From a virus, in IMG/VR virus record IMGVR_UViG_3300048838_001102, positions 1-58,038 of that record: DNA of 58,038 bases; one strand, given 5' to 3'. The notes under the pieces were generated by a model, which saw only the letters and a program-made list of their open reading frames with translations, was not told the DNA's origin and ran no database searches. Shown here in pieces: positions 1 through 58,038 of this stretch. The number at the start of each line of letters is the position of its first letter. Position 1 is the stretch's first letter. A program made the position numbers and the translations under genes.

Positions 1-122
1 TTGCCGGTGGGTGTGGACCTGAGTGCTTTGTGTATTTGGAAGGCGGATGCGATGTTCCAGATGAAATGACTCCGCGCCTTGATGCGGCAGGCATGGAAAT
101 TCATAAACGGTTATATAGATAG
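1..122 (+). pseudogene. 3' end copy of the 57027-57362 gene (39 C-terminal residues)
   Basis: The frame opening at base 3 reads the same 39 C-terminal residues, then the same stop, as the complete 111-aa gene at 57027-57362. Because bases 1-127 duplicate the contig end, this is the continuation of the truncated reading frame at 57875-58033 and not an extra gene. It has no promoter or start of its own in this part. Confidence 0.7.
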
Positions 123-127
123 ACGGG
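1..127. repeat. Terminal direct repeat (contig overlap)
   Basis: These 127 bases are identical to the last 127 bases of the window (57912-58038). An exact 127-nt end overlap is what a de Bruijn assembler with k=127 leaves on a circular contig. The overlap lies within a 156-bp repeat that is also present at 57212-57367, so it could also mark a repeat at which assembly stopped. Confidence 0.9.
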
Positions 128-141
128 GTGGAGGTGTGAAG

Positions 142-339
142 ATGAGCAAAGTATTAAAAATAACTGCATGCTGTTTCGGTGTTAAACCGCTTAAAAACAG
201 TAGCCTACTTATGTCATGCCCTTTTTATTTGCCTTCTACCGATACCAACGGAGATTACGAATACTGTAGACTTTTCGACAAGTTCATTGATGATATTTAC
301 AAGATACCTGATTTTTGTGAATTGGAAGACCAAGAATAA
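142..339 (+). CDS. Hypothetical protein, 65 aa
   Basis: I do not recognise this protein. The start is placed at the ATG at 142 because a GGAGG ribosome site lies a few bases upstream (129-134); a longer in-frame start at 79 would lie inside the terminal repeat and lacks such a site. The product is small, has four cysteines and an acidic C-terminus, and has no visible transmembrane segment. Its stop overlaps the next ATG by one base, so the two are probably translationally coupled as part of the rightward early operon that crosses the contig ends. Confidence 0.6.
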   Translation: MSKVLKITACCFGVKPLKNSSLLMSCPFYLPSTDTNGDYEYCRLFDKFIDDIYKIPDFCELEDQE

Positions 340-638
340 TGGTCGCTTTCATGGCAAACCCGACTGCTGGCTGTAACGATGATTATTTCAATACGCAAAT
401 CTCAATGACACCGACAGCCGTGTTCTGTGACGGCTCTGGCGATTGGGGATGGAGTGGCGGTTATGAGGTTGACGTTCCTGTTCCAAACAAAAAATGGTTT
501 CTGGAATTTTACCATTGGGGATTTCCAGAAGACATTCGGCCGGTACGGAAAACGGCAATAATAAAAACTGTGGCGAATAGAAAAGTCTCGAGATGCAACC
601 GCAAAGGGATCGGGTTGCGTATTAAAGAATCCAAATAG
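339..638 (+). CDS. Hypothetical protein, 99 aa
   Basis: An unrecognised open frame that begins in the stop codon of the preceding gene (TAATG overlap). The N-terminal half is rich in Gly, Trp and aromatic residues and the C-terminal third is basic, which might indicate nucleic-acid contact. No catalytic motif is seen. It is kept because of the coupled start and the operon position; start choice is uncertain. Confidence 0.45.
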   Translation: MVAFMANPTAGCNDDYFNTQISMTPTAVFCDGSGDWGWSGGYEVDVPVPNKKWFLEFYHWGFPEDIRPVRKTAIIKTVANRKVSRCNRKGIGLRIKESK

Positions 639-652
639 GGAGATTAAAACGC

Positions 653-976
653 ATGGCGCTTAACAATCAAGATTGGAATGAAACGACGTTGGGACTTCAG
701 AACTATCCTACGCAGGGAGCAGAAAAGAAATGTCGAATATCGGAAATAATTGCTAAAAAGCAAATGCTCACATTGCAGCGGATGGATTCTACCGTCAGCA
801 GATTGGTTGCCAATCTAACTCCAATTTGCAGGGAAGACGGATCGGATCGGCCTGATAGCGATCCCGCTAATGATAGGTCGATGCCTTCATACTTCGTCGA
901 GCAGGCCGGATTTATAGCGCAGATAAACGGCATGCTTGATATCGTTGATGATTTAATTGACAGGATCGAGCTTTAA
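653..976 (+). CDS. Hypothetical protein, 107 aa
   Basis: An unrecognised small soluble protein. An AGGGAG ribosome site lies upstream of the ATG at 653. The sequence is predicted mainly helical with an acidic C-terminal helix ending in DDLIDRIEL. It is the last intact gene of the rightward operon before it meets the oppositely transcribed late operon at about 1147. Confidence 0.6.
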   Translation: MALNNQDWNETTLGLQNYPTQGAEKKCRISEIIAKKQMLTLQRMDSTVSRLVANLTPICREDGSDRPDSDPANDRSMPSYFVEQAGFIAQINGMLDIVDDLIDRIEL

Positions 977-1000
977 CCGCTCAGGAAGGAAGGTGAGAAT

Positions 1001-1108
1001 ATGAAAAAGATTCTGATTTTGGTCATGGTCATGATGATGATGGTGTCTCCCGTACTGGCGGCCGAGGCCCCTGCAATCGTGGCACACGGCCAATCAGATC
1101 ACGGTTGA
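1001..1108 (+). pseudogene. Signal peptide plus frameshifted Fn3-like remnant
   Basis: A strong ribosome site (GGAAGGAAGGTG) precedes an ATG that encodes a clear Sec signal peptide (MKKILILVMVMMMMVSPVLAA), but the frame stops after 35 residues. One base out of frame, immediately downstream, the sequence reads ANQITVEWDPIP. That resembles the start of a fibronectin-like domain, compare the mature start of the 3119-3535 product (EQVTLEWDANA). A single extra G near 1092 would explain it. The remnant runs into the convergent gene at 1147, so the original gene appears both frameshifted and truncated. The alternative is a genuine 35-residue exported peptide. Confidence 0.5.
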
Positions 1109-1146
1109 ATGGGACCCTATCCCGCCACTCGCATTTCTCGCAACAG

Positions 1147-1365
1147 TTAGCCAAATAACTCCTCAGCGCAATCTCTACAATACAGGCATCCCGGAAGTGC
1201 TTTCCTCCGGGCTTCCGGGATGCTCAATCCACAACTACGACAAACCCTCGGCCGACGATTCTTTGCCGTATGGAGTTGCCCACTGGTTAACTGTAGAAAA
1301 GCTCTAATCCTCTCTGCTACAAAGGCGTCGTACGCTTCTTGACTTAGATCCCCCTCATCCGCCAT
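1147..1365 (-). CDS. TraR/DksA C4-type zinc finger protein, 72 aa
   Basis: This is a short TraR/DksA-family protein. The C-terminal half carries the C4 zinc knuckle CRSCG...PGCLYCRDCAE with the IPEARRKALPG-type linker typical of the family. Family members such as TraR bind the RNA polymerase secondary channel and modulate initiation without ppGpp. The N-terminal helices are short, as in phage TraR-like proteins. The ATG at 1365 overlaps the stop of the upstream peptidase gene (TGATG), so the two are co-translated. It is the last gene of the leftward late operon. Effects on host promoters are inferred from the family. Confidence 0.85.
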   Translation of the reverse strand: MADEGDLSQEAYDAFVAERIRAFLQLTSGQLHTAKNRRPRVCRSCGLSIPEARRKALPGCLYCRDCAEELFG

Positions 1366-2012
1366 CACAACACCGCGCCTTCTGTATTAACTCCGGGAAA
1401 GTATAATGGCAACCCGGCATCGCGCATAAGCTCCTCGGTCAGTAGCCCCTCGAACACCACCCGGAAGTGCCGCCCACACCGGCCCCAATTTTCGATCATG
1501 GCAGGAGTTGTCCCGCGCCACTTGCAAAAATATTGCGACCAGGGAGCCGTGTCGTTAAAAAACTTGGCGACCACCTCGGAGCAGATCGCATGCCCTCCCC
1601 AGCCGAATTTAGCGATCCAATGCGGCCCGATGGCGCTTGCAGCCTGGAGCAACAGCCGCCATACCGGATACATATCGCCGTCGAACTGCTGCATCTCGGC
1701 CGTCTGCCACATGATTGGAAACAGCCGGTTTGTCATGCCAAGTGGTTCGATGATCATGATGTTTGATCCGACATAATCTTGCAAGCCGTTCTCCCGATGT
1801 CGCGTGCGCCACCTGGCCGCGAAAGTTTGGCCAAGCGCGTTTGTTATCAGCTCGGCGTGGGAATAGTCCGCATCGCCGTCATGCTCTTTGATTTTTTGAA
1901 AACCAATGATGGCCGTAGAAAGCAGCTTGTCGCGCCACTTGGCAGCCGGTCCACCAACACCTGCCGTCAAAAGGATCCACCCCGGTCGAACGTCGAGTTT
2001 GCCGTATGGCAT
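1365..2012 (-). CDS. Permuted NlpC/P60-like (YiiX/LRAT-type) cysteine peptidase, candidate lysis or cell-wall enzyme
   Basis: A 215-residue protein whose putative catalytic residues are in the circularly permuted order seen in the YiiX/LRAT branch of the papain-like NlpC/P60 superfamily. His52 and Glu54 lie in SHAEL, and Cys144 lies in HAICSEVV. The N-terminus (DVRPGWILLTAG) matches the beta strand that opens the fold. Known permuted members act as amidases or peptidases on cell-wall or acyl substrates. Its position beside a membrane-anchored coiled-coil protein and downstream of the tail genes suggests a role in lysis or entry; no other endolysin was recognised in the window. It has no signal peptide. 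ATG at 2012 was chosen over GTG at 2015 for spacing to GGAG. Confidence 0.7.
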   Translation of the reverse strand: MPYGKLDVRPGWILLTAGVGGPAAKWRDKLLSTAIIGFQKIKEHDGDADYSHAELITNALGQTFAARWRTRHRENGLQDYVGSNIMIIEPLGMTNRLFPIMWQTAEMQQFDGDMYPVWRLLLQAASAIGPHWIAKFGWGGHAICSEVVAKFFNDTAPWSQYFCKWRGTTPAMIENWGRCGRHFRVVFEGLLTEELMRDAGLPLYFPGVNTEGAVL

Positions 2013-2158
2013 CACGCACTCCGATTTTTAAAAAATGCGGCGATAAAGCTTTTCAAATGGGAATTAAGGATAATGCAGTATCCACCATTTTTCTATGCCT
2101 CTGTCGCCGCGGTTCCTTGGTTATCATGCCTGCATACAAGGCCGACAATGATCGGCGC

Positions 2159-2332
2159 CTATCTTTTATTTTCTATCAATTCACAATGTCCGCAATCCAA
2201 CGTGCAGCACCCATCACACTCGGGCGAATGCGGCACCACCGGCCCGGATATGGCCGCTTGCCAGAACTTACAACCATCGCACTCAGGGCTTGGAGGCGCA
2301 TAGGGGCAAGCAAAGCAGTTTATCCCGGTCAC
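2159..2332 (-). CDS. Cysteine-rich zinc-binding-like protein, 57 aa
   Basis: A short frame starting with GTG that overlaps the stop of the upstream membrane protein gene (GTGA), indicating coupling. The 57-residue product has nine cysteines (6, 9, 18, 21, 39, 42, 43, 47, 50) and repeats the motif SPECDGC twice. Two CxxC pairs and a closing cluster are consistent with binding one or two zinc ions, though an Fe-S role cannot be excluded. No family was recognised. About 140 bp downstream of it hold no convincing gene. Confidence 0.6.
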   Translation of the reverse strand: MTGINCFACPYAPPSPECDGCKFWQAAISGPVVPHSPECDGCCTLDCGHCELIENKR

Positions 2333-2772
2333 TTCTTTAAATACTCGATTGTGTCTCGGTGCATCTGATTGATTCCCCGGTTGATCTCGTCTTTCAGTGC
2401 CGCAATCTGGTGCCGTGTTGACTCTGCTAAAAGAGAGAACGCTTCTGTGTTGTTCTTCTGGAGCAGTTCAAGAGCCTTGTGCATTTCGTCTTTAAGCTGG
2501 TTAAGTTGTTCTGCTATTGCTTTTTGTCCTGCCGCACTTTCCTCAAGCTTCTTCTTGACTTCTTCTTGGCACATCCGTGATTCCTCTCCACAGCCCTTAA
2601 GAGTTTGCACACGTAACGTGCCATCCTGCTCATACAGGGTGCTGTCGGCCCGCTTGGAAATCTCTTGAATCCGAAATAGCTTCCAAAGCGCCCCAAGGAT
2701 TATACCGCCTACGCCGAGCGCGGCCCCGAAAAGGGTTAACAGGGCTTTGATTTGTGCGCCGTAGTCGTCCAT
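2329..2772 (-). CDS. Membrane-anchored coiled-coil protein (holin- or spanin-like candidate), 147 aa
   Basis: One hydrophobic segment near the N-terminus (about residues 9-30, LLTLFGAALGVGGIILGALW) is followed by a long charged coiled-coil region to the end. This topology fits an inner-membrane protein with a cytoplasmic or periplasmic coiled coil, as in some holins, i-spanins and phage membrane anchors. Its place next to the permuted peptidase supports a lysis role, but this is inference. The ATG at 2772 overlaps the stop of the upstream gene (TAATG). Confidence 0.55.
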   Translation of the reverse strand: MDDYGAQIKALLTLFGAALGVGGIILGALWKLFRIQEISKRADSTLYEQDGTLRVQTLKGCGEESRMCQEEVKKKLEESAAGQKAIAEQLNQLKDEMHKALELLQKNNTEAFSLLAESTRHQIAALKDEINRGINQMHRDTIEYLKK

Positions 2773-2954
2773 TACCACTCATATCCATGATGGCGGTTGT
2801 AGCACGGCACAGCCTCGATATCGGCTTTCATACGTCTGCGCTCAACACGATGTTTGATCGCTTTTGCCCACTTGTTAGAATGCCGCTTGGCCCGCTTCGG
2901 AACAAGGATGTAGGAAAGCCTGTTTTCAAGTTTTTCACCAAGTCCATAAGCCAT
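2772..2954 (-). CDS. Small basic hypothetical protein, 60 aa
   Basis: A short, strongly basic protein ending in CYNRHHGYEW, with a WAKAIKHRVERRR core. Small phage proteins with a similar W..K.HR.ERRR pattern are common near the end of tail/lysis modules, but their function is unknown. An AGGAGA ribosome site sits six bases upstream of the ATG, which decides this start over a longer upstream frame overlapping other genes. Confidence 0.6.
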   Translation of the reverse strand: MAYGLGEKLENRLSYILVPKRAKRHSNKWAKAIKHRVERRRMKADIEAVPCYNRHHGYEW

Positions 2955-2964
2955 CGCGGTTCTC

Positions 2965-3117
2965 CTATCTGACAGTAATACACAGAGTGAACCATAACCA
3001 GCTAAGTTCGATTCCCAATCTATACCCATAGTATTCTGCTGCATCGCCGACAAATCCACGAACCAAGAAAACGTGCGGTATAAGTTGACAATGCCGATTG
3101 GTAAAGACTTGCACCAT
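2965..3117 (-). CDS. Small hypothetical protein, 50 aa
   Basis: The ATG lies one base after the stop of the Fn3-like gene upstream, and the frame ends 11 bases before the next gene, so it fills the gap exactly. The product has an aromatic C-terminal half (GIELSWLWFTLCITVR). It might associate with membranes through the hydrophobic end, but this is uncertain. No homologue is recognised. Confidence 0.5.
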   Translation of the reverse strand: MVQVFTNRHCQLIPHVFLVRGFVGDAAEYYGYRLGIELSWLWFTLCITVR

Positions 3118-3118
3118 C

Positions 3119-3535
3119 TTACGATCTCCAAACGCCGGTTCGAAACCAGCCGATGATCTTCTCGATCAGCACGCGAAAGCCCTTCGGTGCTTCGGGCTTC
3201 ATGCTGGTCGGAGTCCATATAACCTCATTGGAGTAACCGCTTTCGATCTCTGCGTTGTCCAGGTTGCCCTTAACGAAAGCAGTAGCCACAAAGCGAACTT
3301 GCTTAGGCTCTGCAAATTCAATCGTGCAGGTTGTCACCGTTCCAGGGCCCTCCCATACGGGAGGCTTGGCGTATGCTCCGGTCGTGGTTGTTTGGGCATA
3401 GATTCTGTACCCGTCCGGTTGAGTTGCGTTGGCGTCCCATTCAAGCGTCACTTGTTCGGCGCTGACTTTGAGCGCAGCTGCGAGTATGCAAAAGAAAAGT
3501 ATTGCTACGAACAGGCACCCTTGTCGATTCGTCAT
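3119..3535 (-). CDS. Exported fibronectin type III-like protein, 138 aa
   Basis: An N-terminal Sec signal peptide (basic MTNRQG, hydrophobic core, cleavage after VSA at about residue 26) is followed by a single beta-sandwich of fibronectin type III character: VTLEWDANATQPDGYRIYAQ, a central VRFVATAF strand and SGYSNEVIWT at the end. A short tail with a hydrophobic stretch follows. Fn3 domains mediate binding to proteins or carbohydrates on cell or virion surfaces. It overlaps the upstream gene by four bases (ATGA). It is one of four consecutive exported products in this operon; the remnant at 1001-1108 resembles its N-terminus. Confidence 0.75.
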   Translation of the reverse strand: MTNRQGCLFVAILFFCILAAALKVSAEQVTLEWDANATQPDGYRIYAQTTTTGAYAKPPVWEGPGTVTTCTIEFAEPKQVRFVATAFVKGNLDNAEIESGYSNEVIWTPTSMKPEAPKGFRVLIEKIIGWFRTGVWRS

Positions 3536-3924
3536 TTCGTCTCCTTCACTGGTTCTTCGATCGGTTTCTCGTCAATTACCTTCAGCGCCGCCTCATACTC
3601 AATCGGCGCAACGGTCAACCGTGAAAGCATAGTCGGCTTGATGACCTTGAGCGTTGTCTTCTCGTAGACCCCGGACGTTTTACTATCTGTCACCAGCTCA
3701 GACACACCCTTGACAGCTCGCAAAGCGTCAGCAGTTTTGGTGTCCTTCGTGACTATCCGAAACAGCGCGTCAGTCTGTCCAGCATCGCACCTGCCCATGC
3801 AGGACCAGTCATAATCTGCACCTTCGACTACGGGAGGCCGTCCGTCTGTCATGGGCGCGATAACCATGAGTTCGTCGGCGTAGGCTGAAATGGTTAGCAA
3901 AAGGAATAGGATTAGTGTTTTCAT
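3532..3924 (-). CDS. Exported hypothetical protein, 130 aa
   Basis: A clear Sec signal peptide (MKTLILFLLLTISAYA, cleavage before DEL) precedes about 114 residues of soluble sequence with one cysteine pair (SCMGRC) and a Pro/Glu/Lys-rich end. No domain is recognised. The start codon overlaps the stop of the preceding gene and it is translationally coupled to the Fn3-like gene downstream. Periplasmic location is inferred. Confidence 0.65.
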   Translation of the reverse strand: MKTLILFLLLTISAYADELMVIAPMTDGRPPVVEGADYDWSCMGRCDAGQTDALFRIVTKDTKTADALRAVKGVSELVTDSKTSGVYEKTTLKVIKPTMLSRLTVAPIEYEAALKVIDEKPIEEPVKETK

Positions 3925-5201
3925 TATTGTATCTCCCTGATTGAGATTTCGTCTAAAAACCCATACGCCTGAGTGCCAGCCTCGGCATTTGTCACTACCG
4001 CTATCGCCCCGAGTACGTCTGCTTCTGCTGGAGTAGTTGTTATGACTTTTGTGTTTTTAGTCCATGTGGATTGAAAACTATCCAAGGCCGCGCCTGTAGG
4101 ATTAATATAGATGTTTGGGAAACTAAAACTACCTAAGTACGCTAAATATTTTACGCCTGCCGTTCCAACTTTTGACCTGAGCGATGCAGAATACTGCTTT
4201 CCTTGTGCCAATGTGATTACCTGAACAATGTAAGGTGATGCATCTGCGGAATCGAAAATCTTGAAGCAATTACCAATAGCGCCGCCTGAAACTATGGCGC
4301 TTAAATCGGCGTTTGTAGCATTCCACCCCGTAAAACTCTCCCCATCTCCGTTCGTAACCAGCTCAGGGCCAAGTTGCCACCGTCCAGCTTTCCAGTTATC
4401 GAATGTCGTTGCGACACTCGTAGCGAAGAACCCTGCAACACTGCTGTCCAGCGAAGCCTCGGAAAGCGTCTGCTCAGTGCCTACCTGTGAGCCGTTGTAG
4501 ACCACGATCCACTTGATGCCGTCTGCGGAGATTAGCTTCAGGGTCGCACCAGCTACATATGTCACGGCAGCGGAAAGCGGAGTGGTTGCAGTATTATTGA
4601 CGTACTTTTTAAGCTCAACCTTATTTGTCGCCAGATCGACATATGCTTCTACCAAGTCCAAGGTTCCGGCTGTGGTGTCTGCGGCCTTAAAGTAAACACC
4701 GGCCTTTGTCCCAGCGTCGATTGTCATGTCTATTGAATAGACGATATCTTTTTTAAACTTGTAGTCCGTCGCATTTGAGTACGGCGCAGCAACATGGTCA
4801 CAGCTCACCGCGCCGCCCCCGTTCAGCGCGCAGTTGCTCGCCGTGCTCGGATACCGAATCCCGTACCAAGGTGGGTAATGCTGGGCTAAAGTCGTGGCAT
4901 CCGCACCAGCGAAGGCATCGGTGAACTGCCCGTTAAAGTACTGTCCTGGGCAACCGTGTTCGGAGCAGTTGTCCGCCACCACCGATCCTGTCCCGGTGAT
5001 GTTTACTGTCGCAAAGCCGCGCTCGGAGCGGATTGCTTGGACGTTATCACCGGTGAAATTGTAGACATCGGTGCCGTCACCTGCCACCCACTCTACCTGC
5101 AGGTCGTTGGCCGCTTCGGTGTACTCAGTTGCCAACACCTGCGCCACGGCCAGGAGAAGGCAGAACAGACTAACAATAAAATTTAATAAGAGTTTCTTCA
5201 T
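3924..5201 (-). CDS. Exported beta-rich protein with carbohydrate-binding/LamG-like modules, 425 aa
   Basis: Begins with a Sec signal peptide (MKKLLLNFIVSLFCLLLAVAQVLA). The mature part is Gly/Thr/Ser/Asn-rich with many short beta strands. Residues about 160-275 (KAGVYFKAADTTAGTLDLVEA...VAGFFATSVATTFDNWKAG) look like a concanavalin/LamG-type jelly roll. Residues about 280-425 (GPELVTNGDGESFTGWNATNADLS...GFLDEISIREI) match the layout of a galactose-binding-like CBM. Such modules bind surface glycans. It follows the 1257-aa beta-helix gene by three bases and probably acts with it outside the cytoplasm or on the virion. Confidence 0.65.
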   Translation of the reverse strand: MKKLLLNFIVSLFCLLLAVAQVLATEYTEAANDLQVEWVAGDGTDVYNFTGDNVQAIRSERGFATVNITGTGSVVADNCSEHGCPGQYFNGQFTDAFAGADATTLAQHYPPWYGIRYPSTASNCALNGGGAVSCDHVAAPYSNATDYKFKKDIVYSIDMTIDAGTKAGVYFKAADTTAGTLDLVEAYVDLATNKVELKKYVNNTATTPLSAAVTYVAGATLKLISADGIKWIVVYNGSQVGTEQTLSEASLDSSVAGFFATSVATTFDNWKAGRWQLGPELVTNGDGESFTGWNATNADLSAIVSGGAIGNCFKIFDSADASPYIVQVITLAQGKQYSASLRSKVGTAGVKYLAYLGSFSFPNIYINPTGAALDSFQSTWTKNTKVITTTPAEADVLGAIAVVTNAEAGTQAYGFLDEISIREIQ

Positions 5202-5204
5202 TCT

Positions 5205-8200
5205 CTACTCCGCTATAAGAATTCTATCCCCGTCAACTAGATCGAGGAGATCAAAAGTAGCTGCATCGAACCCTGTGCCGACCCACCACGCCGTGCCGGT
5301 AGACAAGTCTTTAGGTACAGCAACCACATAGGTAGAATCGTCGGCAAGGGTATTCGGACTTGCCGGCATAGTCAGCAATACAGTGTTCCCCGCCATGTCG
5401 GTCAGCGTAGCCCCCGTTAGAACCAGATCGCCGGCAATCTCTATCCCGTCTGGGTCTCGATTGCCCGGTTCGAGCTCCAACCGAAACACCAGTGTATTCG
5501 CGTCAGTTTTTCCGACATACTCCGCATAGAGTGTTTCATCTCCTACGGCCAGTCCCACCTTAGGCCATGCGGTAGTATAACCAACATGATAGCCATCAGT
5601 AGACGGAAGATTAACGGCAATGTCTATGTACCCATCAGGGTCAGTAAACGAACTGGCATCGTCTGAGACACCCACAACAGAGGCAATCGTATCTACCGTG
5701 TCGTCAATCACGATCCTACCGTTGCGGTCCAGGCTCCGCGAGTCTGGGTCTGTGGGTACTGTCAGGTCTGCATCTGTTGTCGTGCCAGATACTTTAATGG
5801 TCGCACCACCTGCCGCCGCAAGTGTCACGGCATCAAGGTCAGCCGTGTTAAACCCGTCAGGCACTACCAATCCATCAAACTCAATCGTACTGCCAGAGCC
5901 AGAGGCGTACGTAGCATCTACCGCCACGTCATCCCCGGTGTCGTTGACAAGGGTCAGCTTAATGCTCCCTGCGCCAACCGCCCAAGAGATAGCATCAGCA
6001 AACTCCACAAAGAACGGTGCAGTCGTATCGCCTTCTTTATAGTATCCGGTTGGTGTAGAGCTATAAATTCGCACGATCTCGGCAGTAGACACCGAATAGT
6101 TACCAGCAAAGTATGCGGAGATTTCAGTTGTGCTAAACTCTTGAGACAGCACAACTACCTCGTCAATCAGGCCGTCGAAATAATAGGTGTTGCTTGGACC
6201 TATCTTTCCAACGTCGAATGCGGCCGCTGTATTGCACCAGCCGCCATTTACCGTACTGGTCAGATCGCCAGTGGCATTCGTTCCGACCAGTGCGGCAGCA
6301 TCCAAATTATAAAGTGCAAAGGTGTACTCATCCGTCACATTGTCAAATACCAGCGCGATAGCGTAGTTGACTCCCGCCGTAACAGCAGAGCCGTGAAACT
6401 CAGGATCATTGCTCACGCCGTCAGCGTAGCCAATAGCAAATGTGGGATAAGTAGTTCCCCCGACGTTCTCGACTCCAAGATAGAATGATCGCAAGTTGTT
6501 CGTATATTCGTACTTCGACGCGATGATCATTCTCGCGCCAACGGCTGGAAGACTCTCCAACCTGAACTTAGCAAGAATGGTCCACGGCGCCTCGGTGGTC
6601 GCGCCTTTAAACGGGAACCCACTGGCAAGACTAGCATCTGCGATAGAAGCGAATTGACTGCTTCCTGCCTCAAGATCAAGCGAATAATCCCCCTCGATTT
6701 CCGTTGAGCTGTCGTACGCAGGAGAGCCAGAGCCGGTCAGGTTGTTTCCGTTCCCGCTTGTGTCATTCAGGTTGTTCTCAAATACCCATAACCCTTTGAC
6801 GTTAGTGTTGCCAGTATAGTCATTGGCTCCGGTAGCGGCTCTCACCGTAACCGTGACTTGCGCAGGAGTTGGATCGGCAACGCTCGCCGCATCGGTCACT
6901 GTTAGCGTTACGTTGTAGACCCCAGCGGTTGCAAAAGCCGTTGCCCCCGCATCTTCGCTGGTCGAGTTTACCGCCCCTCCGTCGAAATTCCAGAGATAGG
7001 TGCAGGGCGTGTTGGTCGTGCAGGTAACGTCAGCCGTAAATGTAAGACTTTCACCTTCTTCGATGGTTTGATTGCCTATGGGAGAAGTGATTGTTGCGTT
7101 AGGGTAAACAGCGTAGCTGGAATATACAAAGGCCCCTATATCTGGATCGCCATAATCATATTGCAGTGCCATAGTAACAGCCGGAGGATGCACACTAAAA
7201 TCGCTTTCGGCAGAAAGTATCTCGTCGAAAGTGAATGTCTGCGGCGAACTGGAATAATGCTCCACGGTCAGGGGCGGAATTGTGGTAGAACTTAAATCGT
7301 CTCCCGCACCCACCGCTGGACTCGTCGGCCCAATGGTTAAATCGCCTGTGGATGCAGACGTAAATCCAGGATCGGCTGGGGCCGGATCGTTGGCACCCCA
7401 AGCTGCCGGCAGGCTTGTGGAGTCATAAGCATATACCGTACTGCCCCACTTTACGTTATATGTCCCGGCAGTAGTGCTACTGTAATTTAAATTGTAATCA
7501 AGATCAATCCAGTTGCCATCAGCCGTGGCCCATAGGGGGCCGATGTTGTATTTAGGAGTCAGCCCACTTCGGCCATCCGCAATAATATTATTTTTGACGT
7601 GCAGATGCGGGTTAGTCCCGGTGTCGTCTGTGCCGTCCGTAGATGCGCCATAGTTGAATCCAGACCATATAGGCCCGGTCAAATCACCCTCTACTGTTTC
7701 GGCGGCAAACGAGCACGAGTTGTTGACAAACCAAATATCGTCGTAGTCATCCGTGTTCGCGGAATATCCGTCCGCAGCCCCAAAACAGAACTCTTTTATT
7801 CCACTTAGAGAGTTGCCCCACGCATAGATGTCTTGGACATGATACCCGTTGGCTCCATCGGTGACTCCGGTTTCACCGTTGATGTCCATCTTTATGCCGC
7901 CGAGAGCATTATGGATTCGATTGCCGTAGATGCGGAAGTTATAGGTATCGCGGGTCATTGATATGGCGCTTCCAGAAACGTACACCCACTCTGGGTTCAG
8001 AGGCAGATCATAAATATTGTTGTAGCGCACAATGGTGTCAAAATTTCTCCACCACCGATTCAAGCCCTTGAAGTGCATCGCTCCACGGAAGTTTTTACCG
8101 CCCATATCGTGGATTGTGTTGTACTCGATTACTCCGTCACTGGCCCCGTATATAGCAAGGCCAATTATCCCCCATCCATCTTCCCCACCACCATCGATTG

Positions 8201-8978
8201 TTCCGTGGATGTCGTTGTGCGAGACTATGAAGCCTGTCCCCTCGTACAGATAGATGTCGAATCCTATTTTGTTATCAGCGTACAGTATCTTGTAGCCGTT
8301 TCTATCGAACTCATTACCCATGCCGGCAGAACCGCCGATAGTGACATTGCTCCAGATGTCACTAAGCGCCACGCCCTTTAGCCGGTTTTGAGAAAACTTG
8401 CAGCGTGTTACCTTAAAATTAGTGACGGCTTGACTGTAAATACCGCCATAGCCGCGCTTGATTTCCCAATTATCAACGATACAGTTGTCTGTATTGGTTA
8501 CATCGACCAGATCTTTATTGTCACTCGCGGAGAAAAGTTCATCCACCGTTCCGCTTGTGACCTGTCCATCTATCACGGCGCGGGTCGTGTTGTTGTGGAG
8601 TTTGATCCAATCCTTACCGTTGAACCCGAATGCCGCCCCCGTTGAGAATCCAAGGTTCGACGGCTGTAACAACGCCGTATGATCGGGATAATCTCCGCGA
8701 TACGTGATATAATTACCGGATGCCCCCGAACTCGGAACAACTATTCTGGAGGTGATCGTATCAAGCAGATATATCTCATCACCAGGGGAGAAAGCACTTG
8801 CGTTGTGAGTCGTTACGCTCATAGGCGTCGATACGCTTGTCGCCGTGGCCTTTGCCTCTGTTCCGCTTTGAGAAACAAAGAACGTCGCCGCATGACCAAT
8901 TCGCAAAAGCAAAAGCACACTCGCCGCAAGCCAAAAGGCTACGGCAAGAAATCGTTTTAGGTTCTCTCGTTTAATCAT
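5205..8978 (-). CDS. Exported right-handed beta-helix protein with PKD and LamG domains, 1257 aa (tailspike/adhesin-like)
   Basis: Domain order: Sec signal peptide (residues 1-30, ending GHA); right-handed parallel beta-helix of the pectate-lyase type (about 31-620), with repeated N/D-containing turns and the closing motif DPDIGAFVY; a PKD domain (about 626-713, YLWNFDGG core); a LamG/concanavalin domain (about 719-960, starting KGLWVFENNLNDTSGNGN); and a C-terminal calcium/cadherin-like beta region (about 965-1257). Phage tailspikes use beta-helices to bind or cleave polysaccharides, but they normally lack Sec signals. No glycosidase catalytic residues were assigned. Either it is an exported adhesin or depolymerase released from infected cells, or the N-terminus serves another purpose. 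It overlaps the upstream zinc-ribbon gene by eight bases. Confidence 0.7.
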   Translation of the reverse strand: MIKRENLKRFLAVAFWLAASVLLLLRIGHAATFFVSQSGTEAKATATSVSTPMSVTTHNASAFSPGDEIYLLDTITSRIVVPSSGASGNYITYRGDYPDHTALLQPSNLGFSTGAAFGFNGKDWIKLHNNTTRAVIDGQVTSGTVDELFSASDNKDLVDVTNTDNCIVDNWEIKRGYGGIYSQAVTNFKVTRCKFSQNRLKGVALSDIWSNVTIGGSAGMGNEFDRNGYKILYADNKIGFDIYLYEGTGFIVSHNDIHGTIDGGGEDGWGIIGLAIYGASDGVIEYNTIHDMGGKNFRGAMHFKGLNRWWRNFDTIVRYNNIYDLPLNPEWVYVSGSAISMTRDTYNFRIYGNRIHNALGGIKMDINGETGVTDGANGYHVQDIYAWGNSLSGIKEFCFGAADGYSANTDDYDDIWFVNNSCSFAAETVEGDLTGPIWSGFNYGASTDGTDDTGTNPHLHVKNNIIADGRSGLTPKYNIGPLWATADGNWIDLDYNLNYSSTTAGTYNVKWGSTVYAYDSTSLPAAWGANDPAPADPGFTSASTGDLTIGPTSPAVGAGDDLSSTTIPPLTVEHYSSSPQTFTFDEILSAESDFSVHPPAVTMALQYDYGDPDIGAFVYSSYAVYPNATITSPIGNQTIEEGESLTFTADVTCTTNTPCTYLWNFDGGAVNSTSEDAGATAFATAGVYNVTLTVTDAASVADPTPAQVTVTVRAATGANDYTGNTNVKGLWVFENNLNDTSGNGNNLTGSGSPAYDSSTEIEGDYSLDLEAGSSQFASIADASLASGFPFKGATTEAPWTILAKFRLESLPAVGARMIIASKYEYTNNLRSFYLGVENVGGTTYPTFAIGYADGVSNDPEFHGSAVTAGVNYAIALVFDNVTDEYTFALYNLDAAALVGTNATGDLTSTVNGGWCNTAAAFDVGKIGPSNTYYFDGLIDEVVVLSQEFSTTEISAYFAGNYSVSTAEIVRIYSSTPTGYYKEGDTTAPFFVEFADAISWAVGAGSIKLTLVNDTGDDVAVDATYASGSGSTIEFDGLVVPDGFNTADLDAVTLAAAGGATIKVSGTTTDADLTVPTDPDSRSLDRNGRIVIDDTVDTIASVVGVSDDASSFTDPDGYIDIAVNLPSTDGYHVGYTTAWPKVGLAVGDETLYAEYVGKTDANTLVFRLELEPGNRDPDGIEIAGDLVLTGATLTDMAGNTVLLTMPASPNTLADDSTYVVAVPKDLSTGTAWWVGTGFDAATFDLLDLVDGDRILIAE

Positions 8979-9180
8979 TCGAATCCCCGCTATTTAAAAT
9001 GTCTCTTATAATTCTCGGAACGTAAGGAACAGAAGGATCTAAAGCATCAAAAGGCTTTGTGCAGTTATGGCCGATAACTAAAGACGCTCCACAGTAGGGA
9101 CACATTCCAAACGGCATCTGTGGCATATCTGCATAGGGTAAGTGAATCATTCGACCATCTCCAACTTCAACATTCTCCAT
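8971..9180 (-). CDS. Zinc-ribbon-like hypothetical protein, 69 aa
   Basis: A small acidic protein with a MCPYCGASLVIGHNC motif that could bind zinc through CxxC plus His/Cys. No family was identified. It overlaps the upstream gene by 34 bases and the beta-helix gene by eight; it sits between structural genes with no known partner. Confidence 0.55.
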   Translation of the reverse strand: MENVEVGDGRMIHLPYADMPQMPFGMCPYCGASLVIGHNCTKPFDALDPSVPYVPRIIRDILNSGDSND

Positions 9181-9335
9181 TCCTCTATGATTCTACGACA
9201 AACATCGGCATCAGGCGGCAACGATCCGTCTATCCATTTATCTATCAAGGCATCAGGAACGACATGCACAGATGAGCCGCAATTAATAACCCAATGAGCT
9301 CTGTAATTTTCCAGGTCTATTACTGCCTTAGTCAT
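9147..9335 (-). CDS. Hypothetical protein, 62 aa
   Basis: A small helical protein that I do not recognise. Its ATG lies within the end of the upstream gene at the junction GATGACTAAGG, where GATGACTAA closes one frame and ATGACTAAG opens the next. The same junction occurs at the start of the upstream gene (9518-9525), hinting at local duplication of the coupling site. Confidence 0.5.
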   Translation of the reverse strand: MTKAVIDLENYRAHWVINCGSSVHVVPDALIDKWIDGSLPPDADVCRRIIEEWRMLKLEMVE

Positions 9336-9525
9336 CCGCCTTGCTCGCTTCTTCCCAACTCCTAAGTGCCTCGCTCACTTCCGCGATTGCCTTGTATTTA
9401 TCATCCCCGATAGCCGAAACATAAACACTTTCGGTAGGCGTGCTCAAGTTAACCACCGCAGCTACCCAGCCTTCATCTTCTTCCGAGTACCAAGTCTGGA
9501 TTATGTATGTGTAGTACTTAGTCAT
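9328..9525 (-). CDS. HicB-like (partial RNase H-fold) small protein, 65 aa, tentative
   Basis: The sequence YTYIIQTWYSEEDEGWVAAV followed by a VSAIGDDKYKAIAEVSEAL helix has the strand-strand-helix pattern of HicB/UPF0150 antitoxin-like domains (typically DEGW.A.VP...GDT..EA...). There is no HicA toxin gene next to it, and no DNA-binding domain, so a toxin-antitoxin role is not supported. The ATG at 9525 was chosen because it overlaps the upstream stop codon; a longer frame runs through the exported gene upstream. Confidence 0.45.
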   Translation of the reverse strand: MTKYYTYIIQTWYSEEDEGWVAAVVNLSTPTESVYVSAIGDDKYKAIAEVSEALRSWEEASKADD

Positions 9526-9964
9526 CTGCACCGCCATCTGTCGAAACAAGCCAGACCATGAAGCATTTCCACAGAGAGTCGTCATAGTCATAAACGATCC
9601 GCAGTTCGCCACCAGCGGGAATATCGATCTCATTATCCGCGCCGATCTGACTGCCATTCAAGTATGGGTTAGCGCCAGCAGGAAAGTCAACTTCGATTAT
9701 CTGCCCCTCGACTTCACGGATTCTAAAATCCCGCGAGCCGGAAGGAGTTGAAAGATTGATCTCGACTTTACCAGTAGCCCCACGGTTAGTAACGGTGCCG
9801 CTCATGCTAGTAGTAGAAAGGCTCCCACCCGCCACAGCATACTCAACTTCGATTACCTTATCTCCAGCTGGCTTAATGCCGCTACGGCCAGTAGGCACCC
9901 AGGGCCAGCCATCGGCCAGAGCAAGGGAAGGCAGAAGAATGAACAAAAAGATTAGCTTTTTCAT
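9518..9964 (-). CDS. Exported beta-rich hypothetical protein, 148 aa
   Basis: The ATG at 9964 follows an AGGAAATAAG ribosome site and encodes a Sec signal peptide (MKKLIFLFILLPSLALA, cleavage before DGW). The mature part is mostly beta strands with GGELRIVYDYDDSLWKCF near the end. That resembles small phage structural proteins forming a beta sandwich. No enzymatic motif is visible. It lies one base after the stop of the 136-aa upstream gene. Confidence 0.65.
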   Translation of the reverse strand: MKKLIFLFILLPSLALADGWPWVPTGRSGIKPAGDKVIEVEYAVAGGSLSTTSMSGTVTNRGATGKVEINLSTPSGSRDFRIREVEGQIIEVDFPAGANPYLNGSQIGADNEIDIPAGGELRIVYDYDDSLWKCFMVWLVSTDGGADD

Positions 9965-9965
9965 C

Positions 9966-10376
9966 TTATTTCCTCTTGAAAATGAGGCCGATGGTAACGA
10001 TATTAGAGTTGCCGATATTGGCAGCGGCGCTTCCATCAGCGGCGGTCAAAGATAGCGTCAGGGTATCGATGACGCTCGGGGTTTTACCGTTGTATTCGTA
10101 GCCCCCCTGGCGTTCCTCGGAATCCAGTGCCCGTTCCCCGCCAAGGAAAACGGTCCCGCCGGTTGCGCTTACAAGCTTTACCCGGTAGGTAGTGGTTGGG
10201 GCGGTGGCGCCGCTCGAAGGCGTGGTGATAACTTCTTCAAGGGCAAAATCAGAAAGGCCGGGCACCGATTCATTCGGCACGCTGCCGTCCGAGGCGTCGG
10301 AAGTGTAGACAACTTGCACCAGGCGCTCGGACTTGCCGCCTTTCCAACTACGGGTTTGTTCTGCGGTTCCTGCCAT
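9966..10376 (-). CDS. Hypothetical structural protein, 136 aa
   Basis: A soluble beta-rich protein with many Thr, Ser and Gly residues, no signal peptide and no recognised domain. Composition and position suggest a minor virion or tail decoration protein. AGAGGAGACAAAA precedes the ATG. Its start overlaps the end of the giant polyvalent gene by 29 bases. Confidence 0.6.
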   Translation of the reverse strand: MAGTAEQTRSWKGGKSERLVQVVYTSDASDGSVPNESVPGLSDFALEEVITTPSSGATAPTTTYRVKLVSATGGTVFLGGERALDSEERQGGYEYNGKTPSVIDTLTLSLTAADGSAAANIGNSNIVTIGLIFKRK

Positions 10377-13300
10377 TTTTGTCTCCTCTGGCCTTTTTTA
10401 GTAGGGTTTCTTGCGAGATAATGCCATCGCGACGCAGATTTTGCAACAACTTCTTGTATTGCTCCGCGCCGAGCTCCATCTCATACTGTGACAACAACGC
10501 CGCCTTTTCCTCGTTGGTGACGGCGTATTCCAAAAGAACAATTCTCTGGTCGTCCCGGCCCTTGTTTTTTATCCGGTTGTACCGCTTTTCAAAAGCATTG
10601 ACATCCTGATCAGGGGGCAGTAGGTCTTCTTGTTTAAGTGCCTTATATAATTCCACTTTGGCTGTACGGGGGACATCGTAACCCATCAAATTGATGTGAC
10701 CCTTTATCCGTCCTTCGGATTCAACCGCTTTTCGAGCATACTCTTTGCGGATCGGCTCTATTATCCTGCGATACCGCTCTGCGTGACCACGGTTGGTAAC
10801 AGTGGCTATGGCCGAAAGCCAGTTTAACACCGGAAATTGCAGCGCTTCTTTAAGGGGTGCCAGCTCCGGGTCAAGCTCCCCCTGCTTGGCATTGTAAAAC
10901 ATCCGCATGCCCAGGTTGTTCCAGACGTATTTGCCCATCTCTTTGTGCGCGTCAAACCCCCCGGCTTTGTAGATCGAATCCGGTAAGATGTGTGATCCTC
11001 GGAAATCGTCTACCGGATTCATGCCATTTACATAGTATTCCAGCAGGTCCGCTCCGACCGATATAGCCGGGTGCCAGCGGTACGGGACAAGCTGGGATGC
11101 TTCGTTGATCGCCCCCTTGGTTCCGCCGAACTCGCCTCGGGCGATCTTGTTAACCAGCGCGCCGGCAAGCTGGCCCTCGTAGTCTTCGGGGATCAAGAAC
11201 GCAAACGAATCCATCGCGCCAAGGCCTGGAACAAGCCGCCGCGGAATCGGGATGACCGTGTAATGGTCCTTCTGGTAATCGGTTAAGCCATTGACAACTT
11301 CTTTTACCCAGGGGATCTGCGCGGAAGCGGCGGCCAATACAAGTTTCGGCAAGATGTTATACAAGACCGTCTTCCACACGTAAGCGGCGCGATCCTCATT
11401 AAAAGATTCTACCGCGCTGCGCAAACCTTCCTTGTTCACGTTTGAAAACATGAACAAATTGTTGGTGATGATCTGGCCTGTGCCTTGCCGCTTGAAATCC
11501 GGCGTGCCGATTCTGCTTCGTACTACGTGAAATATTTCTTGATCGGTTCTTGGCCCCCCGGTTTTCGGGTTGATAAACCCTTTATCACGCTGAGACTTTA
11601 AAAACTTGTAGCCGGCGACCTTGCCGCCCAGCTCCGACACCCGGCCAAAACGGTCCAGCACGTCAAGAATTTGGCGGGCTTTTTTAAACCGTTGCTGGGA
11701 AATCTTGCTTAACTCCGGGTTGAACTGGACGTTAAACTCGTCGGCAATGCGTGCCGTCTCATCCTCATAACCCATCTCCTTTGTGCCGTACACCCGATCA
11801 GTGGTAATGGCTTTGCCGCGTAAAAGTTCATCGATGTCATCACTGGCATTGTTTTTCCAAACATATTCCCATACCTCGCCATAGGCTTGCTTGTACAATT
11901 TGGCAAGTTCCGGCAGACTCTTTACTCTTGCTTCCGGAATGTTTTTGATCGTGGTACGAAAATCACGAAAGATATTTCTAATCATCCACACCGGGTTGTT
12001 GGATACCAAAAGCCTGCGCAGCGGCGCGTTAAGAGCGTTTATCACCTCGGTTGCTTTTTGTGATTCATACGCCGAATACTCAAAAGACTTGGCGATATCC
12101 CGGTGAACGTCATAAGTGAAAGGCTCGCCGTCGCGCATGATGGAAAGATGCGCCCGGGACGGGTCTTCCAGACGGACGGGAGCCATACGACCGAGCCCTT
12201 TATCGTATTTCATCTCCGCTGGTTTTACCTGGCCTGCGTCGATCAAAAAATCCAGCAGGTCGGTCTTTGCCTTGTTTAAATGCGCCGACCGCAACAAACT
12301 GATATCCTGCATGAGCGTTGCGGTGAACGCATTTATCGAATCAGAAAAAGTTCCTTTCTGTGCTTTTAACGCGCCGCCGACCGGCGTGTAGATTTGCGCG
12401 GTGATATCTTTGCCGTGCTTTTCCTCAAGCCAGTGCTGCACACTGATACGCGCGTATTCCTTGCGGGCCTTGATTGCCTGCAAAAGCTCCGGGGCCGCGA
12501 TGCCGGATTGTTCTATGCGCGGAATGATATACTTTTCACGGATCTTGCGGTACTTTTCCGCCGCGTCCTTAACTGCCTGGTATTTTTCAGGCCCGAGTTT
12601 TTGCTCAAGCGCTTCGAGCATAGGCTCAACGGTGGTTGAGGTATGCCCGCCGGGAGATACCAGGTCTTTCCGGTTGGCCTGCACATGCCGGCCGAACAGA
12701 TAAACACCCAGATCCGTTATAGCCGCACCCTTTTCCATCATCGGATCGATCACGTTTTTAACGGTGTCGGTCACGTATGCCGACATTTCCGAAGCGATGT
12801 ATTGGGCTTCCTCCAACCCATAACGGGCTTTCCTGGCTTTAGCGATAAGCTCCGGGTCGCCGGATTTTTCGGCGGCACGGATCTGCTTTAAAACTCCGTG
12901 ATTTCTATCCGTCAAAATAATGAAAAGGGTATCAGCCAAACTGCGTTTTTCCATCCTGTTGCGAATGTAAAAATCCGCGATGACCTTTTCCCCGCGCTCG
13001 TACATTTCATAGAGCTTGCCCAACCGACGCGGGCCGATCTGGCTACCGGATATGTCCTTACGAATGCCTTCAAGCGTTTCGGTAAAATCCGGGCGGACCG
13101 AGGCATACATTTTCATGGCTTTATCGAATGTAGGCGCAACGGACTTTAGCAGCTCGGGCTCTTGCAGCATGACCGACACCGCATCGGCATACAACTCACT
13201 GGACTTGTGCCGGTAGGCGGTGTACTTTTTACTTATGTTCAGGTCAAACGGTTTCCACTGCTGGGTAAGCTCCTTGAGTTCACCCATGACTACCGTGCGC

Positions 13301-16300
13301 TCATAGAGCTTGCGCTTGATAATCTCCTTGCGCAACAGCTCCTTGAACCGCTCGTTGATTTCCTTTTGAGTGGGCATCTTGCCGGCTTGTCGGCGGGTGA
13401 CAGTTTCTTTGACGTAGTCCACACCGACCTGTGTTCTGCCGGTTTGCGGTACCCGCTCATCAACGATATCCTGCAACGCTTTTTTAACGACTTCCTTTTT
13501 CGTTTGCGAATCCGCGGTTTGCAAAAAGCGGTAAACTTCAATATTTGATTCGCCGGGCATCCTGCCCCGCATTATCTCGAGAATCGTTTCAGCCGTAACG
13601 CCGGTTTCCGCAAAGCGGGGAACCTCACGAATGATTTCTTCAACAATGATTTTACCCGTGGTTTCGTCAAGCTTTTGCTTTGCCGCTTCTTTTTGCAACC
13701 GGCCGATATCGGCGGCGGTCAACGCTTCGTCGGGCGAGCCGGGGTACTCGGCCAGGTACTCGTTGATATAGCCCTTGAGCTTTGCGATACGGCCAAGAAT
13801 ATTCCCCCTGCCCTGGACCATAGGCGTATCGCCCGCGGCCGCCCACCAATCGTCCAGGTGGCCCAATTCGTGGCTCAAGACCTTTGCCGCCACATCCGGA
13901 TCTTTCCGGATGGCGCTCAAATGTGTCTCCCCGGAAGCGCGGTGGTACTGGCTCTTGAACACCATGTCAGCCGGATCGACATTGTACCGGGAAAGCACCG
14001 AGTCCTTAAAGTCCTGCATCTGCTGATTGAGCGACGCCTTACGCTCAACGGGGGTTTTTCCCTTAAGCCGAATGACGGCGCGCTCGATAGGCTGGCCGAT
14101 CACCAGATCCGGATCGATCATGACATCGGCAATGCCGGCAAGATCGTTGTGCTGGAAAAGCCCGAGCGCATCGCGCATCCGCTGGAACAGCTTGGGCGCC
14201 TTGCCGGAGTTGAGCACCTTGATCATTTCAGTAAGCTCGGGCAACTCAATGGCGTTTTTGGATTTGGGCCGGCGCGCGTAGGGCTCCCTCGGCGGCATCC
14301 CGCCAGGGTTGTCAGCATCAAGGTTAAACAGCGTCATGCTCGCTTTACCCTGGTACATCCCAGTCCCGGCGCGGCGCTTACCCGCGTACCCGCCGGCGGC
14401 GATATCCCCGAAGATCTTCTCCGCGGAGGTAAACCCGCTGCCACGCAGGAAGTTTCCCATCCGCCGCAAAAGCTCTTTAAGCTGCATGAAAATCTTTTTA
14501 ATACCTTCGGGTGGCTGACTCTTGCCGTTCATAAAACGGGCAAAGCCGTCGGCGGCCGCTTCGGTATTGCCGCCGTATGCCTTTAAAACCGTGGTGTATT
14601 GATCGGGTGGAAGTACCCACTCGGCGGCGATGTGGAATGTCTCATGGTCAAACGTCCATTGCTGGCGCTTGGCATCCTGCGCCAGAGATATTTCCATAAG
14701 CGCGCGCTGACCGCGAAAGGTCGTGGCCCCGAGAACGGTATTGGGCTTAACCCCTCTTGCTTTCCAGTTGGCCAGCGACTCATCGGTATTGGCCCCCCCA
14801 AGATCGATCATCTGTTTCAATTCAACGGATATCCGGTCGGCCAGATCTTTTCCGAACACCGTGCGCAGGATCGGAATCTCGGCGCCATAAATCTTCTGGA
14901 CCGCCTGGCGCTGCTCGCTGGTGAGCTGCGGCGGCTGATCTGTTTCAACAGTATCAGCCGGAACGTCCTCGGCGCTCAGTTGCGTTTTGCCGTCACCGTC
15001 CCAATACATCGGCCGGCCCGCCTCAAGCTGGGACGGGTGCTCACCGCGGGAAGCTTCGATAGCTTCCCGATACAACTGGCTTTTGAAAGCTTCCTGGGAA
15101 ACCGCGTTCCAATCCCTGCTTTCAACCGGAACCGCGTTCAGCTCGGCAAGCCGGGCCTTGGTCTGCTCGCGCAACCGCTCAAGCTCGGACACCTGCTGAT
15201 CGGTAGCCGCTTCACCAAAGCTGATTGCGTCCTCGGTGGTGGCAAGATCCGGAACCGCCGGGGTTGTGGCGTCGGCTTCCGCGGCTTCGAATGCCGACCG
15301 CACCGGGTCAAACTGTTGCCCCGGCCCGGAGGCGGCCGGCTCTCCGGGCTGTTCGCTGGTGCGCTGGTCTTCGGGAAGCGTCGGGGGCTGTTGTGGCTCA
15401 TCCGTGAGACGTTCTTCGCTTTGTGGCTCATTTTCCACGATTTGTGAGCCAATAGGTTCCGTCTGCTCCTGGGCGGCGGCCTCAAACGCCTGACGCACTT
15501 TTTGCATATTGTCGGCATTGCGCAGCGCCTCGTCATAAAGCCCGATCTTGTTATCCAGGTCCGCAACAGCGATTTCATCTTGGCGCGGATCTTCCAAAGC
15601 GGTCAGCCGGTCCCGCTGTTTAATCGCATCAGCCCGAGCCGCTTTAAGATCCCCGGTCATGTCCTTATCGGCAACGATGCCAAACGCTTTGGCCTGGGCC
15701 AGGGTTTCAATCTCGTCGGCCTGAATGGGCTGCGGGCCGGCCTTGATCTTGCCCATCGCGGCTCCGCCCCCGCCGATGAGCATGCTTACAGGGGCAACCA
15801 CGGCCCCCTCATACACTCCTTCTTTAAGAGCCTGGCCCACACCCTCCGTGAACTCGTCAAGCATCTGGCCGGGGCTCTTGCCCGCCCCACGCGCCCACAC
15901 CGACGACATCAGCTCGGGAACTTTCTGAATCATTTCAATGAACCATTCCAGCGCGCCTGTTTTAGACATTTCGGCAATAACGCTCTTGGCAGCCGCGCCT
16001 GGTTTCCAGGTGGCAAGCGCGCGGCTCAGGGGAATCTGCTCCAGAAACGATTGGCCGGCGGCGTTAAATATCGCCGCCTTCCACCGGCGCTCGGGGTCTT
16101 TGACCGCCGGTATTAACCGACCCTTTTCATCGACCCGCGCCTGTGACAGCTTCCGCTCGGTGGCGCCGGCGATCATCGACCCGGTGGCGGCCATGCCGGC
16201 GGCCGGGCCGCCTACATAAGTCGCACCGACTGACGCTCCTACCTGGGGTAGCGCGCGCACCATGTCCTGCACGTACCCCTTAAACCCTTCCGGCCGGGGG

Positions 16301-17079
16301 AGCGGGTCTTGCGCGATTTCCACTTCGAGCCGCTTCTGGAATTTACCCAACGGGGAATCATCCCATACTTTGGCTTTTTCCTTGACAACCAGCGGGTCAT
16401 CGGCGCCAAGGCGTTCTTCCAGCGCGCGGACCTCTTTGGCCTTAAGCGCTTTTAGAAAATTCAGGGTATCCGCAGACGCTTGGCGAATGCCCTGATCAAC
16501 CGCTTTTTTTGGCTCGATCTGAGGCGGGCGCTGCGATAGCTGCGGGCCGCCAGCGTTGACCGGGCGCGGGGATAGCTTGGGCTCCGTATAAACCGGTTTG
16601 TCCTGGGCAAACGATTGATTCGCCGGTTCCTGCGGAACAACGGCCGAGATCGCGTCAGTGATGGTTCGAGTGGGCTCGCCGCGCAGCGCCCGGACATCGA
16701 CGGGCGGGCCGAGCTGCGGGCCGGATTGACCGGCCGCCGCTTCGAAAGCGGACCGGATCGGGTCAACAGGCTGACCGGTCTTGGTGTTCACCCCGTCAAG
16801 GACCATCCGGGGATGACCTTCTTTTTTAAACTGTGAAGGCCAGTGATACTGCTTATCGGCAGGATCGATGGACGGCTCCACCCCGGCGGAGAAAGCGGCC
16901 CGATAGTCATAATAGTGTTCCGGGTTGTCCGGATCTGGATCGATGCCGGCTTTTTTTGCCCAAGCGGCATACCAGGATTGAAACTTCTGTTCATCGAAAC
17001 TATTCGACCCGACCGACTCAAACGCGGATCGGATCGGGTCGTCAGAACCGACAGACTCAAAAATTGAACGGATATCCAT
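10348..17079 (-). CDS. Giant polyvalent (ejection-type) protein with two zincin motifs and an LPD38-like region, 2243 aa
   Basis: The largest gene in the window. Short motifs of DPIRSAFEA type recur in the N-terminal third (about residues 2-13, 14-26, 106-116, 527-535 and 590-600). A hydrophobic Gly/Ala region lies at about 275-310. A first zincin motif HETFH is at 812-816, with a possible third ligand E840. A second zincin, HELGH at 1070-1074, is followed by SSELYAD with E1295 as likely third ligand. Residues about 1690-1950 (VWMIRNIFRDFRTTIKN...) resemble the LPD38 domain of large polyvalent proteins. Such proteins are packaged in virions and delivered into the host, where peptidase modules are thought to counter host functions. 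Its place upstream of tail genes fits an internal virion/ejection protein. Confidence 0.7.
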   Translation of the reverse strand: MDIRSIFESVGSDDPIRSAFESVGSNSFDEQKFQSWYAAWAKKAGIDPDPDNPEHYYDYRAAFSAGVEPSIDPADKQYHWPSQFKKEGHPRMVLDGVNTKTGQPVDPIRSAFEAAAGQSGPQLGPPVDVRALRGEPTRTITDAISAVVPQEPANQSFAQDKPVYTEPKLSPRPVNAGGPQLSQRPPQIEPKKAVDQGIRQASADTLNFLKALKAKEVRALEERLGADDPLVVKEKAKVWDDSPLGKFQKRLEVEIAQDPLPRPEGFKGYVQDMVRALPQVGASVGATYVGGPAAGMAATGSMIAGATERKLSQARVDEKGRLIPAVKDPERRWKAAIFNAAGQSFLEQIPLSRALATWKPGAAAKSVIAEMSKTGALEWFIEMIQKVPELMSSVWARGAGKSPGQMLDEFTEGVGQALKEGVYEGAVVAPVSMLIGGGGAAMGKIKAGPQPIQADEIETLAQAKAFGIVADKDMTGDLKAARADAIKQRDRLTALEDPRQDEIAVADLDNKIGLYDEALRNADNMQKVRQAFEAAAQEQTEPIGSQIVENEPQSEERLTDEPQQPPTLPEDQRTSEQPGEPAASGPGQQFDPVRSAFEAAEADATTPAVPDLATTEDAISFGEAATDQQVSELERLREQTKARLAELNAVPVESRDWNAVSQEAFKSQLYREAIEASRGEHPSQLEAGRPMYWDGDGKTQLSAEDVPADTVETDQPPQLTSEQRQAVQKIYGAEIPILRTVFGKDLADRISVELKQMIDLGGANTDESLANWKARGVKPNTVLGATTFRGQRALMEISLAQDAKRQQWTFDHETFHIAAEWVLPPDQYTTVLKAYGGNTEAAADGFARFMNGKSQPPEGIKKIFMQLKELLRRMGNFLRGSGFTSAEKIFGDIAAGGYAGKRRAGTGMYQGKASMTLFNLDADNPGGMPPREPYARRPKSKNAIELPELTEMIKVLNSGKAPKLFQRMRDALGLFQHNDLAGIADVMIDPDLVIGQPIERAVIRLKGKTPVERKASLNQQMQDFKDSVLSRYNVDPADMVFKSQYHRASGETHLSAIRKDPDVAAKVLSHELGHLDDWWAAAGDTPMVQGRGNILGRIAKLKGYINEYLAEYPGSPDEALTAADIGRLQKEAAKQKLDETTGKIIVEEIIREVPRFAETGVTAETILEIMRGRMPGESNIEVYRFLQTADSQTKKEVVKKALQDIVDERVPQTGRTQVGVDYVKETVTRRQAGKMPTQKEINERFKELLRKEIIKRKLYERTVVMGELKELTQQWKPFDLNISKKYTAYRHKSSELYADAVSVMLQEPELLKSVAPTFDKAMKMYASVRPDFTETLEGIRKDISGSQIGPRRLGKLYEMYERGEKVIADFYIRNRMEKRSLADTLFIILTDRNHGVLKQIRAAEKSGDPELIAKARKARYGLEEAQYIASEMSAYVTDTVKNVIDPMMEKGAAITDLGVYLFGRHVQANRKDLVSPGGHTSTTVEPMLEALEQKLGPEKYQAVKDAAEKYRKIREKYIIPRIEQSGIAAPELLQAIKARKEYARISVQHWLEEKHGKDITAQIYTPVGGALKAQKGTFSDSINAFTATLMQDISLLRSAHLNKAKTDLLDFLIDAGQVKPAEMKYDKGLGRMAPVRLEDPSRAHLSIMRDGEPFTYDVHRDIAKSFEYSAYESQKATEVINALNAPLRRLLVSNNPVWMIRNIFRDFRTTIKNIPEARVKSLPELAKLYKQAYGEVWEYVWKNNASDDIDELLRGKAITTDRVYGTKEMGYEDETARIADEFNVQFNPELSKISQQRFKKARQILDVLDRFGRVSELGGKVAGYKFLKSQRDKGFINPKTGGPRTDQEIFHVVRSRIGTPDFKRQGTGQIITNNLFMFSNVNKEGLRSAVESFNEDRAAYVWKTVLYNILPKLVLAAASAQIPWVKEVVNGLTDYQKDHYTVIPIPRRLVPGLGAMDSFAFLIPEDYEGQLAGALVNKIARGEFGGTKGAINEASQLVPYRWHPAISVGADLLEYYVNGMNPVDDFRGSHILPDSIYKAGGFDAHKEMGKYVWNNLGMRMFYNAKQGELDPELAPLKEALQFPVLNWLSAIATVTNRGHAERYRRIIEPIRKEYARKAVESEGRIKGHINLMGYDVPRTAKVELYKALKQEDLLPPDQDVNAFEKRYNRIKNKGRDDQRIVLLEYAVTNEEKAALLSQYEMELGAEQYKKLLQNLRRDGIISQETLLKKARGDKNGRNRRTNP

Positions 17080-18317
17080 TATCGTGCTTCCGTCTGGTAT
17101 AGCCTCGTAGCATTATCGATTTGTTCCGGGGTGGGTTTACCTTTGCCATTCCACCCGGCCCGACGCAAAAATTTTTTTGCCTGTTCCGGAGTGGGTGGTG
17201 GAACCTCTTTCGGCGGCGGGGCTTCCTTTTGCTGGTCCGTCGGCATTTTTGACCCTTTGGTGCCAAACGGCATGGTGTCTACGTCCGGAAGATTCATGCG
17301 GCTCGGGCTACCCGGCAACCCGCCGAGCTGACGCTGGGTATTTACCCACGCATCAAAAGACGGTTTGCCCCCCACCTTTTCCGCCTGGCGTTTTCGCACT
17401 TTTTCATACAGCACCGGGTCTTCGACTTCCATCCGGGCAAGCTCGGAAGCCGATACCAGGCCGAACTCATTATTGTACATCTGCCGCAATTCGGCGCGAG
17501 ATACCAGCTCATTACCAATTTTAACCGTGTTCACCCGTTCCGGACCGGGTTTGTCCCACTCTCCCCCGGAAGATTCCACCTGCCGCGCAAACTCCCGCTC
17601 GGACCCTTTAGGCACCCAATCGACCTGCTTTTTCCCGTCCATATACCATTCGACTTTAACCATCCGGCCGTCACCACCACCGCCTCCGCCGCGGGGGGCA
17701 ATGTGATTGAGCTTACGCAAGTGCGCTTCGATAGCCTCGGCCCGAGCCGTATTGCCCTCGCCCCGAGCCTTTTCCAGTTGGTTCAACAACCGCACATATT
17801 CCGGGTCGGCCGCCGGCTTGGGCGCGTCAAACTTATACCCGGAATTGGCAAGCTGCGCCGCCGTGGCGTTAACCTGGCTTTCCCGCACCAAAAGCGGGGG
17901 CTGTTTTTCCCCGGCTTTATTGTAATAGCTGATCTCAAAATTTTTTTCTTCTTTCATCGTAGGCTCAAAAGAGTGCTTGGCTTCCAGCATCTTCATGCCG
18001 TAGGCTTTGGCCGCCGGTGAAAGCGTCGGGTTCTGAATGATCTGCTGGGCGATCGCCGTGTACGGGTTGCTCTCCATACCCTCTGGCTGCGCGGGTAAAT
18101 TCATGGCGGCGCCGGACGGCAACGTGCCTGTCTCCTGGGCTTCCTGATTCGCCCCGGCCTGGCCGAGCAGCGCCGCGATAGCCGCTTGCTCTTGCTCTGC
18201 TTTTTGCTTTTGCTGCCGCGCCATAAGGCTTTCCACCAACCCAGCGAGTGCCTGCTGCGTGGTTCCGGCGGGTCCGCCGAAAACGTCTTTAGTATAACCG
18301 GGTACGTACAATACCAT
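17079..18317 (-). CDS. Hypothetical internal virion protein, 412 aa
   Basis: An unrecognised protein rich in Ala, Gln, Glu and Pro with coiled-coil stretches in the first 40-70 residues and around 165-200, a Gly-rich linker near 205, and a low-complexity Pro/Lys C-terminus (PPPKEVPPPTPEQAKKFLRR). The composition matches ejection or internal core proteins of podoviruses. Its stop overlaps the start of the polyvalent gene (TAATG), so the two are coupled and may be packaged together. Confidence 0.55.
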   Translation of the reverse strand: MVLYVPGYTKDVFGGPAGTTQQALAGLVESLMARQQKQKAEQEQAAIAALLGQAGANQEAQETGTLPSGAAMNLPAQPEGMESNPYTAIAQQIIQNPTLSPAAKAYGMKMLEAKHSFEPTMKEEKNFEISYYNKAGEKQPPLLVRESQVNATAAQLANSGYKFDAPKPAADPEYVRLLNQLEKARGEGNTARAEAIEAHLRKLNHIAPRGGGGGGDGRMVKVEWYMDGKKQVDWVPKGSEREFARQVESSGGEWDKPGPERVNTVKIGNELVSRAELRQMYNNEFGLVSASELARMEVEDPVLYEKVRKRQAEKVGGKPSFDAWVNTQRQLGGLPGSPSRMNLPDVDTMPFGTKGSKMPTDQQKEAPPPKEVPPPTPEQAKKFLRRAGWNGKGKPTPEQIDNATRLYQTEAR

Positions 18318-18334
18318 TTTTCACCGTCCCTTCC

Positions 18335-19273
18335 TTATAAAAACAGCCCAAGCAAATCCGCGATGCCCCCCGCGCTACCAAGGAGCCCTTCTTGCTGTAC
18401 CGCCCCCTGCACAACAGGAGTGAAACCCTGCGTATTAAGCGCTGTGCCAAGATACTGTAGCCAGGGGTTGTTGGTCGGTTGCTGTGAAAGCCACTTCTGA
18501 TAATCAGCTTGCGTTTTACCTTGTCCAATCCCGTACTCCTGCGCGCCGACCTGCGTGCCAAGACCCAACAAAGTAGCCAACTGCTGAAAACCGCCGGTGT
18601 CCGCCGCGATCCCAAGCCGACCGCCAGAAGACAACCCTTCCAGATTCAGTGCATTTGTCGCCAGCTTATTCGAAGCGTTGGACTGCTGGGCGGTAAAATC
18701 GCGGGTATCAAACGCCTGCTTTTCGCCGTACATCGCGTTGGCGAGCTGGGAGTTCAGGTTCGACATCACGTCCTCGGCGGAGTTGGCTATGGCCCGGTTT
18801 GCAGCGCCGCTCGATCCGGCATTCTGGGAAATAAATTTTTCCTGCACCTGTGGCACAATGTCTTTTTCCCAGGTCTGCATGGCCGGGTTTACCAAGGCGT
18901 CAGTGTACCATTGCTGCACCGCGGCCGGGTCATAGGTTCCCGCGGAAATCTTTGGCGCGGTAAACCCTTCGGACATCTTTTGCGCGTTGGTTTGTGCCAG
19001 GGGGTTCGGCTCCCCCGTCGTGCCTTTCAGCAAATCCTCAACTGTCTTAAACAGTTGAGACTGAATGCCTGATGCCGGCGTGGACCAGGAGCCCCCATAC
19101 GTCTTACCTGGAGCGCCGAGCTGCTGATTAACAATCGAACTTAGACTGTTTAAAAGCTCTTTTTGCTGCGGCGTAAGCGTATCTACGTTTTTTACTTCTG
19201 GGCCTTTGGTGCTACCAAAAAGTGTATCCGTAATGCCACCAACCGCATCACCGATAAAATCAAAAAATCCCAT
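18335..19273 (-). CDS. Tail/DNA-ejection-like structural protein, 312 aa
   Basis: Opens with MGFFDFIGDAVGGITDTLFG, a short amphipathic glycine-rich segment of the kind found at the N-terminus of podovirus DNA-transfer proteins, then a helical, Gln/Asn/Ala-rich body without catalytic motifs. The hydrophobic C-terminal end (GLLGSAGGIADLLGLFL) could contact membrane. Function as an ejection or internal core protein is inferred from composition and position. ATG at 19273 fits the AAGGCGGTG ribosome site better than GTG at 19276. Confidence 0.55.
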   Translation of the reverse strand: MGFFDFIGDAVGGITDTLFGSTKGPEVKNVDTLTPQQKELLNSLSSIVNQQLGAPGKTYGGSWSTPASGIQSQLFKTVEDLLKGTTGEPNPLAQTNAQKMSEGFTAPKISAGTYDPAAVQQWYTDALVNPAMQTWEKDIVPQVQEKFISQNAGSSGAANRAIANSAEDVMSNLNSQLANAMYGEKQAFDTRDFTAQQSNASNKLATNALNLEGLSSGGRLGIAADTGGFQQLATLLGLGTQVGAQEYGIGQGKTQADYQKWLSQQPTNNPWLQYLGTALNTQGFTPVVQGAVQQEGLLGSAGGIADLLGLFL

Positions 19274-19286
19274 CACTACACCGCCT

Positions 19287-19718
19287 TTATAGAGTTAATT
19301 CCATATTCGTTTTCAGGGTTGCCTTAAACCCGTATTGCTCGAACGCTTTAGGGGTGGACGTGCTTACCGTTACCCCGGCCGCCTGTACTTCCTTGGCGAT
19401 CTTGCGCGCGATATCGGCCGCTTCCTTGATAATCCCTTTGTTCTGATACTCCGGATCAACCGATAGCAGACGGCAATCCAGTTTTTTTGATACCGTGTCG
19501 GCTACCAGCCACATGAACCCCTTGATCATATGGTCATGGTCCGCAAACACGCCGACAATGTTCATCTTCCAAAAGATGGGCGGCACTGAACACAACACCG
19601 TGTAAAGCCTGTCCGTATCGTCCCATTCTTTATCCTTTACCTGCTCAAGCAGGTATCTCGGGATAAGAGAAAAATCTTCCACCGGCACATATTTTAAACC
19701 AGTTCCTTTTTTCTTCAC
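19287..19718 (-). CDS. GNAT-fold acetyltransferase-like protein, 143 aa
   Basis: The central strand CRLLSVDPEYQNKGIIKEAA followed by a helix is the acetyl-CoA-binding motif A of GNAT N-acetyltransferases (V.P..Q..GI, a variant of Q/RxxGxG/A). A YGF element lies near the C-terminus, as is common in this fold. Acceptor substrate unknown. GNAT-like genes of this size occur among podovirus tail genes with no known function. The GTG at 19718 overlaps the upstream stop (GTGA), so it was preferred over the TTG 15 bases upstream. Confidence 0.6.
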   Translation of the reverse strand: MKKKGTGLKYVPVEDFSLIPRYLLEQVKDKEWDDTDRLYTVLCSVPPIFWKMNIVGVFADHDHMIKGFMWLVADTVSKKLDCRLLSVDPEYQNKGIIKEAADIARKIAKEVQAAGVTVSTSTPKAFEQYGFKATLKTNMELTL

Positions 19719-20173
19719 TGCGCCACCACCCAATAGTCAAATTTTACATCGGCCGCCACATTCGACCCGTCACCGGTCGATACGGTAAAAGACGTGCCCG
19801 CGACTCTTGCTGAAACGTATGGGTGTTTTGCCGACCCAAACGCGGCGGTTGCATTCGCGGTAACTGGAAATAAAAACACCCTGCTCGTTGCGGCAATCGT
19901 TGTCGATGCCACCACGATACCGCTTTGCCCACTTAATATGGTAGCATCGCCTTTATCCCCGAGAGCAATCAGCGCGTTGTAATTTGCTTGTGCAATAGCC
20001 GCCACTATGTCATTATACATGCCATCCAGAAAAATAGCCATTGAACGCAAGTAATTCAGCAAAAGCTCCGGCTTTGCGTTACGAACATCACGCAGACTTG
20101 CCGTTATATCTTCCGACCGCCAAGGAATATGAACTGAAGGCGGAAGCAGGCCAGAAGTTGAAAGCGAAATCAT
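19715..20173 (-). CDS. Hypothetical virion-associated protein, 152 aa
   Basis: The first half is helical (RSMAIFLDGMYNDIVAAIAQANYNA) and the second half is beta-rich with many Ala, Thr and Ser residues. It abuts the 600-aa tail hub gene with no gap and overlaps the GNAT gene by four bases. It could be a small tail or decoration protein; nothing in the sequence identifies it more precisely. Confidence 0.5.
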   Translation of the reverse strand: MISLSTSGLLPPSVHIPWRSEDITASLRDVRNAKPELLLNYLRSMAIFLDGMYNDIVAAIAQANYNALIALGDKGDATILSGQSGIVVASTTIAATSRVFLFPVTANATAAFGSAKHPYVSARVAGTSFTVSTGDGSNVAADVKFDYWVVAQ

Positions 20174-21976
20174 TTAGTATCCCTTGATCGGCCCGGCGGG
20201 TTTAAACCAGGCGTTTATGGCATGAAGTTCAAAGCGCTGTTCCGCCGCGGTGTGATAAATACGCATCCGGTGAAAATCGCCAACCGCGCCCACGTTTACC
20301 CGCACCCACACTTTGCTATCCTCTACAGAGGGAATGCTTTCCCCGCATTGAACGACTTGAGATAAATACGCGGCGCTTTCATGGTTTATGAAAAACGACA
20401 CGGTGATCTCGGTGTCGGGATCGTTTGTTACAAGTAAATCTACCCAACCGAGTCGCGCTTGCCACCCATCGGAAATATAAGGGTTCCATCGACCGGTACG
20501 GATATCTATGGGGATAGTACCCCCATTATCCGCCCCCGTAGAATTTATAAGCCACACGGACCCGGTAATATCACCGGCAAGGGTTGCGGGAAAACCCGCC
20601 TGCATGGTGGAGTCGTCAAACGAGTAATCGATATCTTCTACAATGTCCTCTATGCTATCGAGAAACGCACTCGCGGTTCCTATCTTATAAAATCCATAAC
20701 AATTAAACCCGTAATCGTATTCACTCCAACTCTTGTCCCGGTAATTAAAAACAAGGGTCTTGTCGTTTTGCGTTGCCCCGACTGTAGGATATGAAATGAG
20801 TACTTGCTGCAATTCTGAAATCGGGATGGCGTATATCCGGTTAAAAAGAGAAACATCCATATTTACAACCGCATCGGGCACGGAAGTATCAACAGAATAA
20901 ACTTCCACCCCGTCGGTTTCTGTGATGCTTGTTTCTCCTACCGCCCCAAATTTTGACTCGTAAACAAAGCCCGAATATGAACCAAACGAACCGCCATAAC
21001 CCAATATGCTTTCCCATCGGAACGGTAAATCCGCATCACCGGTATACCGTAACCGCCAGGTAGACTGCTGGAAAAACACCACCAGATCGTCCTTGATAAA
21101 ATCCGCGCACACAATAGTCTCATGTGTCGGGCAATCCACAAAGCCATCGTTTGACCAATCATCCGGGTTGCCGGCTACGCACCATCTTGCCCGCTGCGGA
21201 TAAAACGTACTATCTTCTTTTGTGCTGAGAGCTACAAGGCGCTCCTTGTATTGAAACAGCATAAGACAAGTAGCAACCTCGTTAGAGGCGTCCCCGTCTA
21301 TATCCATTAACAAATCGGTTATATTTGTGCCGTCATAACTTTTAACCCGGTCAAGATTGTTTGTCAGAAACAAACGATCCTGATAATTGGCGCCCCAAAT
21401 AAGATTGGCGGAAGTTCCGGTCCAGATGTCGGAATCGTCTATCGGCAAAAGTCTGGAAGTAGTCACATCATAAATTGATGCACGACGAGTATTTACAACA
21501 ATGAGTTCCGACACCCCTGTTTGTGAATCGTGATAAGGCTCAATACCAACAATCGGTAAAGCCACCGGAAACTCATATGACACCACAACCGCATCAGTAG
21601 TATTTCCAGAAAAAGTGATGTCGTACTCTCCGGTCGTATAATTAATCGTCCCGGTGGCATCGCCGGTAAATTCTCCCACCCCGTCGTCAGTTGCTTCCAA
21701 CGTGCCGTCGGTAAAAACCACCGTACCGGCGAGAAGGGGTATTTCAGACAACGTGCCGGTGTACTGATCCGTACCGAGCGCACCCACCGCTTCGTCTGTT
21801 ACCTGGTGCGTCATGGTGCCGAACAATTCCATACCGAGTCGTTTACGCAAAACGCCCCGGTACATATGACAGTTTTCAAGTTTTGTGAAAGCGTCTTGCG
21901 GCAGGAGCCACGGTTGCACGCCAAGCTCGGTCCCAAGTCTTAGATTACCAACAAAGTGTGGGGTAAATCCCGCCAT
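20174..21976 (-). CDS. Tail hub/stabilisation beta-propeller-like protein, 600 aa
   Basis: The start (TELGVQPWLLPQDAFTKLENCHMYRGVLRKRLGMELFG) matches the opening of podovirus proteins that sit at the head-tail connection or tail hub ('stabilisation' type proteins). These describe a set of values and repeated beta blades. The body contains repeated WxxxxD/YxxxL strand patterns (NLIWGANYQDRLFLTNNLDRVKSYDG) of a beta propeller, and the last 120 residues form a beta sandwich. Assignment rests on pattern and synteny with the adaptor gene, not on a detected domain hit. Confidence 0.55.
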   Translation of the reverse strand: MAGFTPHFVGNLRLGTELGVQPWLLPQDAFTKLENCHMYRGVLRKRLGMELFGTMTHQVTDEAVGALGTDQYTGTLSEIPLLAGTVVFTDGTLEATDDGVGEFTGDATGTINYTTGEYDITFSGNTTDAVVVSYEFPVALPIVGIEPYHDSQTGVSELIVVNTRRASIYDVTTSRLLPIDDSDIWTGTSANLIWGANYQDRLFLTNNLDRVKSYDGTNITDLLMDIDGDASNEVATCLMLFQYKERLVALSTKEDSTFYPQRARWCVAGNPDDWSNDGFVDCPTHETIVCADFIKDDLVVFFQQSTWRLRYTGDADLPFRWESILGYGGSFGSYSGFVYESKFGAVGETSITETDGVEVYSVDTSVPDAVVNMDVSLFNRIYAIPISELQQVLISYPTVGATQNDKTLVFNYRDKSWSEYDYGFNCYGFYKIGTASAFLDSIEDIVEDIDYSFDDSTMQAGFPATLAGDITGSVWLINSTGADNGGTIPIDIRTGRWNPYISDGWQARLGWVDLLVTNDPDTEITVSFFINHESAAYLSQVVQCGESIPSVEDSKVWVRVNVGAVGDFHRMRIYHTAAEQRFELHAINAWFKPAGPIKGY

Positions 21977-21981
21977 GATAT

Positions 21982-22332
21982 CTACTCCTGGGCTAATGCT
22001 TTAAGTCGTGCTTCCGTATCTATTTGCTTGCGTATCTCTAAAAGCTGAACGAGTTTTAAAAGAGCCGGATCGGGCTTCGGTCTTCCGTCCGAGGTGGTCA
22101 TGTTATTTCGAAAAGATTCGGTCGCCTGCTGGTTTCCTTCTAATAGACCGAGCGCCGCCAGGGAGAAATCGTGCTGCCAAAGATCAATACACTGTTTGCG
22201 GATTTCTTTTTTAAGCGGATCGCCTTTTGTCGCTATGGTCATTTCAATCCAGGCGGGACAACCTTCCGAACCATCCCACGACTTTTGCGGGCAGTGCTTT
22301 ACTATGCCCCGTATGCAAGGCGGTTTCTTCAT
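21982..22332 (-). CDS. Hypothetical protein with N-terminal cysteines, 116 aa
   Basis: The N-terminal 45 residues contain four cysteines (CIRG, HCPQ, GCPAW, QCIDLW) and could bind a metal; the rest is helical. A short upstream gap and stop-start proximity to the upstream tail collar-like gene suggest coupling. Not recognised. Confidence 0.5.
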   Translation of the reverse strand: MKKPPCIRGIVKHCPQKSWDGSEGCPAWIEMTIATKGDPLKKEIRKQCIDLWQHDFSLAALGLLEGNQQATESFRNNMTTSDGRPKPDPALLKLVQLLEIRKQIDTEARLKALAQE

Positions 22333-22335
22333 TGC

Positions 22336-23067
22336 TTAATCTTTCGTCGCGGCAATGACTTCCTGAAAATACGGCTGATCGTTCAACCCGGTAGCACCCG
22401 TACCGCCGGCGCCGGTGTTTCCTGAACCGCTACCCGTGTAAAACCACATGTCAGACATATTAGGTGTTACCGCTGATCTGGCTGATCCCCTCTCCGTATA
22501 CAATAGTGAATCCACAACTACTATATAGTTACCAGCGCTGTTAATCAATTTCAAAACAAGGTTGTCAAAAAGCGCTGTAACAAATTTTAACGTGCCGGAA
22601 TTATGGGTATGGCTTGGCCCGGCATGTGTATGTCCGCCTTTAGCACTTACGCTACCACCGGCAACTATATCCCCGGTAGCGGCATAAACCAGCATAGAGT
22701 TATCCGTCCAATCCGCCTTACGGGTCCAACCGGTCGGCGCGGCATTCTGGCCAAAGAGCATAACCGTTCCGGTGGGGAACATTTCTACCCGACACACCTC
22801 GTCGTCTTCCCGAACGAAAAACAGCTCAGCCAGAGCGGTTACATCCTTGGTGTATAGAATCCCTTTATTCGCTACCCCGGAGGGGTCCGCACCGAGCGGA
22901 GCGTTAAACGTGATTTGTAAATGCTCCCCCGCATCACCACCCATCGTACCCGGAAACGCATGGTCACGGTCAAGCGCGTCTTCCAACGCGGCGTTATTTT
23001 CACGCACCAGATCATTGAGAAATTTTGCTTTAATGCCCTCGGCCGGTTTATCTTTGTCCCACGCCAT
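22336..23067 (-). CDS. Tail fibre/collar-like protein, 243 aa
   Basis: The segment FPTGTVMLFGQNAAPTGWTR at about residues 96-115 is the hallmark of the phage tail collar fold (G.....AP.GW). It is followed by a glycine-rich region with GGHTHAGPSHTHNSG, a repeated HxH motif. In known short tail fibres such histidines coordinate metal along the trimer axis. Probably a short tail fibre or receptor-contact protein that trimerises. Ribosome site TTAGGAG precedes the ATG. Confidence 0.7.
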   Translation of the reverse strand: MAWDKDKPAEGIKAKFLNDLVRENNAALEDALDRDHAFPGTMGGDAGEHLQITFNAPLGADPSGVANKGILYTKDVTALAELFFVREDDEVCRVEMFPTGTVMLFGQNAAPTGWTRKADWTDNSMLVYAATGDIVAGGSVSAKGGHTHAGPSHTHNSGTLKFVTALFDNLVLKLINSAGNYIVVVDSLLYTERGSARSAVTPNMSDMWFYTGSGSGNTGAGGTGATGLNDQPYFQEVIAATKD

Positions 23068-23076
23068 AATATTCTC

Positions 23077-23703
23077 CTAAAACCGCGGCGCCCCGCGCGA
23101 TCCGATCGGTATTTGCGCTATCATGCCCGAGTGAATCCACCCGACGTACTTCGAAAAAAAAGGTTCGAGCGAAGCCACCCCCTCCGTATCCTGCGCGTCG
23201 GAAAGATTCTCCATCGCGGCGCCGTAAGTTATGGCCCTACCCCAACTTTCGTTAAGCGGGGTGTCCGTGCCGTCCACCAGGGCGTCGGGAACAGATGAAA
23301 CTTTCCGTAGTGTAAGAGCATACCCGGTGTCAGGAATAAGCCGGACATACAAGGTGCGGTCAAAAAGTAAAACACCCGACGGCTCTCCCTCGTCGGTACT
23401 ATCCATCGGGTATTCATTAAAGAACTGCTCGTGGTCCGTGTAAAAATTTATCGGAACATCGTCCAGATACGCCGGCCCGCTGACCGCGACAATGGTGCTG
23501 GGCAAAGCGTAAGTTTCTACCCCGTCAGCAAGTGTAACTGAATACCAGCCTTTAAATTCCGGTGGGCTGACCAGCAACGGGAAAAGAAGCTGATAAAAAT
23601 TGTTCAGAGCTTCTTTGACATCGGCATCGGACATTTGCGTGGTAGTGCGTTTGCCGGTCAGCCGCCGGAAATCAGACTGCATCTTGGTAAAATTATAGCC
23701 CAC
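23077..23703 (-). CDS. Tail adaptor (head-tail connector) protein, 208 aa
   Basis: The layout resembles adaptor proteins of N4/P22-type podoviruses: an N-terminal helical part (FTKMQSDFRRLTGKRTTTQMSDADVKEALNNFYQ), then strands WYSVTLADGVETYALP, then a C-terminal helical part. These proteins bind the bottom of the portal ring. A GTG start with CGGAGG upstream is used. Located between capsid-accessory genes and the tail hub, which fits. Confidence 0.6.
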   Translation of the reverse strand: MGYNFTKMQSDFRRLTGKRTTTQMSDADVKEALNNFYQLLFPLLVSPPEFKGWYSVTLADGVETYALPSTIVAVSGPAYLDDVPINFYTDHEQFFNEYPMDSTDEGEPSGVLLFDRTLYVRLIPDTGYALTLRKVSSVPDALVDGTDTPLNESWGRAITYGAAMENLSDAQDTEGVASLEPFFSKYVGWIHSGMIAQIPIGSRGAPRF

Positions 23704-23715
23704 GTCGGGCCTCCG

Positions 23716-24357
23716 TTATTTCGGAGTTTCGGTTTGCTCGGTTACAGCCGCCGCGGTGAGCGTAGCCGGGCCGGTCCCGGTAATCAGCGCAAACAAACCG
23801 GTGCTGTTGGTGTAGGCAACTGTACTGTTTGCCGCGCTCAACGCCGTTGAGCCAAACGTAAAAGCGCCATCCGTTTTAATGGCCGTAACGGTCCCCATAC
23901 GAGCATGGTCGGCCGCGGCAGCCGGAATACCTGCAATAGCCAAAGCCGCCGAAGCATACCCCGTCGCATTACCGGCGGCCTCTATGGCGTCTATCGTTCC
24001 ATCAGAGCCGATATCAAGCGCAACCGCCCCGTATTTATTCTGCGGAACTATGTCGTTTCCAAGTGCAGTACCGGCGGCGACCGCCGCTTTATAATACAGG
24101 GTGCCATTGATGATATAGTTAAACCCGATATTAGCCGCGTGTGTAGTTGTAGAGCCGATAGCGAGCGCCGGTGAGGTGACGATACAATCGCCCTGCACAG
24201 CAGCAGTTAAAGCGTCAATGACAACCTTTGTCGTGGCATGATCCGTCCGCAATTCGTTCGCCAACGTGCGAAGCGCGTCAATCTCCGTATCCATCGATTT
24301 GAGAACCTTGACAAGCGACTCGTCTTTTACAGACTCAAAATTAATTTTTTGCGCCAT
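23716..24357 (-). CDS. Hypothetical virion protein, 213 aa
   Basis: A helical start (MAQKINFESVKDESLVKVLKSMDTEIDALRTLANE) precedes an Ala/Thr/Gly-rich beta region that looks like a decoration or fibre-associated domain. No enzymatic residues are apparent. Position between adaptor and 139-aa gene suggests a minor structural role. Confidence 0.5.
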   Translation of the reverse strand: MAQKINFESVKDESLVKVLKSMDTEIDALRTLANELRTDHATTKVVIDALTAAVQGDCIVTSPALAIGSTTTHAANIGFNYIINGTLYYKAAVAAGTALGNDIVPQNKYGAVALDIGSDGTIDAIEAAGNATGYASAALAIAGIPAAAADHARMGTVTAIKTDGAFTFGSTALSAANSTVAYTNSTGLFALITGTGPATLTAAAVTEQTETPK

Positions 24358-24368
24358 TTATTTTTCCT

Positions 24369-24788
24369 TTACGCGGCGTTCTTTTTGTCCCGTCCGGGTG
24401 TAGCCGACGCCGCCAGATTGGTTGGAATACATTGAAACCGGTACTCTTTTGATACCTGAACACTTTCGATCGCCCCGGTCACAGGATCGGTACGGTTTCC
24501 GTATACCGGCTTGAACAAGGAATTGATATGCTCGACAACTTCCTGAGGCCACGTTACAACGTCGTCGTGCTTGACTTCGAACTTTCGCCCATTGTAGAAA
24601 AACCGCACCAACGGCGTCGGATTCTCACCCCCGGGAGGGTCTTCCAGATTCATGAACCGGACCATCAACTGTGGTCCTTTGTCCATCCGTTCATTGATTT
24701 TTCGCAGGTTCTCCTTTACCCGTTGCTGCTCGGATTTTACCTGCGCGTTGATACTCGCATTCTCCTTGTCGATTACACTCATTCCCAT
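24369..24788 (-). CDS. Hypothetical protein, 139 aa
   Basis: The N-terminus is a helical charged region (about residues 8-40). The remaining part contains VRFFYNGRKFEVKHDDVVTWPQEVVEHIN and a YRFQC strand. Similar small proteins occur downstream of N4-gp56 capsid genes, but the role is unknown. AAAGGCG precedes the ATG. Confidence 0.5.
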   Translation of the reverse strand: MGMSVIDKENASINAQVKSEQQRVKENLRKINERMDKGPQLMVRFMNLEDPPGGENPTPLVRFFYNGRKFEVKHDDVVTWPQEVVEHINSLFKPVYGNRTDPVTGAIESVQVSKEYRFQCIPTNLAASATPGRDKKNAA

Positions 24789-24816
24789 GATACACGCCTT
24801 TCTGTCAAAGTTTCAC

Positions 24817-24844
24817 CCGGTAACGGCTGTCACACCGTTACCGG
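24817..24844. other. 10-bp perfect stem-loop between late genes
   Basis: CCGGTAACGG and CCGTTACCGG form a perfect 10-bp stem with an 8-base loop, in the gap between the 216-aa and 139-aa genes. No U-tract follows on the minus strand, so it is more likely a processing or stability element downstream of the capsid genes than a strong terminator. Confidence 0.6.
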
Positions 24845-24864
24845 ATAGTTATACCGTTGAAATA

Positions 24865-25515
24865 CTACAGGGTCAGGGTGTTGTACTCATCCGCCATGAT
24901 GGCGATGTAATACAGCGTATCGCCGTCATCAGTGAAAGCGGCGTCTACCGTAATGCCGACCCCGCTGGATGCGCCCAGATCCAGATCGGTGATGCTGAAC
25001 ACATAGTTGGGCGGGGTGCCGTCGCTGCCAAAATTGACCGCTGTTCCGCCTTTGGTGGCTGAAATGCGAAACGTGGTGGCAGTCGCATCGATGACGTAGT
25101 ACTGCGACAAGGCACTGACGTGCGTAGGAAGCCCGCCCGAAGCGATGAACATCACCTTGTCGCCATCGGAATACCCATGACCGGAACAGGTGATCAGATC
25201 TTCGGCCGTGCCGCCGGTGTCGTCAAACGTACAACTTTTCCGATTGCCGACCACACCCTTTGCTTCCCAGGCGGCGATAAGACCGCCCGAGGATTTCTTC
25301 AAAAAGAAATCTCCCGCGCTGGTACCGGCCAGGAAGCGATCGTACTGAACTTCGGCGTCATCGCCCATGCCGTGAAACCATTCCAGAACGGCGATTTCCG
25401 TAACGGCGGCATCAATATTGATGACCTTGATATAGTCGGGGACGCCCCCGAGACTGATATTGACATCCCCGCCGTCGGAAACAATCTTACCGACAATGAT
25501 ATTGGATTTGCCCAC
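24865..25515 (-). CDS. Head decoration-like protein, 216 aa
   Basis: A beta-rich protein starting with GTG after AAAGGAGCAAACA. The central part (CSGHGYSDGDKVMF...LSQYYVIDATATTFRISATKGG) matches the ubiquitous phage 'ubiquitin-activating/tail fibre-like' beta element in which GHGF/Y.DGD.V is followed by YYV..AT..TF.ls. This element is found in many virion surface proteins. Encoded directly downstream of the major capsid gene, so a decoration or head-fibre role is likely. Confidence 0.6.
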   Translation of the reverse strand: MGKSNIIVGKIVSDGGDVNISLGGVPDYIKVINIDAAVTEIAVLEWFHGMGDDAEVQYDRFLAGTSAGDFFLKKSSGGLIAAWEAKGVVGNRKSCTFDDTGGTAEDLITCSGHGYSDGDKVMFIASGGLPTHVSALSQYYVIDATATTFRISATKGGTAVNFGSDGTPPNYVFSITDLDLGASSGVGITVDAAFTDDGDTLYYIAIMADEYNTLTL

Positions 25516-25562
25516 TGTTTGCTCCTTTTCTCAAATTAAAGCGGCTACGTTACGACGGCCGG

Positions 25563-26501
25563 TTAGGTGTCTTTGGTTACCCGCAGATTGTGAATCCAGG
25601 CGTCGTTGAGAATACGCCCGGCCCAGGCATGGGACCAACCGGAAGTGGCATACCGGTTCAACACGGACCCAGCCTTGTCAAACCCTTTGACGATGGATTT
25701 GATACCTTCCATATCGACGGCGCCATAGGCATCTGCACCGTAAACCGGAATGCTGTAGATCGCTGTGGCATCCGCACTCTTTGCCGCGTTGGTGGTCCAG
25801 TCGATCCGGGTGTTGCCCAAGGCGCCCCATTCCCACTGACCTACGCCGTCCTGGGAAGCATAAGCGGCCATCGAAACAAAGCCGGTACACGCTTCCAGAT
25901 CCATCAGGAGCTCCTGGTGAATGACCGCCCGGAAAGCAGGACGCAGCGGAGCGGACCCGACACCGGTGCCGGCCTTGACCATTTTAGTGACAAACTTGGC
26001 GTTGCCGCCCAACAGGCTCAACACCACGGTGTCCACGTCGCCGCGGGTAATCTCAGTCGGGGTGTTGCCGTTAGACCCGCCCGAGGCGTTGGTGGAGCTG
26101 GCCGACGCCGACAGGATATCACGCATCAGCGTTTCGAAAGTCAGGTTGGCCTGCTCCCCATTACGCTCGGCCGCGATGGTCAGAACCGGATCTTGATTGG
26201 TCATATCCACTTCTTCGGTGACATGGACGTATTTTCCATACCATTGCATTTTGACCGTCAGGGATTCTTGCTCCATCTTGTTCGGAGGCGGATCTTGCCC
26301 TTCGGGCATCGGAGTCGTGGCAGCGGCCAGATGAGGATACCGGCGCCATTTTTTGGTGTTGCCGGATTTGGTCGGCATGGAGGCTTTCTGAGCGTGAGCC
26401 AAGTAAACCTCATTTTCCTTGGCCGCCTCAAGCAAAACCCGATCATAATAAAGCTCCACGGCGGGGGCGACATCCGTGGTCAAAGTGATATTGTCAGGCA
26501 T
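25563..26501 (-). CDS. Major capsid protein, N4-gp56 family, 312 aa
   Basis: The N-terminal LYYDRVLLEAAKENEVYLAH and the segment KYVHVTEEVDMTNQDPVL are characteristic of the N4-gp56 capsid family. So are the RAVIHQELLMDLE strand and the IYSIPVYGADAYGAVDMEG region. This HK97-fold protein forms the icosahedral shell. A strong AAGGAG ribosome site precedes the ATG. Scaffold and portal genes lie immediately upstream in the usual order. Confidence 0.85.
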   Translation of the reverse strand: MPDNITLTTDVAPAVELYYDRVLLEAAKENEVYLAHAQKASMPTKSGNTKKWRRYPHLAAATTPMPEGQDPPPNKMEQESLTVKMQWYGKYVHVTEEVDMTNQDPVLTIAAERNGEQANLTFETLMRDILSASASSTNASGGSNGNTPTEITRGDVDTVVLSLLGGNAKFVTKMVKAGTGVGSAPLRPAFRAVIHQELLMDLEACTGFVSMAAYASQDGVGQWEWGALGNTRIDWTTNAAKSADATAIYSIPVYGADAYGAVDMEGIKSIVKGFDKAGSVLNRYATSGWSHAWAGRILNDAWIHNLRVTKDT

Positions 26502-26515
26502 TTTTTACTCCTTAT

Positions 26516-27403
26516 TTAGAAAAATTTTTTCCCCCGTTTGACTTCCTCAACCATCGCTTTGAAATCCTTTTCCGGCATTGTCGCAATGGCGGACGCCGCA
26601 GACACCGAAGGGTTTATCGCGCCACCGGACAGTCCGGGGTTTCCGGGCTTGGCCTGGTTTGCGATAATCCGATTGATCTCGTCTAAGACGTTCACCGGCG
26701 AGGCCGGGTTGGGATTAGCAGGCGCTTGCGCAGACAACATCAGATCTGCCCGCATTTTTGCAAATTTTACCGCTGTCATCAGCGGATTTGGAGACTGCTT
26801 GATTGTCTGCGCAAGACCTGGGTCGGCGGATATCATAGGGGGTAAATGTTCTTCGATCAATTGTTTGTAATTGGGAATCTCCTGGGCAAGACGTAGTTGC
26901 GTCAGCTCCGGAACCAGCGTTGTCTTGACACCTTCTATTGCTTGGGCAACTTGCTGCTGGACATAGCCATTGTACTTTTCAAGAGCGGCCCGCACCTGCC
27001 CGGCTTCTACAAGCCCGTCATCTGCCACACCTTCAAGAAACGCCGCAAGCGGGGTAGCCTGAGGCGCACTCTGGGGCATGACATACGAAGGGGCCGCCGG
27101 CTGCTGCGGGGTAAACCCGGCGCCTTGCTGCATCGACTGTGGTGCATTTGCCCGGTAAAGCGCCAACTGCTCCGTCAAAAACCGGTTCTGTTGCTCTAAC
27201 TGTTGGCTCGCGCTTTTTGCGGCCTGGACTTCATCACGCACTTTTTCGAGTGCCGACAAAGGCACCTGCCGCACTTCACTTACCTGCGGGGCAACCGGGT
27301 CGGCCGCGGGCGCCGCAATAGGCGCAGGTTCTTGCGCTGGAGCCACCGGGGCCGCTGGTTCTACCGATACCGGAACTGCTGGCTGAACTACCATGTTATC
27401 CAT
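26516..27403 (-). CDS. Scaffolding protein, 295 aa
   Basis: Directly upstream of the capsid gene, with an Ala/Pro/Gln-rich disordered N-terminus (PAAPVAPAQEPAPIAAPAA), a coiled coil at about 60-100 and a short basic C-terminus (EEVKRGKKFF). These are typical of scaffolds that bind capsid through a basic C-terminal helix. The start at 27403 was chosen for the AAAGGTAGG ribosome site; the frame extends 20 residues further upstream. The 150 bp upstream hold no gene, only a GC-rich spacer. Confidence 0.7.
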   Translation of the reverse strand: MDNMVVQPAVPVSVEPAAPVAPAQEPAPIAAPAADPVAPQVSEVRQVPLSALEKVRDEVQAAKSASQQLEQQNRFLTEQLALYRANAPQSMQQGAGFTPQQPAAPSYVMPQSAPQATPLAAFLEGVADDGLVEAGQVRAALEKYNGYVQQQVAQAIEGVKTTLVPELTQLRLAQEIPNYKQLIEEHLPPMISADPGLAQTIKQSPNPLMTAVKFAKMRADLMLSAQAPANPNPASPVNVLDEINRIIANQAKPGNPGLSGGAINPSVSAASAIATMPEKDFKAMVEEVKRGKKFF

Positions 27404-27552
27404 CTTGCCTACCTTTACGCCCGATTCCCTATCGCTTGAGCATCCCCGGCGGCGGATTTTCACCAGTTATCAGCCGGTGAGTTTTACGCCCGTTGCTCGT
27501 CGCCCAGGTACTTCGCCCGGCGGCGGCGTTGATTTTTGCGCTTTCGGCGCGG

Positions 27553-27975
27553 TTATTTAAAAACAAGCCCCAATACAGGCATGTCTTTTGCATCATCGTT
27601 TACCCCCACAACCGGCGGGCCGCCCGTTAAGCCATGAAGCTGCGCGCGGTCCAGGGGGAGTACCCATTTTTTCTCAAACCGCCCGGCCCGGTTGTCCACG
27701 TAAAAGCACATGGTCCCGAGCTGTTTGGGCGGAAGTGCCGGCAAAACCATTACGACGGTTTTGACCGCATTTTTATCCACTTCGTTAAATCGTGAATGAA
27801 CCCACAAATAATAGCTGTCCTGCCGTTGCCTTTTCTCGATAATTTTTTCAAGAGAAACGAGCAGGCTCCTGGTAAAATCTTTGCGCAAATCGCCAAGATA
27901 AATTGTCTTTTCCTGCCGGCGCATTCCAAAAACGTCATACATATTTTTGACAACGACATTTGCTTCATTGGCCAT
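27553..27975 (-). CDS. Hypothetical protein between portal and scaffold, 140 aa
   Basis: Starts at the ATG overlapping the last codons of the portal gene by 11 bases; a longer frame lies inside the portal gene. Predicted alpha/beta with strands such as VVMVLPALPP and GTMCFYVDNRAGRF. No motif or family is recognised. Placement suggests a head morphogenesis accessory. Confidence 0.55.
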   Translation of the reverse strand: MANEANVVVKNMYDVFGMRRQEKTIYLGDLRKDFTRSLLVSLEKIIEKRQRQDSYYLWVHSRFNEVDKNAVKTVVMVLPALPPKQLGTMCFYVDNRAGRFEKKWVLPLDRAQLHGLTGGPPVVGVNDDAKDMPVLGLVFK

Positions 27976-29992
27976 ACTGTCCGCCTTCTTGTGTTTGCGG
28001 GAATTGAACGGCCGGGGCGGGGTCGGCCTGCCGAGTTTGGCCGATTTGCGGATTTGAACCAACCTGCGGACCCGGACCGCCGGCCTGTTGAACCATTTCA
28101 AGAACTTTAATAAGACCCGCGAGATTTTGCACATCCATTGACTGCAATTCTTTCAAAGCCTTGACTCGATCAAATAGCGCGGTGGTTCTGTTCTCCTGCG
28201 CCTGGGTCAACCGCTCAGCAGCTTTTGCCATGTTGGCTTGCATCATAGCTTGGTTAAGCTGTATTTGCAACTGATTTAATTGCTGATTTTCGGCAGCCTG
28301 CGCTGCCCGCGCTTTTTCCTCGGCCTGCACTGCTTCGAGCAGCATGGACTTTCCTTCCAGCGGCCAGGCCTCGATTATGGCGGACCAGGGGATGACTTCG
28401 GCGCCCATCTTGCGCATCGCCATAAGTTGCGAATAATACTGCTGTCTTTGCGTATCGGTCAGTAGCCCTTCGATTACCACACAGTCATATTTACCAAAGT
28501 TTTGATCGTAGAACTCTTTGGTGGGCGGCTTGTTGTTGATCCGCTGAATCTTGCTCGGGGTGTAGTTTTTTTGAATCGCCTGCAAAGTTTTACCGCCCAA
28601 AATCTTTTGACTGCGATCCAGATTATCGAACAAATCCGATAATACCGTCAACCCGGAAGACTGCCTCAGTTTGGCCAGCAGCGCACTGATCTCGATATCC
28701 TGTGAGTCAGGCATCCCCAGCAACTCGTTGTTGAATCCTGGAATCTCCATCACGTCGTTATCCATGATCTGGGTCAACGTAAAGAGCCCCTGCGGGATAT
28801 CGGCCGCCCGGTTTTCCCGTACCAACTGCTCCAACGGAAGCTGCGGGGCGTCATCGCTGATCCAGATTACTTTACCCTGGCCGGTCTGATACAACGACGA
28901 GGGGTTGCGGACCGCTTTTTCCCGCGCCATGTACCCGCTTGAGATCTGGGTATCAATAATGTCGAGCATCTTTGACCGACGTTTGTTGACTTCATCCTGG
29001 GGGTCACGATCGCAACGGATCAACCCCTGAATCCGCAGCTCGGCCTTTTCCGCTTCCGGAACGTAAAACCCGAAAAAGGGCACCATCGGATAACAGTCAA
29101 GCCCGGTGGGGTCCGGGCCTGCTGAGATAAACCTGTCATTGACAAACACCCGCAGCTCGGTAGTGGTCTGTGGCCGGCGCACGACGGCAAAATTCTCCGA
29201 CGAAACCCCCATCAGCTCAAACATTTCACGCAAGCGCGAATCGCTTCCCTTCCAGGGTGACATCTGCCCGGTCATCTTATCGATCAGAATCGTTGTAGAC
29301 TTTACATTCTTGACCCACATCCGGTCGTAAGTATATAGATTTTGACCGCGCCGGTTTTTCATGAACTGATTCATCGATACGAATTTAGAAGGCGTGCCGC
29401 TCAACACCGGCAGATCACTTGATTTTACCGTCGGCAAAAGCTGCGACAGTCTTTCCGGGGTGACCATCACCCGATTAAGTATTGCCGAGCTGTCCTTCAT
29501 GTCCGGTTGACGCATATTCAAATCGAACATCACGGAATTATAGTCGTGCCGCAGCCACACGATGTCGCCATTAACCATGTCGTTTTCGTAATCAATGGCA
29601 ACCTCAACCATGTTCAACCCGGTAATCAGCGAGCCGCGTTCGAACGCGTCGGATATCAGGTTATACCCGTTCATCGCCTGGACGTTCCACATCAGCGTCC
29701 CGGACAACAGCTCGGCGGTCATCTGGTCGGACCCTTCCACCGGGTCGATCCGCATGGCCAAGCGGTTCTTACGCTGATAGCCGGCAACCGCCTTGATAAT
29801 GCGCCGGATCTTGTTAAACACCAGCGCCTCGCGCCGCTCGGCCGCCAGGTAGGATTTTAACCGCGCGTCCCATTGATCCCCGAGAAAGATTTCCAGATCC
29901 CGCTTCATCTCGGTAAAAATGGTCGTCCAATCCGGCAAAAACGCCGCGTACGCATCATCAAATTCTTTTTGCATATCAAGACCGGAAGCCAT
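27965..29992 (-). CDS. Portal protein (P22-like), 675 aa
   Basis: Length, gene order and content match P22/podovirus portals: the N-terminal FLGDQWDARL...EALVFNKIRRIIKAVAGYQRKNR segment, the ISDAFERGSLITGLNMVEV helix, a long alpha-helical region, and a Gln-rich C-terminal barrel helix (about 560-640) with AAENQQLNQLQIQLNQAM. Portals form the dodecameric DNA channel at one capsid vertex. ATG at 29992 overlaps the terminase stop (TGATG) and has GGAG upstream. Confidence 0.85.
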   Translation of the reverse strand: MASGLDMQKEFDDAYAAFLPDWTTIFTEMKRDLEIFLGDQWDARLKSYLAAERREALVFNKIRRIIKAVAGYQRKNRLAMRIDPVEGSDQMTAELLSGTLMWNVQAMNGYNLISDAFERGSLITGLNMVEVAIDYENDMVNGDIVWLRHDYNSVMFDLNMRQPDMKDSSAILNRVMVTPERLSQLLPTVKSSDLPVLSGTPSKFVSMNQFMKNRRGQNLYTYDRMWVKNVKSTTILIDKMTGQMSPWKGSDSRLREMFELMGVSSENFAVVRRPQTTTELRVFVNDRFISAGPDPTGLDCYPMVPFFGFYVPEAEKAELRIQGLIRCDRDPQDEVNKRRSKMLDIIDTQISSGYMAREKAVRNPSSLYQTGQGKVIWISDDAPQLPLEQLVRENRAADIPQGLFTLTQIMDNDVMEIPGFNNELLGMPDSQDIEISALLAKLRQSSGLTVLSDLFDNLDRSQKILGGKTLQAIQKNYTPSKIQRINNKPPTKEFYDQNFGKYDCVVIEGLLTDTQRQQYYSQLMAMRKMGAEVIPWSAIIEAWPLEGKSMLLEAVQAEEKARAAQAAENQQLNQLQIQLNQAMMQANMAKAAERLTQAQENRTTALFDRVKALKELQSMDVQNLAGLIKVLEMVQQAGGPGPQVGSNPQIGQTRQADPAPAVQFPQTQEGGQYGQ

Positions 29993-32853
29993 CAGTTTCT
30001 CCTGTACCACCCCGGCAGCGGGGCGCTGTAGCGATCTTTTAATTCCTGGTGTTTGGCGTCATTCATCACTTCGCCGGTGTAGGACTTACCCGGAGCGAAA
30101 GTCAAAGCCAGAGCGTCCGCTTTATTCGGGGATCGTTTCAGGATTTCACGCAGCGTTTCTTTATCCGTAATCTTAATCCGCCCGCGCGCATCCATCGTGT
30201 ATTTCAGGGCCAAAAGTTCTTCGCGCAACTCATCGTCGTCGGGTAGCATCGACGCCGGGTTTTCTTTCAAAAAAACCCGTATCTGCCACAACAACTGATC
30301 GCGCATTCTGGAAAACTCGCCTTGCTCGCAAAATTCCGTGGCCGACACCTGCGTTTTAATGGCGATGCCGTTTATGCCCACCCGGCGAAGATAGGGCGCC
30401 ACGCCGGCGCCGAAACCGTTGGCATCGACAAAGACTTGTTTGTACCCGTCTTCCCGGCAAATCAACTCGGCCCGCTCATTTGTCACGCCTATGTCCACCC
30501 CGCCCCAAGTGGTAAAGCCCCGGACAAAAGAGCCCCACCGCGCGCACAGCGCCGTCTTGTCGGACCCGAGTTCACCAGGGTCGAGACCCGCCCGCCCATC
30601 AACGCCTTGTTGCGGGTGCTCCCCGTTTTCATCTACGTAGTCATTCCACCGGTTGACCGCGGCTTCGATCAGCGCTTCTTCGATCAGTACGTTTTCATCC
30701 CGGGTTGGATACTGGCCCAGCACCATGTAGAAAAATTGGGGTTCTTCCACCCGGTAGCGGCCGACGCGCAACGGCGGGTAAAAGGTTCCGTCTTTGCGCT
30801 TTGCGACATAATCGACCAGGTACTCCGGAAGCTCGAACACGTCCGATCCATTATAATCGTCGTCTTCTTTAAGATACCGGCACCAGGCATTGACACGCCA
30901 GGCGGTTCTTTCCCTCGTCACGGCGCCGGGGTAGAGATCTTTGCCCGTTACAACATTGGGGTGATTGAAAGCCGAAAGCTGGATTACTTTGGCTTCCTGG
31001 TGCTTGACCATACTATAGACATGGCCATGCTTAAAACGCGGGTTATACATGACGAGCAGTCGCGCCATACCGCCGGAAGTACACGACTCGATACCCTTGT
31101 AGACCGCATCAGGAACCGCATCGCCCTCATCTACGATGAAAAGAAGGTAAGGTGCATGCTTGCCACCGAACCGGCTTTCACGTTCATGCTCCATGCCCTG
31201 GCCGGGGATCGGCACCCCGTCGATGGAAGCCACAGGCGGAACCGTAGAGCTTTTAACCGTCATGCCGGATATCGTGGACCCGTCAAACACGTCCGCGTTT
31301 CCGCGCATGCCGGCAACCACTTTGTCCCACAAGATACGCCGCAGGTTTTTTTCCGGGGGCGCCGCGGTCATATATACCTCCGCTGCGGGGAAACACCTGA
31401 ACCACCACAGCGCAAGATCCGCGGCGCAAAAAGAATTGTGCTCTACAAAAGTGGTAAGAAAAGTGTGCCTTTTAGGAACGGAAATATTGTACGTCTCGAA
31501 ATCGCCTACATACTCAAGGCTTTTTACCCGATCCCACTTATACCCTTGCGGGATATTACGATACGGCCATCTGGCTCCTTTATGCCCGGTAAAACGAATA
31601 GCCGCGTCGTAAACTTCTTTTAACTGCTTTTCCTTGCCATAAATACCAACAACATCGATAAACCGAAGAACGTCGCTTGGCTTATAGACCTGAAACTCCC
31701 AAGCGTCGAAATCCTTTTCATCGTTATACCGTACTTTCCGATGCCGAAAGTATCCTGTTATCCCCAACCGCAGACACGCCATTTCCACGTCTCTTACCAT
31801 CTGCTCAGACGCAAGCGTTACGGCTATTCTGCCTACCGGGGAAGACTTCGAAGATGGCTTGGACACCCAGGCATACCCATCACACGCGAAAAACCGATTC
31901 AAAAAAAGCGCCAACTGGTCATCGGGCAATTGCCACACAAAAGACGGAAACGATTTTTCATTCGACTTTTTCCCGAATATGCCCCATTGACGCGCAAGAT
32001 TCAGCACTTCATTGGCACCCGGAGGCGCGTACCCGTTCGTTTCGTTTAACAATACCGATGAGACACAAATCCCGTACGGGTTACCCTTTGCTGGCCGTGT
32101 AAAACACCCGAGTTCCTCCACTATGGATAGAAACTCGTCTTTCACAGGACCGTCCGGTTTCGTGAAATTAATGGCAATCGTTGTCCCGCCGTCAGCCAGC
32201 AAATACGCCAGCAGTTTTAACTTGCTTTCGTCATACCGCTGCGACGCAAATGAACGTAAACCCAAGGGCACCGCAACCAAATCCGTATTTACATCAATAT
32301 CTTTTACCTGTACCCACCCCGACGGCTCGGGGATCAAAGACGAGCATTTGGTGTTTGGGTATTGGCTTTTTGCTTTAGCGCAATACAGAAGATGATTCGG
32401 GGTACGGTAGATTTGACGCCCGGAGCTTGACTCCACCCGGTAGACAGGCTTTCGGCCGTTCGGCCGTACCGCGGCTAAAACGATATCCTGTCGTCCTGTT
32501 GCCTCATCAAAACCCACCATAGGTACAATCTGCCCGGAGAGGTCTTCGACTTTGACAAACCGCCCATCCGCCAGCGGGACGCGCTCGCCTTGTTTCAGGC
32601 ACTTGCCCACGGCGTTCGCGCTTTGCGCTACAACGACATCGTTTTCCAAAACCGCCATCATCAGGTTTTGGACATCTTCGGTATAGGTGTGACCCAGGAT
32701 GTCTTTTCCAAACCCGATCGGATCTTTTTGATACCGCTCGTACCGGCTATGGAAAATTGCCCCGCCGCCGGCAAGACCTTTAATCAGATCCTCCATCAGA
32801 GAATCAGCGACATCGCCCTTAGCCGCTTTTATATCGGGCGAGACATAGCTCAT
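29992..32853 (-). CDS. terL: Terminase large subunit interrupted by an intein, 953 aa precursor
   Basis: The extein (564 residues after splicing) carries the two TerL activities. The ATPase has P-loop SANAVGKS, split by the intein after Lys84, and Walker B LLFIVDEGD. The C-terminal RNase H-like nuclease has acidic residues in GLDPGELGSDKTAL, VFVDANGFG and SPNKADALAL. It cuts and translocates genomic DNA into the prohead through the portal. The intein occupies residues 85-473. Without splicing the P-loop would be destroyed, so packaging must depend on splicing. The start overlaps the small-subunit stop (ATGA). Confidence 0.9.
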   Translation of the reverse strand: MSYVSPDIKAAKGDVADSLMEDLIKGLAGGGAIFHSRYERYQKDPIGFGKDILGHTYTEDVQNLMMAVLENDVVVAQSANAVGKCLKQGERVPLADGRFVKVEDLSGQIVPMVGFDEATGRQDIVLAAVRPNGRKPVYRVESSSGRQIYRTPNHLLYCAKAKSQYPNTKCSSLIPEPSGWVQVKDIDVNTDLVAVPLGLRSFASQRYDESKLKLLAYLLADGGTTIAINFTKPDGPVKDEFLSIVEELGCFTRPAKGNPYGICVSSVLLNETNGYAPPGANEVLNLARQWGIFGKKSNEKSFPSFVWQLPDDQLALFLNRFFACDGYAWVSKPSSKSSPVGRIAVTLASEQMVRDVEMACLRLGITGYFRHRKVRYNDEKDFDAWEFQVYKPSDVLRFIDVVGIYGKEKQLKEVYDAAIRFTGHKGARWPYRNIPQGYKWDRVKSLEYVGDFETYNISVPKRHTFLTTFVEHNSFCAADLALWWFRCFPAAEVYMTAAPPEKNLRRILWDKVVAGMRGNADVFDGSTISGMTVKSSTVPPVASIDGVPIPGQGMEHERESRFGGKHAPYLLFIVDEGDAVPDAVYKGIESCTSGGMARLLVMYNPRFKHGHVYSMVKHQEAKVIQLSAFNHPNVVTGKDLYPGAVTRERTAWRVNAWCRYLKEDDDYNGSDVFELPEYLVDYVAKRKDGTFYPPLRVGRYRVEEPQFFYMVLGQYPTRDENVLIEEALIEAAVNRWNDYVDENGEHPQQGVDGRAGLDPGELGSDKTALCARWGSFVRGFTTWGGVDIGVTNERAELICREDGYKQVFVDANGFGAGVAPYLRRVGINGIAIKTQVSATEFCEQGEFSRMRDQLLWQIRVFLKENPASMLPDDDELREELLALKYTMDARGRIKITDKETLREILKRSPNKADALALTFAPGKSYTGEVMNDAKHQELKDRYSAPLPGWYRRN
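31435..32601 (-). mobile_element. Intein with LAGLIDADG homing endonuclease inside TerL (389 aa)
   Basis: The intein spans residues 85-473 of the precursor. It begins with Cys85 (CLKQGERVPLADGRF), contains block B TPNHLL with the conserved His154, and ends YNISVPKRHTFLTTFVEHN, with penultimate His472, terminal Asn473 and Ser474 as the first residue of the C-extein. Two LAGLIDADG motifs are visible: LLAYLLADGG (214-223, acidic D221) and LALFLNRFFACDGYA (314-328, D325). The element is therefore likely both splicing- and homing-competent. It sits in the codons for the P-loop, a classic conserved intein insertion point. Confidence 0.92.
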
Positions 32854-33572
32854 TGCTTGAACTCCAACGCCGCACGCATCGCGTTTTTAGACACCAGCGC
32901 CTTTACCACCTTGTCCCGTATCTCCGGGGCTTCCTGGCCCAATACCTCCAACACGGTATCCTGAAACTCCTTGATCGCCTTTACGTCCGCAAGGGATTGG
33001 AAGATGCCAAGCTGAAACTCAAGCTGCTTTCGGATCTCGGCCATCGCTTTTAGCGCTATGGCCGGCTGGTTGATGGTCTTTGTGGTATTACGCGTTTCAA
33101 CCCCTGTGATGGGATCGATCTCCACTGTTTCAACCGTTGTCTCCAGGCTGTCAAGCAGCGCATTGGCCGTGCGGTTGATCTTGCAAAGCTGATCGATCGT
33201 GCGGATCTCGCGCGCGATGACGTGCCCGGCGACCGGCGCCACGTTGGCGACCGTTGTGGATTTTAACCGGGCTATCTTGTGGTTGACCGAAACTCGCGAA
33301 CAGCCGAACCGCCTGGCTATCCAGGCTTGGGTCCGCCCTTCCTTGAGGTATTGAACAAGCTTGCGCTCGTCAATTTTCGTGTTGGGGTGCCAGCCTTTCT
33401 TGCGCGGCCGGTAGGCATCGGCGTCTTCTATGAGAACGGAAGTTTTCACGCCGGACAGCGGATCGGTAAACAACTGATCCGGCTGCGGCTCGCAAAATGC
33501 GTCGTCCGAAGGACCGTCAAATGAAATCGGGGGCGTGTCGGATAAATCCTGGGGTGTCACATGCAAAATCAT
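32850..33572 (-). CDS. terS: Terminase small subunit, 240 aa
   Basis: Contains a helix-turn-helix typical of small terminases (QAWIARRFGCSRVSVNHKIARL), followed by a helical oligomerisation region. TerS recognises the packaging site and stimulates TerL. It is the promoter-proximal gene of the late operon and overlaps terL by four bases. ATG at 33572 is preferred; the frame extends four codons to a TTG at 33584. Confidence 0.8.
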   Translation of the reverse strand: MILHVTPQDLSDTPPISFDGPSDDAFCEPQPDQLFTDPLSGVKTSVLIEDADAYRPRKKGWHPNTKIDERKLVQYLKEGRTQAWIARRFGCSRVSVNHKIARLKSTTVANVAPVAGHVIAREIRTIDQLCKINRTANALLDSLETTVETVEIDPITGVETRNTTKTINQPAIALKAMAEIRKQLEFQLGIFQSLADVKAIKEFQDTVLEVLGQEAPEIRDKVVKALVSKNAMRAALEFKQ

Positions 33573-33629
33573 CTCCGCCTGCAAATAGATAAAAGCCCAA
33601 AAATGATACGAATACCGCTATCGTTGCAC

Positions 33630-33659
33630 ATATTATTCCATATCGGTAAAGCATGTCAA
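33630..33659 (-). promoter_or_regulatory. Sigma70-like promoter for the late (structural) operon
   Basis: On the minus strand, TTGACA (33659-33654) and TAATAT (33635-33630) are separated by 18 bases, ending about 58 bp upstream of the terS start. The -35 box overlaps one arm of the inverted repeat at 33655-33675, suggesting repression by a dimeric regulator. Confidence 0.75.
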
Positions 33660-33675
33660 CACTTTTGATGTTGAC
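33655..33675. promoter_or_regulatory. Inverted repeat, putative operator between divergent operons
   Basis: GTCAACA and TGTTGAC are perfect inverted 7-mers separated by seven bases. The site overlaps the -35 element of the leftward late promoter and lies about 65 bp upstream of the tyrosine recombinase gene. One bound protein could control both directions; the regulator is not identified. Confidence 0.6.
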
Positions 33676-33741
33676 GCCGGACGCATTTGGACAGTACAAC
33701 AGCCCTATGCCCCAACACACCAAGAAAAAGGAGAGTTAATC

Positions 33742-34383
33742 GTGAACCCATCCGACGCACCAACCGCGGTATCAAAAAACCCCAACCACCCGGCAAAAGG
33801 ATCATCCATCCGCACCGACCCGATCCGCAATAAAAAAGACATCGAAAAAATTCTGGCCCTTCTGTCCGGCAACCCGCGCGACTCGGCGCTGTTTATCCTG
33901 GGCATCCACACCAACCTGCGCGCCTCGGACATCGTGGCCCTTACCGTCGGGCAGGTGGCGCACCTTGAGCCGGGCCAGGAGCTTGTCACACGCGATAAAA
34001 AGACCTCACGCTACATGGTCCGCAGCCTTGCCGAACCAGTAGTAAGAGCCCTTCGCCGCTGGCTATCCGTTCACCCGCGCGGAACCGACAAAAACGCCCC
34101 GCTGTTTCTCAGCCAAAGAAGCGGCGCGGCCTTGACCGCCCCGGCCTTGAGCCGCAAGGTCAAAGCCTGGTGCGCCCAAGCCGGTGTCACCGGCGGCAAT
34201 TACAGCAGTCACAGCTTGCGCAAAACCTTTGCCTACCACGCGTTGAACACTTTTAACCAGCCCGTCCACCTTGTTTCCGCTGCGCTGGGGCACAAGCAGC
34301 TTGCCACGACCTTAACCTACCTTGGCGTGCAAGACCGCCAGATCCGCCAGCTTTTTATGAACACCATCACCGACACCAAATAA
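33742..34383 (+). CDS. Tyrosine recombinase (phage integrase family), minimal catalytic form, 213 aa
   Basis: The active-site set is complete: R60 (NLRASDI), K86/K87 in the beta-hairpin, H157 and R160 (HSLRKT), H184 (LGHKQ) and nucleophile Y193 (LTYLG). The protein lacks the N-terminal arm- and core-binding domains of lambda-type integrases, since only about 25 residues precede the catalytic fold. It could integrate the phage, resolve genome dimers or invert DNA. It starts at GTG behind AAGGAGAG. No adjacent attP-like core or excisionase was recognised. It is transcribed away from terS. Confidence 0.85.
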   Translation: MNPSDAPTAVSKNPNHPAKGSSIRTDPIRNKKDIEKILALLSGNPRDSALFILGIHTNLRASDIVALTVGQVAHLEPGQELVTRDKKTSRYMVRSLAEPVVRALRRWLSVHPRGTDKNAPLFLSQRSGAALTAPALSRKVKAWCAQAGVTGGNYSSHSLRKTFAYHALNTFNQPVHLVSAALGHKQLATTLTYLGVQDRQIRQLFMNTITDTK

Positions 34384-34400
34384 AAAGGAGAACCCACACG

Positions 34401-34949
34401 ATGATCAAAAAAATCCAATTTCTGGAAGACCGCGCGGGCGCCATCGTGGCGCTGTTCGACATCACCGATCGTAGATTCATTGAAACCGCACTGATCGGCT
34501 TCCACACCGTCACCCCAGCCTCTAAATTTACCGCCATGCTTTCGGCCGGCATCACCAAAGAGTCCATCCAGCCCTACCTGCGCATACCCGAAATGAAAAC
34601 CTTATGGACCACCTTGACCCAGGAAGTGCGCCCGGCGATGCTCTCGGGCCAGGCGGGGGTGTGTACCATGAGCGGCGAGCGCAAAGTGGTCCGCGTCGGG
34701 CCGGTTACCGGCTACCGACTCCGGCCAAAGGGCGGAACCGACATTTTACGAGAGGCTATGGACATTTCCACCGGTGTCTACTACGACATCGAGGAAGCCC
34801 GGATCGACCCAGCCTTCGACACCGGCGACACAAAGGCCATTATGGACTTTGCGGGCGTGGAAATCCAGAAGGTGCTCACCGTAACCGGCCTGACCGACGC
34901 CAAAATCACCATAGGGGAGCAGACTTTCTCGGTAAAAGGAGCTGTATGA
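34401..34949 (+). CDS. Hypothetical protein, 182 aa
   Basis: An unrecognised soluble alpha/beta protein following the recombinase by 17 bases with AAAGGAG upstream, so probably the same transcript. Features include a basic central strand (SGERKVVRVGPVTGYRLRPK) and an acidic second half. It might assist recombination, but nothing shows this directly. Confidence 0.6.
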   Translation: MIKKIQFLEDRAGAIVALFDITDRRFIETALIGFHTVTPASKFTAMLSAGITKESIQPYLRIPEMKTLWTTLTQEVRPAMLSGQAGVCTMSGERKVVRVGPVTGYRLRPKGGTDILREAMDISTGVYYDIEEARIDPAFDTGDTKAIMDFAGVEIQKVLTVTGLTDAKITIGEQTFSVKGAV

Positions 34950-35044
34950 GCCTACCTGGCGCCACGATTGACCCGCGGTTTGCCCCTTTCGAATACTGGC
35001 GGAGCTGGATGCACGTAACGGTTTGGATTGTGTGGTTCGATTGA
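34946..35044 (+). CDS. Small hydrophobic peptide, 32 aa
   Basis: The ATG overlaps the stop of the preceding gene (ATGA) and follows AAAGGAG. The product ends in a Trp-rich hydrophobic stretch (YWRSWMHVTVWIVWFD). It lies immediately before a strong terminator, so it closes the recombinase operon. It could be a membrane-active peptide or merely a coupled end frame. Confidence 0.5.
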   Translation: MSLPGATIDPRFAPFEYWRSWMHVTVWIVWFD

Positions 35045-35046
35045 GT

Positions 35047-35074
35047 AAAAGGCGCCTTTCGGGGCGCCTTTTTT
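35047..35074 (+). terminator. Rho-independent terminator of the recombinase operon
   Basis: AAGGCGCC and GGCGCCTT form a GC-rich stem around a six-base loop, directly followed by six T residues. It lies three bases after the last stop codon of the operon. Confidence 0.85.
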
Positions 35075-35173
35075 CATGAAAAAAAGCAAAAATTTTTTCC
35101 GCCGACGCGTTTTAACGGCCGAAAATCTCGGCCTTTTCCCCCTGTAAAACCCCCACCCCCCATAATCACATAG

Positions 35174-35299
35174 TAAATGCCGTAACGGCGGCGAAATACC
35201 ATAAAAAATACCGGGTAAATGCCGTAATGGCGGTGGAATATTATAAAAAATACCTGATAAACGCCATAATGGCGGCGGTGTTTTATCGCCGGCTTTACC
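35174..35299. repeat. Three 42-bp tandem repeats (iterons)
   Basis: Copies start at 35174, 35216 and 35258 with a consensus opening TAAATGCCGTAAYGGCGG. Each contains the imperfect palindrome GCCGTAACGGC. The third copy diverges at its 3' end. Since 42 is a multiple of three, a 137-codon frame stays open on the minus strand across them, but it also reads through the terminator and is not believed to be a gene. Confidence 0.85.
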
Positions 35300-35581
35300 C
35301 ATTTTTTCCTGTAATGTTAACAATTTAGAAGTTTGGTGCCATTTAATTTGTACGACGCGCGCCATTAGGGGAATCGACTTGCCAACCCCGGCCCCCTATT
35401 CCGTTTTTCGGCCCCCTATATTGTCCGATTCACCCCGAATCGACCGTTTTTCCTGGAAGCTTGCTAACTTTCTGAAAAAGTTGCCGAACCTGATATGAGG
35501 CGTTTACCTTATTAAATCAATGCCTTACCTGGTTTTTTCCTGGCCTGCGGTTTTTCCTGGCCCGGCCTGGCAAGTGCCTAT

Positions 35582-35644
35582 AAAAAACTTGCACTGTGTC
35601 ATTTTTTACACACTGTGTCATTTTTTACACAGTGCAAGTTTTTT
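35582..35644. terminator. 18-bp perfect inverted repeat, bidirectional terminator-like
   Basis: AAAAAACTTGCACTGTGT (35582-35599) is exactly inverted at 35627-35644, giving T6 tails on both strands and a 27-base loop. The arm and loop also contain a 19-bp tandem repeat (CACTGTGTCATTTTTTACA at 35592 and 35611). It could stop transcription in both directions, insulating the recombinase operon from the parS/early promoter region, or act as a structural origin element. Confidence 0.7.
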
Positions 35645-35680
35645 ATTGCACCTCGCGTGCGAATCCGCGATGTCTTAAAC

Positions 35681-35694
35681 GTAATACGTATTAC
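35681..35694. promoter_or_regulatory. 14-bp perfect palindrome GTAATACGTATTAC
   Basis: A perfect palindrome of operator size, about 40 bp from the parS site. Likely a dimeric DNA-binding protein site; the protein is unknown. Confidence 0.55.
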
Positions 35695-35735
35695 AATTGT
35701 ACAACCGCCTGTAATCCTTATATCTTTTAACTGAA

Positions 35736-35751
35736 TGTTTCACGTGAAACA
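35736..35751. promoter_or_regulatory. parS: Canonical bacterial chromosomal parS site
   Basis: TGTTTCACGTGAAACA is a perfect 16-bp palindrome identical to the parS consensus bound by chromosomal ParB/Spo0J proteins across most bacteria. No ParA or ParB gene was recognised in the window. The site lies in the intergenic control region next to palindromic repeats and upstream of the early promoter. Recruitment of host ParB is the simplest interpretation; chance occurrence of this exact 16-mer in 58 kb is about 1 in 70,000 assuming equal base frequencies. Confidence 0.85.
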
Positions 35752-35757
35752 AAAAAA

Positions 35758-35821
35758 GGTAACAGTTACTTTTTGCAATTTGCAAAAAAGGTAACAGTTA
35801 CCTTTTTGCAATTTGCAAAAA
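35758..35821. repeat. Two tandem ~32-bp units, each with two palindromes
   Basis: Each unit holds GTAACAGTTAC (35759-35769, 35791-35801) followed by TTTTGCAATTTGCAAAA (35771-35787, 35804-35820). Both elements are inverted repeats. They begin seven bases after parS. They could be binding sites of a partition or replication protein, or operators for the promoter at 35911. Confidence 0.8.
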
Positions 35822-35848
35822 TCAACCGGGCGAAACAGCGCGCCAGAT

Positions 35849-35971
35849 CCGCCGGGTTACGATTGCCGCCGTAAAAAAACTGATTAACTCATAATAGCAC
35901 GAAAAAAAGATTGACAAGCACATTTTACCGGCATAAAGTAAAATCAATACGCTGGAAAAACCACAAACGCC
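35849..35971. repeat. 123-bp direct repeat, copy 1
   Basis: Identical to 38913-39035. It contains the last 14 codons and stop of the gene at 38689-38958 (here an orphan 3' fragment, about 35851-35899), then a promoter and the start of a leader. The gene tail came along with the promoter, so the copy here most likely derives from the one at 38913. Confidence 0.9.
35911..35939 (+). promoter_or_regulatory. Early rightward promoter (copy 1)
   Basis: TTGACA (35911-35916) and TAAAGT (35934-35939) with a 17-base spacer give a near-consensus sigma70-type promoter about 50 bp upstream of the first early gene. The identical sequence recurs at 38975-39003. Confidence 0.8.
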
Positions 35972-35990
35972 GAAAGGAGAAAAAACCATG
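35957..35990 (+). repeat. 34-bp leader repeat, copy 1 (copy 2 at 36429-36462)
   Basis: AAAACCACAAACGCCGAAAG is followed by GAGAAAAAACC and the ATG, identical before the genes at 35988 and 36460. A shortened version (to ACGCC) follows the second promoter at 39018-39035. It carries the ribosome site AAAGGAGA, so it is a reused translation-initiation cassette that may also bind a regulator in RNA. Confidence 0.8.
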
Positions 35991-36227
35991 CTCGCAATCA
36001 TTACGGAACCACGCGACGACGGAACATACGACGACGTTGGAACGAACCATCGGATCATGCAATCCAAGTACAAATCTATCCGCACCTTACTCCGATATGG
36101 CGTCCCAGACCACTTTAAAGGCACGTTACGCGTCGAAACGTGGCCGTCCATTCACTCATTTTACACAGATGAAAAACCGAGCTGGACGTTCTACGCCCAC
36201 AAAGAACACTGGTACCCCCGCCGATAA
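35988..36227 (+). CDS. Hypothetical early protein, 79 aa
   Basis: First gene after the early promoter, with the 34-bp leader cassette and GAAAGGAGA ribosome site. The product is soluble, with many aromatic and charged residues (WPSIHSFYTDEKPSWTFYAHKEHWYPRR). Not recognised. First early genes often encode host-takeover or anti-defence proteins, but nothing in the sequence shows this. Confidence 0.65.
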   Translation: MLAIITEPRDDGTYDDVGTNHRIMQSKYKSIRTLLRYGVPDHFKGTLRVETWPSIHSFYTDEKPSWTFYAHKEHWYPRR

Positions 36228-36246
36228 TAAAAAAAGGAGTCGTGTG

Positions 36247-36429
36247 ATGAAAAAACCCTGGACCGATGAAATGAAAATTCCGTATGGGAACAAAATTGAA
36301 TGGGTAAACGGCGCGCGGTATATCCGCTGCGATAACTGCAAAAAATACAGCCGGGCTGAATCAGTACCCTGGACGCCACCGCGGCAATCATTCTGCCCAC
36401 ATTGCGGCGGATCTATCGACATGAACTGA
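36247..36429 (+). CDS. Zinc-ribbon early protein, 60 aa
   Basis: CDNC near residue 29 and CPHC near residue 51 form two CxxC knuckles of a small zinc ribbon. AAAAGGAGTCGTGTG precedes the ATG at 36247; a long upstream extension of the frame passes through the promoter and is rejected. Function unknown, possibly DNA- or RNA-polymerase-binding. Confidence 0.65.
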   Translation: MKKPWTDEMKIPYGNKIEWVNGARYIRCDNCKKYSRAESVPWTPPRQSFCPHCGGSIDMN

Positions 36430-36459
36430 AAACCACAAACGCCGAAAGGAGAAAAAACC

Positions 36460-36852
36460 ATGAAAATTGACCGCCAACTGCGACTACGGGACCGTAAAAA
36501 ATCCGAAATAAACGCAGCCATAAGCGCCGCTATTTACGGCAGGCAAACAAGTGACGAACTATCCGCTAAAATCTGCGATATCCTCTATACTACCATGCCG
36601 AAGGGCGCCCCCGCGCATATACACACCTATCTATCAGGGTATTATAGCTACTTTCGCGATCACGTCTTATATACCAAATTAGAATTTTGTTACCGCGTAA
36701 ATGGTGCCTTATACAGTACCCACAAAAACAGCCCGCGCTATTACGAAAAATCAGGGCTGTCACCGAAACAAGTAAACGACCTGGCAGATTTTTCTGGTCA
36801 TTATTGGATAGACAGCGACAAACTTTTTTTCGGCGATAAAATAGACCACTAA
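36460..36852 (+). CDS. Hypothetical early protein, 130 aa
   Basis: Carries the second copy of the 34-bp leader cassette. The product is mixed helical with a basic start (MKIDRQLRLRDRKKSE) and an aromatic middle (YLSGYYSYFRDHVLYTKLEF). No family recognised. Confidence 0.6.
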   Translation: MKIDRQLRLRDRKKSEINAAISAAIYGRQTSDELSAKICDILYTTMPKGAPAHIHTYLSGYYSYFRDHVLYTKLEFCYRVNGALYSTHKNSPRYYEKSGLSPKQVNDLADFSGHYWIDSDKLFFGDKIDH

Positions 36853-36873
36853 AAACAAAGAGGAGCAAACACC

Positions 36874-37470
36874 ATGAAAACGGATTATATCGGAATAGAT
36901 TATTCACTCGGAAAATCCAACTACAACCCCGAAACAGGTATTCACTATGGCGTCATACCAGCTAACGAAGTGCCGGCCTGGTACGAGGAATGCGAAACTG
37001 ATTATGGCAACGCACTTTGCCCGAAGTGCGGCGGACCCGCGAAAGACTTTGATACCGAAACAGAACAATTGGAAAATGGCGTAGCGATATCAACTATTAT
37101 ACCGGATGTAATGGATAATTGGGAGCGTTATACCGAACATGGCTGCGATGATTATTATTGTGAAACTTGCGAATTGATTTTTGATAGTCAATTCGCGTTT
37201 CCAGATGAGCCCCAAAGCTTTACCTATGAGCAGCAAGGGTACTCCGCCGCCCAAAACGGGGATGACAGCGACATATTCATACTTGAATCACCCTATTTCT
37301 CCCGATGCCAGTATTGTTCGCCCTGCGCGCCTGGCGCGGGGCATCTTTTAAACGAAGTTAAGAACGGAATAAAGACCTATTGCTTTGGTCATGACTGGTT
37401 TGAAAGCGGAAAAGCGCCGTACACCGTCTATGCCGTTAAAACCGGGAAAAAAGTCAATCCAAAAAAGTGA
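36874..37470 (+). CDS. Cysteine-rich conserved phage protein, 198 aa
   Basis: Contains several CxxC pairs: CPKCGG (about 50-55), CETCEL (about 99-104) and CQYCSPCAPGAG (about 146-157). The last motif, followed by a Tyr-Cys-Phe strand, is familiar from hypothetical proteins in phages and plasmids. Zinc binding is likely; function unknown. RBS AGAGGAG precedes the ATG. Confidence 0.65.
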   Translation: MKTDYIGIDYSLGKSNYNPETGIHYGVIPANEVPAWYEECETDYGNALCPKCGGPAKDFDTETEQLENGVAISTIIPDVMDNWERYTEHGCDDYYCETCELIFDSQFAFPDEPQSFTYEQQGYSAAQNGDDSDIFILESPYFSRCQYCSPCAPGAGHLLNEVKNGIKTYCFGHDWFESGKAPYTVYAVKTGKKVNPKK

Positions 37471-37537
37471 TGAAGGCATAATTGAAATGATCGAAGCTAA
37501 CGACTACGAATTTACGATAAACGGCGAACTTGCATAA
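37430..37537 (+). CDS. Small overlapping frame, 35 aa
   Basis: A short frame overlapping the end of the preceding gene reads MPLKPGKKSIQKSDEGIIEM and ends YEFTINGELA. The opening MPLKPGK resembles that of small phage proteins, and the sequence looks protein-like, but no ribosome site is visible before the ATG. Possibly a coupled small gene or remnant. Confidence 0.35.
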   Translation: MPLKPGKKSIQKSDEGIIEMIEANDYEFTINGELA

Positions 37538-37549
37538 AGGGGAAAATAT

Positions 37550-37960
37550 ATGACCTGGACAAAAAGAGAAATAGAAGAAGCGAAACAGACATTGTTAGAA
37601 CGTATAAAACCGGGCGACACCCTATTGACCAAAATAACCCACGTTAGCAGATCCAGCATGCTCCGAATCGTAGAAGTCTATCGACCGGGGGCAAACGGCA
37701 TACCAGAAAATATTAGCCGACTTGTGGCGAAAGCAACTGATAGGGGATTCGACGAAAAACGCTATGGCATCAAAGTAAGCGGCTGCGGATTCAGCGCGGA
37801 GCATGATGCCGTATATAACCTGGGATATGCGTTATTTTCCAAAGGTTTTACCTGCATCGGGGAAAAGTGCCCGAGCAATGATCACAACAACGGTGATAGA
37901 AATTATAAACCGCATTGGCATGAATCAGGGGGATACTCTTTAAAGTATAGGAGCCTGTAA
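37550..37960 (+). CDS. Hypothetical conserved-type protein, 136 aa
   Basis: AAGGGGAAAATAT precedes the ATG. The protein has an amphipathic N-terminal helix (REIEEAKQTLLERI) and an alpha/beta core with SRSSMLRIVEVYRPG and GFSAEHDAVYNLGYALF. The end is His/Asn-rich. Similar layouts occur in small phage early proteins of unknown role. Confidence 0.6.
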   Translation: MTWTKREIEEAKQTLLERIKPGDTLLTKITHVSRSSMLRIVEVYRPGANGIPENISRLVAKATDRGFDEKRYGIKVSGCGFSAEHDAVYNLGYALFSKGFTCIGEKCPSNDHNNGDRNYKPHWHESGGYSLKYRSL

Positions 37961-37962
37961 CC

Positions 37963-38133
37963 ATGAAAAACTTATCCGCCATGACCAATAAGGACTTTGA
38001 CCGCCTGTTACGTGATTTGATTGACAAGCATAACACGAAAGCAAGTGAACTCCTATCAGTGCCCGGCATTTATGAAATTTTATCGGAAGAATATAATAAT
38101 GACATTATTGACGCCTTTATGGAAGAAGATTAA
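37963..38133 (+). CDS. Small acidic protein, 56 aa
   Basis: Begins two bases after the previous stop, with AGGAGC upstream. Product is helical and acidic (FDRLLRDLIDKHNTKASELL, ending FMEED), with the look of a small regulatory or inhibitor protein. Not recognised. Confidence 0.6.
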   Translation: MKNLSAMTNKDFDRLLRDLIDKHNTKASELLSVPGIYEILSEEYNNDIIDAFMEED

Positions 38134-38159
38134 ACCACAAAAAAAAAGGATTAAACGCC

Positions 38160-38384
38160 ATGAAATTAACTCCAATAGCTTCAAATGTTACTCAACTATC
38201 AATTCCCGAATATGATGTGCTTTTCTCATATTCAACCCCTGTAGCAGCATATTCTAGGATTGACCATAAATGGTATCAGACCGAGCAATGGTATAGCAAA
38301 ACTACGACCAGACATATCAACCGATATGCCGATGGCAACGCCGAACATAGACCACAAGAATTTTTTGACGGCCTGGTAAAATAA
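38160..38384 (+). CDS. Hypothetical early protein, 74 aa
   Basis: Small soluble protein rich in Tyr, Ser and Thr, ending EHRPQEFFDGLVK; the leader (ACCACAAAAAAAAAGG) is a degenerate relative of the 34-bp cassette. The C-terminal pattern H...YADG....RPQEFFDGLV is the type seen in many phage and plasmid small proteins. Confidence 0.6.
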   Translation: MKLTPIASNVTQLSIPEYDVLFSYSTPVAAYSRIDHKWYQTEQWYSKTTTRHINRYADGNAEHRPQEFFDGLVK

Positions 38385-38393
38385 CTTTAACGC

Positions 38394-38422
38394 TGCGCCA
38401 TCGGTTAAAATCCGATGGCGCA
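38394..38422 (+). other. 11-bp stem-loop between early genes
   Basis: TGCGCCATCGG and CCGATGGCGCA pair perfectly around a seven-base loop. No T-tract follows and the next ribosome site begins a few bases downstream, so it more likely stabilises or processes the mRNA than terminates it. Confidence 0.65.
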
Positions 38423-38439
38423 AACATAGGAGAAAAAAA

Positions 38440-38637
38440 ATGCGCGCTACAATCACCTTGCTAAAATCAATCAATATGCCTTGCATGCTCTGTAATGACC
38501 GACAAGCCACTTGTCGCGCAGCGATCACCGACGGGATAGTGACCGTTAACCTGGTGCTATGCCCGGCTTGTGTAAAAACGCCAATCAACACACTTTTTGA
38601 CAAAATTTTACCGCCGAAAAAGGTGGAGACCGATTAA
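38440..38637 (+). CDS. Zinc-binding-like early protein, 65 aa
   Basis: Two cysteine pairs, CMLC (15-18) and CPAC near residue 42, are spaced like a treble-clef or zinc ribbon. Begins after TAGGAGAAAAAAA. Function unknown. Confidence 0.6.
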   Translation: MRATITLLKSINMPCMLCNDRQATCRAAITDGIVTVNLVLCPACVKTPINTLFDKILPPKKVETD

Positions 38638-38688
38638 CCGTAGAAACGCAGACCGCCAAAGGGGAACGCCGGAAAAGGAGAAAACGCC

Positions 38689-38958
38689 ATGATAGAGAAA
38701 AAGGAGCTACAAGACCTGATCGATCAAAACGCTAAATTTAAAAACGCCTACTTTTGGACCCCGCCGGCAAACGCTTCCGGCCGCCGCTCTTATGAGCAAT
38801 ATAACAGCCGACACCTGCTCGGCGCCTATAATGGCCATGATATCGATTGCAGTCTGGATATCTCATGCTCATGCAAAAATATTTATGTCAGCCGAAAATT
38901 TGAAATCGACGGCCGCCGGGTTACGATTGCCGCCGTAAAAAAACTGATTAACTCATAA
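38689..38958 (+). CDS. Hypothetical early protein, 89 aa
   Basis: GGAAAAGGAGAAAACGCC precedes the ATG. The C-terminus (DGRRVTIAAVKKLINS) is the part duplicated at 35849. The middle has a CSC motif and a beta-strand pattern. Not recognised. Confidence 0.6.
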   Translation: MIEKKELQDLIDQNAKFKNAYFWTPPANASGRRSYEQYNSRHLLGAYNGHDIDCSLDISCSCKNIYVSRKFEIDGRRVTIAAVKKLINS

Positions 38959-39035
38959 TAGCACGAAAAAAAGATTGACAAGCACATTTTACCGGCATAA
39001 AGTAAAATCAATACGCTGGAAAAACCACAAACGCC
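38913..39035. repeat. 123-bp direct repeat, copy 2
   Basis: Identical to 35849-35971. Here the repeat starts inside an intact gene's 3' end, so this is probably the source copy, and it places a second early promoter before the 39083 gene. Confidence 0.9.
38975..39003 (+). promoter_or_regulatory. Early rightward promoter (copy 2)
   Basis: TTGACA (38975-38980), 17-base spacer, TAAAGT (38998-39003), identical to the 35911 promoter. It drives the single gene at 39083. Confidence 0.8.
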
Positions 39036-39053
39036 CCCGCTTCGAACGGGGGC
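39033..39053 (+). other. UUCG-type leader hairpin
   Basis: GCCCCCG and CGGGGGC pair around CTTCGAA, giving a very stable hairpin in the 5' leader just downstream of promoter copy 2. A few A residues and no T-tract follow. It could attenuate or stabilise the transcript, and marks the point where the leader diverges from that after promoter copy 1. Confidence 0.65.
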
Positions 39054-39082
39054 AAAACGCCGAAACTTTTAAGGGGGGTATC

Positions 39083-39472
39083 ATGAATCAGATTGACCGT
39101 GGAAACGCCGCTCACCACTTCGAACTTATCGTTTGCACGCCTTTTAGCGCCCGGATTTCCAGAGGGGCTTGCGCGCTTAACCTTAAAACCGCCCTGCGTT
39201 GCGCCGAAAAAATCAATTTCTGGCACCCTGCCAGCTCGTCCTGGCGGTTTTGTGTCCCAGGTATGGATGACATAGCCTTATCCCGCTTTTGCGCGTGCTC
39301 ACAATGCTCTAATCCAACCGCTGAACAACGCAAAGCTCTTTCGGCCGCCCGAACCGCTTTATTTTCCATGTGCCGATCTGGTTTTGCCACTGCGGAACAA
39401 ATTCTTTCAGACGATGGCACTGATCTGTTTGATGGCCATAGTTGCAATGACCGAAAGTGTGTGACACTCTAA
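39083..39472 (+). CDS. Hypothetical protein, 129 aa
   Basis: Preceded by its own promoter, leader hairpin and an AAGGGGGG ribosome site. Cysteines are frequent (for example CACSQCSNP and CNDRKC at the end), suggesting metal binding. No family recognised. Followed by a strong terminator, so it forms a single-gene unit. Confidence 0.6.
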   Translation: MNQIDRGNAAHHFELIVCTPFSARISRGACALNLKTALRCAEKINFWHPASSSWRFCVPGMDDIALSRFCACSQCSNPTAEQRKALSAARTALFSMCRSGFATAEQILSDDGTDLFDGHSCNDRKCVTL

Positions 39473-39491
39473 ACTCTAAACTCTAAACTTT

Positions 39492-39535
39492 AAGCCGACA
39501 CAAACTTTAGTTCCAGGTTTGTGTCGGCTTTTTTA
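39492..39535 (+). terminator. Rho-independent terminator of the early operon
   Basis: AAGCCGACACAAAC and GTTTGTGTCGGCTT form a perfect 14-bp stem with an 11-base loop, followed by a T-run. Just before it lies a short tandem repeat of ACTCTAA. Confidence 0.9.
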
Positions 39536-39539
39536 TTTC

Positions 39540-40147
39540 CATGTGGTTTATCGTACTACGTGAAAAAAAAACTTAGCCACTGCTTTTTTTCATTTTTCGG
39601 CCCGGGTCCGGGGGACGGGTGACGGTGTGACGGGGTGCCGTCAAGGCACCCGTTCACCCGTTCACGACCCCTTAAGGCTTGAACGGCTGAACGGATTTTC
39701 TTGAACGGATTTCGTACTATGTGATTTTTTATCCAATAACCACCGGCACTTACAGCTAAACTTTAGCTAAACTCCTGGCTTTCCGACGGGCCTTGAACGG
39801 GTGGTGAACGTGTCGAATTTAGCCCAAAAACGGGCTAAAACGCGTTATATTTTCTTGGCGAGTCCTTAACTATTGAGTAATTTCCGGCACTTACACGTGA
39901 ACAATTTTTGAATGAGTCAAAATAAATTTTGAACGGATTCGTGAACGGGGTTCGTGCTATGCTGATTTTACACTTCTAATAATTTCGGGTAGTTACGGTG
40001 AACGACTTTTTGAACGGATTTTGAACGGGGTTCGTACTATATGAAACGCCCGTTTTTACCCTATTTTTCGTATACAAAACGCTAAAAACGCCGTTAGCCC
40101 GTTCCCGTAAGTTAGCCAGTTCAAGTTACGAATTTAGAATTTCGGAC
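39540..40147. other. Non-coding iteron-rich region between convergent terminators, candidate origin
   Basis: About 600 bp without a gene, between the early-operon terminator and the primase terminator. TTGAACGG occurs repeatedly (for example near 39678, 39701, 39792, 39928, 40010 and 40020). The element TTCGTACTATRTGA recurs with variation near 39550, 39711, 39950 and 40030, and CCGGCACTTACA recurs near 39743 and 39883. A GACGGGTGACGG-type G-rich block lies at 39601-39640. The dispersed iterons next to the primase-helicase gene suggest a replication origin or replication-protein binding region. Confidence 0.6.
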
Positions 40148-40184
40148 AAAAAAACCCTCTTTAGAATTTATCTAAAGAGGGTTT
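40148..40184 (-). terminator. Rho-independent terminator of the primase gene
   Basis: On the minus strand AAACCCTCTTTAGA and TCTAAAGAGGGTTT form a 14-bp stem, followed by a run of T residues, about 25 bases after the primase stop codon. It converges with the terminator at 39492-39535. Confidence 0.85.
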
Positions 40185-40209
40185 CCCGCTTAAACTTTAA
40201 GCTTTAACG

Positions 40210-42237
40210 CTAAGTTTCCGGCGCTACTTTTTTATCAGGGTGAAAAAATACCCGGTCATCGATCATCTCATAGGTGCCTTCCGGCCGTACAAGGGGCACC
40301 CCCAGAAACTCTCTGATGCGCCGTCGAACCGTTGAAACGCTGCCCTCGTCAAGTAGCTCATCGGCGAATGCCCTCCTGGCGATCTGGTACGCACTGATGC
40401 CTTTGCCTTTTCGCGACTCCCGGCAATGCGACACAATGCGCGCCACCACCTGGCCCAGATACTCATCGCCGGTTTCCTTCCTTACTTTGGACAGATCCGC
40501 CATCACCAGCACCGGGGTTGTTTCGGTATGGTCGAAAAACAGCTTTTCCGACATCTTTTGATACCACACGGTGTCCTCGCCCGGCGGGGCGTATGACTGC
40601 TTGGCTTTGTCGAGCCGAACGTACCAATCGGCCTTGCCGGCCGCCAGGCCGTACTTTGGCGCATCGGTCGGCGCCATCGGATACAGGGTGTGATACACCC
40701 GGGCAACACCCGCAAAAGCGGATCCACCCCGGCCTTTGTCCATGTTGCCGGGGTCGGCTTTGCCCTTGCTGGTGTGATGGATCACCCCGACGCAGCACTC
40801 GGTCTGCCGCGCGATCTCACGCAGCGCAACGCCGACTATTTTAATGGCGTCGTTGTCGTTTTCCGCTACCGTGTGGATCTCAGCCAGCGGGTCCACAATA
40901 AACAGGCCGATTTTACCTTTAATGATGGTGTTTTTGACGAACTCGATCGCGTTGGCATTGATGGCCGGGCGCCCGCGGGTGTCGGCCGTAACGATTTTCA
41001 GATCCAGTTTGTCGCCGGTGGTGTAGACCAATCCCCGTAGATCCTCGGTTGACAGGTTAAAACGCTTTTTGATGGCGTAAACCCGTTTTGCGATTGTGTT
41101 GTAGGTTTCCTCGGCCGAGTGATACCATACGTTGGTTTTACGGGACACAACACCGTGGCAGATGTCTTTTTTGCCGGTTGCGATGGCAACGGCTTCGAGC
41201 AGTGACATCAAACTTTTGCCGACTCCCGGCGGCGCGGCTGTTGCGGTAACCTGGCCGGTCAGGTAGCGGTACTTTAGCAGCCAGTTGTCCGGGGTAAGGC
41301 CCGATAGGGTGATGGCGCTTGCTCGGGCGAAAATCGATTCTCCGGGCCTTTGGGTGATGTCTGTTTCTTCCGGGGTGGCGCCGGTGGGGAACATCTCGGC
41401 AACGGTGGGTTGGCGGCTGATACCGAGGGCGGCCGTGAACTCGTCTTGCGCGCGATCGGCACAGTGGGCGTGCAGGCAATGGAAATTACCGGTGGTGTAG
41501 CCGTGCGTGTGCGGGATAAAATAAACCGCGTCAGCGTCACCGTCGCCGGTGGTGTGCTCGTCGGCAAACGGGCAGGTGATGCCGATCTTGCCGTTGCCAA
41601 AGTTGCGCCGGACCATGCCGTGCTTGACCAGGGCCTGGTAGATCGGGTCGTCATTTTCGGCTTGGCGGATGGCGGTTTGGCGGGTTGATTTGGGCGGCCC
41701 GGCCAATACGGCCAGGTGGGCTTTGACATGATCGGGCAACGGGGTGATCTTGTCACCGTTTAATTTGTTGCCGGTCAGGGTTAAAAATCCTTTGGTGCAA
41801 AAAACTTCCACACCGGGGGTCCGCCGGTTCTCGTAAAACCCCTCATAGAACGCACGTAGGCCGTTTCCGGATGGGGATATTTCGGCGTAGGTGCCAGCGA
41901 TCAGATCACGCCGGGGGTCCAGCGCGTCCGGGCCTGCGGCGTCTGCGCCGATGTCGTCTAAATCGATGCCGACCAAGCCCAGCTCCGGGGTCATGGCAAT
42001 GCCGATGCCATCGTAATCGAACATATCGGCGGTGTTTACCGCATCCTCGAATGACGATAGGGATGATATGTCCTCGGGGCTGCCGTGTTCGCCGCGGCGG
42101 ACCTGGCCGTTGGTGTAAAACGGGATTTTTCTGGGCTTTTTTGATGGGTTAGACGGATCCGGAACATATTTCCAGACCAGGAAATTTTTGTGCCGTTTGA
42201 GCGCGGCGGGGATGTTGCGGACATCGCCGGTACTCAT
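40210..42237 (-). CDS. PrimPol-RepA-like primase/helicase, 675 aa
   Basis: The N-terminal 180 residues show the PrimPol motifs of NrS-1-type phage primases: acidic VGIDLDD (about 89-95), SPSGNGLR (121-128) and GVEVFCTKGFLTLTGN (142-157). A zinc-binding-like segment with C222 and FHCLHAHC lies at about 220-260. A RecA-like ATPase of the RepA/AAA_25 type follows, with Walker A APPGVGKS (335-342), Walker B GLFIVDPL (444-451) and IHHTSKG. The C-terminal 130 residues resemble a winged helix. It should synthesise primers and unwind the fork. It is transcribed opposite to the surrounding genes from its own promoter. Confidence 0.85.
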   Translation of the reverse strand: MSTGDVRNIPAALKRHKNFLVWKYVPDPSNPSKKPRKIPFYTNGQVRRGEHGSPEDISSLSSFEDAVNTADMFDYDGIGIAMTPELGLVGIDLDDIGADAAGPDALDPRRDLIAGTYAEISPSGNGLRAFYEGFYENRRTPGVEVFCTKGFLTLTGNKLNGDKITPLPDHVKAHLAVLAGPPKSTRQTAIRQAENDDPIYQALVKHGMVRRNFGNGKIGITCPFADEHTTGDGDADAVYFIPHTHGYTTGNFHCLHAHCADRAQDEFTAALGISRQPTVAEMFPTGATPEETDITQRPGESIFARASAITLSGLTPDNWLLKYRYLTGQVTATAAPPGVGKSLMSLLEAVAIATGKKDICHGVVSRKTNVWYHSAEETYNTIAKRVYAIKKRFNLSTEDLRGLVYTTGDKLDLKIVTADTRGRPAINANAIEFVKNTIIKGKIGLFIVDPLAEIHTVAENDNDAIKIVGVALREIARQTECCVGVIHHTSKGKADPGNMDKGRGGSAFAGVARVYHTLYPMAPTDAPKYGLAAGKADWYVRLDKAKQSYAPPGEDTVWYQKMSEKLFFDHTETTPVLVMADLSKVRKETGDEYLGQVVARIVSHCRESRKGKGISAYQIARRAFADELLDEGSVSTVRRRIREFLGVPLVRPEGTYEMIDDRVFFHPDKKVAPET

Positions 42238-42260
42238 GGCGCCACCACATATATTGGCAT
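42234..42260 (-). CDS. Eight-codon leader peptide coupled to the primase gene
   Basis: The only strong ribosome site upstream of the primase (AAAGGAGG) is placed for an ATG that encodes MPIYVVAP. Its stop overlaps the primase ATG (ATGA), while the primase ATG itself is about 30 bases away from that ribosome site. This predicts translation of the primase by termination-reinitiation after the leader. Confidence 0.5.
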   Translation of the reverse strand: MPIYVVAP

Positions 42261-42316
42261 GGGGGTATCCTCCTTTACCCGGTTAAAGAGAGCGGAAAAA
42301 TAGACCGACAGTTTAC

Positions 42317-42346
42317 AGCATACAGTTCGAGGGGTTGGCAAGTCAA
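42317..42346 (-). promoter_or_regulatory. Promoter for the primase gene
   Basis: On the minus strand TTGACT (42346-42341) and TATGCT (42322-42317) are 18 bases apart, about 80 bp upstream of the primase start. It lies just downstream of the 15-bp hairpin at 42357-42395, which is in the divergent leader region. Confidence 0.6.
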
Positions 42347-42356
42347 TAAAAAGAAA

Positions 42357-42395
42357 CCCCGTAGTGTGATAAGGAGGTGGTATCACACTACGGGG
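42357..42395. other. 15-bp perfect hairpin with a Shine-Dalgarno sequence in the loop
   Basis: CCCCGTAGTGTGATA and TATCACACTACGGGG pair perfectly around the loop AGGAGGTGG. No T-tract follows on either strand. It lies between the leftward primase promoter and the rightward promoter at 42510. It may be a protein operator in DNA or a structured RNA; a short GTG frame (42421-42513) with its own ribosome site follows but is not convincing. Confidence 0.7.
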
Positions 42396-42509
42396 CCACG
42401 CCAAAAGAAAGGAGAGTGTGGTGGATAGGCCGCGCTCACCAACAACCTACTGTACCGGGGTGGGGTGTGTCAAGCATAAAAAACAATTTCGCTATTGCGC
42501 GATTTTAGG

Positions 42510-42539
42510 TTGACAAGGATTGTTTGTAGACAGTAGGGT
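42510..42539 (+). promoter_or_regulatory. Promoter for the rightward replication operon
   Basis: TTGACA (42510-42515), 18-base spacer, TAGGGT (42534-42539). The sequence around the -10 (AGACAGTAGGGTGGG) closely matches that of the promoter at 53834 (AGACAGTAAAGTGGG), indicating a shared phage promoter type. Confidence 0.6.
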
Positions 42540-42596
42540 GGGGTCGTGGAGTTAAGGCAAGGCGGAATGAAACTTTTTAAGGAAAAGGGAGGTCGT

Positions 42597-42827
42597 ATGA
42601 CGAAACTTTGCAAGGACTGCGCGCATTACCGAGGCGACGATAAAGACGGATACGGGCTTAAAACGTGTTTGAATGAAAAAGTAAACGCGTATCACAGCTA
42701 TTTCCTGGTGGATGCAAACCCGAAGTACGCCGTGGAATGCACCGACGCGAGGGGCGGTGGCTTTTTCGCGCGGTTTTACAAAGCGTGCGGCCCGAGCGGA
42801 AAACTTTTTAAGGAAAAGGAGACGTAG
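42597..42827 (+). CDS. Small cysteine-containing protein, 76 aa
   Basis: ATG at 42597 follows GGGAGG; an upstream extension lacks such a site. The N-terminus LCKDCAHYRG with later CLNEK and ECTDARGG is the pattern of small phage zinc-binding proteins (CxxC..Y....C). Function unknown. First gene of the replication operon. Confidence 0.6.
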   Translation: MTKLCKDCAHYRGDDKDGYGLKTCLNEKVNAYHSYFLVDANPKYAVECTDARGGGFFARFYKACGPSGKLFKEKET

Positions 42828-42830
42828 GTA

Positions 42831-42983
42831 ATGGTTTTCACCGCGGCGGAGTTTTTCGGTTTTGCGGCGTTGTGCCTTTTCGTGGGCGCTGGGGTCGGGT
42901 TGTTCGCTGGCGGGTTGTGCGCGGCGGCCAGGTGCAACGATTGCGTGTTTTTCAAAAAGGAAATGGAGGATGAAGATGTATAA
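42831..42983 (+). CDS. Small membrane protein, 50 aa
   Basis: A hydrophobic segment (about residues 8-31, FFGFAALCLFVGAGVGLFAG) is followed by a CNDCVFF motif and an acidic tail. Consistent with a single-pass membrane peptide. Begins after AAGGAGACGTAGGTA and overlaps the next gene by eight bases. Confidence 0.6.
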   Translation: MVFTAAEFFGFAALCLFVGAGVGLFAGGLCAAARCNDCVFFKKEMEDEDV

Positions 42984-43266
42984 ACGGCCGAGCAGGATGC
43001 AAAATTACGCCAGGCTTGACCGCATATGGGCGCCGTTTCGCTACTACGAAGACAAGATCGCGGTGGCGCGCAAACATGGTTTTTTGTCATGGTATGAATT
43101 TATTGTGGAAGCATATGCCCAACTGCAATCCTGTTATAAAATCGCGGCTATCACCGGCATGAGCGTTGCCGGAATACGGGAGACAGTGCGAAAATTCGGC
43201 ATCGAAACAGCCGGCGCCGGAACGGGGTGGTACGATCGGTGCGGAAAGAAAAGGAGAAGGGTATGA
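42976..43266 (+). CDS. Helix-turn-helix-like protein, 96 aa
   Basis: Residues about 57-78 (CYKIAAITGMSVAGIRETVRKF) resemble a helix-turn-helix, with A, G and I at the expected positions, so DNA binding is likely. GGAGG lies seven bases before the chosen ATG. Could be a transcription regulator of the operon; target unknown. Confidence 0.6.
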   Translation: MYKRPSRMQNYARLDRIWAPFRYYEDKIAVARKHGFLSWYEFIVEAYAQLQSCYKIAAITGMSVAGIRETVRKFGIETAGAGTGWYDRCGKKRRRV

Positions 43267-43748
43267 ATGGTATGGGTTCACACCAATCCGCCAGAATGGT
43301 AAATGATGAGTGGCTAACACCTCTTGAAATAATAAACGCCTGCGGAGAATTTGATCTCGATCCTTGCTCCCCGATTAAACGACCGTGGGATACAGCTAAA
43401 CACCACTATTGTATCAACGACGACGGTTTGAGACAGCTATGGTTCGGTAGAGTATGGTGTAATCCACCATACGGTAAATACACCGCACAGTGGATAGAAA
43501 AGTTAAGCGTTCACGGTAACGGTATTGCACTGATATTTGCCAGGACGGAAACGGAAATGTTTTTTAAATATGTTTGGGAAAAAGCGTCATCAATACTTTT
43601 TATAAAAGGCAGGCTGTATTTTTATTCGGTTGAAGGAGTAAAAGCCGCGGCTAATAGCGGCGCCCCATCGTGTCTTGTAGCGTATGGCGATGATAACACC
43701 GCGGCTTTAGACTATTCCGGGATATCGGGCAAACTCATATGTCTTTAA
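43263..43748 (+). CDS. Phage N6-adenine DNA methyltransferase (Dam-like), 161 aa
   Basis: Matches the short phage DNA N-6-adenine-methyltransferase family: N-terminal NDEWLTPLEIINACGEFDLDP, catalytic NPPYG (67-71) after RVWC, and a C-terminal alpha/beta end (SGAPSCLVAYGDDNTAAL). Target is probably adenine in GATC-like sites, protecting the genome from host nucleases. The start overlaps the upstream stop (ATGA). Confidence 0.85.
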   Translation: MNGMGSHQSARMVNDEWLTPLEIINACGEFDLDPCSPIKRPWDTAKHHYCINDDGLRQLWFGRVWCNPPYGKYTAQWIEKLSVHGNGIALIFARTETEMFFKYVWEKASSILFIKGRLYFYSVEGVKAAANSGAPSCLVAYGDDNTAALDYSGISGKLICL

Positions 43749-45277
43749 ATCTCACCTACTCGCCCAAACATAAGCTGTTCGTATGGAAAGATACCGACGC
43801 CCAGCTTGCCGGGAAATACAATTTTGACTACTCCCCGGCGGCGGGAAAGTACTATACCGGCTCACCGTACATCGCCGCGTTATTACATAAACACGCCGAC
43901 GATGCGGCAAGGAGTCAGCTAAAGCCCATCCTTGAAAACCTTGCCACATCGTCGGCAAAGCACCCAACGGTAGGCGGGTATGACGACCGGATGTTTGACT
44001 ATCAACAAGCCGGCGTTGAAAACCTGATTGATCAGTATCGAAAACGAAAATCGTTAATGCTGGCTGATCAACCAGGGCTTGGTAAAAGCTGCCAATCGTT
44101 GATAACCGCAAAACACCTGGGCGCAAAACGTTTGCTGGTTATCTGTCCTGGGTCGCTGCGGTACAACTGGCAAAACGAGTGCCGGCTATGGTATCCGCAG
44201 ATGCAAACACAACCGGTGTTCGACGGCAAGACCGCGATCGACGCGAAAGCTACCACCATCATCTCCTACGGGCTTTTAAATCGGGTTTTAAATGAGCGTT
44301 ACGATATGATGGTGGTAGATGAATGCCACTATATCAAATCAATTGCGGCGATGCGGACTAAGTTGATCCTTGGGGAATTGAATAAGGGCTGGCGCGGGTT
44401 AATCGCTAACTGCGAATACAAGCTGTTCATGAGCGGCACACCTTTGCCGAACGGAAAGCCGAATGAAGTATGGCCTATTCTGTTTCGTACCGCGCCGGAC
44501 GTGATATCGAATTTAAAATACATGCCCTTTGTCAGAACGTATTGTGAGATGTTTGAGGACGGTTTTGGCGGCATAGTTGTTAAAGGCGCCAAACGTCAGG
44601 ACGAATTGTACATGCGGCTGCGCGGGTCCGGGTTTATGACACGGCGGTTAAAAAAAGATGTGTTGACACAGCTTCCAGCTAAACTGTATAAGTTAATCAC
44701 CTTTCCGCCTGATAAAAAAACAAAAGAAATTTTAGAACAAGAGGCTCAGTTCAGTGTTGACCAGATTATTAAACACGGGATGCCGGTCGGATCGCCGCTG
44801 CCTGAGATCAGACGACAAATGGGGATTGCCAAAGTGGATGTGTGCGTAGATTATATAGATGAGCTGCTGACCGGCGGAGTAGACAAAGCGGTGATATTCG
44901 CGCATCACATCGATGTCGTCGCCGGACTTGCGGCATGCCTGGGGCAATACCATCCCAAGATTATAACCGGCCAAACTAAACCGGCCGATCGGCAGGCGCG
45001 GGTAGACGCCTTCCAAACCGATCCTGATGTTCGGCTGATCATCGGAAATTCCGCGATGAAAGAAGGGCTTAATCTTACAGCGGCGTCAGATGTGGTTCTG
45101 GTCGAGCCAAGCTGGGTTCCCGGCGATAATGACCAGATGGTGGACCGGCTGCATCGCATCGGTCAGAAGTATCAGGTGGTGGTTCACAACTTGGTGGTGC
45201 AGGGCTCGCTGGATGCAAAGATTTTAGCGTCCAGTGCCGATAAAGCGGTGAACAATAAGCGAATAGTTGGGGAGTAA
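43739..45277 (+). CDS. SNF2-family DEAD/DEAH-like helicase, 512 aa
   Basis: A SMARCAL1-type SF2 ATPase: Walker A QPGLGKS at about 112-118, DEAH-box variant DECH in MVVDECHY, FMSGTP (motif III), and the C-terminal helicase motifs IIGNSAMKEGLNL and DRLHRIGQ (motif VI). Members remodel DNA forks or displace bound proteins. Starts within the end of the Dam gene (10 bp overlap). Confidence 0.88.
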   Translation: MSLNLTYSPKHKLFVWKDTDAQLAGKYNFDYSPAAGKYYTGSPYIAALLHKHADDAARSQLKPILENLATSSAKHPTVGGYDDRMFDYQQAGVENLIDQYRKRKSLMLADQPGLGKSCQSLITAKHLGAKRLLVICPGSLRYNWQNECRLWYPQMQTQPVFDGKTAIDAKATTIISYGLLNRVLNERYDMMVVDECHYIKSIAAMRTKLILGELNKGWRGLIANCEYKLFMSGTPLPNGKPNEVWPILFRTAPDVISNLKYMPFVRTYCEMFEDGFGGIVVKGAKRQDELYMRLRGSGFMTRRLKKDVLTQLPAKLYKLITFPPDKKTKEILEQEAQFSVDQIIKHGMPVGSPLPEIRRQMGIAKVDVCVDYIDELLTGGVDKAVIFAHHIDVVAGLAACLGQYHPKIITGQTKPADRQARVDAFQTDPDVRLIIGNSAMKEGLNLTAASDVVLVEPSWVPGDNDQMVDRLHRIGQKYQVVVHNLVVQGSLDAKILASSADKAVNNKRIVGE

Positions 45278-45299
45278 AATAAAAAAAAGGGGGTACGTC

Positions 45300-46247
45300 A
45301 TGGGGGAGGACATTTCAAAAATAGGATTCTACACGTTGTCGGATGATAGGGCAAAAACCGCGTCTGAAACATCGGCGTTGTCGCGGTGCGAATTGATACT
45401 TACGGGGCGGTGTAATTTTAAATGTCCGTATTGCCGCGGAGTTGGTGGGTTTGATATACCCGGGGGTCAGGCAAAACGCATTGTGGATATGTGGGCGGAT
45501 AACGGGTTACAGGCTATTAGATTTTCAGGTGGTGAACCAACGCTATACGGTGGGTTGAACGAACTGGTTGAAATGGCAAGAATGCGGAAAGTGGAGAGAA
45601 TAGCATTATCTACGAACGGTTCAGCAAACGCAGATAAGTATATGAGTTTGATAGACTCCGGTGTAAATGATTTTTCTATTTCGCTTGACGCATGTTGCGC
45701 GGAAGACGGGGATTTCATGGCTGGCGGAAGACCAGGGTCTTTCGAGGTGGTAGTAAAAAACATTGAACTGTTATCTAAAATCTCCTATGTAACGGTAGGT
45801 GTGGTACTTACTAACGAAAATGTTAAAAAAACTGAAAATATAATCGAATTTGCGCATTCTTTAGGGGTATCGGATATACGGGTTATTCCCGCCGCGCAAA
45901 ATGGGCAGAAACTCTCCCCATTTCAGGTGCCGGCCGCATTTTTAGATAAATACCCCATACTGGCTTACCGGGAACGAAACTTACGTGTGGGAAGACAAGT
46001 ACGAGGAAATCCGACGAAGAAATGTGGTTTGGTACTTGACGATATGGCGGTGATGGGGGATAAGCATTATCCCTGCATAATTTATATGCGAGAAGGAGGC
46101 CAGCCTATCGGGGAGATCTCTCGCGGGATGAGAGTAGAGAGAAAAAAATGGTACGAAACACACGATTGCACATCTGACCCTATATGCTCAAGGAACTGTC
46201 TCGATGTGTGTGTGGATTATAATACCCGATATTCTGACTTTCATTAA
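45300..46247 (+). CDS. Radical SAM protein with SPASM-like C-terminal cysteines, 315 aa
   Basis: The [4Fe-4S]-SAM motif CNFKCPYC has cysteines at 38, 42 and 45, followed by SGGEPTL (the GGE motif) and a TIM-barrel pattern (STNGSANA, SISLDACC). The C-terminus has C-x10-G-x5-C and C-x5-C-x3-C-x3-C (KKCG...YPC; HDCTSDPICSRNCLDVC), very like a SPASM/Twitch auxiliary cluster domain. SPASM enzymes mostly modify peptides or proteins. No substrate can be assigned; a small gene of 57 residues follows. RBS AAAAGGGGGTACGTC. Confidence 0.85.
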   Translation: MGEDISKIGFYTLSDDRAKTASETSALSRCELILTGRCNFKCPYCRGVGGFDIPGGQAKRIVDMWADNGLQAIRFSGGEPTLYGGLNELVEMARMRKVERIALSTNGSANADKYMSLIDSGVNDFSISLDACCAEDGDFMAGGRPGSFEVVVKNIELLSKISYVTVGVVLTNENVKKTENIIEFAHSLGVSDIRVIPAAQNGQKLSPFQVPAAFLDKYPILAYRERNLRVGRQVRGNPTKKCGLVLDDMAVMGDKHYPCIIYMREGGQPIGEISRGMRVERKKWYETHDCTSDPICSRNCLDVCVDYNTRYSDFH

Positions 46248-46298
46248 AGGAGTAAAATAAAATGGCCGACAGCCAACAAATTTTAGGGAGATAAAAAG

Positions 46299-46472
46299 AT
46301 GCCGGACAGTAATAATGATAAGGTACTGGCAAGTGAGGTAAGAAAAGCAGCAGAGGAACTAAACAGCGCCGTAGAGCGCGCAAGAAAGGAGGGGTTGTCT
46401 GTAGACTACAATCATCATAGCCCGTATGTCGATCTGGTTTTAAATTATTTTTATATTTACCGCACTTATTAA
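46299..46472 (+). CDS. Small aromatic-ended protein after the radical SAM gene, 57 aa
   Basis: ATG at 46299 is served by GGGAG. The first 35 residues form a charged helix (SEVRKAAEELNSAVERARKE), then a short linker, then an aromatic C-terminus (LVLNYFYIYRTY) with five tyrosines in 14 residues. The leader-plus-core layout could suit a modified peptide substrate, but the helix resembles common small phage proteins, so this is only a possibility. Confidence 0.6.
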   Translation: MPDSNNDKVLASEVRKAAEELNSAVERARKEGLSVDYNHHSPYVDLVLNYFYIYRTY

Positions 46473-46487
46473 AGGAGGATAAAAATC

Positions 46488-47150
46488 ATGATTTTGGAAC
46501 AGATTAATCATTCGCTGGCAAGCATCGCTGCATCACTGGAAAAACTGGCGGCCAGGATGGGCTCGGTTGCAAACGATAATTTTAAAGAATCGCCAGTTGG
46601 TCAGGTAATCGGGCAGACCTCGCCCCCGCCGACTGTCACAGAGCCAAATGCGAAACGCGGCGCCCCTACGCCGGCGGCCTCGCCTGATTTTTCCATAGGC
46701 GCCGCACAGCTCGGGGGAATTTTCACTAACGGTGACTACATGAATTTGACGCGGGAAAAGCTTCTTGAGCTGTGTCAGGAGCGCGGCATCACCGTGCCGG
46801 ATCGCACCCGCACGGCCACCCTGGTAAAAATGCTTGAAGAAGCAACCGGGGCTGTAAAGGAAACCACGGCTGATCCCATGCCAGAACCGGACCCGCTGGA
46901 TGAACCAACGCTCGAACCGGACCCGCTGGCGGATGCCCCCGCGGAATCAGATCCGTTGGCGGACACCCCCGTGGAAAAGCCCGTCACCAAGGAAGAAGTT
47001 ATCGCTGTGATGCAACGGCTTCAAAAGGCAAAAGGCAACGATGCGGTGCGTAACGTGCTGATAGCCGCCGGCGGCGGAGCGGCTTTGCTGCGGGACGTTC
47101 GGGAAGCCGACTACGGCAAAGTCAAGGCGGCCGCTGAAAAAATGATGTAG
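46488..47150 (+). CDS. SAP/HeH-like DNA-binding phage protein, 220 aa
   Basis: An N-terminal coiled segment (HSLASIAASLEKLAARM) and a SAP/HeH-like helix-extension-helix (LTREKLLELCQERGITVPDR, about 88-107) are followed by an acidic repeat linker (EPDPLDEPTLEPDPLADA, SDPLADTPVE). The C-terminal helical domain ends YGKVKAAAEKMM. This layout is typical of proteins encoded near phage recombination genes. Nucleic-acid binding is inferred from the SAP-like part. AAAGGAGG precedes the ATG. Confidence 0.65.
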   Translation: MILEQINHSLASIAASLEKLAARMGSVANDNFKESPVGQVIGQTSPPPTVTEPNAKRGAPTPAASPDFSIGAAQLGGIFTNGDYMNLTREKLLELCQERGITVPDRTRTATLVKMLEEATGAVKETTADPMPEPDPLDEPTLEPDPLADAPAESDPLADTPVEKPVTKEEVIAVMQRLQKAKGNDAVRNVLIAAGGGAALLRDVREADYGKVKAAAEKMM

Positions 47151-47162
47151 ACCATAGTTTGC

Positions 47163-47380
47163 GCGGGTGTGGCGGAATTGGTAGACGCAGAATTGGGCAA
47201 ACAGGGCTGTGTACGGGCGTATCACGCGACCACGTGGATTAGGGGCAGCTCTCTCTGAGATCGGGAAAATGTCAATGCCGGTAAGATTTGCAACCGGACA
47301 GCTATAAACGCCTAAGCTGATGGACGCGCCGCAATCACAGTGGGCAAGATCTCGTGCAGGTTCGAGTCCTGCCACCCGGA
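47163..47380 (+). tRNA. Interrupted tRNA-Leu-like gene
   Basis: Six of seven acceptor positions pair (GCGGGTG with CACCCGG). The D-arm GCGGAATTGGTAGACGC is textbook tRNA-Leu and the T-arm GCAGGTTCGAGTCCTGC is perfect. Between them, instead of a normal anticodon arm, lies a structured insert bracketed by direct repeats of TGGGCAA (47194-47200 and 47341-47347). Removing one repeat unit (147 nt) leaves 71 nt, slightly short for a tRNA. It is either a tRNA with an intron or insertion, or a tRNA-like structural RNA. No CCA is encoded. Confidence 0.5.
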
Positions 47381-47452
47381 CGCACAATTGGCTAAAAGGA
47401 TTTATGACAGTTTGTATACGTACGACTGTTTAAAGTAAAAGGAGAGGATTAT

Positions 47453-47701
47453 ATGTATGAAATAGAAAAAAACCTTCCTATCCCCAAGGATGGCCGAGGC
47501 AGGCCGCGTGATAGAAAATACCCTTTCAGCTCCATGGAGATCGGGGATTCTTTTTTCATACCCTGTTCTGACAAAAAAGAAGCCACAAAACGAGCGAATC
47601 GGGTAATGAGCAGCGCACGCAGATCCCGAAAATCGATCGAAAATAAAAAATTTACAACCCGGGCTTTCGATGACGGTGTGCGCGTTTGGCGTATTAAATA
47701 A
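47453..47701 (+). CDS. Conserved small phage protein, 82 aa
   Basis: The phrase YPFSSMEIGDSFFIP and the C-terminal FTTRAFDDGVRVWRIK match a very common, uncharacterised phage/plasmid family. AAAGGAGAGGATTAT precedes the ATG. Highly basic central region (KKEATKRANRVMSSARRSRK) suggests nucleic-acid binding. Confidence 0.7.
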   Translation: MYEIEKNLPIPKDGRGRPRDRKYPFSSMEIGDSFFIPCSDKKEATKRANRVMSSARRSRKSIENKKFTTRAFDDGVRVWRIK

Positions 47702-47716
47702 GAGGAGAAAAAACCG

Positions 47717-48604
47717 ATGAAACGAATACTGTTCCTTATAACTGTCATGCTGTTTATCTTCACCCCGTTTGCTCACGCGAACGGCCACAACCATCATAAC
47801 CAGGATGTTACCAACAACTATACCACGAACAACAGCCCCAAAGCCACCGCAACGGCTAATCCTACAGCCACCGCAACGGCCATCGCAGCTCCGGTGGTCA
47901 TCTCTAACCCTTCTGCGATTGCCGGACAAAAGCAGGGCCAGGGGCAAGGCCAGGAGCAGGATCAGCGCCAAGGGCAAACCCAGCTCCAAAACAACACCAT
48001 GCGTAACAGTTTTAATACTTACCAGCAGCGCGAGTTCCTTAATACCGGCACAGCGCAGCAAGGCCCGCTTGTACCATATTACGGCCCGCAGCAAAAAAAC
48101 GAAGCGGTTGTTGATGTGGCAAAGCTTTTGCTGTATCATAATCGGTTCACCGAGGGAATGTTGATTAAAGCCCTGACCGATGCCAACGTGATGTGCAAAT
48201 GGGATCAATACAATGAGGGCATCGAGGCGGTAAAAGCCGATGTCAATGGCGACAAATGGATTCAGATTATCGTGTCTGAGGGAAAAATCGCCGGCAATTA
48301 CACGGTGGCCGGGTTTGTAGCGGCCAGGGCCAGAAACGGTCGGACCAACAGCCTTGAGGTCGTGCTAAAGGCCGCTTATGAGGCGTTGCAGCGTGGTTGT
48401 ACGACGCTGCATGTCGTCGGCCAGGGGGCGATCGGGCATAACCGGTCAACAGGCTGGGGCGTTGGGCTCAATTACAGTGGCGGGCATATGAGTCAGGACC
48501 AGCTTGACGGCAACGTGTATTCCGGCGGTCCGGGTTACTCATCTGGTAAAGCCTGGAATGAGCATCACCCTTGGGTGCAGGCCTTTGGCTTAGTGGAGAA
48601 ATAA
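47717..48604 (+). CDS. Exported repeat-containing early protein, 295 aa
   Basis: A Sec signal peptide (MKRILFLITVMLFIFTPFAHA) precedes a His/Asn-rich patch, Thr/Ala/Asn-rich repeats (KATATANPTATATAIA), a Gln/Gly tract (GQKQGQGQGQEQDQRQGQTQ) and a C-terminal globular part (about 155-295). It lies between replication genes, so it is probably made early and sent to the periplasm. A role in the envelope (for example superinfection exclusion) is possible but not shown. Confidence 0.6.
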   Translation: MKRILFLITVMLFIFTPFAHANGHNHHNQDVTNNYTTNNSPKATATANPTATATAIAAPVVISNPSAIAGQKQGQGQGQEQDQRQGQTQLQNNTMRNSFNTYQQREFLNTGTAQQGPLVPYYGPQQKNEAVVDVAKLLLYHNRFTEGMLIKALTDANVMCKWDQYNEGIEAVKADVNGDKWIQIIVSEGKIAGNYTVAGFVAARARNGRTNSLEVVLKAAYEALQRGCTTLHVVGQGAIGHNRSTGWGVGLNYSGGHMSQDQLDGNVYSGGPGYSSGKAWNEHHPWVQAFGLVEK

Positions 48605-49924
48605 ATGTCTCACGCCATCCCTATTTTACAGCCATCTGCGTTCAAACGCACCATCGAGTGCCCCGGCTGGGGCGGTCTTTGCACAAAGCACGGGCTCGTC
48701 CAGCCGGAATCCAAGTGGGCGATCGAAGGTTCCGCCGCTCACTTTCTGGCCGACCGGTGCGTGTCGGCCGGCATTAACCCGGCGCTGTTCGCCGGCCAGC
48801 AGATCTGGCAGACAAACGACGGCAACTTTGCCATCTCAACGGACCGGTCCAAGATCCCTGTCGCCAAAATTACCATCACAGATGACATGGTAGCGGCGGT
48901 AAAGGTCTACGCCGATGAGATACTCCGGCAAAAATCAGTGACTATCGGCGCGCAATGCTATTCGGAGCGCAGGGTAGACCTTTCCTGGCTGGTACCCGGC
49001 ATGTTCGGAACCGTGGACTATCATATCATAGAACCGATGAACGTGTTGTATGTCACCGATTACAAGCACGGCGCCGGGGTTGTCGTTGAGGTCGGGGAAA
49101 AGCCCGGCGATAATGTGCAAACATCCATTTACGCCCTGGCCGCACTCGGGGAAAACAACCGGCACATGGTGGGCGAGGTTATATCCACCATCGTTCAGCC
49201 GCGGGCGCCGCACCCCGCCGGCCCGGTGCGGTCAATAAAATATGATGTCGAGGATTTGTACGCCTGGGGGCGGGCGGTCGTGGTCCCGGCGGCCAGGGCG
49301 GCGATGCAAAAAGACGCGCCGCTCAAAGCCGGCCCCTGGTGCCGCTTTTGCCCGGCATCGTCTCCGGCGTCCAAGCTGTGCCCCGAGATTGTCAAGCAAA
49401 TGGCCGAGCGCGCCAACATCATGTTTCCGTCGGAGGATCAGTTGTTGCCCGCGGTCAAGTCGGCGCCCCCGGACCCGGTTACCATGACCGGGGAAGCGCT
49501 GGACCGGTTTCTGGATTTTGCCGATGTGTTTGACAGTCTGATCAAAGCGGTGAAAAATGAGGCCTACCAGCGGCTCCTGCGCGGCGCGGCTGATGCTCCG
49601 ATCCGGTATAAGCTGGTTGCCGGGCGCTTGAGCACACGCGCCTGGGCCTTTGAGGGGGGCGAGCTCTTGCGTAAATTGCAGGAGCACGCCCACATTGACG
49701 AGGCGGATCTTTTCGATTATGCGCCGAAAAGTCCGGCTAAAGTTGAGCAACTGCTCAAGAAAGGAGGCTATAAAGCAGGGCATATCAAAGAACTATTTGA
49801 ACCACTGTTGGGCGAACGCAAACCTGGCAACCCCACCCTGGCGCCCATCGATGACCCAAGACCAGCGTTGCCACCAACTGCCGAACTTATGTTTGGCCAA
49901 GCCGAAAACTCAAACGACTTATAG
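48605..49924 (+). CDS. DUF2800-family PD-(D/E)XK (Cas4/RecB-like) nuclease, 439 aa
   Basis: Matches the phage DUF2800 family: N-terminal SAFKRTIECPGWGG, EGSAAH (E and H of the RecB-like N-terminus), active site GTVDYHII...VTDYKHGAG (D and E/DXK), and a C-terminal CRFCPA..SPASKLC cluster that partly mirrors the Cas4 Fe-S cysteines. It begins at the ATG one base after the exported gene's stop. Proteins of this family accompany phage SSB-like proteins and polymerases in recombination or replication. Confidence 0.8.
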   Translation: MSHAIPILQPSAFKRTIECPGWGGLCTKHGLVQPESKWAIEGSAAHFLADRCVSAGINPALFAGQQIWQTNDGNFAISTDRSKIPVAKITITDDMVAAVKVYADEILRQKSVTIGAQCYSERRVDLSWLVPGMFGTVDYHIIEPMNVLYVTDYKHGAGVVVEVGEKPGDNVQTSIYALAALGENNRHMVGEVISTIVQPRAPHPAGPVRSIKYDVEDLYAWGRAVVVPAARAAMQKDAPLKAGPWCRFCPASSPASKLCPEIVKQMAERANIMFPSEDQLLPAVKSAPPDPVTMTGEALDRFLDFADVFDSLIKAVKNEAYQRLLRGAADAPIRYKLVAGRLSTRAWAFEGGELLRKLQEHAHIDEADLFDYAPKSPAKVEQLLKKGGYKAGHIKELFEPLLGERKPGNPTLAPIDDPRPALPPTAELMFGQAENSNDL

Positions 49925-49936
49925 GAGAAACAACCA

Positions 49937-50560
49937 ATGAGTGAAAAAAGTGTATCCATGCCCGCCCGTACCAGCCCCCCTGTCCGTATCAGCTACCCCC
50001 AGGTGTTTACCCCTCGGGCGTTTAAAGGTTCGGACCCGAAATATTCGGTCACTCTTATGTTCGACAAAAAGAACAAAGAGCATGTCGAGTTTGTTAAAAT
50101 GATCAAGGCCGATGCGGAAAAAGCCCTCGCGGAAAAATGGCCGGACGCCTCAACGCGGCCCCGTATTCCGGTGGTGGGCGATACCCGATCGCTGATTAAG
50201 GACGGGGACAAGACCTGCGATACCCAAGGTATTCCTTTGAAAGAAAAAAACCTCGAGTACGAGGGCCACTGGACTATGCGCGCGGCGTCCGCCAACAAGC
50301 CGGTCGTCGTAGACCGCAATCGGCAAGAGATCATCAACGCCGGTGATATCTACGGCGGCTGTTTTTGCCAGGTTAACGTCAACGTCTACACCTTTAATGG
50401 TGAAACCAACAAGGGTGTTACCGCCGGCTTAAACGGCCTGTTGAAATATTCCGACGGCGAAAGCTTCGGCGGCGGTCGCCCCTCGGCCGATGTCATGTTT
50501 GGCGAAGCTCCGCCCGCCGATGGCGCCGACCCGTTTGCTTCAGATGAAATTCCGTTCTAA
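49937..50560 (+). CDS. DUF2815 SSB-like protein, 207 aa
   Basis: Matches the phage DUF2815 family predicted to be single-stranded-DNA binding (FKGSDPKYSVTLMFDKKN, then an OB-like core and GLNGLLKYSDGESFGGG). The acidic tail ending FASDEIPF resembles the interaction tail of SSBs. Always found beside DUF2800 genes, as here. TAGGAGAAACAACC precedes the ATG. Confidence 0.82.
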   Translation: MSEKSVSMPARTSPPVRISYPQVFTPRAFKGSDPKYSVTLMFDKKNKEHVEFVKMIKADAEKALAEKWPDASTRPRIPVVGDTRSLIKDGDKTCDTQGIPLKEKNLEYEGHWTMRAASANKPVVVDRNRQEIINAGDIYGGCFCQVNVNVYTFNGETNKGVTAGLNGLLKYSDGESFGGGRPSADVMFGEAPPADGADPFASDEIPF

Positions 50561-50579
50561 CGTAAAGTAAGTTCACCCG

Positions 50580-50606
50580 CGGCTCCGCCAGTTTCCGGCG
50601 GAGCCG
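50580..50606 (+). other. 10-bp stem-loop after the SSB-like gene
   Basis: CGGCTCCGCC and GGCGGAGCCG pair around a seven-base loop, 20 bases after the stop codon. No T-run follows, so it may define an mRNA 3' end by processing or act as a partial terminator between the highly used SSB gene and the next genes. Confidence 0.6.
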
Positions 50607-50630
50607 TGGTCCTTCAGGGGGGTATGCCGC

Positions 50631-50879
50631 ATGGTAACGATCAATAGCAGGTGGACAATTGAGCGGGACAACGATCAGTGGACGCTGTTTGAAAACATCC
50701 CGGGTAAAAACCGTGAGACAGGAGAGCCAATCATTACGGCCCGGCGCCGGTATTTCCCGTCCTTGCAATCCGCGGTGCTGCGGGTATCAGAGTTGTCGCC
50801 GGAAGACGCGCTCGACTATTGCGATCTGCTGTTAAAATTGGATGAACTTATAAACGCGGTGAAAGGGATAAAATTATGA
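50631..50879 (+). CDS. Hypothetical protein, 82 aa
   Basis: Small alpha/beta protein (RWTIERDNDQWTLFENI start, helical SELSPEDALDYCDLLLKLDEL end). Located between the SSB and polymerase genes, overlapping the next gene by four bases. GGGGGG ribosome site. Function unknown. Confidence 0.6.
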   Translation: MVTINSRWTIERDNDQWTLFENIPGKNRETGEPIITARRRYFPSLQSAVLRVSELSPEDALDYCDLLLKLDELINAVKGIKL

Positions 50880-51118
50880 GCAAAGTCATTGGAAAAATCG
50901 GCATAGACGGCTGTCTGTATATCGAGCGGAAACGTAAGACCGGCAAAAAGTGCGAATTGATGGAGTGTATGAGCGTGTCGGAGCGCTCTTGCGGCGATTA
51001 CTGCGCGGGATTCGGAGAACCAGAGATAATTTCCTGGCAAATAAAAGAAGACGCTGGCGCGAAATTGTCGTTGTGCGCCAAGACCATAACCTTCGACGTG
51101 TTTACAGACGAGCGATAA
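50876..51118 (+). CDS. Cysteine-containing hypothetical protein, 80 aa
   Basis: Starts by ATGA overlap with the previous gene. Pattern CELMECMSVSERSCGDYC suggests a zinc site; then strands with VFTDER at the end. Possibly a small accessory to the polymerase gene, which follows directly after its stop. Confidence 0.6.
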   Translation: MSKVIGKIGIDGCLYIERKRKTGKKCELMECMSVSERSCGDYCAGFGEPEIISWQIKEDAGAKLSLCAKTITFDVFTDER

Positions 51119-51119
51119 T

Positions 51120-53264
51120 ATGCGCGTTGAGCAGGCGGTAATTGATTTTGAAACAAGATCCACGGTTGATTTGACTGTCACTGGCGTATGGCCGTATGCT
51201 GCTCACCCGTCTACTGAAATCATGTGTTTATCGGTAGCCGTTAATGCAGCGCGGCCCCTTTTATGGATACCGGATAAATTCTATCGCCTGGTGTCCGGCC
51301 TAAAACTCGAATATGAAACAATCACTGAATCCCGACTTCTCGGTATCTTATCACAGGCTGAAAAAGTAATCGCGTTCAATGCTCAGTTTGAATTTGTCAT
51401 CTGGAATAATCTTGCGGTTCCGCGCCGCAATTGGCCGGCGCTGCTACTTGAAAAGCTTTACGACGTGCAGGCTCAATGCGCGTATCATGCGCTACCACTT
51501 AATCTGGACATGGCCGGCCGGGCGCTTGGGCTATCGCTGGTAAAAGATTCAACCGGGCACAAGGTAATGCTCAAGTTGTGTAAACCCCGCAAGCCGAAAA
51601 AAGGCGAAGACCTTGATAAAATATATTGGCATGAAAAACCAACGGATCTGGTAACACTGTTCAACTATTGTGGCAAGGATGCCGAAGCCGAGCGGGCCAT
51701 TTACCATACCTTGCCGCAACTGCCGGAATACGAGCGGCGGATATGGCTCATGGACCAGCGGATAAACGCTCGCGGGGTGCCGGTTGATATCGTGGCGGTC
51801 AAGGCCGTTGTCAAAGTGGTCAAGCAATACGAGCAAAAGATGCTTGACGATTTCGCGGTAGCGGTCAATGGCGAAGTCTCCGGGCCACGCTCGTATGTCG
51901 CGCTGCGCAATTGGGTCAACGAAAAAGCGGGCCTCAATCTGGACAGTCTGGATAAAAACACCACCGCGGCGCTGATCAAGGAAGGCAAGCTGGATGAAAA
52001 CGTTCTGCTAGCGCTCCAAATCAAATCCGAGCTATCCAAATCGTCGGTTGCCAAGCTGGAAGCTATGGACGCTTTCGCGTCAGTAGATGGCCGCGCCCGC
52101 GGGTTGTTCAAGTACCATGCCGCCGCCACCGGACGCGCCGGCGGGGTTGCGGTACAACCCCAGAACCTACCCCGAGATTCCTACACCCCCGAAGTCTATG
52201 ATGGGGTTATCGAGTCGTTCCGCGATGTAGATTTAGAATGCCTTGATATGATGTATGACGGCCCGTTTTACGCTGCGTCACGCTGCATACGCGGGTCGTT
52301 TCAAGCCGAAGAAGGGTGTCGCTTCCTATGCGGGGATTTCAGCTCTATCGAAGCGATCGGGCTGGCGCAATTGGCCGGGCAGCAATCCACGCTGGATACT
52401 TTTGCCGCCAGGCGGTGTTTGTATAAAACCGCTGCGGCTGAGTTATTCAATAAGCCGTATGATCTCGTAAGTAAAGCTGAACGGCAGGTATCCAAGTGTG
52501 AAATTTTAGCCGCGGGTTACAACGGAGGCATAGGTGCGTATGCCACCATGGCGCAAACATATCGTGTAGATCTTGAAACACTACCCCCGATTATACTACC
52601 GATGGCTACTGGGGAAGAGCTTGATGGTCAATACGGTGCTAAAGCTTTAGCCGCCAATTACCTGTCACGCAATCCAGGTGCTATGTCGTTGGATGCGGCT
52701 ATCGCGTGCGATATCATAAAGCGTAGATGGAGAGCCAATAACGAAAAAGTGGTAGAGTTTTGGGGCGGGATAAAAGAAGCGTCTATCGGCGCTGTGATGA
52801 ATCCGGGCAGTCTGTTTTCATTTCGCGGCATAAAGTTTAAAGTTCATCGCGGGTTTCTAAAATGCCTGCTGCCCAGCGGTAGAATACTGCATTATTTTCA
52901 ACCCCGGCTTGAGGACGTGGACGCGCCATGGGGTGATACCACAAGAGCTATTACCTTTATGGGGTTGAAAGTTGTTGAGGGCAAGACCACTCGGCAGTGG
53001 TCGCGGCTGTCTACACATTCTGGAAAAATTACGGAAAATATAGTTCAGGCGTTCTGCCGCGATCTGTTGATGGAAGCGATGTTGCGGCTTGAGGACGCCG
53101 GCTATCCGGTTGTGATGCATGTTCATGATGAGGCGGTCAGCGAACTTGAAAACGGCGTTGGAACTTTAGATGAGTTTTTGAAAATAATGGAGCAAGTACC
53201 CTCCTGGGCTGTCGGCATGCCGATACGGGCCGAGGGGTGGGAAGGAAGGAGATATCAGAAATGA
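51120..53264 (+). CDS. Family A DNA polymerase with 3'-5' exonuclease, 714 aa
   Basis: The exonuclease motifs are ExoI IDFET (8-12), ExoII AFNAQFEF (85-92) and ExoIII YCGKDAEAE (183-191). The polymerase motifs are A CGDFSSIEA (404-412), B around ERQVSKCEILAAGYNGG (454-470) and C VVMHVHDEAV (664-673). It should be the replicative enzyme, proofreading included. Begins two bases after the preceding gene and overlaps the MazZ-like gene by four bases. Confidence 0.92.
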   Translation: MRVEQAVIDFETRSTVDLTVTGVWPYAAHPSTEIMCLSVAVNAARPLLWIPDKFYRLVSGLKLEYETITESRLLGILSQAEKVIAFNAQFEFVIWNNLAVPRRNWPALLLEKLYDVQAQCAYHALPLNLDMAGRALGLSLVKDSTGHKVMLKLCKPRKPKKGEDLDKIYWHEKPTDLVTLFNYCGKDAEAERAIYHTLPQLPEYERRIWLMDQRINARGVPVDIVAVKAVVKVVKQYEQKMLDDFAVAVNGEVSGPRSYVALRNWVNEKAGLNLDSLDKNTTAALIKEGKLDENVLLALQIKSELSKSSVAKLEAMDAFASVDGRARGLFKYHAAATGRAGGVAVQPQNLPRDSYTPEVYDGVIESFRDVDLECLDMMYDGPFYAASRCIRGSFQAEEGCRFLCGDFSSIEAIGLAQLAGQQSTLDTFAARRCLYKTAAAELFNKPYDLVSKAERQVSKCEILAAGYNGGIGAYATMAQTYRVDLETLPPIILPMATGEELDGQYGAKALAANYLSRNPGAMSLDAAIACDIIKRRWRANNEKVVEFWGGIKEASIGAVMNPGSLFSFRGIKFKVHRGFLKCLLPSGRILHYFQPRLEDVDAPWGDTTRAITFMGLKVVEGKTTRQWSRLSTHSGKITENIVQAFCRDLLMEAMLRLEDAGYPVVMHVHDEAVSELENGVGTLDEFLKIMEQVPSWAVGMPIRAEGWEGRRYQK

Positions 53265-53809
53265 TTGATGGAAAAACGCTTGATCAATGGGCTAAGGAAA
53301 AAGATGTGGATGTTGATATTTTAGAGGGCGCGGCTGAAAAATTAGAAAAAAACGCGCAAGCAATCATGCAAAAATGTGTCCGTATGACTGAGCGGGAAGA
53401 AGCCGAGGAGATGTGGAAGTTGCAGTCAACTTCCGTTGAGGAAAATCCGATCAAGGATTCCGGCCTGCGCCGGTCCTATGTAACAGGGTCGGTAAGGGAC
53501 GTTCGCACCGGTAAAGGCAGGTTCGATTTGATTTCACCTATAGCGCTGCGGCGTTTGGCTGTCCATCTGGAAAACGGCGCGCGAAAATATGACGAGCGTA
53601 ACTGGGAAAAAGGCCAGCCGCTTATGGATTACATCGATTCTGCTCTGCGGCACATAGCGTCTTATGTGGAAGGCTATCGGGATGAGGACCACATGGCGGC
53701 GGCGTTGTGGAATATCCACGGATTTATTCACACCGAAGAACTGATTAGCCGAGGTGTTTTACCAAACAGTTTGGACAATCGGCCGGTATCGATGATTCGT
53801 GAAAAATAA
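53261..53809 (+). CDS. MazZ-like dATP/dGTP pyrophosphohydrolase, 182 aa
   Basis: The C-terminal 110 residues match the dATP/dGTP diphosphohydrolase family (FDLISPIALRRLAVHLENGARKY...WEKGQP...DSALRHIASYVEGYRDEDHMAAALWNI). The EExxE-like acid cluster and D/E metal ligands are as in MazG-type helical pyrophosphatases. In Z-genome phages MazZ makes dGMP from dGTP; other members just tune pools. No PurZ gene is in the window, so a Z genome is not supported. The start overlaps the polymerase stop. Confidence 0.8.
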   Translation: MIDGKTLDQWAKEKDVDVDILEGAAEKLEKNAQAIMQKCVRMTEREEAEEMWKLQSTSVEENPIKDSGLRRSYVTGSVRDVRTGKGRFDLISPIALRRLAVHLENGARKYDERNWEKGQPLMDYIDSALRHIASYVEGYRDEDHMAAALWNIHGFIHTEELISRGVLPNSLDNRPVSMIREK

Positions 53810-53833
53810 AATCTACATTATACGAAAAAGGTG

Positions 53834-53863
53834 TTGACATTAAAAACACTCAGACAGTAAAGT
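53834..53863 (+). promoter_or_regulatory. Internal promoter before the small gene and resolvase
   Basis: TTGACA (53834-53839), 18-base spacer and TAAAGT (53858-53863). The -10 region AGACAGTAAAGTGGG matches the promoter at 42510. Gives the following genes independent expression. Confidence 0.75.
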
Positions 53864-53889
53864 GGGTTTAAACAAAACAGGAGGTTGCC

Positions 53890-54066
53890 ATGTCGCTGAA
53901 TCATGTCTACCCCGAGGAAATTAAAACCCACGCAATCGAACGTCTGCTTAAAAAGGAAATGAAATGCTCTACATTGGAATTGACCCAGGTCTTACAGGCG
54001 CAGTCGCCGCCGTCGATAATGAGTACGGCGCTGTCATGTTCTGGGATACGCCAATCATTGAAATGA
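53890..54066 (+). CDS. Small protein overlapping the resolvase start, 58 aa
   Basis: AACAGGAGGTTGCC is a near-perfect ribosome site for the ATG at 53890. The N-terminal half (MSLNHVYPEEIKTHAIERLL) looks like a genuine helix; the second half overlaps the resolvase gene in another frame. May be a leader that sets resolvase translation (which begins at 53964), or a small functional protein. Confidence 0.45.
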   Translation: MSLNHVYPEEIKTHAIERLLKKEMKCSTLELTQVLQAQSPPSIMSTALSCSGIRQSLK

Positions 54067-54497
54067 CAAAAACCAAAAAGAAAACCGTGGTTGATGTCAT
54101 CTCCGGTAAAGCCGCCGGCAAGAAAACCAAACGGGATTTTCTGCCAGCACAAATGGCACAAATATTAGCGCAGTTCAGCCCACCCTGCCACGTGTGGATC
54201 GAAAAAGTCGGTGCCATGCCTGGCCAGGGGGTGACATCGATGTTTGGATTCGGAAAAGGCTTTGGCATGTGGCTCGGAATTATCGCGGCGCTGAAAATAC
54301 CTTATACGGAAGTGCCGCCTCAAACCTGGAAAAAAGTTATCATGTCCGGCATCCACGACAAAGACGCATATCGTTTGCAAGCGCAGCGGCTTTTCCCTCA
54401 ATGCACCAAAGACCTGTCACGGAAGATGGACCACGGTAGAGCCGATGCTTTGCTGATTGCGGAATACGGCAGACGTGTTTCCCCGTCGGCGGGATGA
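53964..54497 (+). CDS. RuvC-like Holliday junction resolvase, 177 aa
   Basis: RNase H-fold resolvase pattern: D7 in IGIDPGLTGA, E80 in HVWIEKVGAM, followed by a MFGFGKGFG helix, and H157/D161 in MDHGRADALLIAEYG. It cleaves four-way and branched DNA made during replication and packaging. Overlaps the small gene upstream; RBS AAGGAAATGAA. Confidence 0.85.
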   Translation: MLYIGIDPGLTGAVAAVDNEYGAVMFWDTPIIEMTKTKKKTVVDVISGKAAGKKTKRDFLPAQMAQILAQFSPPCHVWIEKVGAMPGQGVTSMFGFGKGFGMWLGIIAALKIPYTEVPPQTWKKVIMSGIHDKDAYRLQAQRLFPQCTKDLSRKMDHGRADALLIAEYGRRVSPSAG

Positions 54498-54529
54498 ATA
54501 AACTTTTTTACGAAAGGAGTTTTGCGGCT

Positions 54530-54868
54530 ATGCAATCTAAGGGTATAAAGGCGCCCACCGGCGGGGAAAATTCTTGTAAGGGGCTCATCTTTCGCGCGCA
54601 TTGCGTAGAGTTCTACAGCGAAAAAGACGTGAAAAACGGCAACGGATACGTATTTACAAATGTTTTTCTTCAAAACGCGAAGCGGTTGACCATGCGTAAA
54701 CGGTTATCGTGTCCCGGATGTGGTTCCTGTTTGGCAATTAAAGAGGAAATGCGCCAGGCAGGGGATAATATACGCATAGAGGGTTTTGATCAAATCAAAG
54801 ACGGCGGTTATTACCAGATCGTGATGAACGAAGATGGTTTTATCGTCGTACCGTATGAAAGGGGGTGA
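54530..54868 (+). CDS. Zinc-finger-like hypothetical protein, 112 aa
   Basis: ATG at 54530 is preferred for AAAGGAG upstream; an alternative start at 54494 overlaps the resolvase stop. The motif CPGCGSC lies near the middle. The rest is alpha/beta. Unknown role. Confidence 0.6.
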   Translation: MQSKGIKAPTGGENSCKGLIFRAHCVEFYSEKDVKNGNGYVFTNVFLQNAKRLTMRKRLSCPGCGSCLAIKEEMRQAGDNIRIEGFDQIKDGGYYQIVMNEDGFIVVPYERG

Positions 54869-54872
54869 AAGA

Positions 54873-55031
54873 ATGGTTAGACCTGCAAAAGATGCAAAAG
54901 CAACAAAAAAATCTTTCGTGGTGAAAATCCTGTCTACCGGATCTGACGCGGTGCTGCTCGGCGCTATCAAAGCGGCATGCGACGGTATCGGTGACAAAGT
55001 AGTTGTTAAGCGGGCAAAAACCCTGGATTAA
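54873..55031 (+). CDS. Small basic protein, 52 aa
   Basis: Starts after GAAAGGGGGTGAAAG. Short Ala/Lys-rich protein (AKDAKATKKSFVVKILSTGS). Ends before a terminator. Not recognised. Confidence 0.55.
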   Translation: MVRPAKDAKATKKSFVVKILSTGSDAVLLGAIKAACDGIGDKVVVKRAKTLD

Positions 55032-55050
55032 ACAGGTGCCTGATTAGTTG

Positions 55051-55097
55051 CAAGCCCCGCCCATATTCGGTCGCAAATTTATGGCGCGGGGGCTTTT
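55051..55097 (+). terminator. Terminator before the second tRNA-like gene
   Basis: AAGCCCCGC...CAT and ATGG CGCGGGGGCTT form an imperfect GC-rich stem, then TTTTT. It separates the resolvase operon from the tRNA-like locus. Confidence 0.7.
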
Positions 55098-55116
55098 TGT
55101 TTCGAAAGATTATACC

Positions 55117-55288
55117 GCTGGCGTGGCGGAATCGACCGGAGAGGATGCGGCGTTGTGTGAGGAGCGGTGAAGTTGGGCCGCTGTGTATCCGGTTGAATGG
55201 TAGACGCACTCAAATATCGGTTTAAGAACCGACGCAGAACCAAGGCTACTCCTGGGGCGCTATGCAGGTTCGAACCCTGCCGCCAGCG
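55117..55288 (+). tRNA. Interrupted tRNA-Leu-like gene with expanded D-loop
   Basis: The acceptor stem is perfect (GCTGGCG with CGCCAGC), and the T-arm GCAGGTTCGAACCCTGC is perfect. The D-arm starts GCGGAAT and resumes GGTAGACGC, but 66 nt are inserted between direct repeats of GAAT (55129 and 55195). The insert ends (CGACCGG...CCGGTTG) are nearly inverted. A hairpin TCGGT-TTAAGA-ACCGA could be the anticodon arm, with UAA (Leu), but its loop is six, not seven, bases. No CCA is encoded. Confidence 0.45.
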
Positions 55289-55309
55289 AAAACAGAAAGG
55301 GGAACTCGT

Positions 55310-55504
55310 ATGAACATACTCAGTTGCGATCGCTGTGGAATTGTATTAGACCTATCTAAGATGTCATTCCCCGCTGTGTTCGATCATGATACCGCCGGAA
55401 GGATAGAAGGAAATTCAGATTGGGTCGATGGGCGTTTGCTTCCCAAGACGGTGTGCCCGGTATGTGGGGGGATTATCTATGATCTGTCTTATGAGCAGGG
55501 ATAG
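55310..55504 (+). CDS. Zinc-ribbon protein, 64 aa
   Basis: Two CxxC pairs, CDRCG near the N-terminus and CPVCGG near the C-terminus, form a classical zinc ribbon. AAAGGGGAACTCGT precedes the ATG at 55310; the frame also extends upstream through the tRNA-like gene, which is rejected. Function unknown. Confidence 0.65.
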   Translation: MNILSCDRCGIVLDLSKMSFPAVFDHDTAGRIEGNSDWVDGRLLPKTVCPVCGGIIYDLSYEQG

Positions 55505-55508
55505 TTTT

Positions 55509-55871
55509 ATGAAAGCAAAGTACCTGATATTTACCCTGCTGCTTTATGGTTGCGCCTCAACCCCGTTCGAGAATTGGACCGCCGCGGATACCGCAAGACA
55601 GGCGGCCTGGACGGCTGTGCATGGGGTGGATTGGGCTCAGACCCGCGAGATCGCTAAAAACCCGGAATACTATGAGCGCAACCCCTTTCTCGGGGATCAC
55701 CCATCGACAGCCGAGGTTGATGCGTACATGGCCGGCAGCCTGGCGGTATGCACGCTGGTATCTGGGCTCTTAGAACCAAAGTACCGAAGGCTTTTTCAGT
55801 ATCTTTCCATCGGGGTATCGACAACCGCCGTTGTAAACAACTATCATATTGGAGTGCGTGTTGGCTTCTAA
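55509..55871 (+). CDS. Phage lipoprotein, 120 aa
   Basis: The lipobox LLLYGCAS after MKAKYLIFT marks a lipoprotein, with Cys at about 14. The mature part has ERNPFLGDHPSTAEVDAYMAG, a motif familiar in prophage-type lipoproteins. Anchored in the periplasm-facing envelope; function (possibly superinfection immunity) is not known. No strong ribosome site precedes it, but it starts four bases after the zinc-ribbon stop. Confidence 0.7.
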   Translation: MKAKYLIFTLLLYGCASTPFENWTAADTARQAAWTAVHGVDWAQTREIAKNPEYYERNPFLGDHPSTAEVDAYMAGSLAVCTLVSGLLEPKYRRLFQYLSIGVSTTAVVNNYHIGVRVGF

Positions 55872-56319
55872 AAACGTATTGCGTCAGCATTTTGCATGCG
55901 CGCTGTTTGAGGGCTTCTGCGGCATGCTCCAAGACCAGGGAGCCGGCGGCGGGGATCTGCAATTCGACGGCATATGCAAACGGGTTGAGGCAACGTGCGA
56001 CGCCGCGGTAAGGGTCATAAAGCGCGACCCTGGCGGCACGTTGGAGATAGATGATATCGCGCGCATAAAGCGGGCTATGGAGGTATTCAGGCGAGCTACG
56101 TTTATCGATCGGCCGTTTGATTTAACAGAGCCGATAGCCATGATGATTTGCGTGTTTGTGGATCAACTTGCCCGGATAAAAAACCCGGCGAAGAAAAAAG
56201 CGTTTTCTGATATGCTGGCCGAAACTGAAAACCTTATGGCATGGGCCGACCCGGAGTGGGTTTATTCGGGTGATGACGGGTATCGGGCGGCAACCATTTT
56301 TGAAAGTTTGAGCATATGA
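55858..56319 (+). CDS. Hypothetical protein, 153 aa
   Basis: Starts with GTG at 55858 after TTGGAG, overlapping the lipoprotein by 14 bases. A helical protein with Cys/Gly-rich start and DIARIKRAMEVFRRATFIDRPFDLTEPIAMMICVFVDQLARI. The codons of residues about 41-60 contain the 58-bp sequence duplicated at 57363. Not recognised. Confidence 0.55.
   Translation: MLASKNVLRQHFACALFEGFCGMLQDQGAGGGDLQFDGICKRVEATCDAAVRVIKRDPGGTLEIDDIARIKRAMEVFRRATFIDRPFDLTEPIAMMICVFVDQLARIKNPAKKKAFSDMLAETENLMAWADPEWVYSGDDGYRAATIFESLSI
55980..56037. repeat. 58-bp direct repeat, copy 1 (inside a gene)
   Basis: Exactly repeated at 57363-57420. This copy sits within the intact reading frame at 55858-56319, so it is the source; the other is an out-of-context fragment. 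Confidence 0.9.
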
Positions 56320-56381
56320 GGACAGGTAATAAGCAACTTTATCTGCCGTTCGATGACACCGCGCATATGGTCTTTGAATAA
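56316..56381 (+). CDS. Tiny coupled frame, 21 aa
   Basis: ATG overlaps the preceding stop (ATGA). Encodes MRTGNKQLYLPFDDTAHMVFE. Maybe a real short peptide, maybe only a translational bridge. Confidence 0.3.
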   Translation: MRTGNKQLYLPFDDTAHMVFE

Positions 56382-56412
56382 CAGCTAATCTTTTTGATGG
56401 GTTGGAGGTGTG

Positions 56413-56562
56413 ATGATAACAGGCAACGAAGATTTAACTGTGCAATTTGGAGAAGATCCCCCGTGGGATGACGATCCGCCTGAAAATGGATACGACGAAT
56501 ACCCTGGTGGATACAGCGACTATGACCAGTACCAGCAATCGAAAGGATGGTGTTCAACATGA
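56413..56562 (+). CDS. Acidic Tyr/Pro-rich small protein, 49 aa
   Basis: Follows TTGGAGGTGTG, the same ribosome-site phrase used before the genes at 142 and 57027. Composition is very acidic with Tyr and Pro repeats (DPPWDDDPPENGYDEYPGGY), possibly a DNA mimic or disordered inhibitor. Overlaps the next gene by ATGA. Confidence 0.6.
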   Translation: MITGNEDLTVQFGEDPPWDDDPPENGYDEYPGGYSDYDQYQQSKGWCST

Positions 56563-57011
56563 ATTGGACGAGCGAACTACCAAAGAGGAGCGGGTATTAT
56601 TGGTATTTAGGGCCGGTGATGAAAAAGGATTTCGATCGTATCAAACTTGGCGCTGATATACGCGATTGCACGTGGGGTCCAATTATCGCAGGGGTTGGAA
56701 TTTGCCATACAGAAATACCATCAGGCGATGGCAATCCTCACCATGAACGGATGTGGAATGAAGGCCGTATAGTCGTAGAGTTTTACGGTTCGACTGTCAG
56801 AAGGACATTAAATGAGATGCCAAAAGGAGTGCTATGGGCTGGACCCATTAGACCACCCATATCGGATTGGGCTTGGCACTTGCAACCAAAAGACAAAATA
56901 GAGTCTAAGCCCTTCGAATTAGAAATTGATGCGTCTGAAATTTCAGCATGGGGTGAGGCGTGCGCGAAGGCGGAAGGCTATTACAATAGCATTGTCGGCG
57001 ACGGTATTTGA
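56559..57011 (+). CDS. Hypothetical protein, 150 aa
   Basis: Begins MNWTSELPKRSGYYWYLGP, the W...LP..SG.YWY pattern of many phage accessory proteins. Middle part contains WNEGRIVVEFYGS and WAGPIRPP. Coupled to the previous gene. Unknown function. Confidence 0.65.
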   Translation: MNWTSELPKRSGYYWYLGPVMKKDFDRIKLGADIRDCTWGPIIAGVGICHTEIPSGDGNPHHERMWNEGRIVVEFYGSTVRRTLNEMPKGVLWAGPIRPPISDWAWHLQPKDKIESKPFELEIDASEISAWGEACAKAEGYYNSIVGDGI

Positions 57012-57026
57012 CGGATTGGAGGTGTG

Positions 57027-57362
57027 ATGAACAAGGAACAATTTATTGCAAAAGAGATAGAAAAAAATAAAGCCGCCTTCGGGCGGTGGTATTCTTCTAC
57101 AAAAAAAAACTCTGCTAATGAGATGAAATTAATTTTTGGAGAGCCACCACGGAATAAAGAAGAAACATTGCAACACGGCAACGCACTCGCAAATACCGGC
57201 AATTACCCGATTGGAACAAACGAATGTTTTAATGTCGGCATTGCCGGTGGGTGTGGACCTGAGTGCTTTGTGTATTTGGAAGGCGGATGCGATGTTCCAG
57301 ATGAAATGACTCCGCGCCTTGATGCGGCAGGCATGGAAATTCATAAACGGTTATATAGATAG
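57027..57362 (+). CDS. Cysteine-containing hypothetical protein, 111 aa
   Basis: Complete form of the gene whose 3' part is repeated at 57875-58033 and 1-122. N-terminal charged helix (IAKEIEKNKAAFGRWYSS), then GTNECFNVGIAGGCGPECFVYL and GCDVPDEM, a four-cysteine core that could bind a metal. RBS GGAGGTGTG. The repeated C-terminal half suggests domain reuse or an assembly effect. Confidence 0.65.
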   Translation: MNKEQFIAKEIEKNKAAFGRWYSSTKKNSANEMKLIFGEPPRNKEETLQHGNALANTGNYPIGTNECFNVGIAGGCGPECFVYLEGGCDVPDEMTPRLDAAGMEIHKRLYR

Positions 57363-57367
57363 ACGGG
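57212..57367. repeat. 156-bp direct repeat, copy 1
   Basis: Identical to 57883-58038 (and, through the contig overlap, to bases 1-127). Covers the 3' half of the 57027 gene and its stop. The two copies flank the 57456 gene with a 671-bp period, giving a unit that could expand or delete by recombination. Confidence 0.9.
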
Positions 57368-57420
57368 TTGAGGCAACGTGCGACGCCGCGGTAAGGGTCA
57401 TAAAGCGCGACCCTGGCGGC
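57363..57420. repeat. 58-bp direct repeat, copy 2 (out-of-context fragment)
   Basis: Exact copy of 55980-56037. It joins the 156-bp repeat through a shared ACGGG at 57363-57367, a five-base microhomology junction, pointing to template switching, illegitimate recombination, or a misassembly. Confidence 0.85.
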
Positions 57421-57455
57421 GCTTGGCAAAATCCTTAAACGATCGGGGTGGATCG

Positions 57456-57863
57456 ATGTTAAAAGCTAAAGTATCAATATCAAGAAATAGCAAAGATATT
57501 ATTTCAATACGATTCACAGATTGCGCTTCTGGTATAACATTTGCTGAAGCTGAAATGAGCCTTAATAATTTTGCTTCAGCTATTACTGGACTTTCTCGCC
57601 AAGACGCAAACCTTAAAATTAATGATCTTAATTTTGTTGGTAAAAAATATGTAACAGAACCAAGAAGAATATCTTGCCCACTAAAAACATATAATAGAGA
57701 AACATTGGAAAAATGGTTGGAGGAAAACGCACAAGAAGAAGGTTGGCTTGTCAAAACATATTTAGGTTCTCAAGATTCCATATCATATATAGGAGATACA
57801 ACATATCTAAATTACAGAGTCGTCAAATATGTCGATATGGAGGCCGATGATGAAAACGCGTGA
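57456..57863 (+). CDS. AT-rich hypothetical protein, 135 aa
   Basis: Notably more AT-rich than its neighbours, with codons such as AAA, ATA and TTA common. Product begins MLKAKVSISRNSKDIISIRF and includes CASGITFAEAEMSLNNFASAI, a pattern seen in small phage accessory proteins. Flanked by the two 156-bp repeats, so it looks like an acquired cassette. The start is the ATG after GGGGTGG. Confidence 0.65.
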   Translation: MLKAKVSISRNSKDIISIRFTDCASGITFAEAEMSLNNFASAITGLSRQDANLKINDLNFVGKKYVTEPRRISCPLKTYNRETLEKWLEENAQEEGWLVKTYLGSQDSISYIGDTTYLNYRVVKYVDMEADDENA

Positions 57864-57874
57864 CGGTTGCAAAT

Positions 57875-58033
57875 ATGCAGGATGGAACAAACGAATGTTT
57901 TAATGTCGGCATTGCCGGTGGGTGTGGACCTGAGTGCTTTGTGTATTTGGAAGGCGGATGCGATGTTCCAGATGAAATGACTCCGCGCCTTGATGCGGCA
58001 GGCATGGAAATTCATAAACGGTTATATAGATAG
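57875..58033 (+). pseudogene. Truncated second copy of the 57027 gene, 52 codons
   Basis: A frame of MQDG followed by the C-terminal half of the 57027 product. Lacks the N-terminal 60 residues. May be a fragment left by duplication, or a functional short domain protein. The end overlaps the start of the window. Confidence 0.6.
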
Positions 58034-58038
58034 ACGGG
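57883..58038. repeat. 156-bp direct repeat, copy 2 (contains the contig overlap)
   Basis: Same sequence as 57212-57367. Its last 127 bases equal the first 127 of the window. The assembly could have joined its ends here simply because this repeat is longer than the overlap. Confidence 0.9.

Follow-up and report, generated by a model that had tools for sequence, protein, structure and literature searches.

What use a phage could make of a bacterial centromere is the question raised by a 16-bp palindrome in the IMG/VR virus record IMGVR_UViG_3300048838_001102, the whole 58,038-nucleotide stretch of which was analysed and is referred to here as the window. The sequence TGTTTCACGTGAAACA, found at positions 35736-35751, is intergenic and agrees with the parS consensus of bacterial chromosomes at 16 of 16 positions. 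A chromosomal parS can be defined as a 16-bp palindrome at most 2 mismatches away from this sequence, and the site in the window shows 0 mismatches. An earlier note, made from the letters of the window, had described it as a perfect host-type site, and both the exact sequence and its intergenic position are confirmed. It is also present in a single copy, being the sole match at up to 3 mismatches in the whole 58-kb window, which holds no second site, while shuffled sequences yield 0.27 matches at this threshold. Chromosomal parS sites are recognised by their clustering near oriC, whereas this one belongs to a virus record and lies between a recombinase gene and an early operon.

The phage genome and the search for partition genes

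The window encodes a portal, a major head protein, a terminase, and a family A DNA polymerase, together with a helicase, an exonuclease, and a single-strand binding protein. Its portal is 22-24% similar to those of phages such as KPP25 and DC1, which represents a loose link. Two related contigs, G004 (63 kb) and G005 (64 kb), show the same gene order as the window and span both of its ends; the distance from the polymerase to the homologue of gene 1365-2015 is 4.8 kb in G004 and 7.9 kb in G005, and it would be 6.1 kb in the window if the ends were joined. Since the gene order of these relatives crosses the window ends, the window is close to complete, and the three contigs are circularly permuted relative to each other. 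An integrase gene, the mark of a temperate phage, is present in the form of a 213-aa recombinase, and the window is probably the genome of a temperate tailed phage. A search with the DNA of the control region retrieved no annotated phage relatives, and one with terminase patterns, some of which fell in an intein-like insert, retrieved no relatives. This insert comprises ~390 residues (around residues 85-477) of the terminase large subunit ORF (29992-32853, minus strand, 953 aa), and the G004 terminase aligns without it. An insertion of ~740 bp, an intron or similar element, interrupts the gene for the major head protein in G004 (L129, about 9273-10011).

The earlier note had seen no recognisable ParAB, and profile searches agree with it. 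Six-frame family searches with PF02195 (ParB_N), PF17762 (HTH_ParB), and PF13614 (ParA-type AAA_31) gave no match at E≤1 in the window or in either relative, G004 and G005; the same models matched 11-14 of 14 control genomes. The candidate explanation that the phage has its own ParAB, overlooked by annotation, is ruled out by these searches. The window thus lacks the ParA and ParB that a phage-plasmid with its own partition system would encode, and in this respect it resembles the phi29 type.

The control region in the window and in its relatives

The parS site is located inside a non-coding control region of ~0.9 kb, flanked on the left by the tyrosine recombinase and a 182-aa gene and on the right by the first rightward operon. 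The recombinase/integrase (33742-34383, plus strand, 213 aa) consists of the catalytic domain only (PF00589 and phrog_216) and is thus as minimal as had been proposed. The 182-aa protein encoded between it and the control region (34401-34949, plus strand) gave no hit to PHROG or Pfam. A likely terminator (35050-35069, plus strand) marks where this region starts on the left, a G+C-rich stem-loop (AGGCGCC..GGCGCCTTTTTT) followed by a T run, which was read by eye and is absent from the terminator scan list. The region does contain the iterons and palindromes attributed to it, in the form of tandem repeats and several palindromic elements. First, there is a 42-bp iteron-like tandem repeat (35173-35256, plus strand) with a partial third copy after it. 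This is followed by a block kept in relatives (35360-35399, plus strand), an inverted repeat whose 33-nt arms are built from the 19-bp direct repeat CACTGTGTCATTTTTTACA (35580-35646), and the palindrome GTAATACGTATTAC (35681-35694), read directly, which lies 41 bp to the left of parS. On the other side, parS is abutted by a 32-bp tandem repeat (35752-35822, plus strand), each copy of which holds the palindromes GGTAACAGTTAC(C) and TTTGCAATTTGC; GCAATTTGC occurs in G005 too.

A sigma-70-like promoter, TTGACA-17-TAAAGT (35911-35939, plus strand), is found 159 bp downstream of parS. Promoter-scan matches in the region equal the shuffle mean, without any excess, and the promoter is proposed from its position and from the similarly placed TTGACA in G005 and in the related contig L148, not from the scan. 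To its right there is a run of small rightward genes, the first of which (35988-36227, plus strand) belongs to no family. No structured RNA or tRNA was found in the window.

Several other features of these regions deserve mention. In each of the four control regions (35360-35399 in the window, L132, L143, and L148) the conserved block has the core ATTAGGGGA(N)TCGACTT, and it could be an attP or an origin element. The early promoter and its leader, TTGACAAGCACATTTTACCGGCATAAAGTAAAATCAATACGCTGGAAAAACCAC (35898-35990), are apparently duplicated ~3 kb downstream (about 38960-39050), and the two ORFs at these leaders share the same first 19 residues. Fur-box-like sequences appear in G004 (TGATAATGATTATCC, L132 about 9338, minus strand) and across the G005 early promoter (GATTATGATAATAATC, L143 5685-5705), where they are possibly sites for another host regulator.

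Conservation of the site was assessed in four control regions, those of the window, G005, G004, and L148. The G005 region holds TGTCTCACGTGATACA, 2 mismatches from parS and 166 bp upstream of the G005 TTGACA, compared with 159 bp in the window. At the base level, the G005 site aligns opposite a different palindrome of the window, and not base for base with the window parS, whereas the best match in the G004 and L148 control regions has 7 mismatches. According to these alignments, conservation at the orthologous locus is weakly supported. Absence from related phages had been named in advance as evidence against the proposal, and it is found in part, with a 2-mismatch version in one of the three relatives and none in the other two. 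Both the missing site in two of three relatives and the imperfect, differently aligned version in G005 count against a role in segregation by host ParB.

Among ~40 relatives of the recombinase in virus contigs, no parS other than that of G005 was detected near the recombinase. In a Deltaproteobacteria MAG (L206), a site with up to 2 mismatches is located at +475 bp from the integrase, which is within chance, and L173 and L174 contain 2-mismatch matches at 5.7-6.2 kb from the integrase. The idea that the integrase relatives strictly conserve the site was discarded, as among them sites with up to 2 mismatches near the integrase are restricted to G005 and L206.

The window parS is unlikely to have arisen by chance, as the exact 16-mer is expected ~1e-5 times per 58 kb (58,000/4^16), and when 200 permuted palindromes of the same composition were compared with the control regions of the window and G005, not one matched at 2 or fewer mismatches. 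The broader explanation, that it is due to chance or is a neutral remnant of host oriC DNA gained by recombination, would fit its absence from two of three relatives and the fact that scanning many windows examines many motifs. However, no host oriC genes lie nearby and the control region of G005 also has a parS-like site, so this explanation is quite improbable.

The palindrome might also be a private operator, bound by a regulator that the phage itself encodes and coinciding with the parS sequence by accident. The region is rich in palindromes that differ between relatives, as with the operators of fast-evolving repressors; G005 repeats the TGTCTCA half-site nearby; and the alignment of the G005 site against a different window palindrome points in the same direction. 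Against it, such an operator would not need a 16/16 match to the host consensus, only one copy is present, and the small-terminase-like protein is the only candidate repressor found with a recognisable DNA-binding domain, all of which makes a private operator unlikely.

The main rival to a partition role is the silencing of the early promoter. Host ParB clamps loaded at parS would slide over the promoter at 35911-35939 and dampen the early genes, coupling the phage programme to the ParB/CTP state, with segregation being incidental. The similar spacing between site and promoter in the window and in G005 suits this idea. Furthermore, in P. aeruginosa ParB acts through the intergenic sites parS3 and parS4 to repress the promoters next to them (PMC5521831), and in the mobile element SGI1 the copy number changes when a parS situated 25 bp upstream of an activator box is lost (PMC10954446). 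Nevertheless, ParB silencing is often modest at natural levels, and the positions of orphan sites in other phages, described below, are better suited to a role independent of position. Promoter silencing as the primary function is consequently doubtful.

The likely host and orphan parS in other virus contigs

In named genomes, proteins related to the recombinase, with identities of about 40-50% (up to 49%), come mostly from Desulfobacterota (Desulfobulbaceae, Desulfocapsaceae, Desulfobacteraceae, and Geobacter), which suggests, at the phylum level, a likely host among these sulfate-reducing-type bacteria. A search of genome contigs with the major head protein found no close prophage or direct host. 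A host assignment drawn from integrase relatives at this level of identity, with no close prophage found, counts against segregation by host ParB. Of the genomes with integrase relatives, 10 of the Desulfobacterota type were tested, and every one has parS at no more than 1 mismatch (exact in 8 of them), in 1-2 copies each, and a ParB-type GERRxRA motif occurs within ~1.5 kb of parS in five of the eight loci examined (3 kb per locus). As these genomes carry the identical parS, in several cases beside parB, a ParB able to recognise the exact site is expected in the likely host. The expectation that the parS of the host would be the same is therefore borne out for this group of bacteria, sometimes next to parB, although the host itself is deduced from the integrase.

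Exact parS is present in at least 120 IMG/VR stretches. The one control palindrome that was counted, TTGTTCACGTGAACAA, which has the same composition with a CACGTG core, is present in 5 and is thus at least 24 times rarer than parS in virus contigs, which also argues against chance or a neutral remnant as the origin of the window site. ParB_N was detected at E≤0.01 in five of 38 longer parS contigs, three of these hits passing the family cut-off, and was missing from the other 33. In these 33 contigs, 13 of 42 parS sites are intergenic, compared with 8.8% expected (p=4e-5, with genes called by a simple script). Some orphan sites adjoin clear phage genes, such as those for a head-tail adaptor (L041) and a tail protein (L010). 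L041 resembles a Pelagibacter phage, in which no site closer than 2 mismatches exists in the 12.9 kb read, and L010 matches phi29-like phages. In addition, L039, L064, and L069 lack a ParB domain and have two exact parS copies apiece, most of them in intergenic DNA or in leaders; the pair in L069 falls within a repeated leader sequence.

The phages of the phi29 type provide a second line of evidence. The phi29 genome, whose annotation includes no ParB, contains four parS sites at 1 mismatch (TGTTTCACGTGGAACA), distributed over the late region and the right end. PZA and Goe6 each have four as well, of which three differ from parS at one position and one at two; in Goe18 all four differ at one position. 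A phi29-like gut relative holds four sites, two of them exact and two at 1 mismatch, whereas no site was found in KonjoTrouble or in a further gut relative. The phi29-like gut phages L010 and L292 carry two or three exact copies each plus 1-mismatch copies, in tandem in L010.

The general idea that phages bear orphan host-type parS is thus well supported by both the enrichment in virus contigs and the phi29-type phages. As IMG/VR contigs may be fragments or include host DNA, the survey supports a general strategy but does not prove it. We consider it possible, and propose tentatively, that the capture of host centromeres is a widespread and largely unrecognised strategy of many unrelated phages, which lack ParB, bear exact host-type parS, and leave the placing or partition of their genomes to host ParB, and that here its location in an early control region joins segregation and early transcription in one switch made by the host.

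The role of the site and known systems

We favour the view that the window parS is a captured host centromere which recruits host ParB for the segregation or positioning of the phage genome, and assign it a probability of about one half. Host ParB would bind the site in the course of an infection, or while the phage is dormant or extrachromosomal, close into a CTP-bound clamp, and slide onto the flanking phage DNA. The ParA/ParB (and SMC) machinery of the host would then segregate or position the phage DNA along with the origins of the bacterium, and the site would be all that the phage contributes. ParB binding, clamp spreading, and the benefit in segregation or positioning are inferred. Taken together, the reported action of Spo0J on phi29, the SGI1 case, and ParB repression at intergenic parS make the recruitment of host ParB the most likely role. 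Within it, segregation or positioning appears preferable to promoter silencing because orphan parS in other phages, next to structural genes at varied places or scattered as in phi29, has no fixed place relative to genes.

The hijacking of host ParB suggested by the earlier note is consequently supported in part, as far as the real parS, the missing ParA and ParB, the viral nature of the genome, and the shared parS of the likely host group are concerned, but orthologous conservation is weak. Two more observations count against segregation by host ParB. No plasmid replication initiator was recognised among the scanned window proteins, and an integrase is present, and integration of the parS at a distance from oriC could be harmful to the cell. 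The phage may be an extrachromosomal phage-plasmid, as that note suggested, and its circular permutation relative to G004 and G005 argues neither for nor against this.

The same note had also considered a decoy, in which replicated phage DNA would titrate ParB off the host origin and disturb segregation or cell-cycle control. One site per genome would make a weak sponge, with no second site in the window, and the loss of ParB is mild in many hosts; this possibility is very improbable, even if extra parS copies destabilise the resident ParABS replicon in the SGI1 case (PMC10954446).

If host ParB does load on this phage, the phi29 case would be extended from one lytic Bacillus lineage to a recombinase-bearing phage in another phylum, and there would be a simple route by which dividing cells could retain or position a phage that has no partition genes. 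Judging from the enrichment in virus contigs, many phages may use host ParB likewise, and all phage genomes merit a scan for orphan parS.

A search of part of the open literature for orphan chromosomal parS in phages found nothing beyond phi29 and SGI1. SGI1 shows that stolen parS sites, together with foreign ParAB, stabilise a mobile element (PMC10954446). As in the window, its parS mimics are not accompanied by parAB, depend on the ParAB of another replicon, and include one beside a regulated promoter. In contrast, SGI1 mimics the parS of an IncC plasmid, relies on a helper plasmid and not on a chromosome, has two copies, and has been proven by EMSA and stability assays. P1 and the mycobacteriophage RedRock also bear parS on a phage genome, there for prophage maintenance, but each has ParA and ParB genes of its own and a private type of parS (PMC7157519). 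P. aeruginosa parS3 and parS4 are likewise close upstream of a promoter that is repressed in a ParB-dependent manner, although they are chromosomal, near oriC, and not on a mobile element (PMC5521831).

The closest parallel is phi29 (Salasvirus), in which likewise no ParA or ParB is annotated and which carries host-type parS. The use of host ParB by a phage through orphan parS is already known from it, insofar as a secondary account (PMC9437464, citing Meijer et al. 2005) reports that the ParB of Bacillus, Spo0J, traps the chromosome of phi29 inside the spore; for the window phage, the role of ParB is predicted. Moreover, phi29 is strictly lytic, with a linear genome, protein-primed replication, a sporulating host, and several slightly imperfect sites. 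What differs here is that a phage with a recombinase and a likely Desulfobacterota host has a single perfect site (one match at up to 3 mismatches) in its control region, along with an indication that orphan parS is common in virus contigs.
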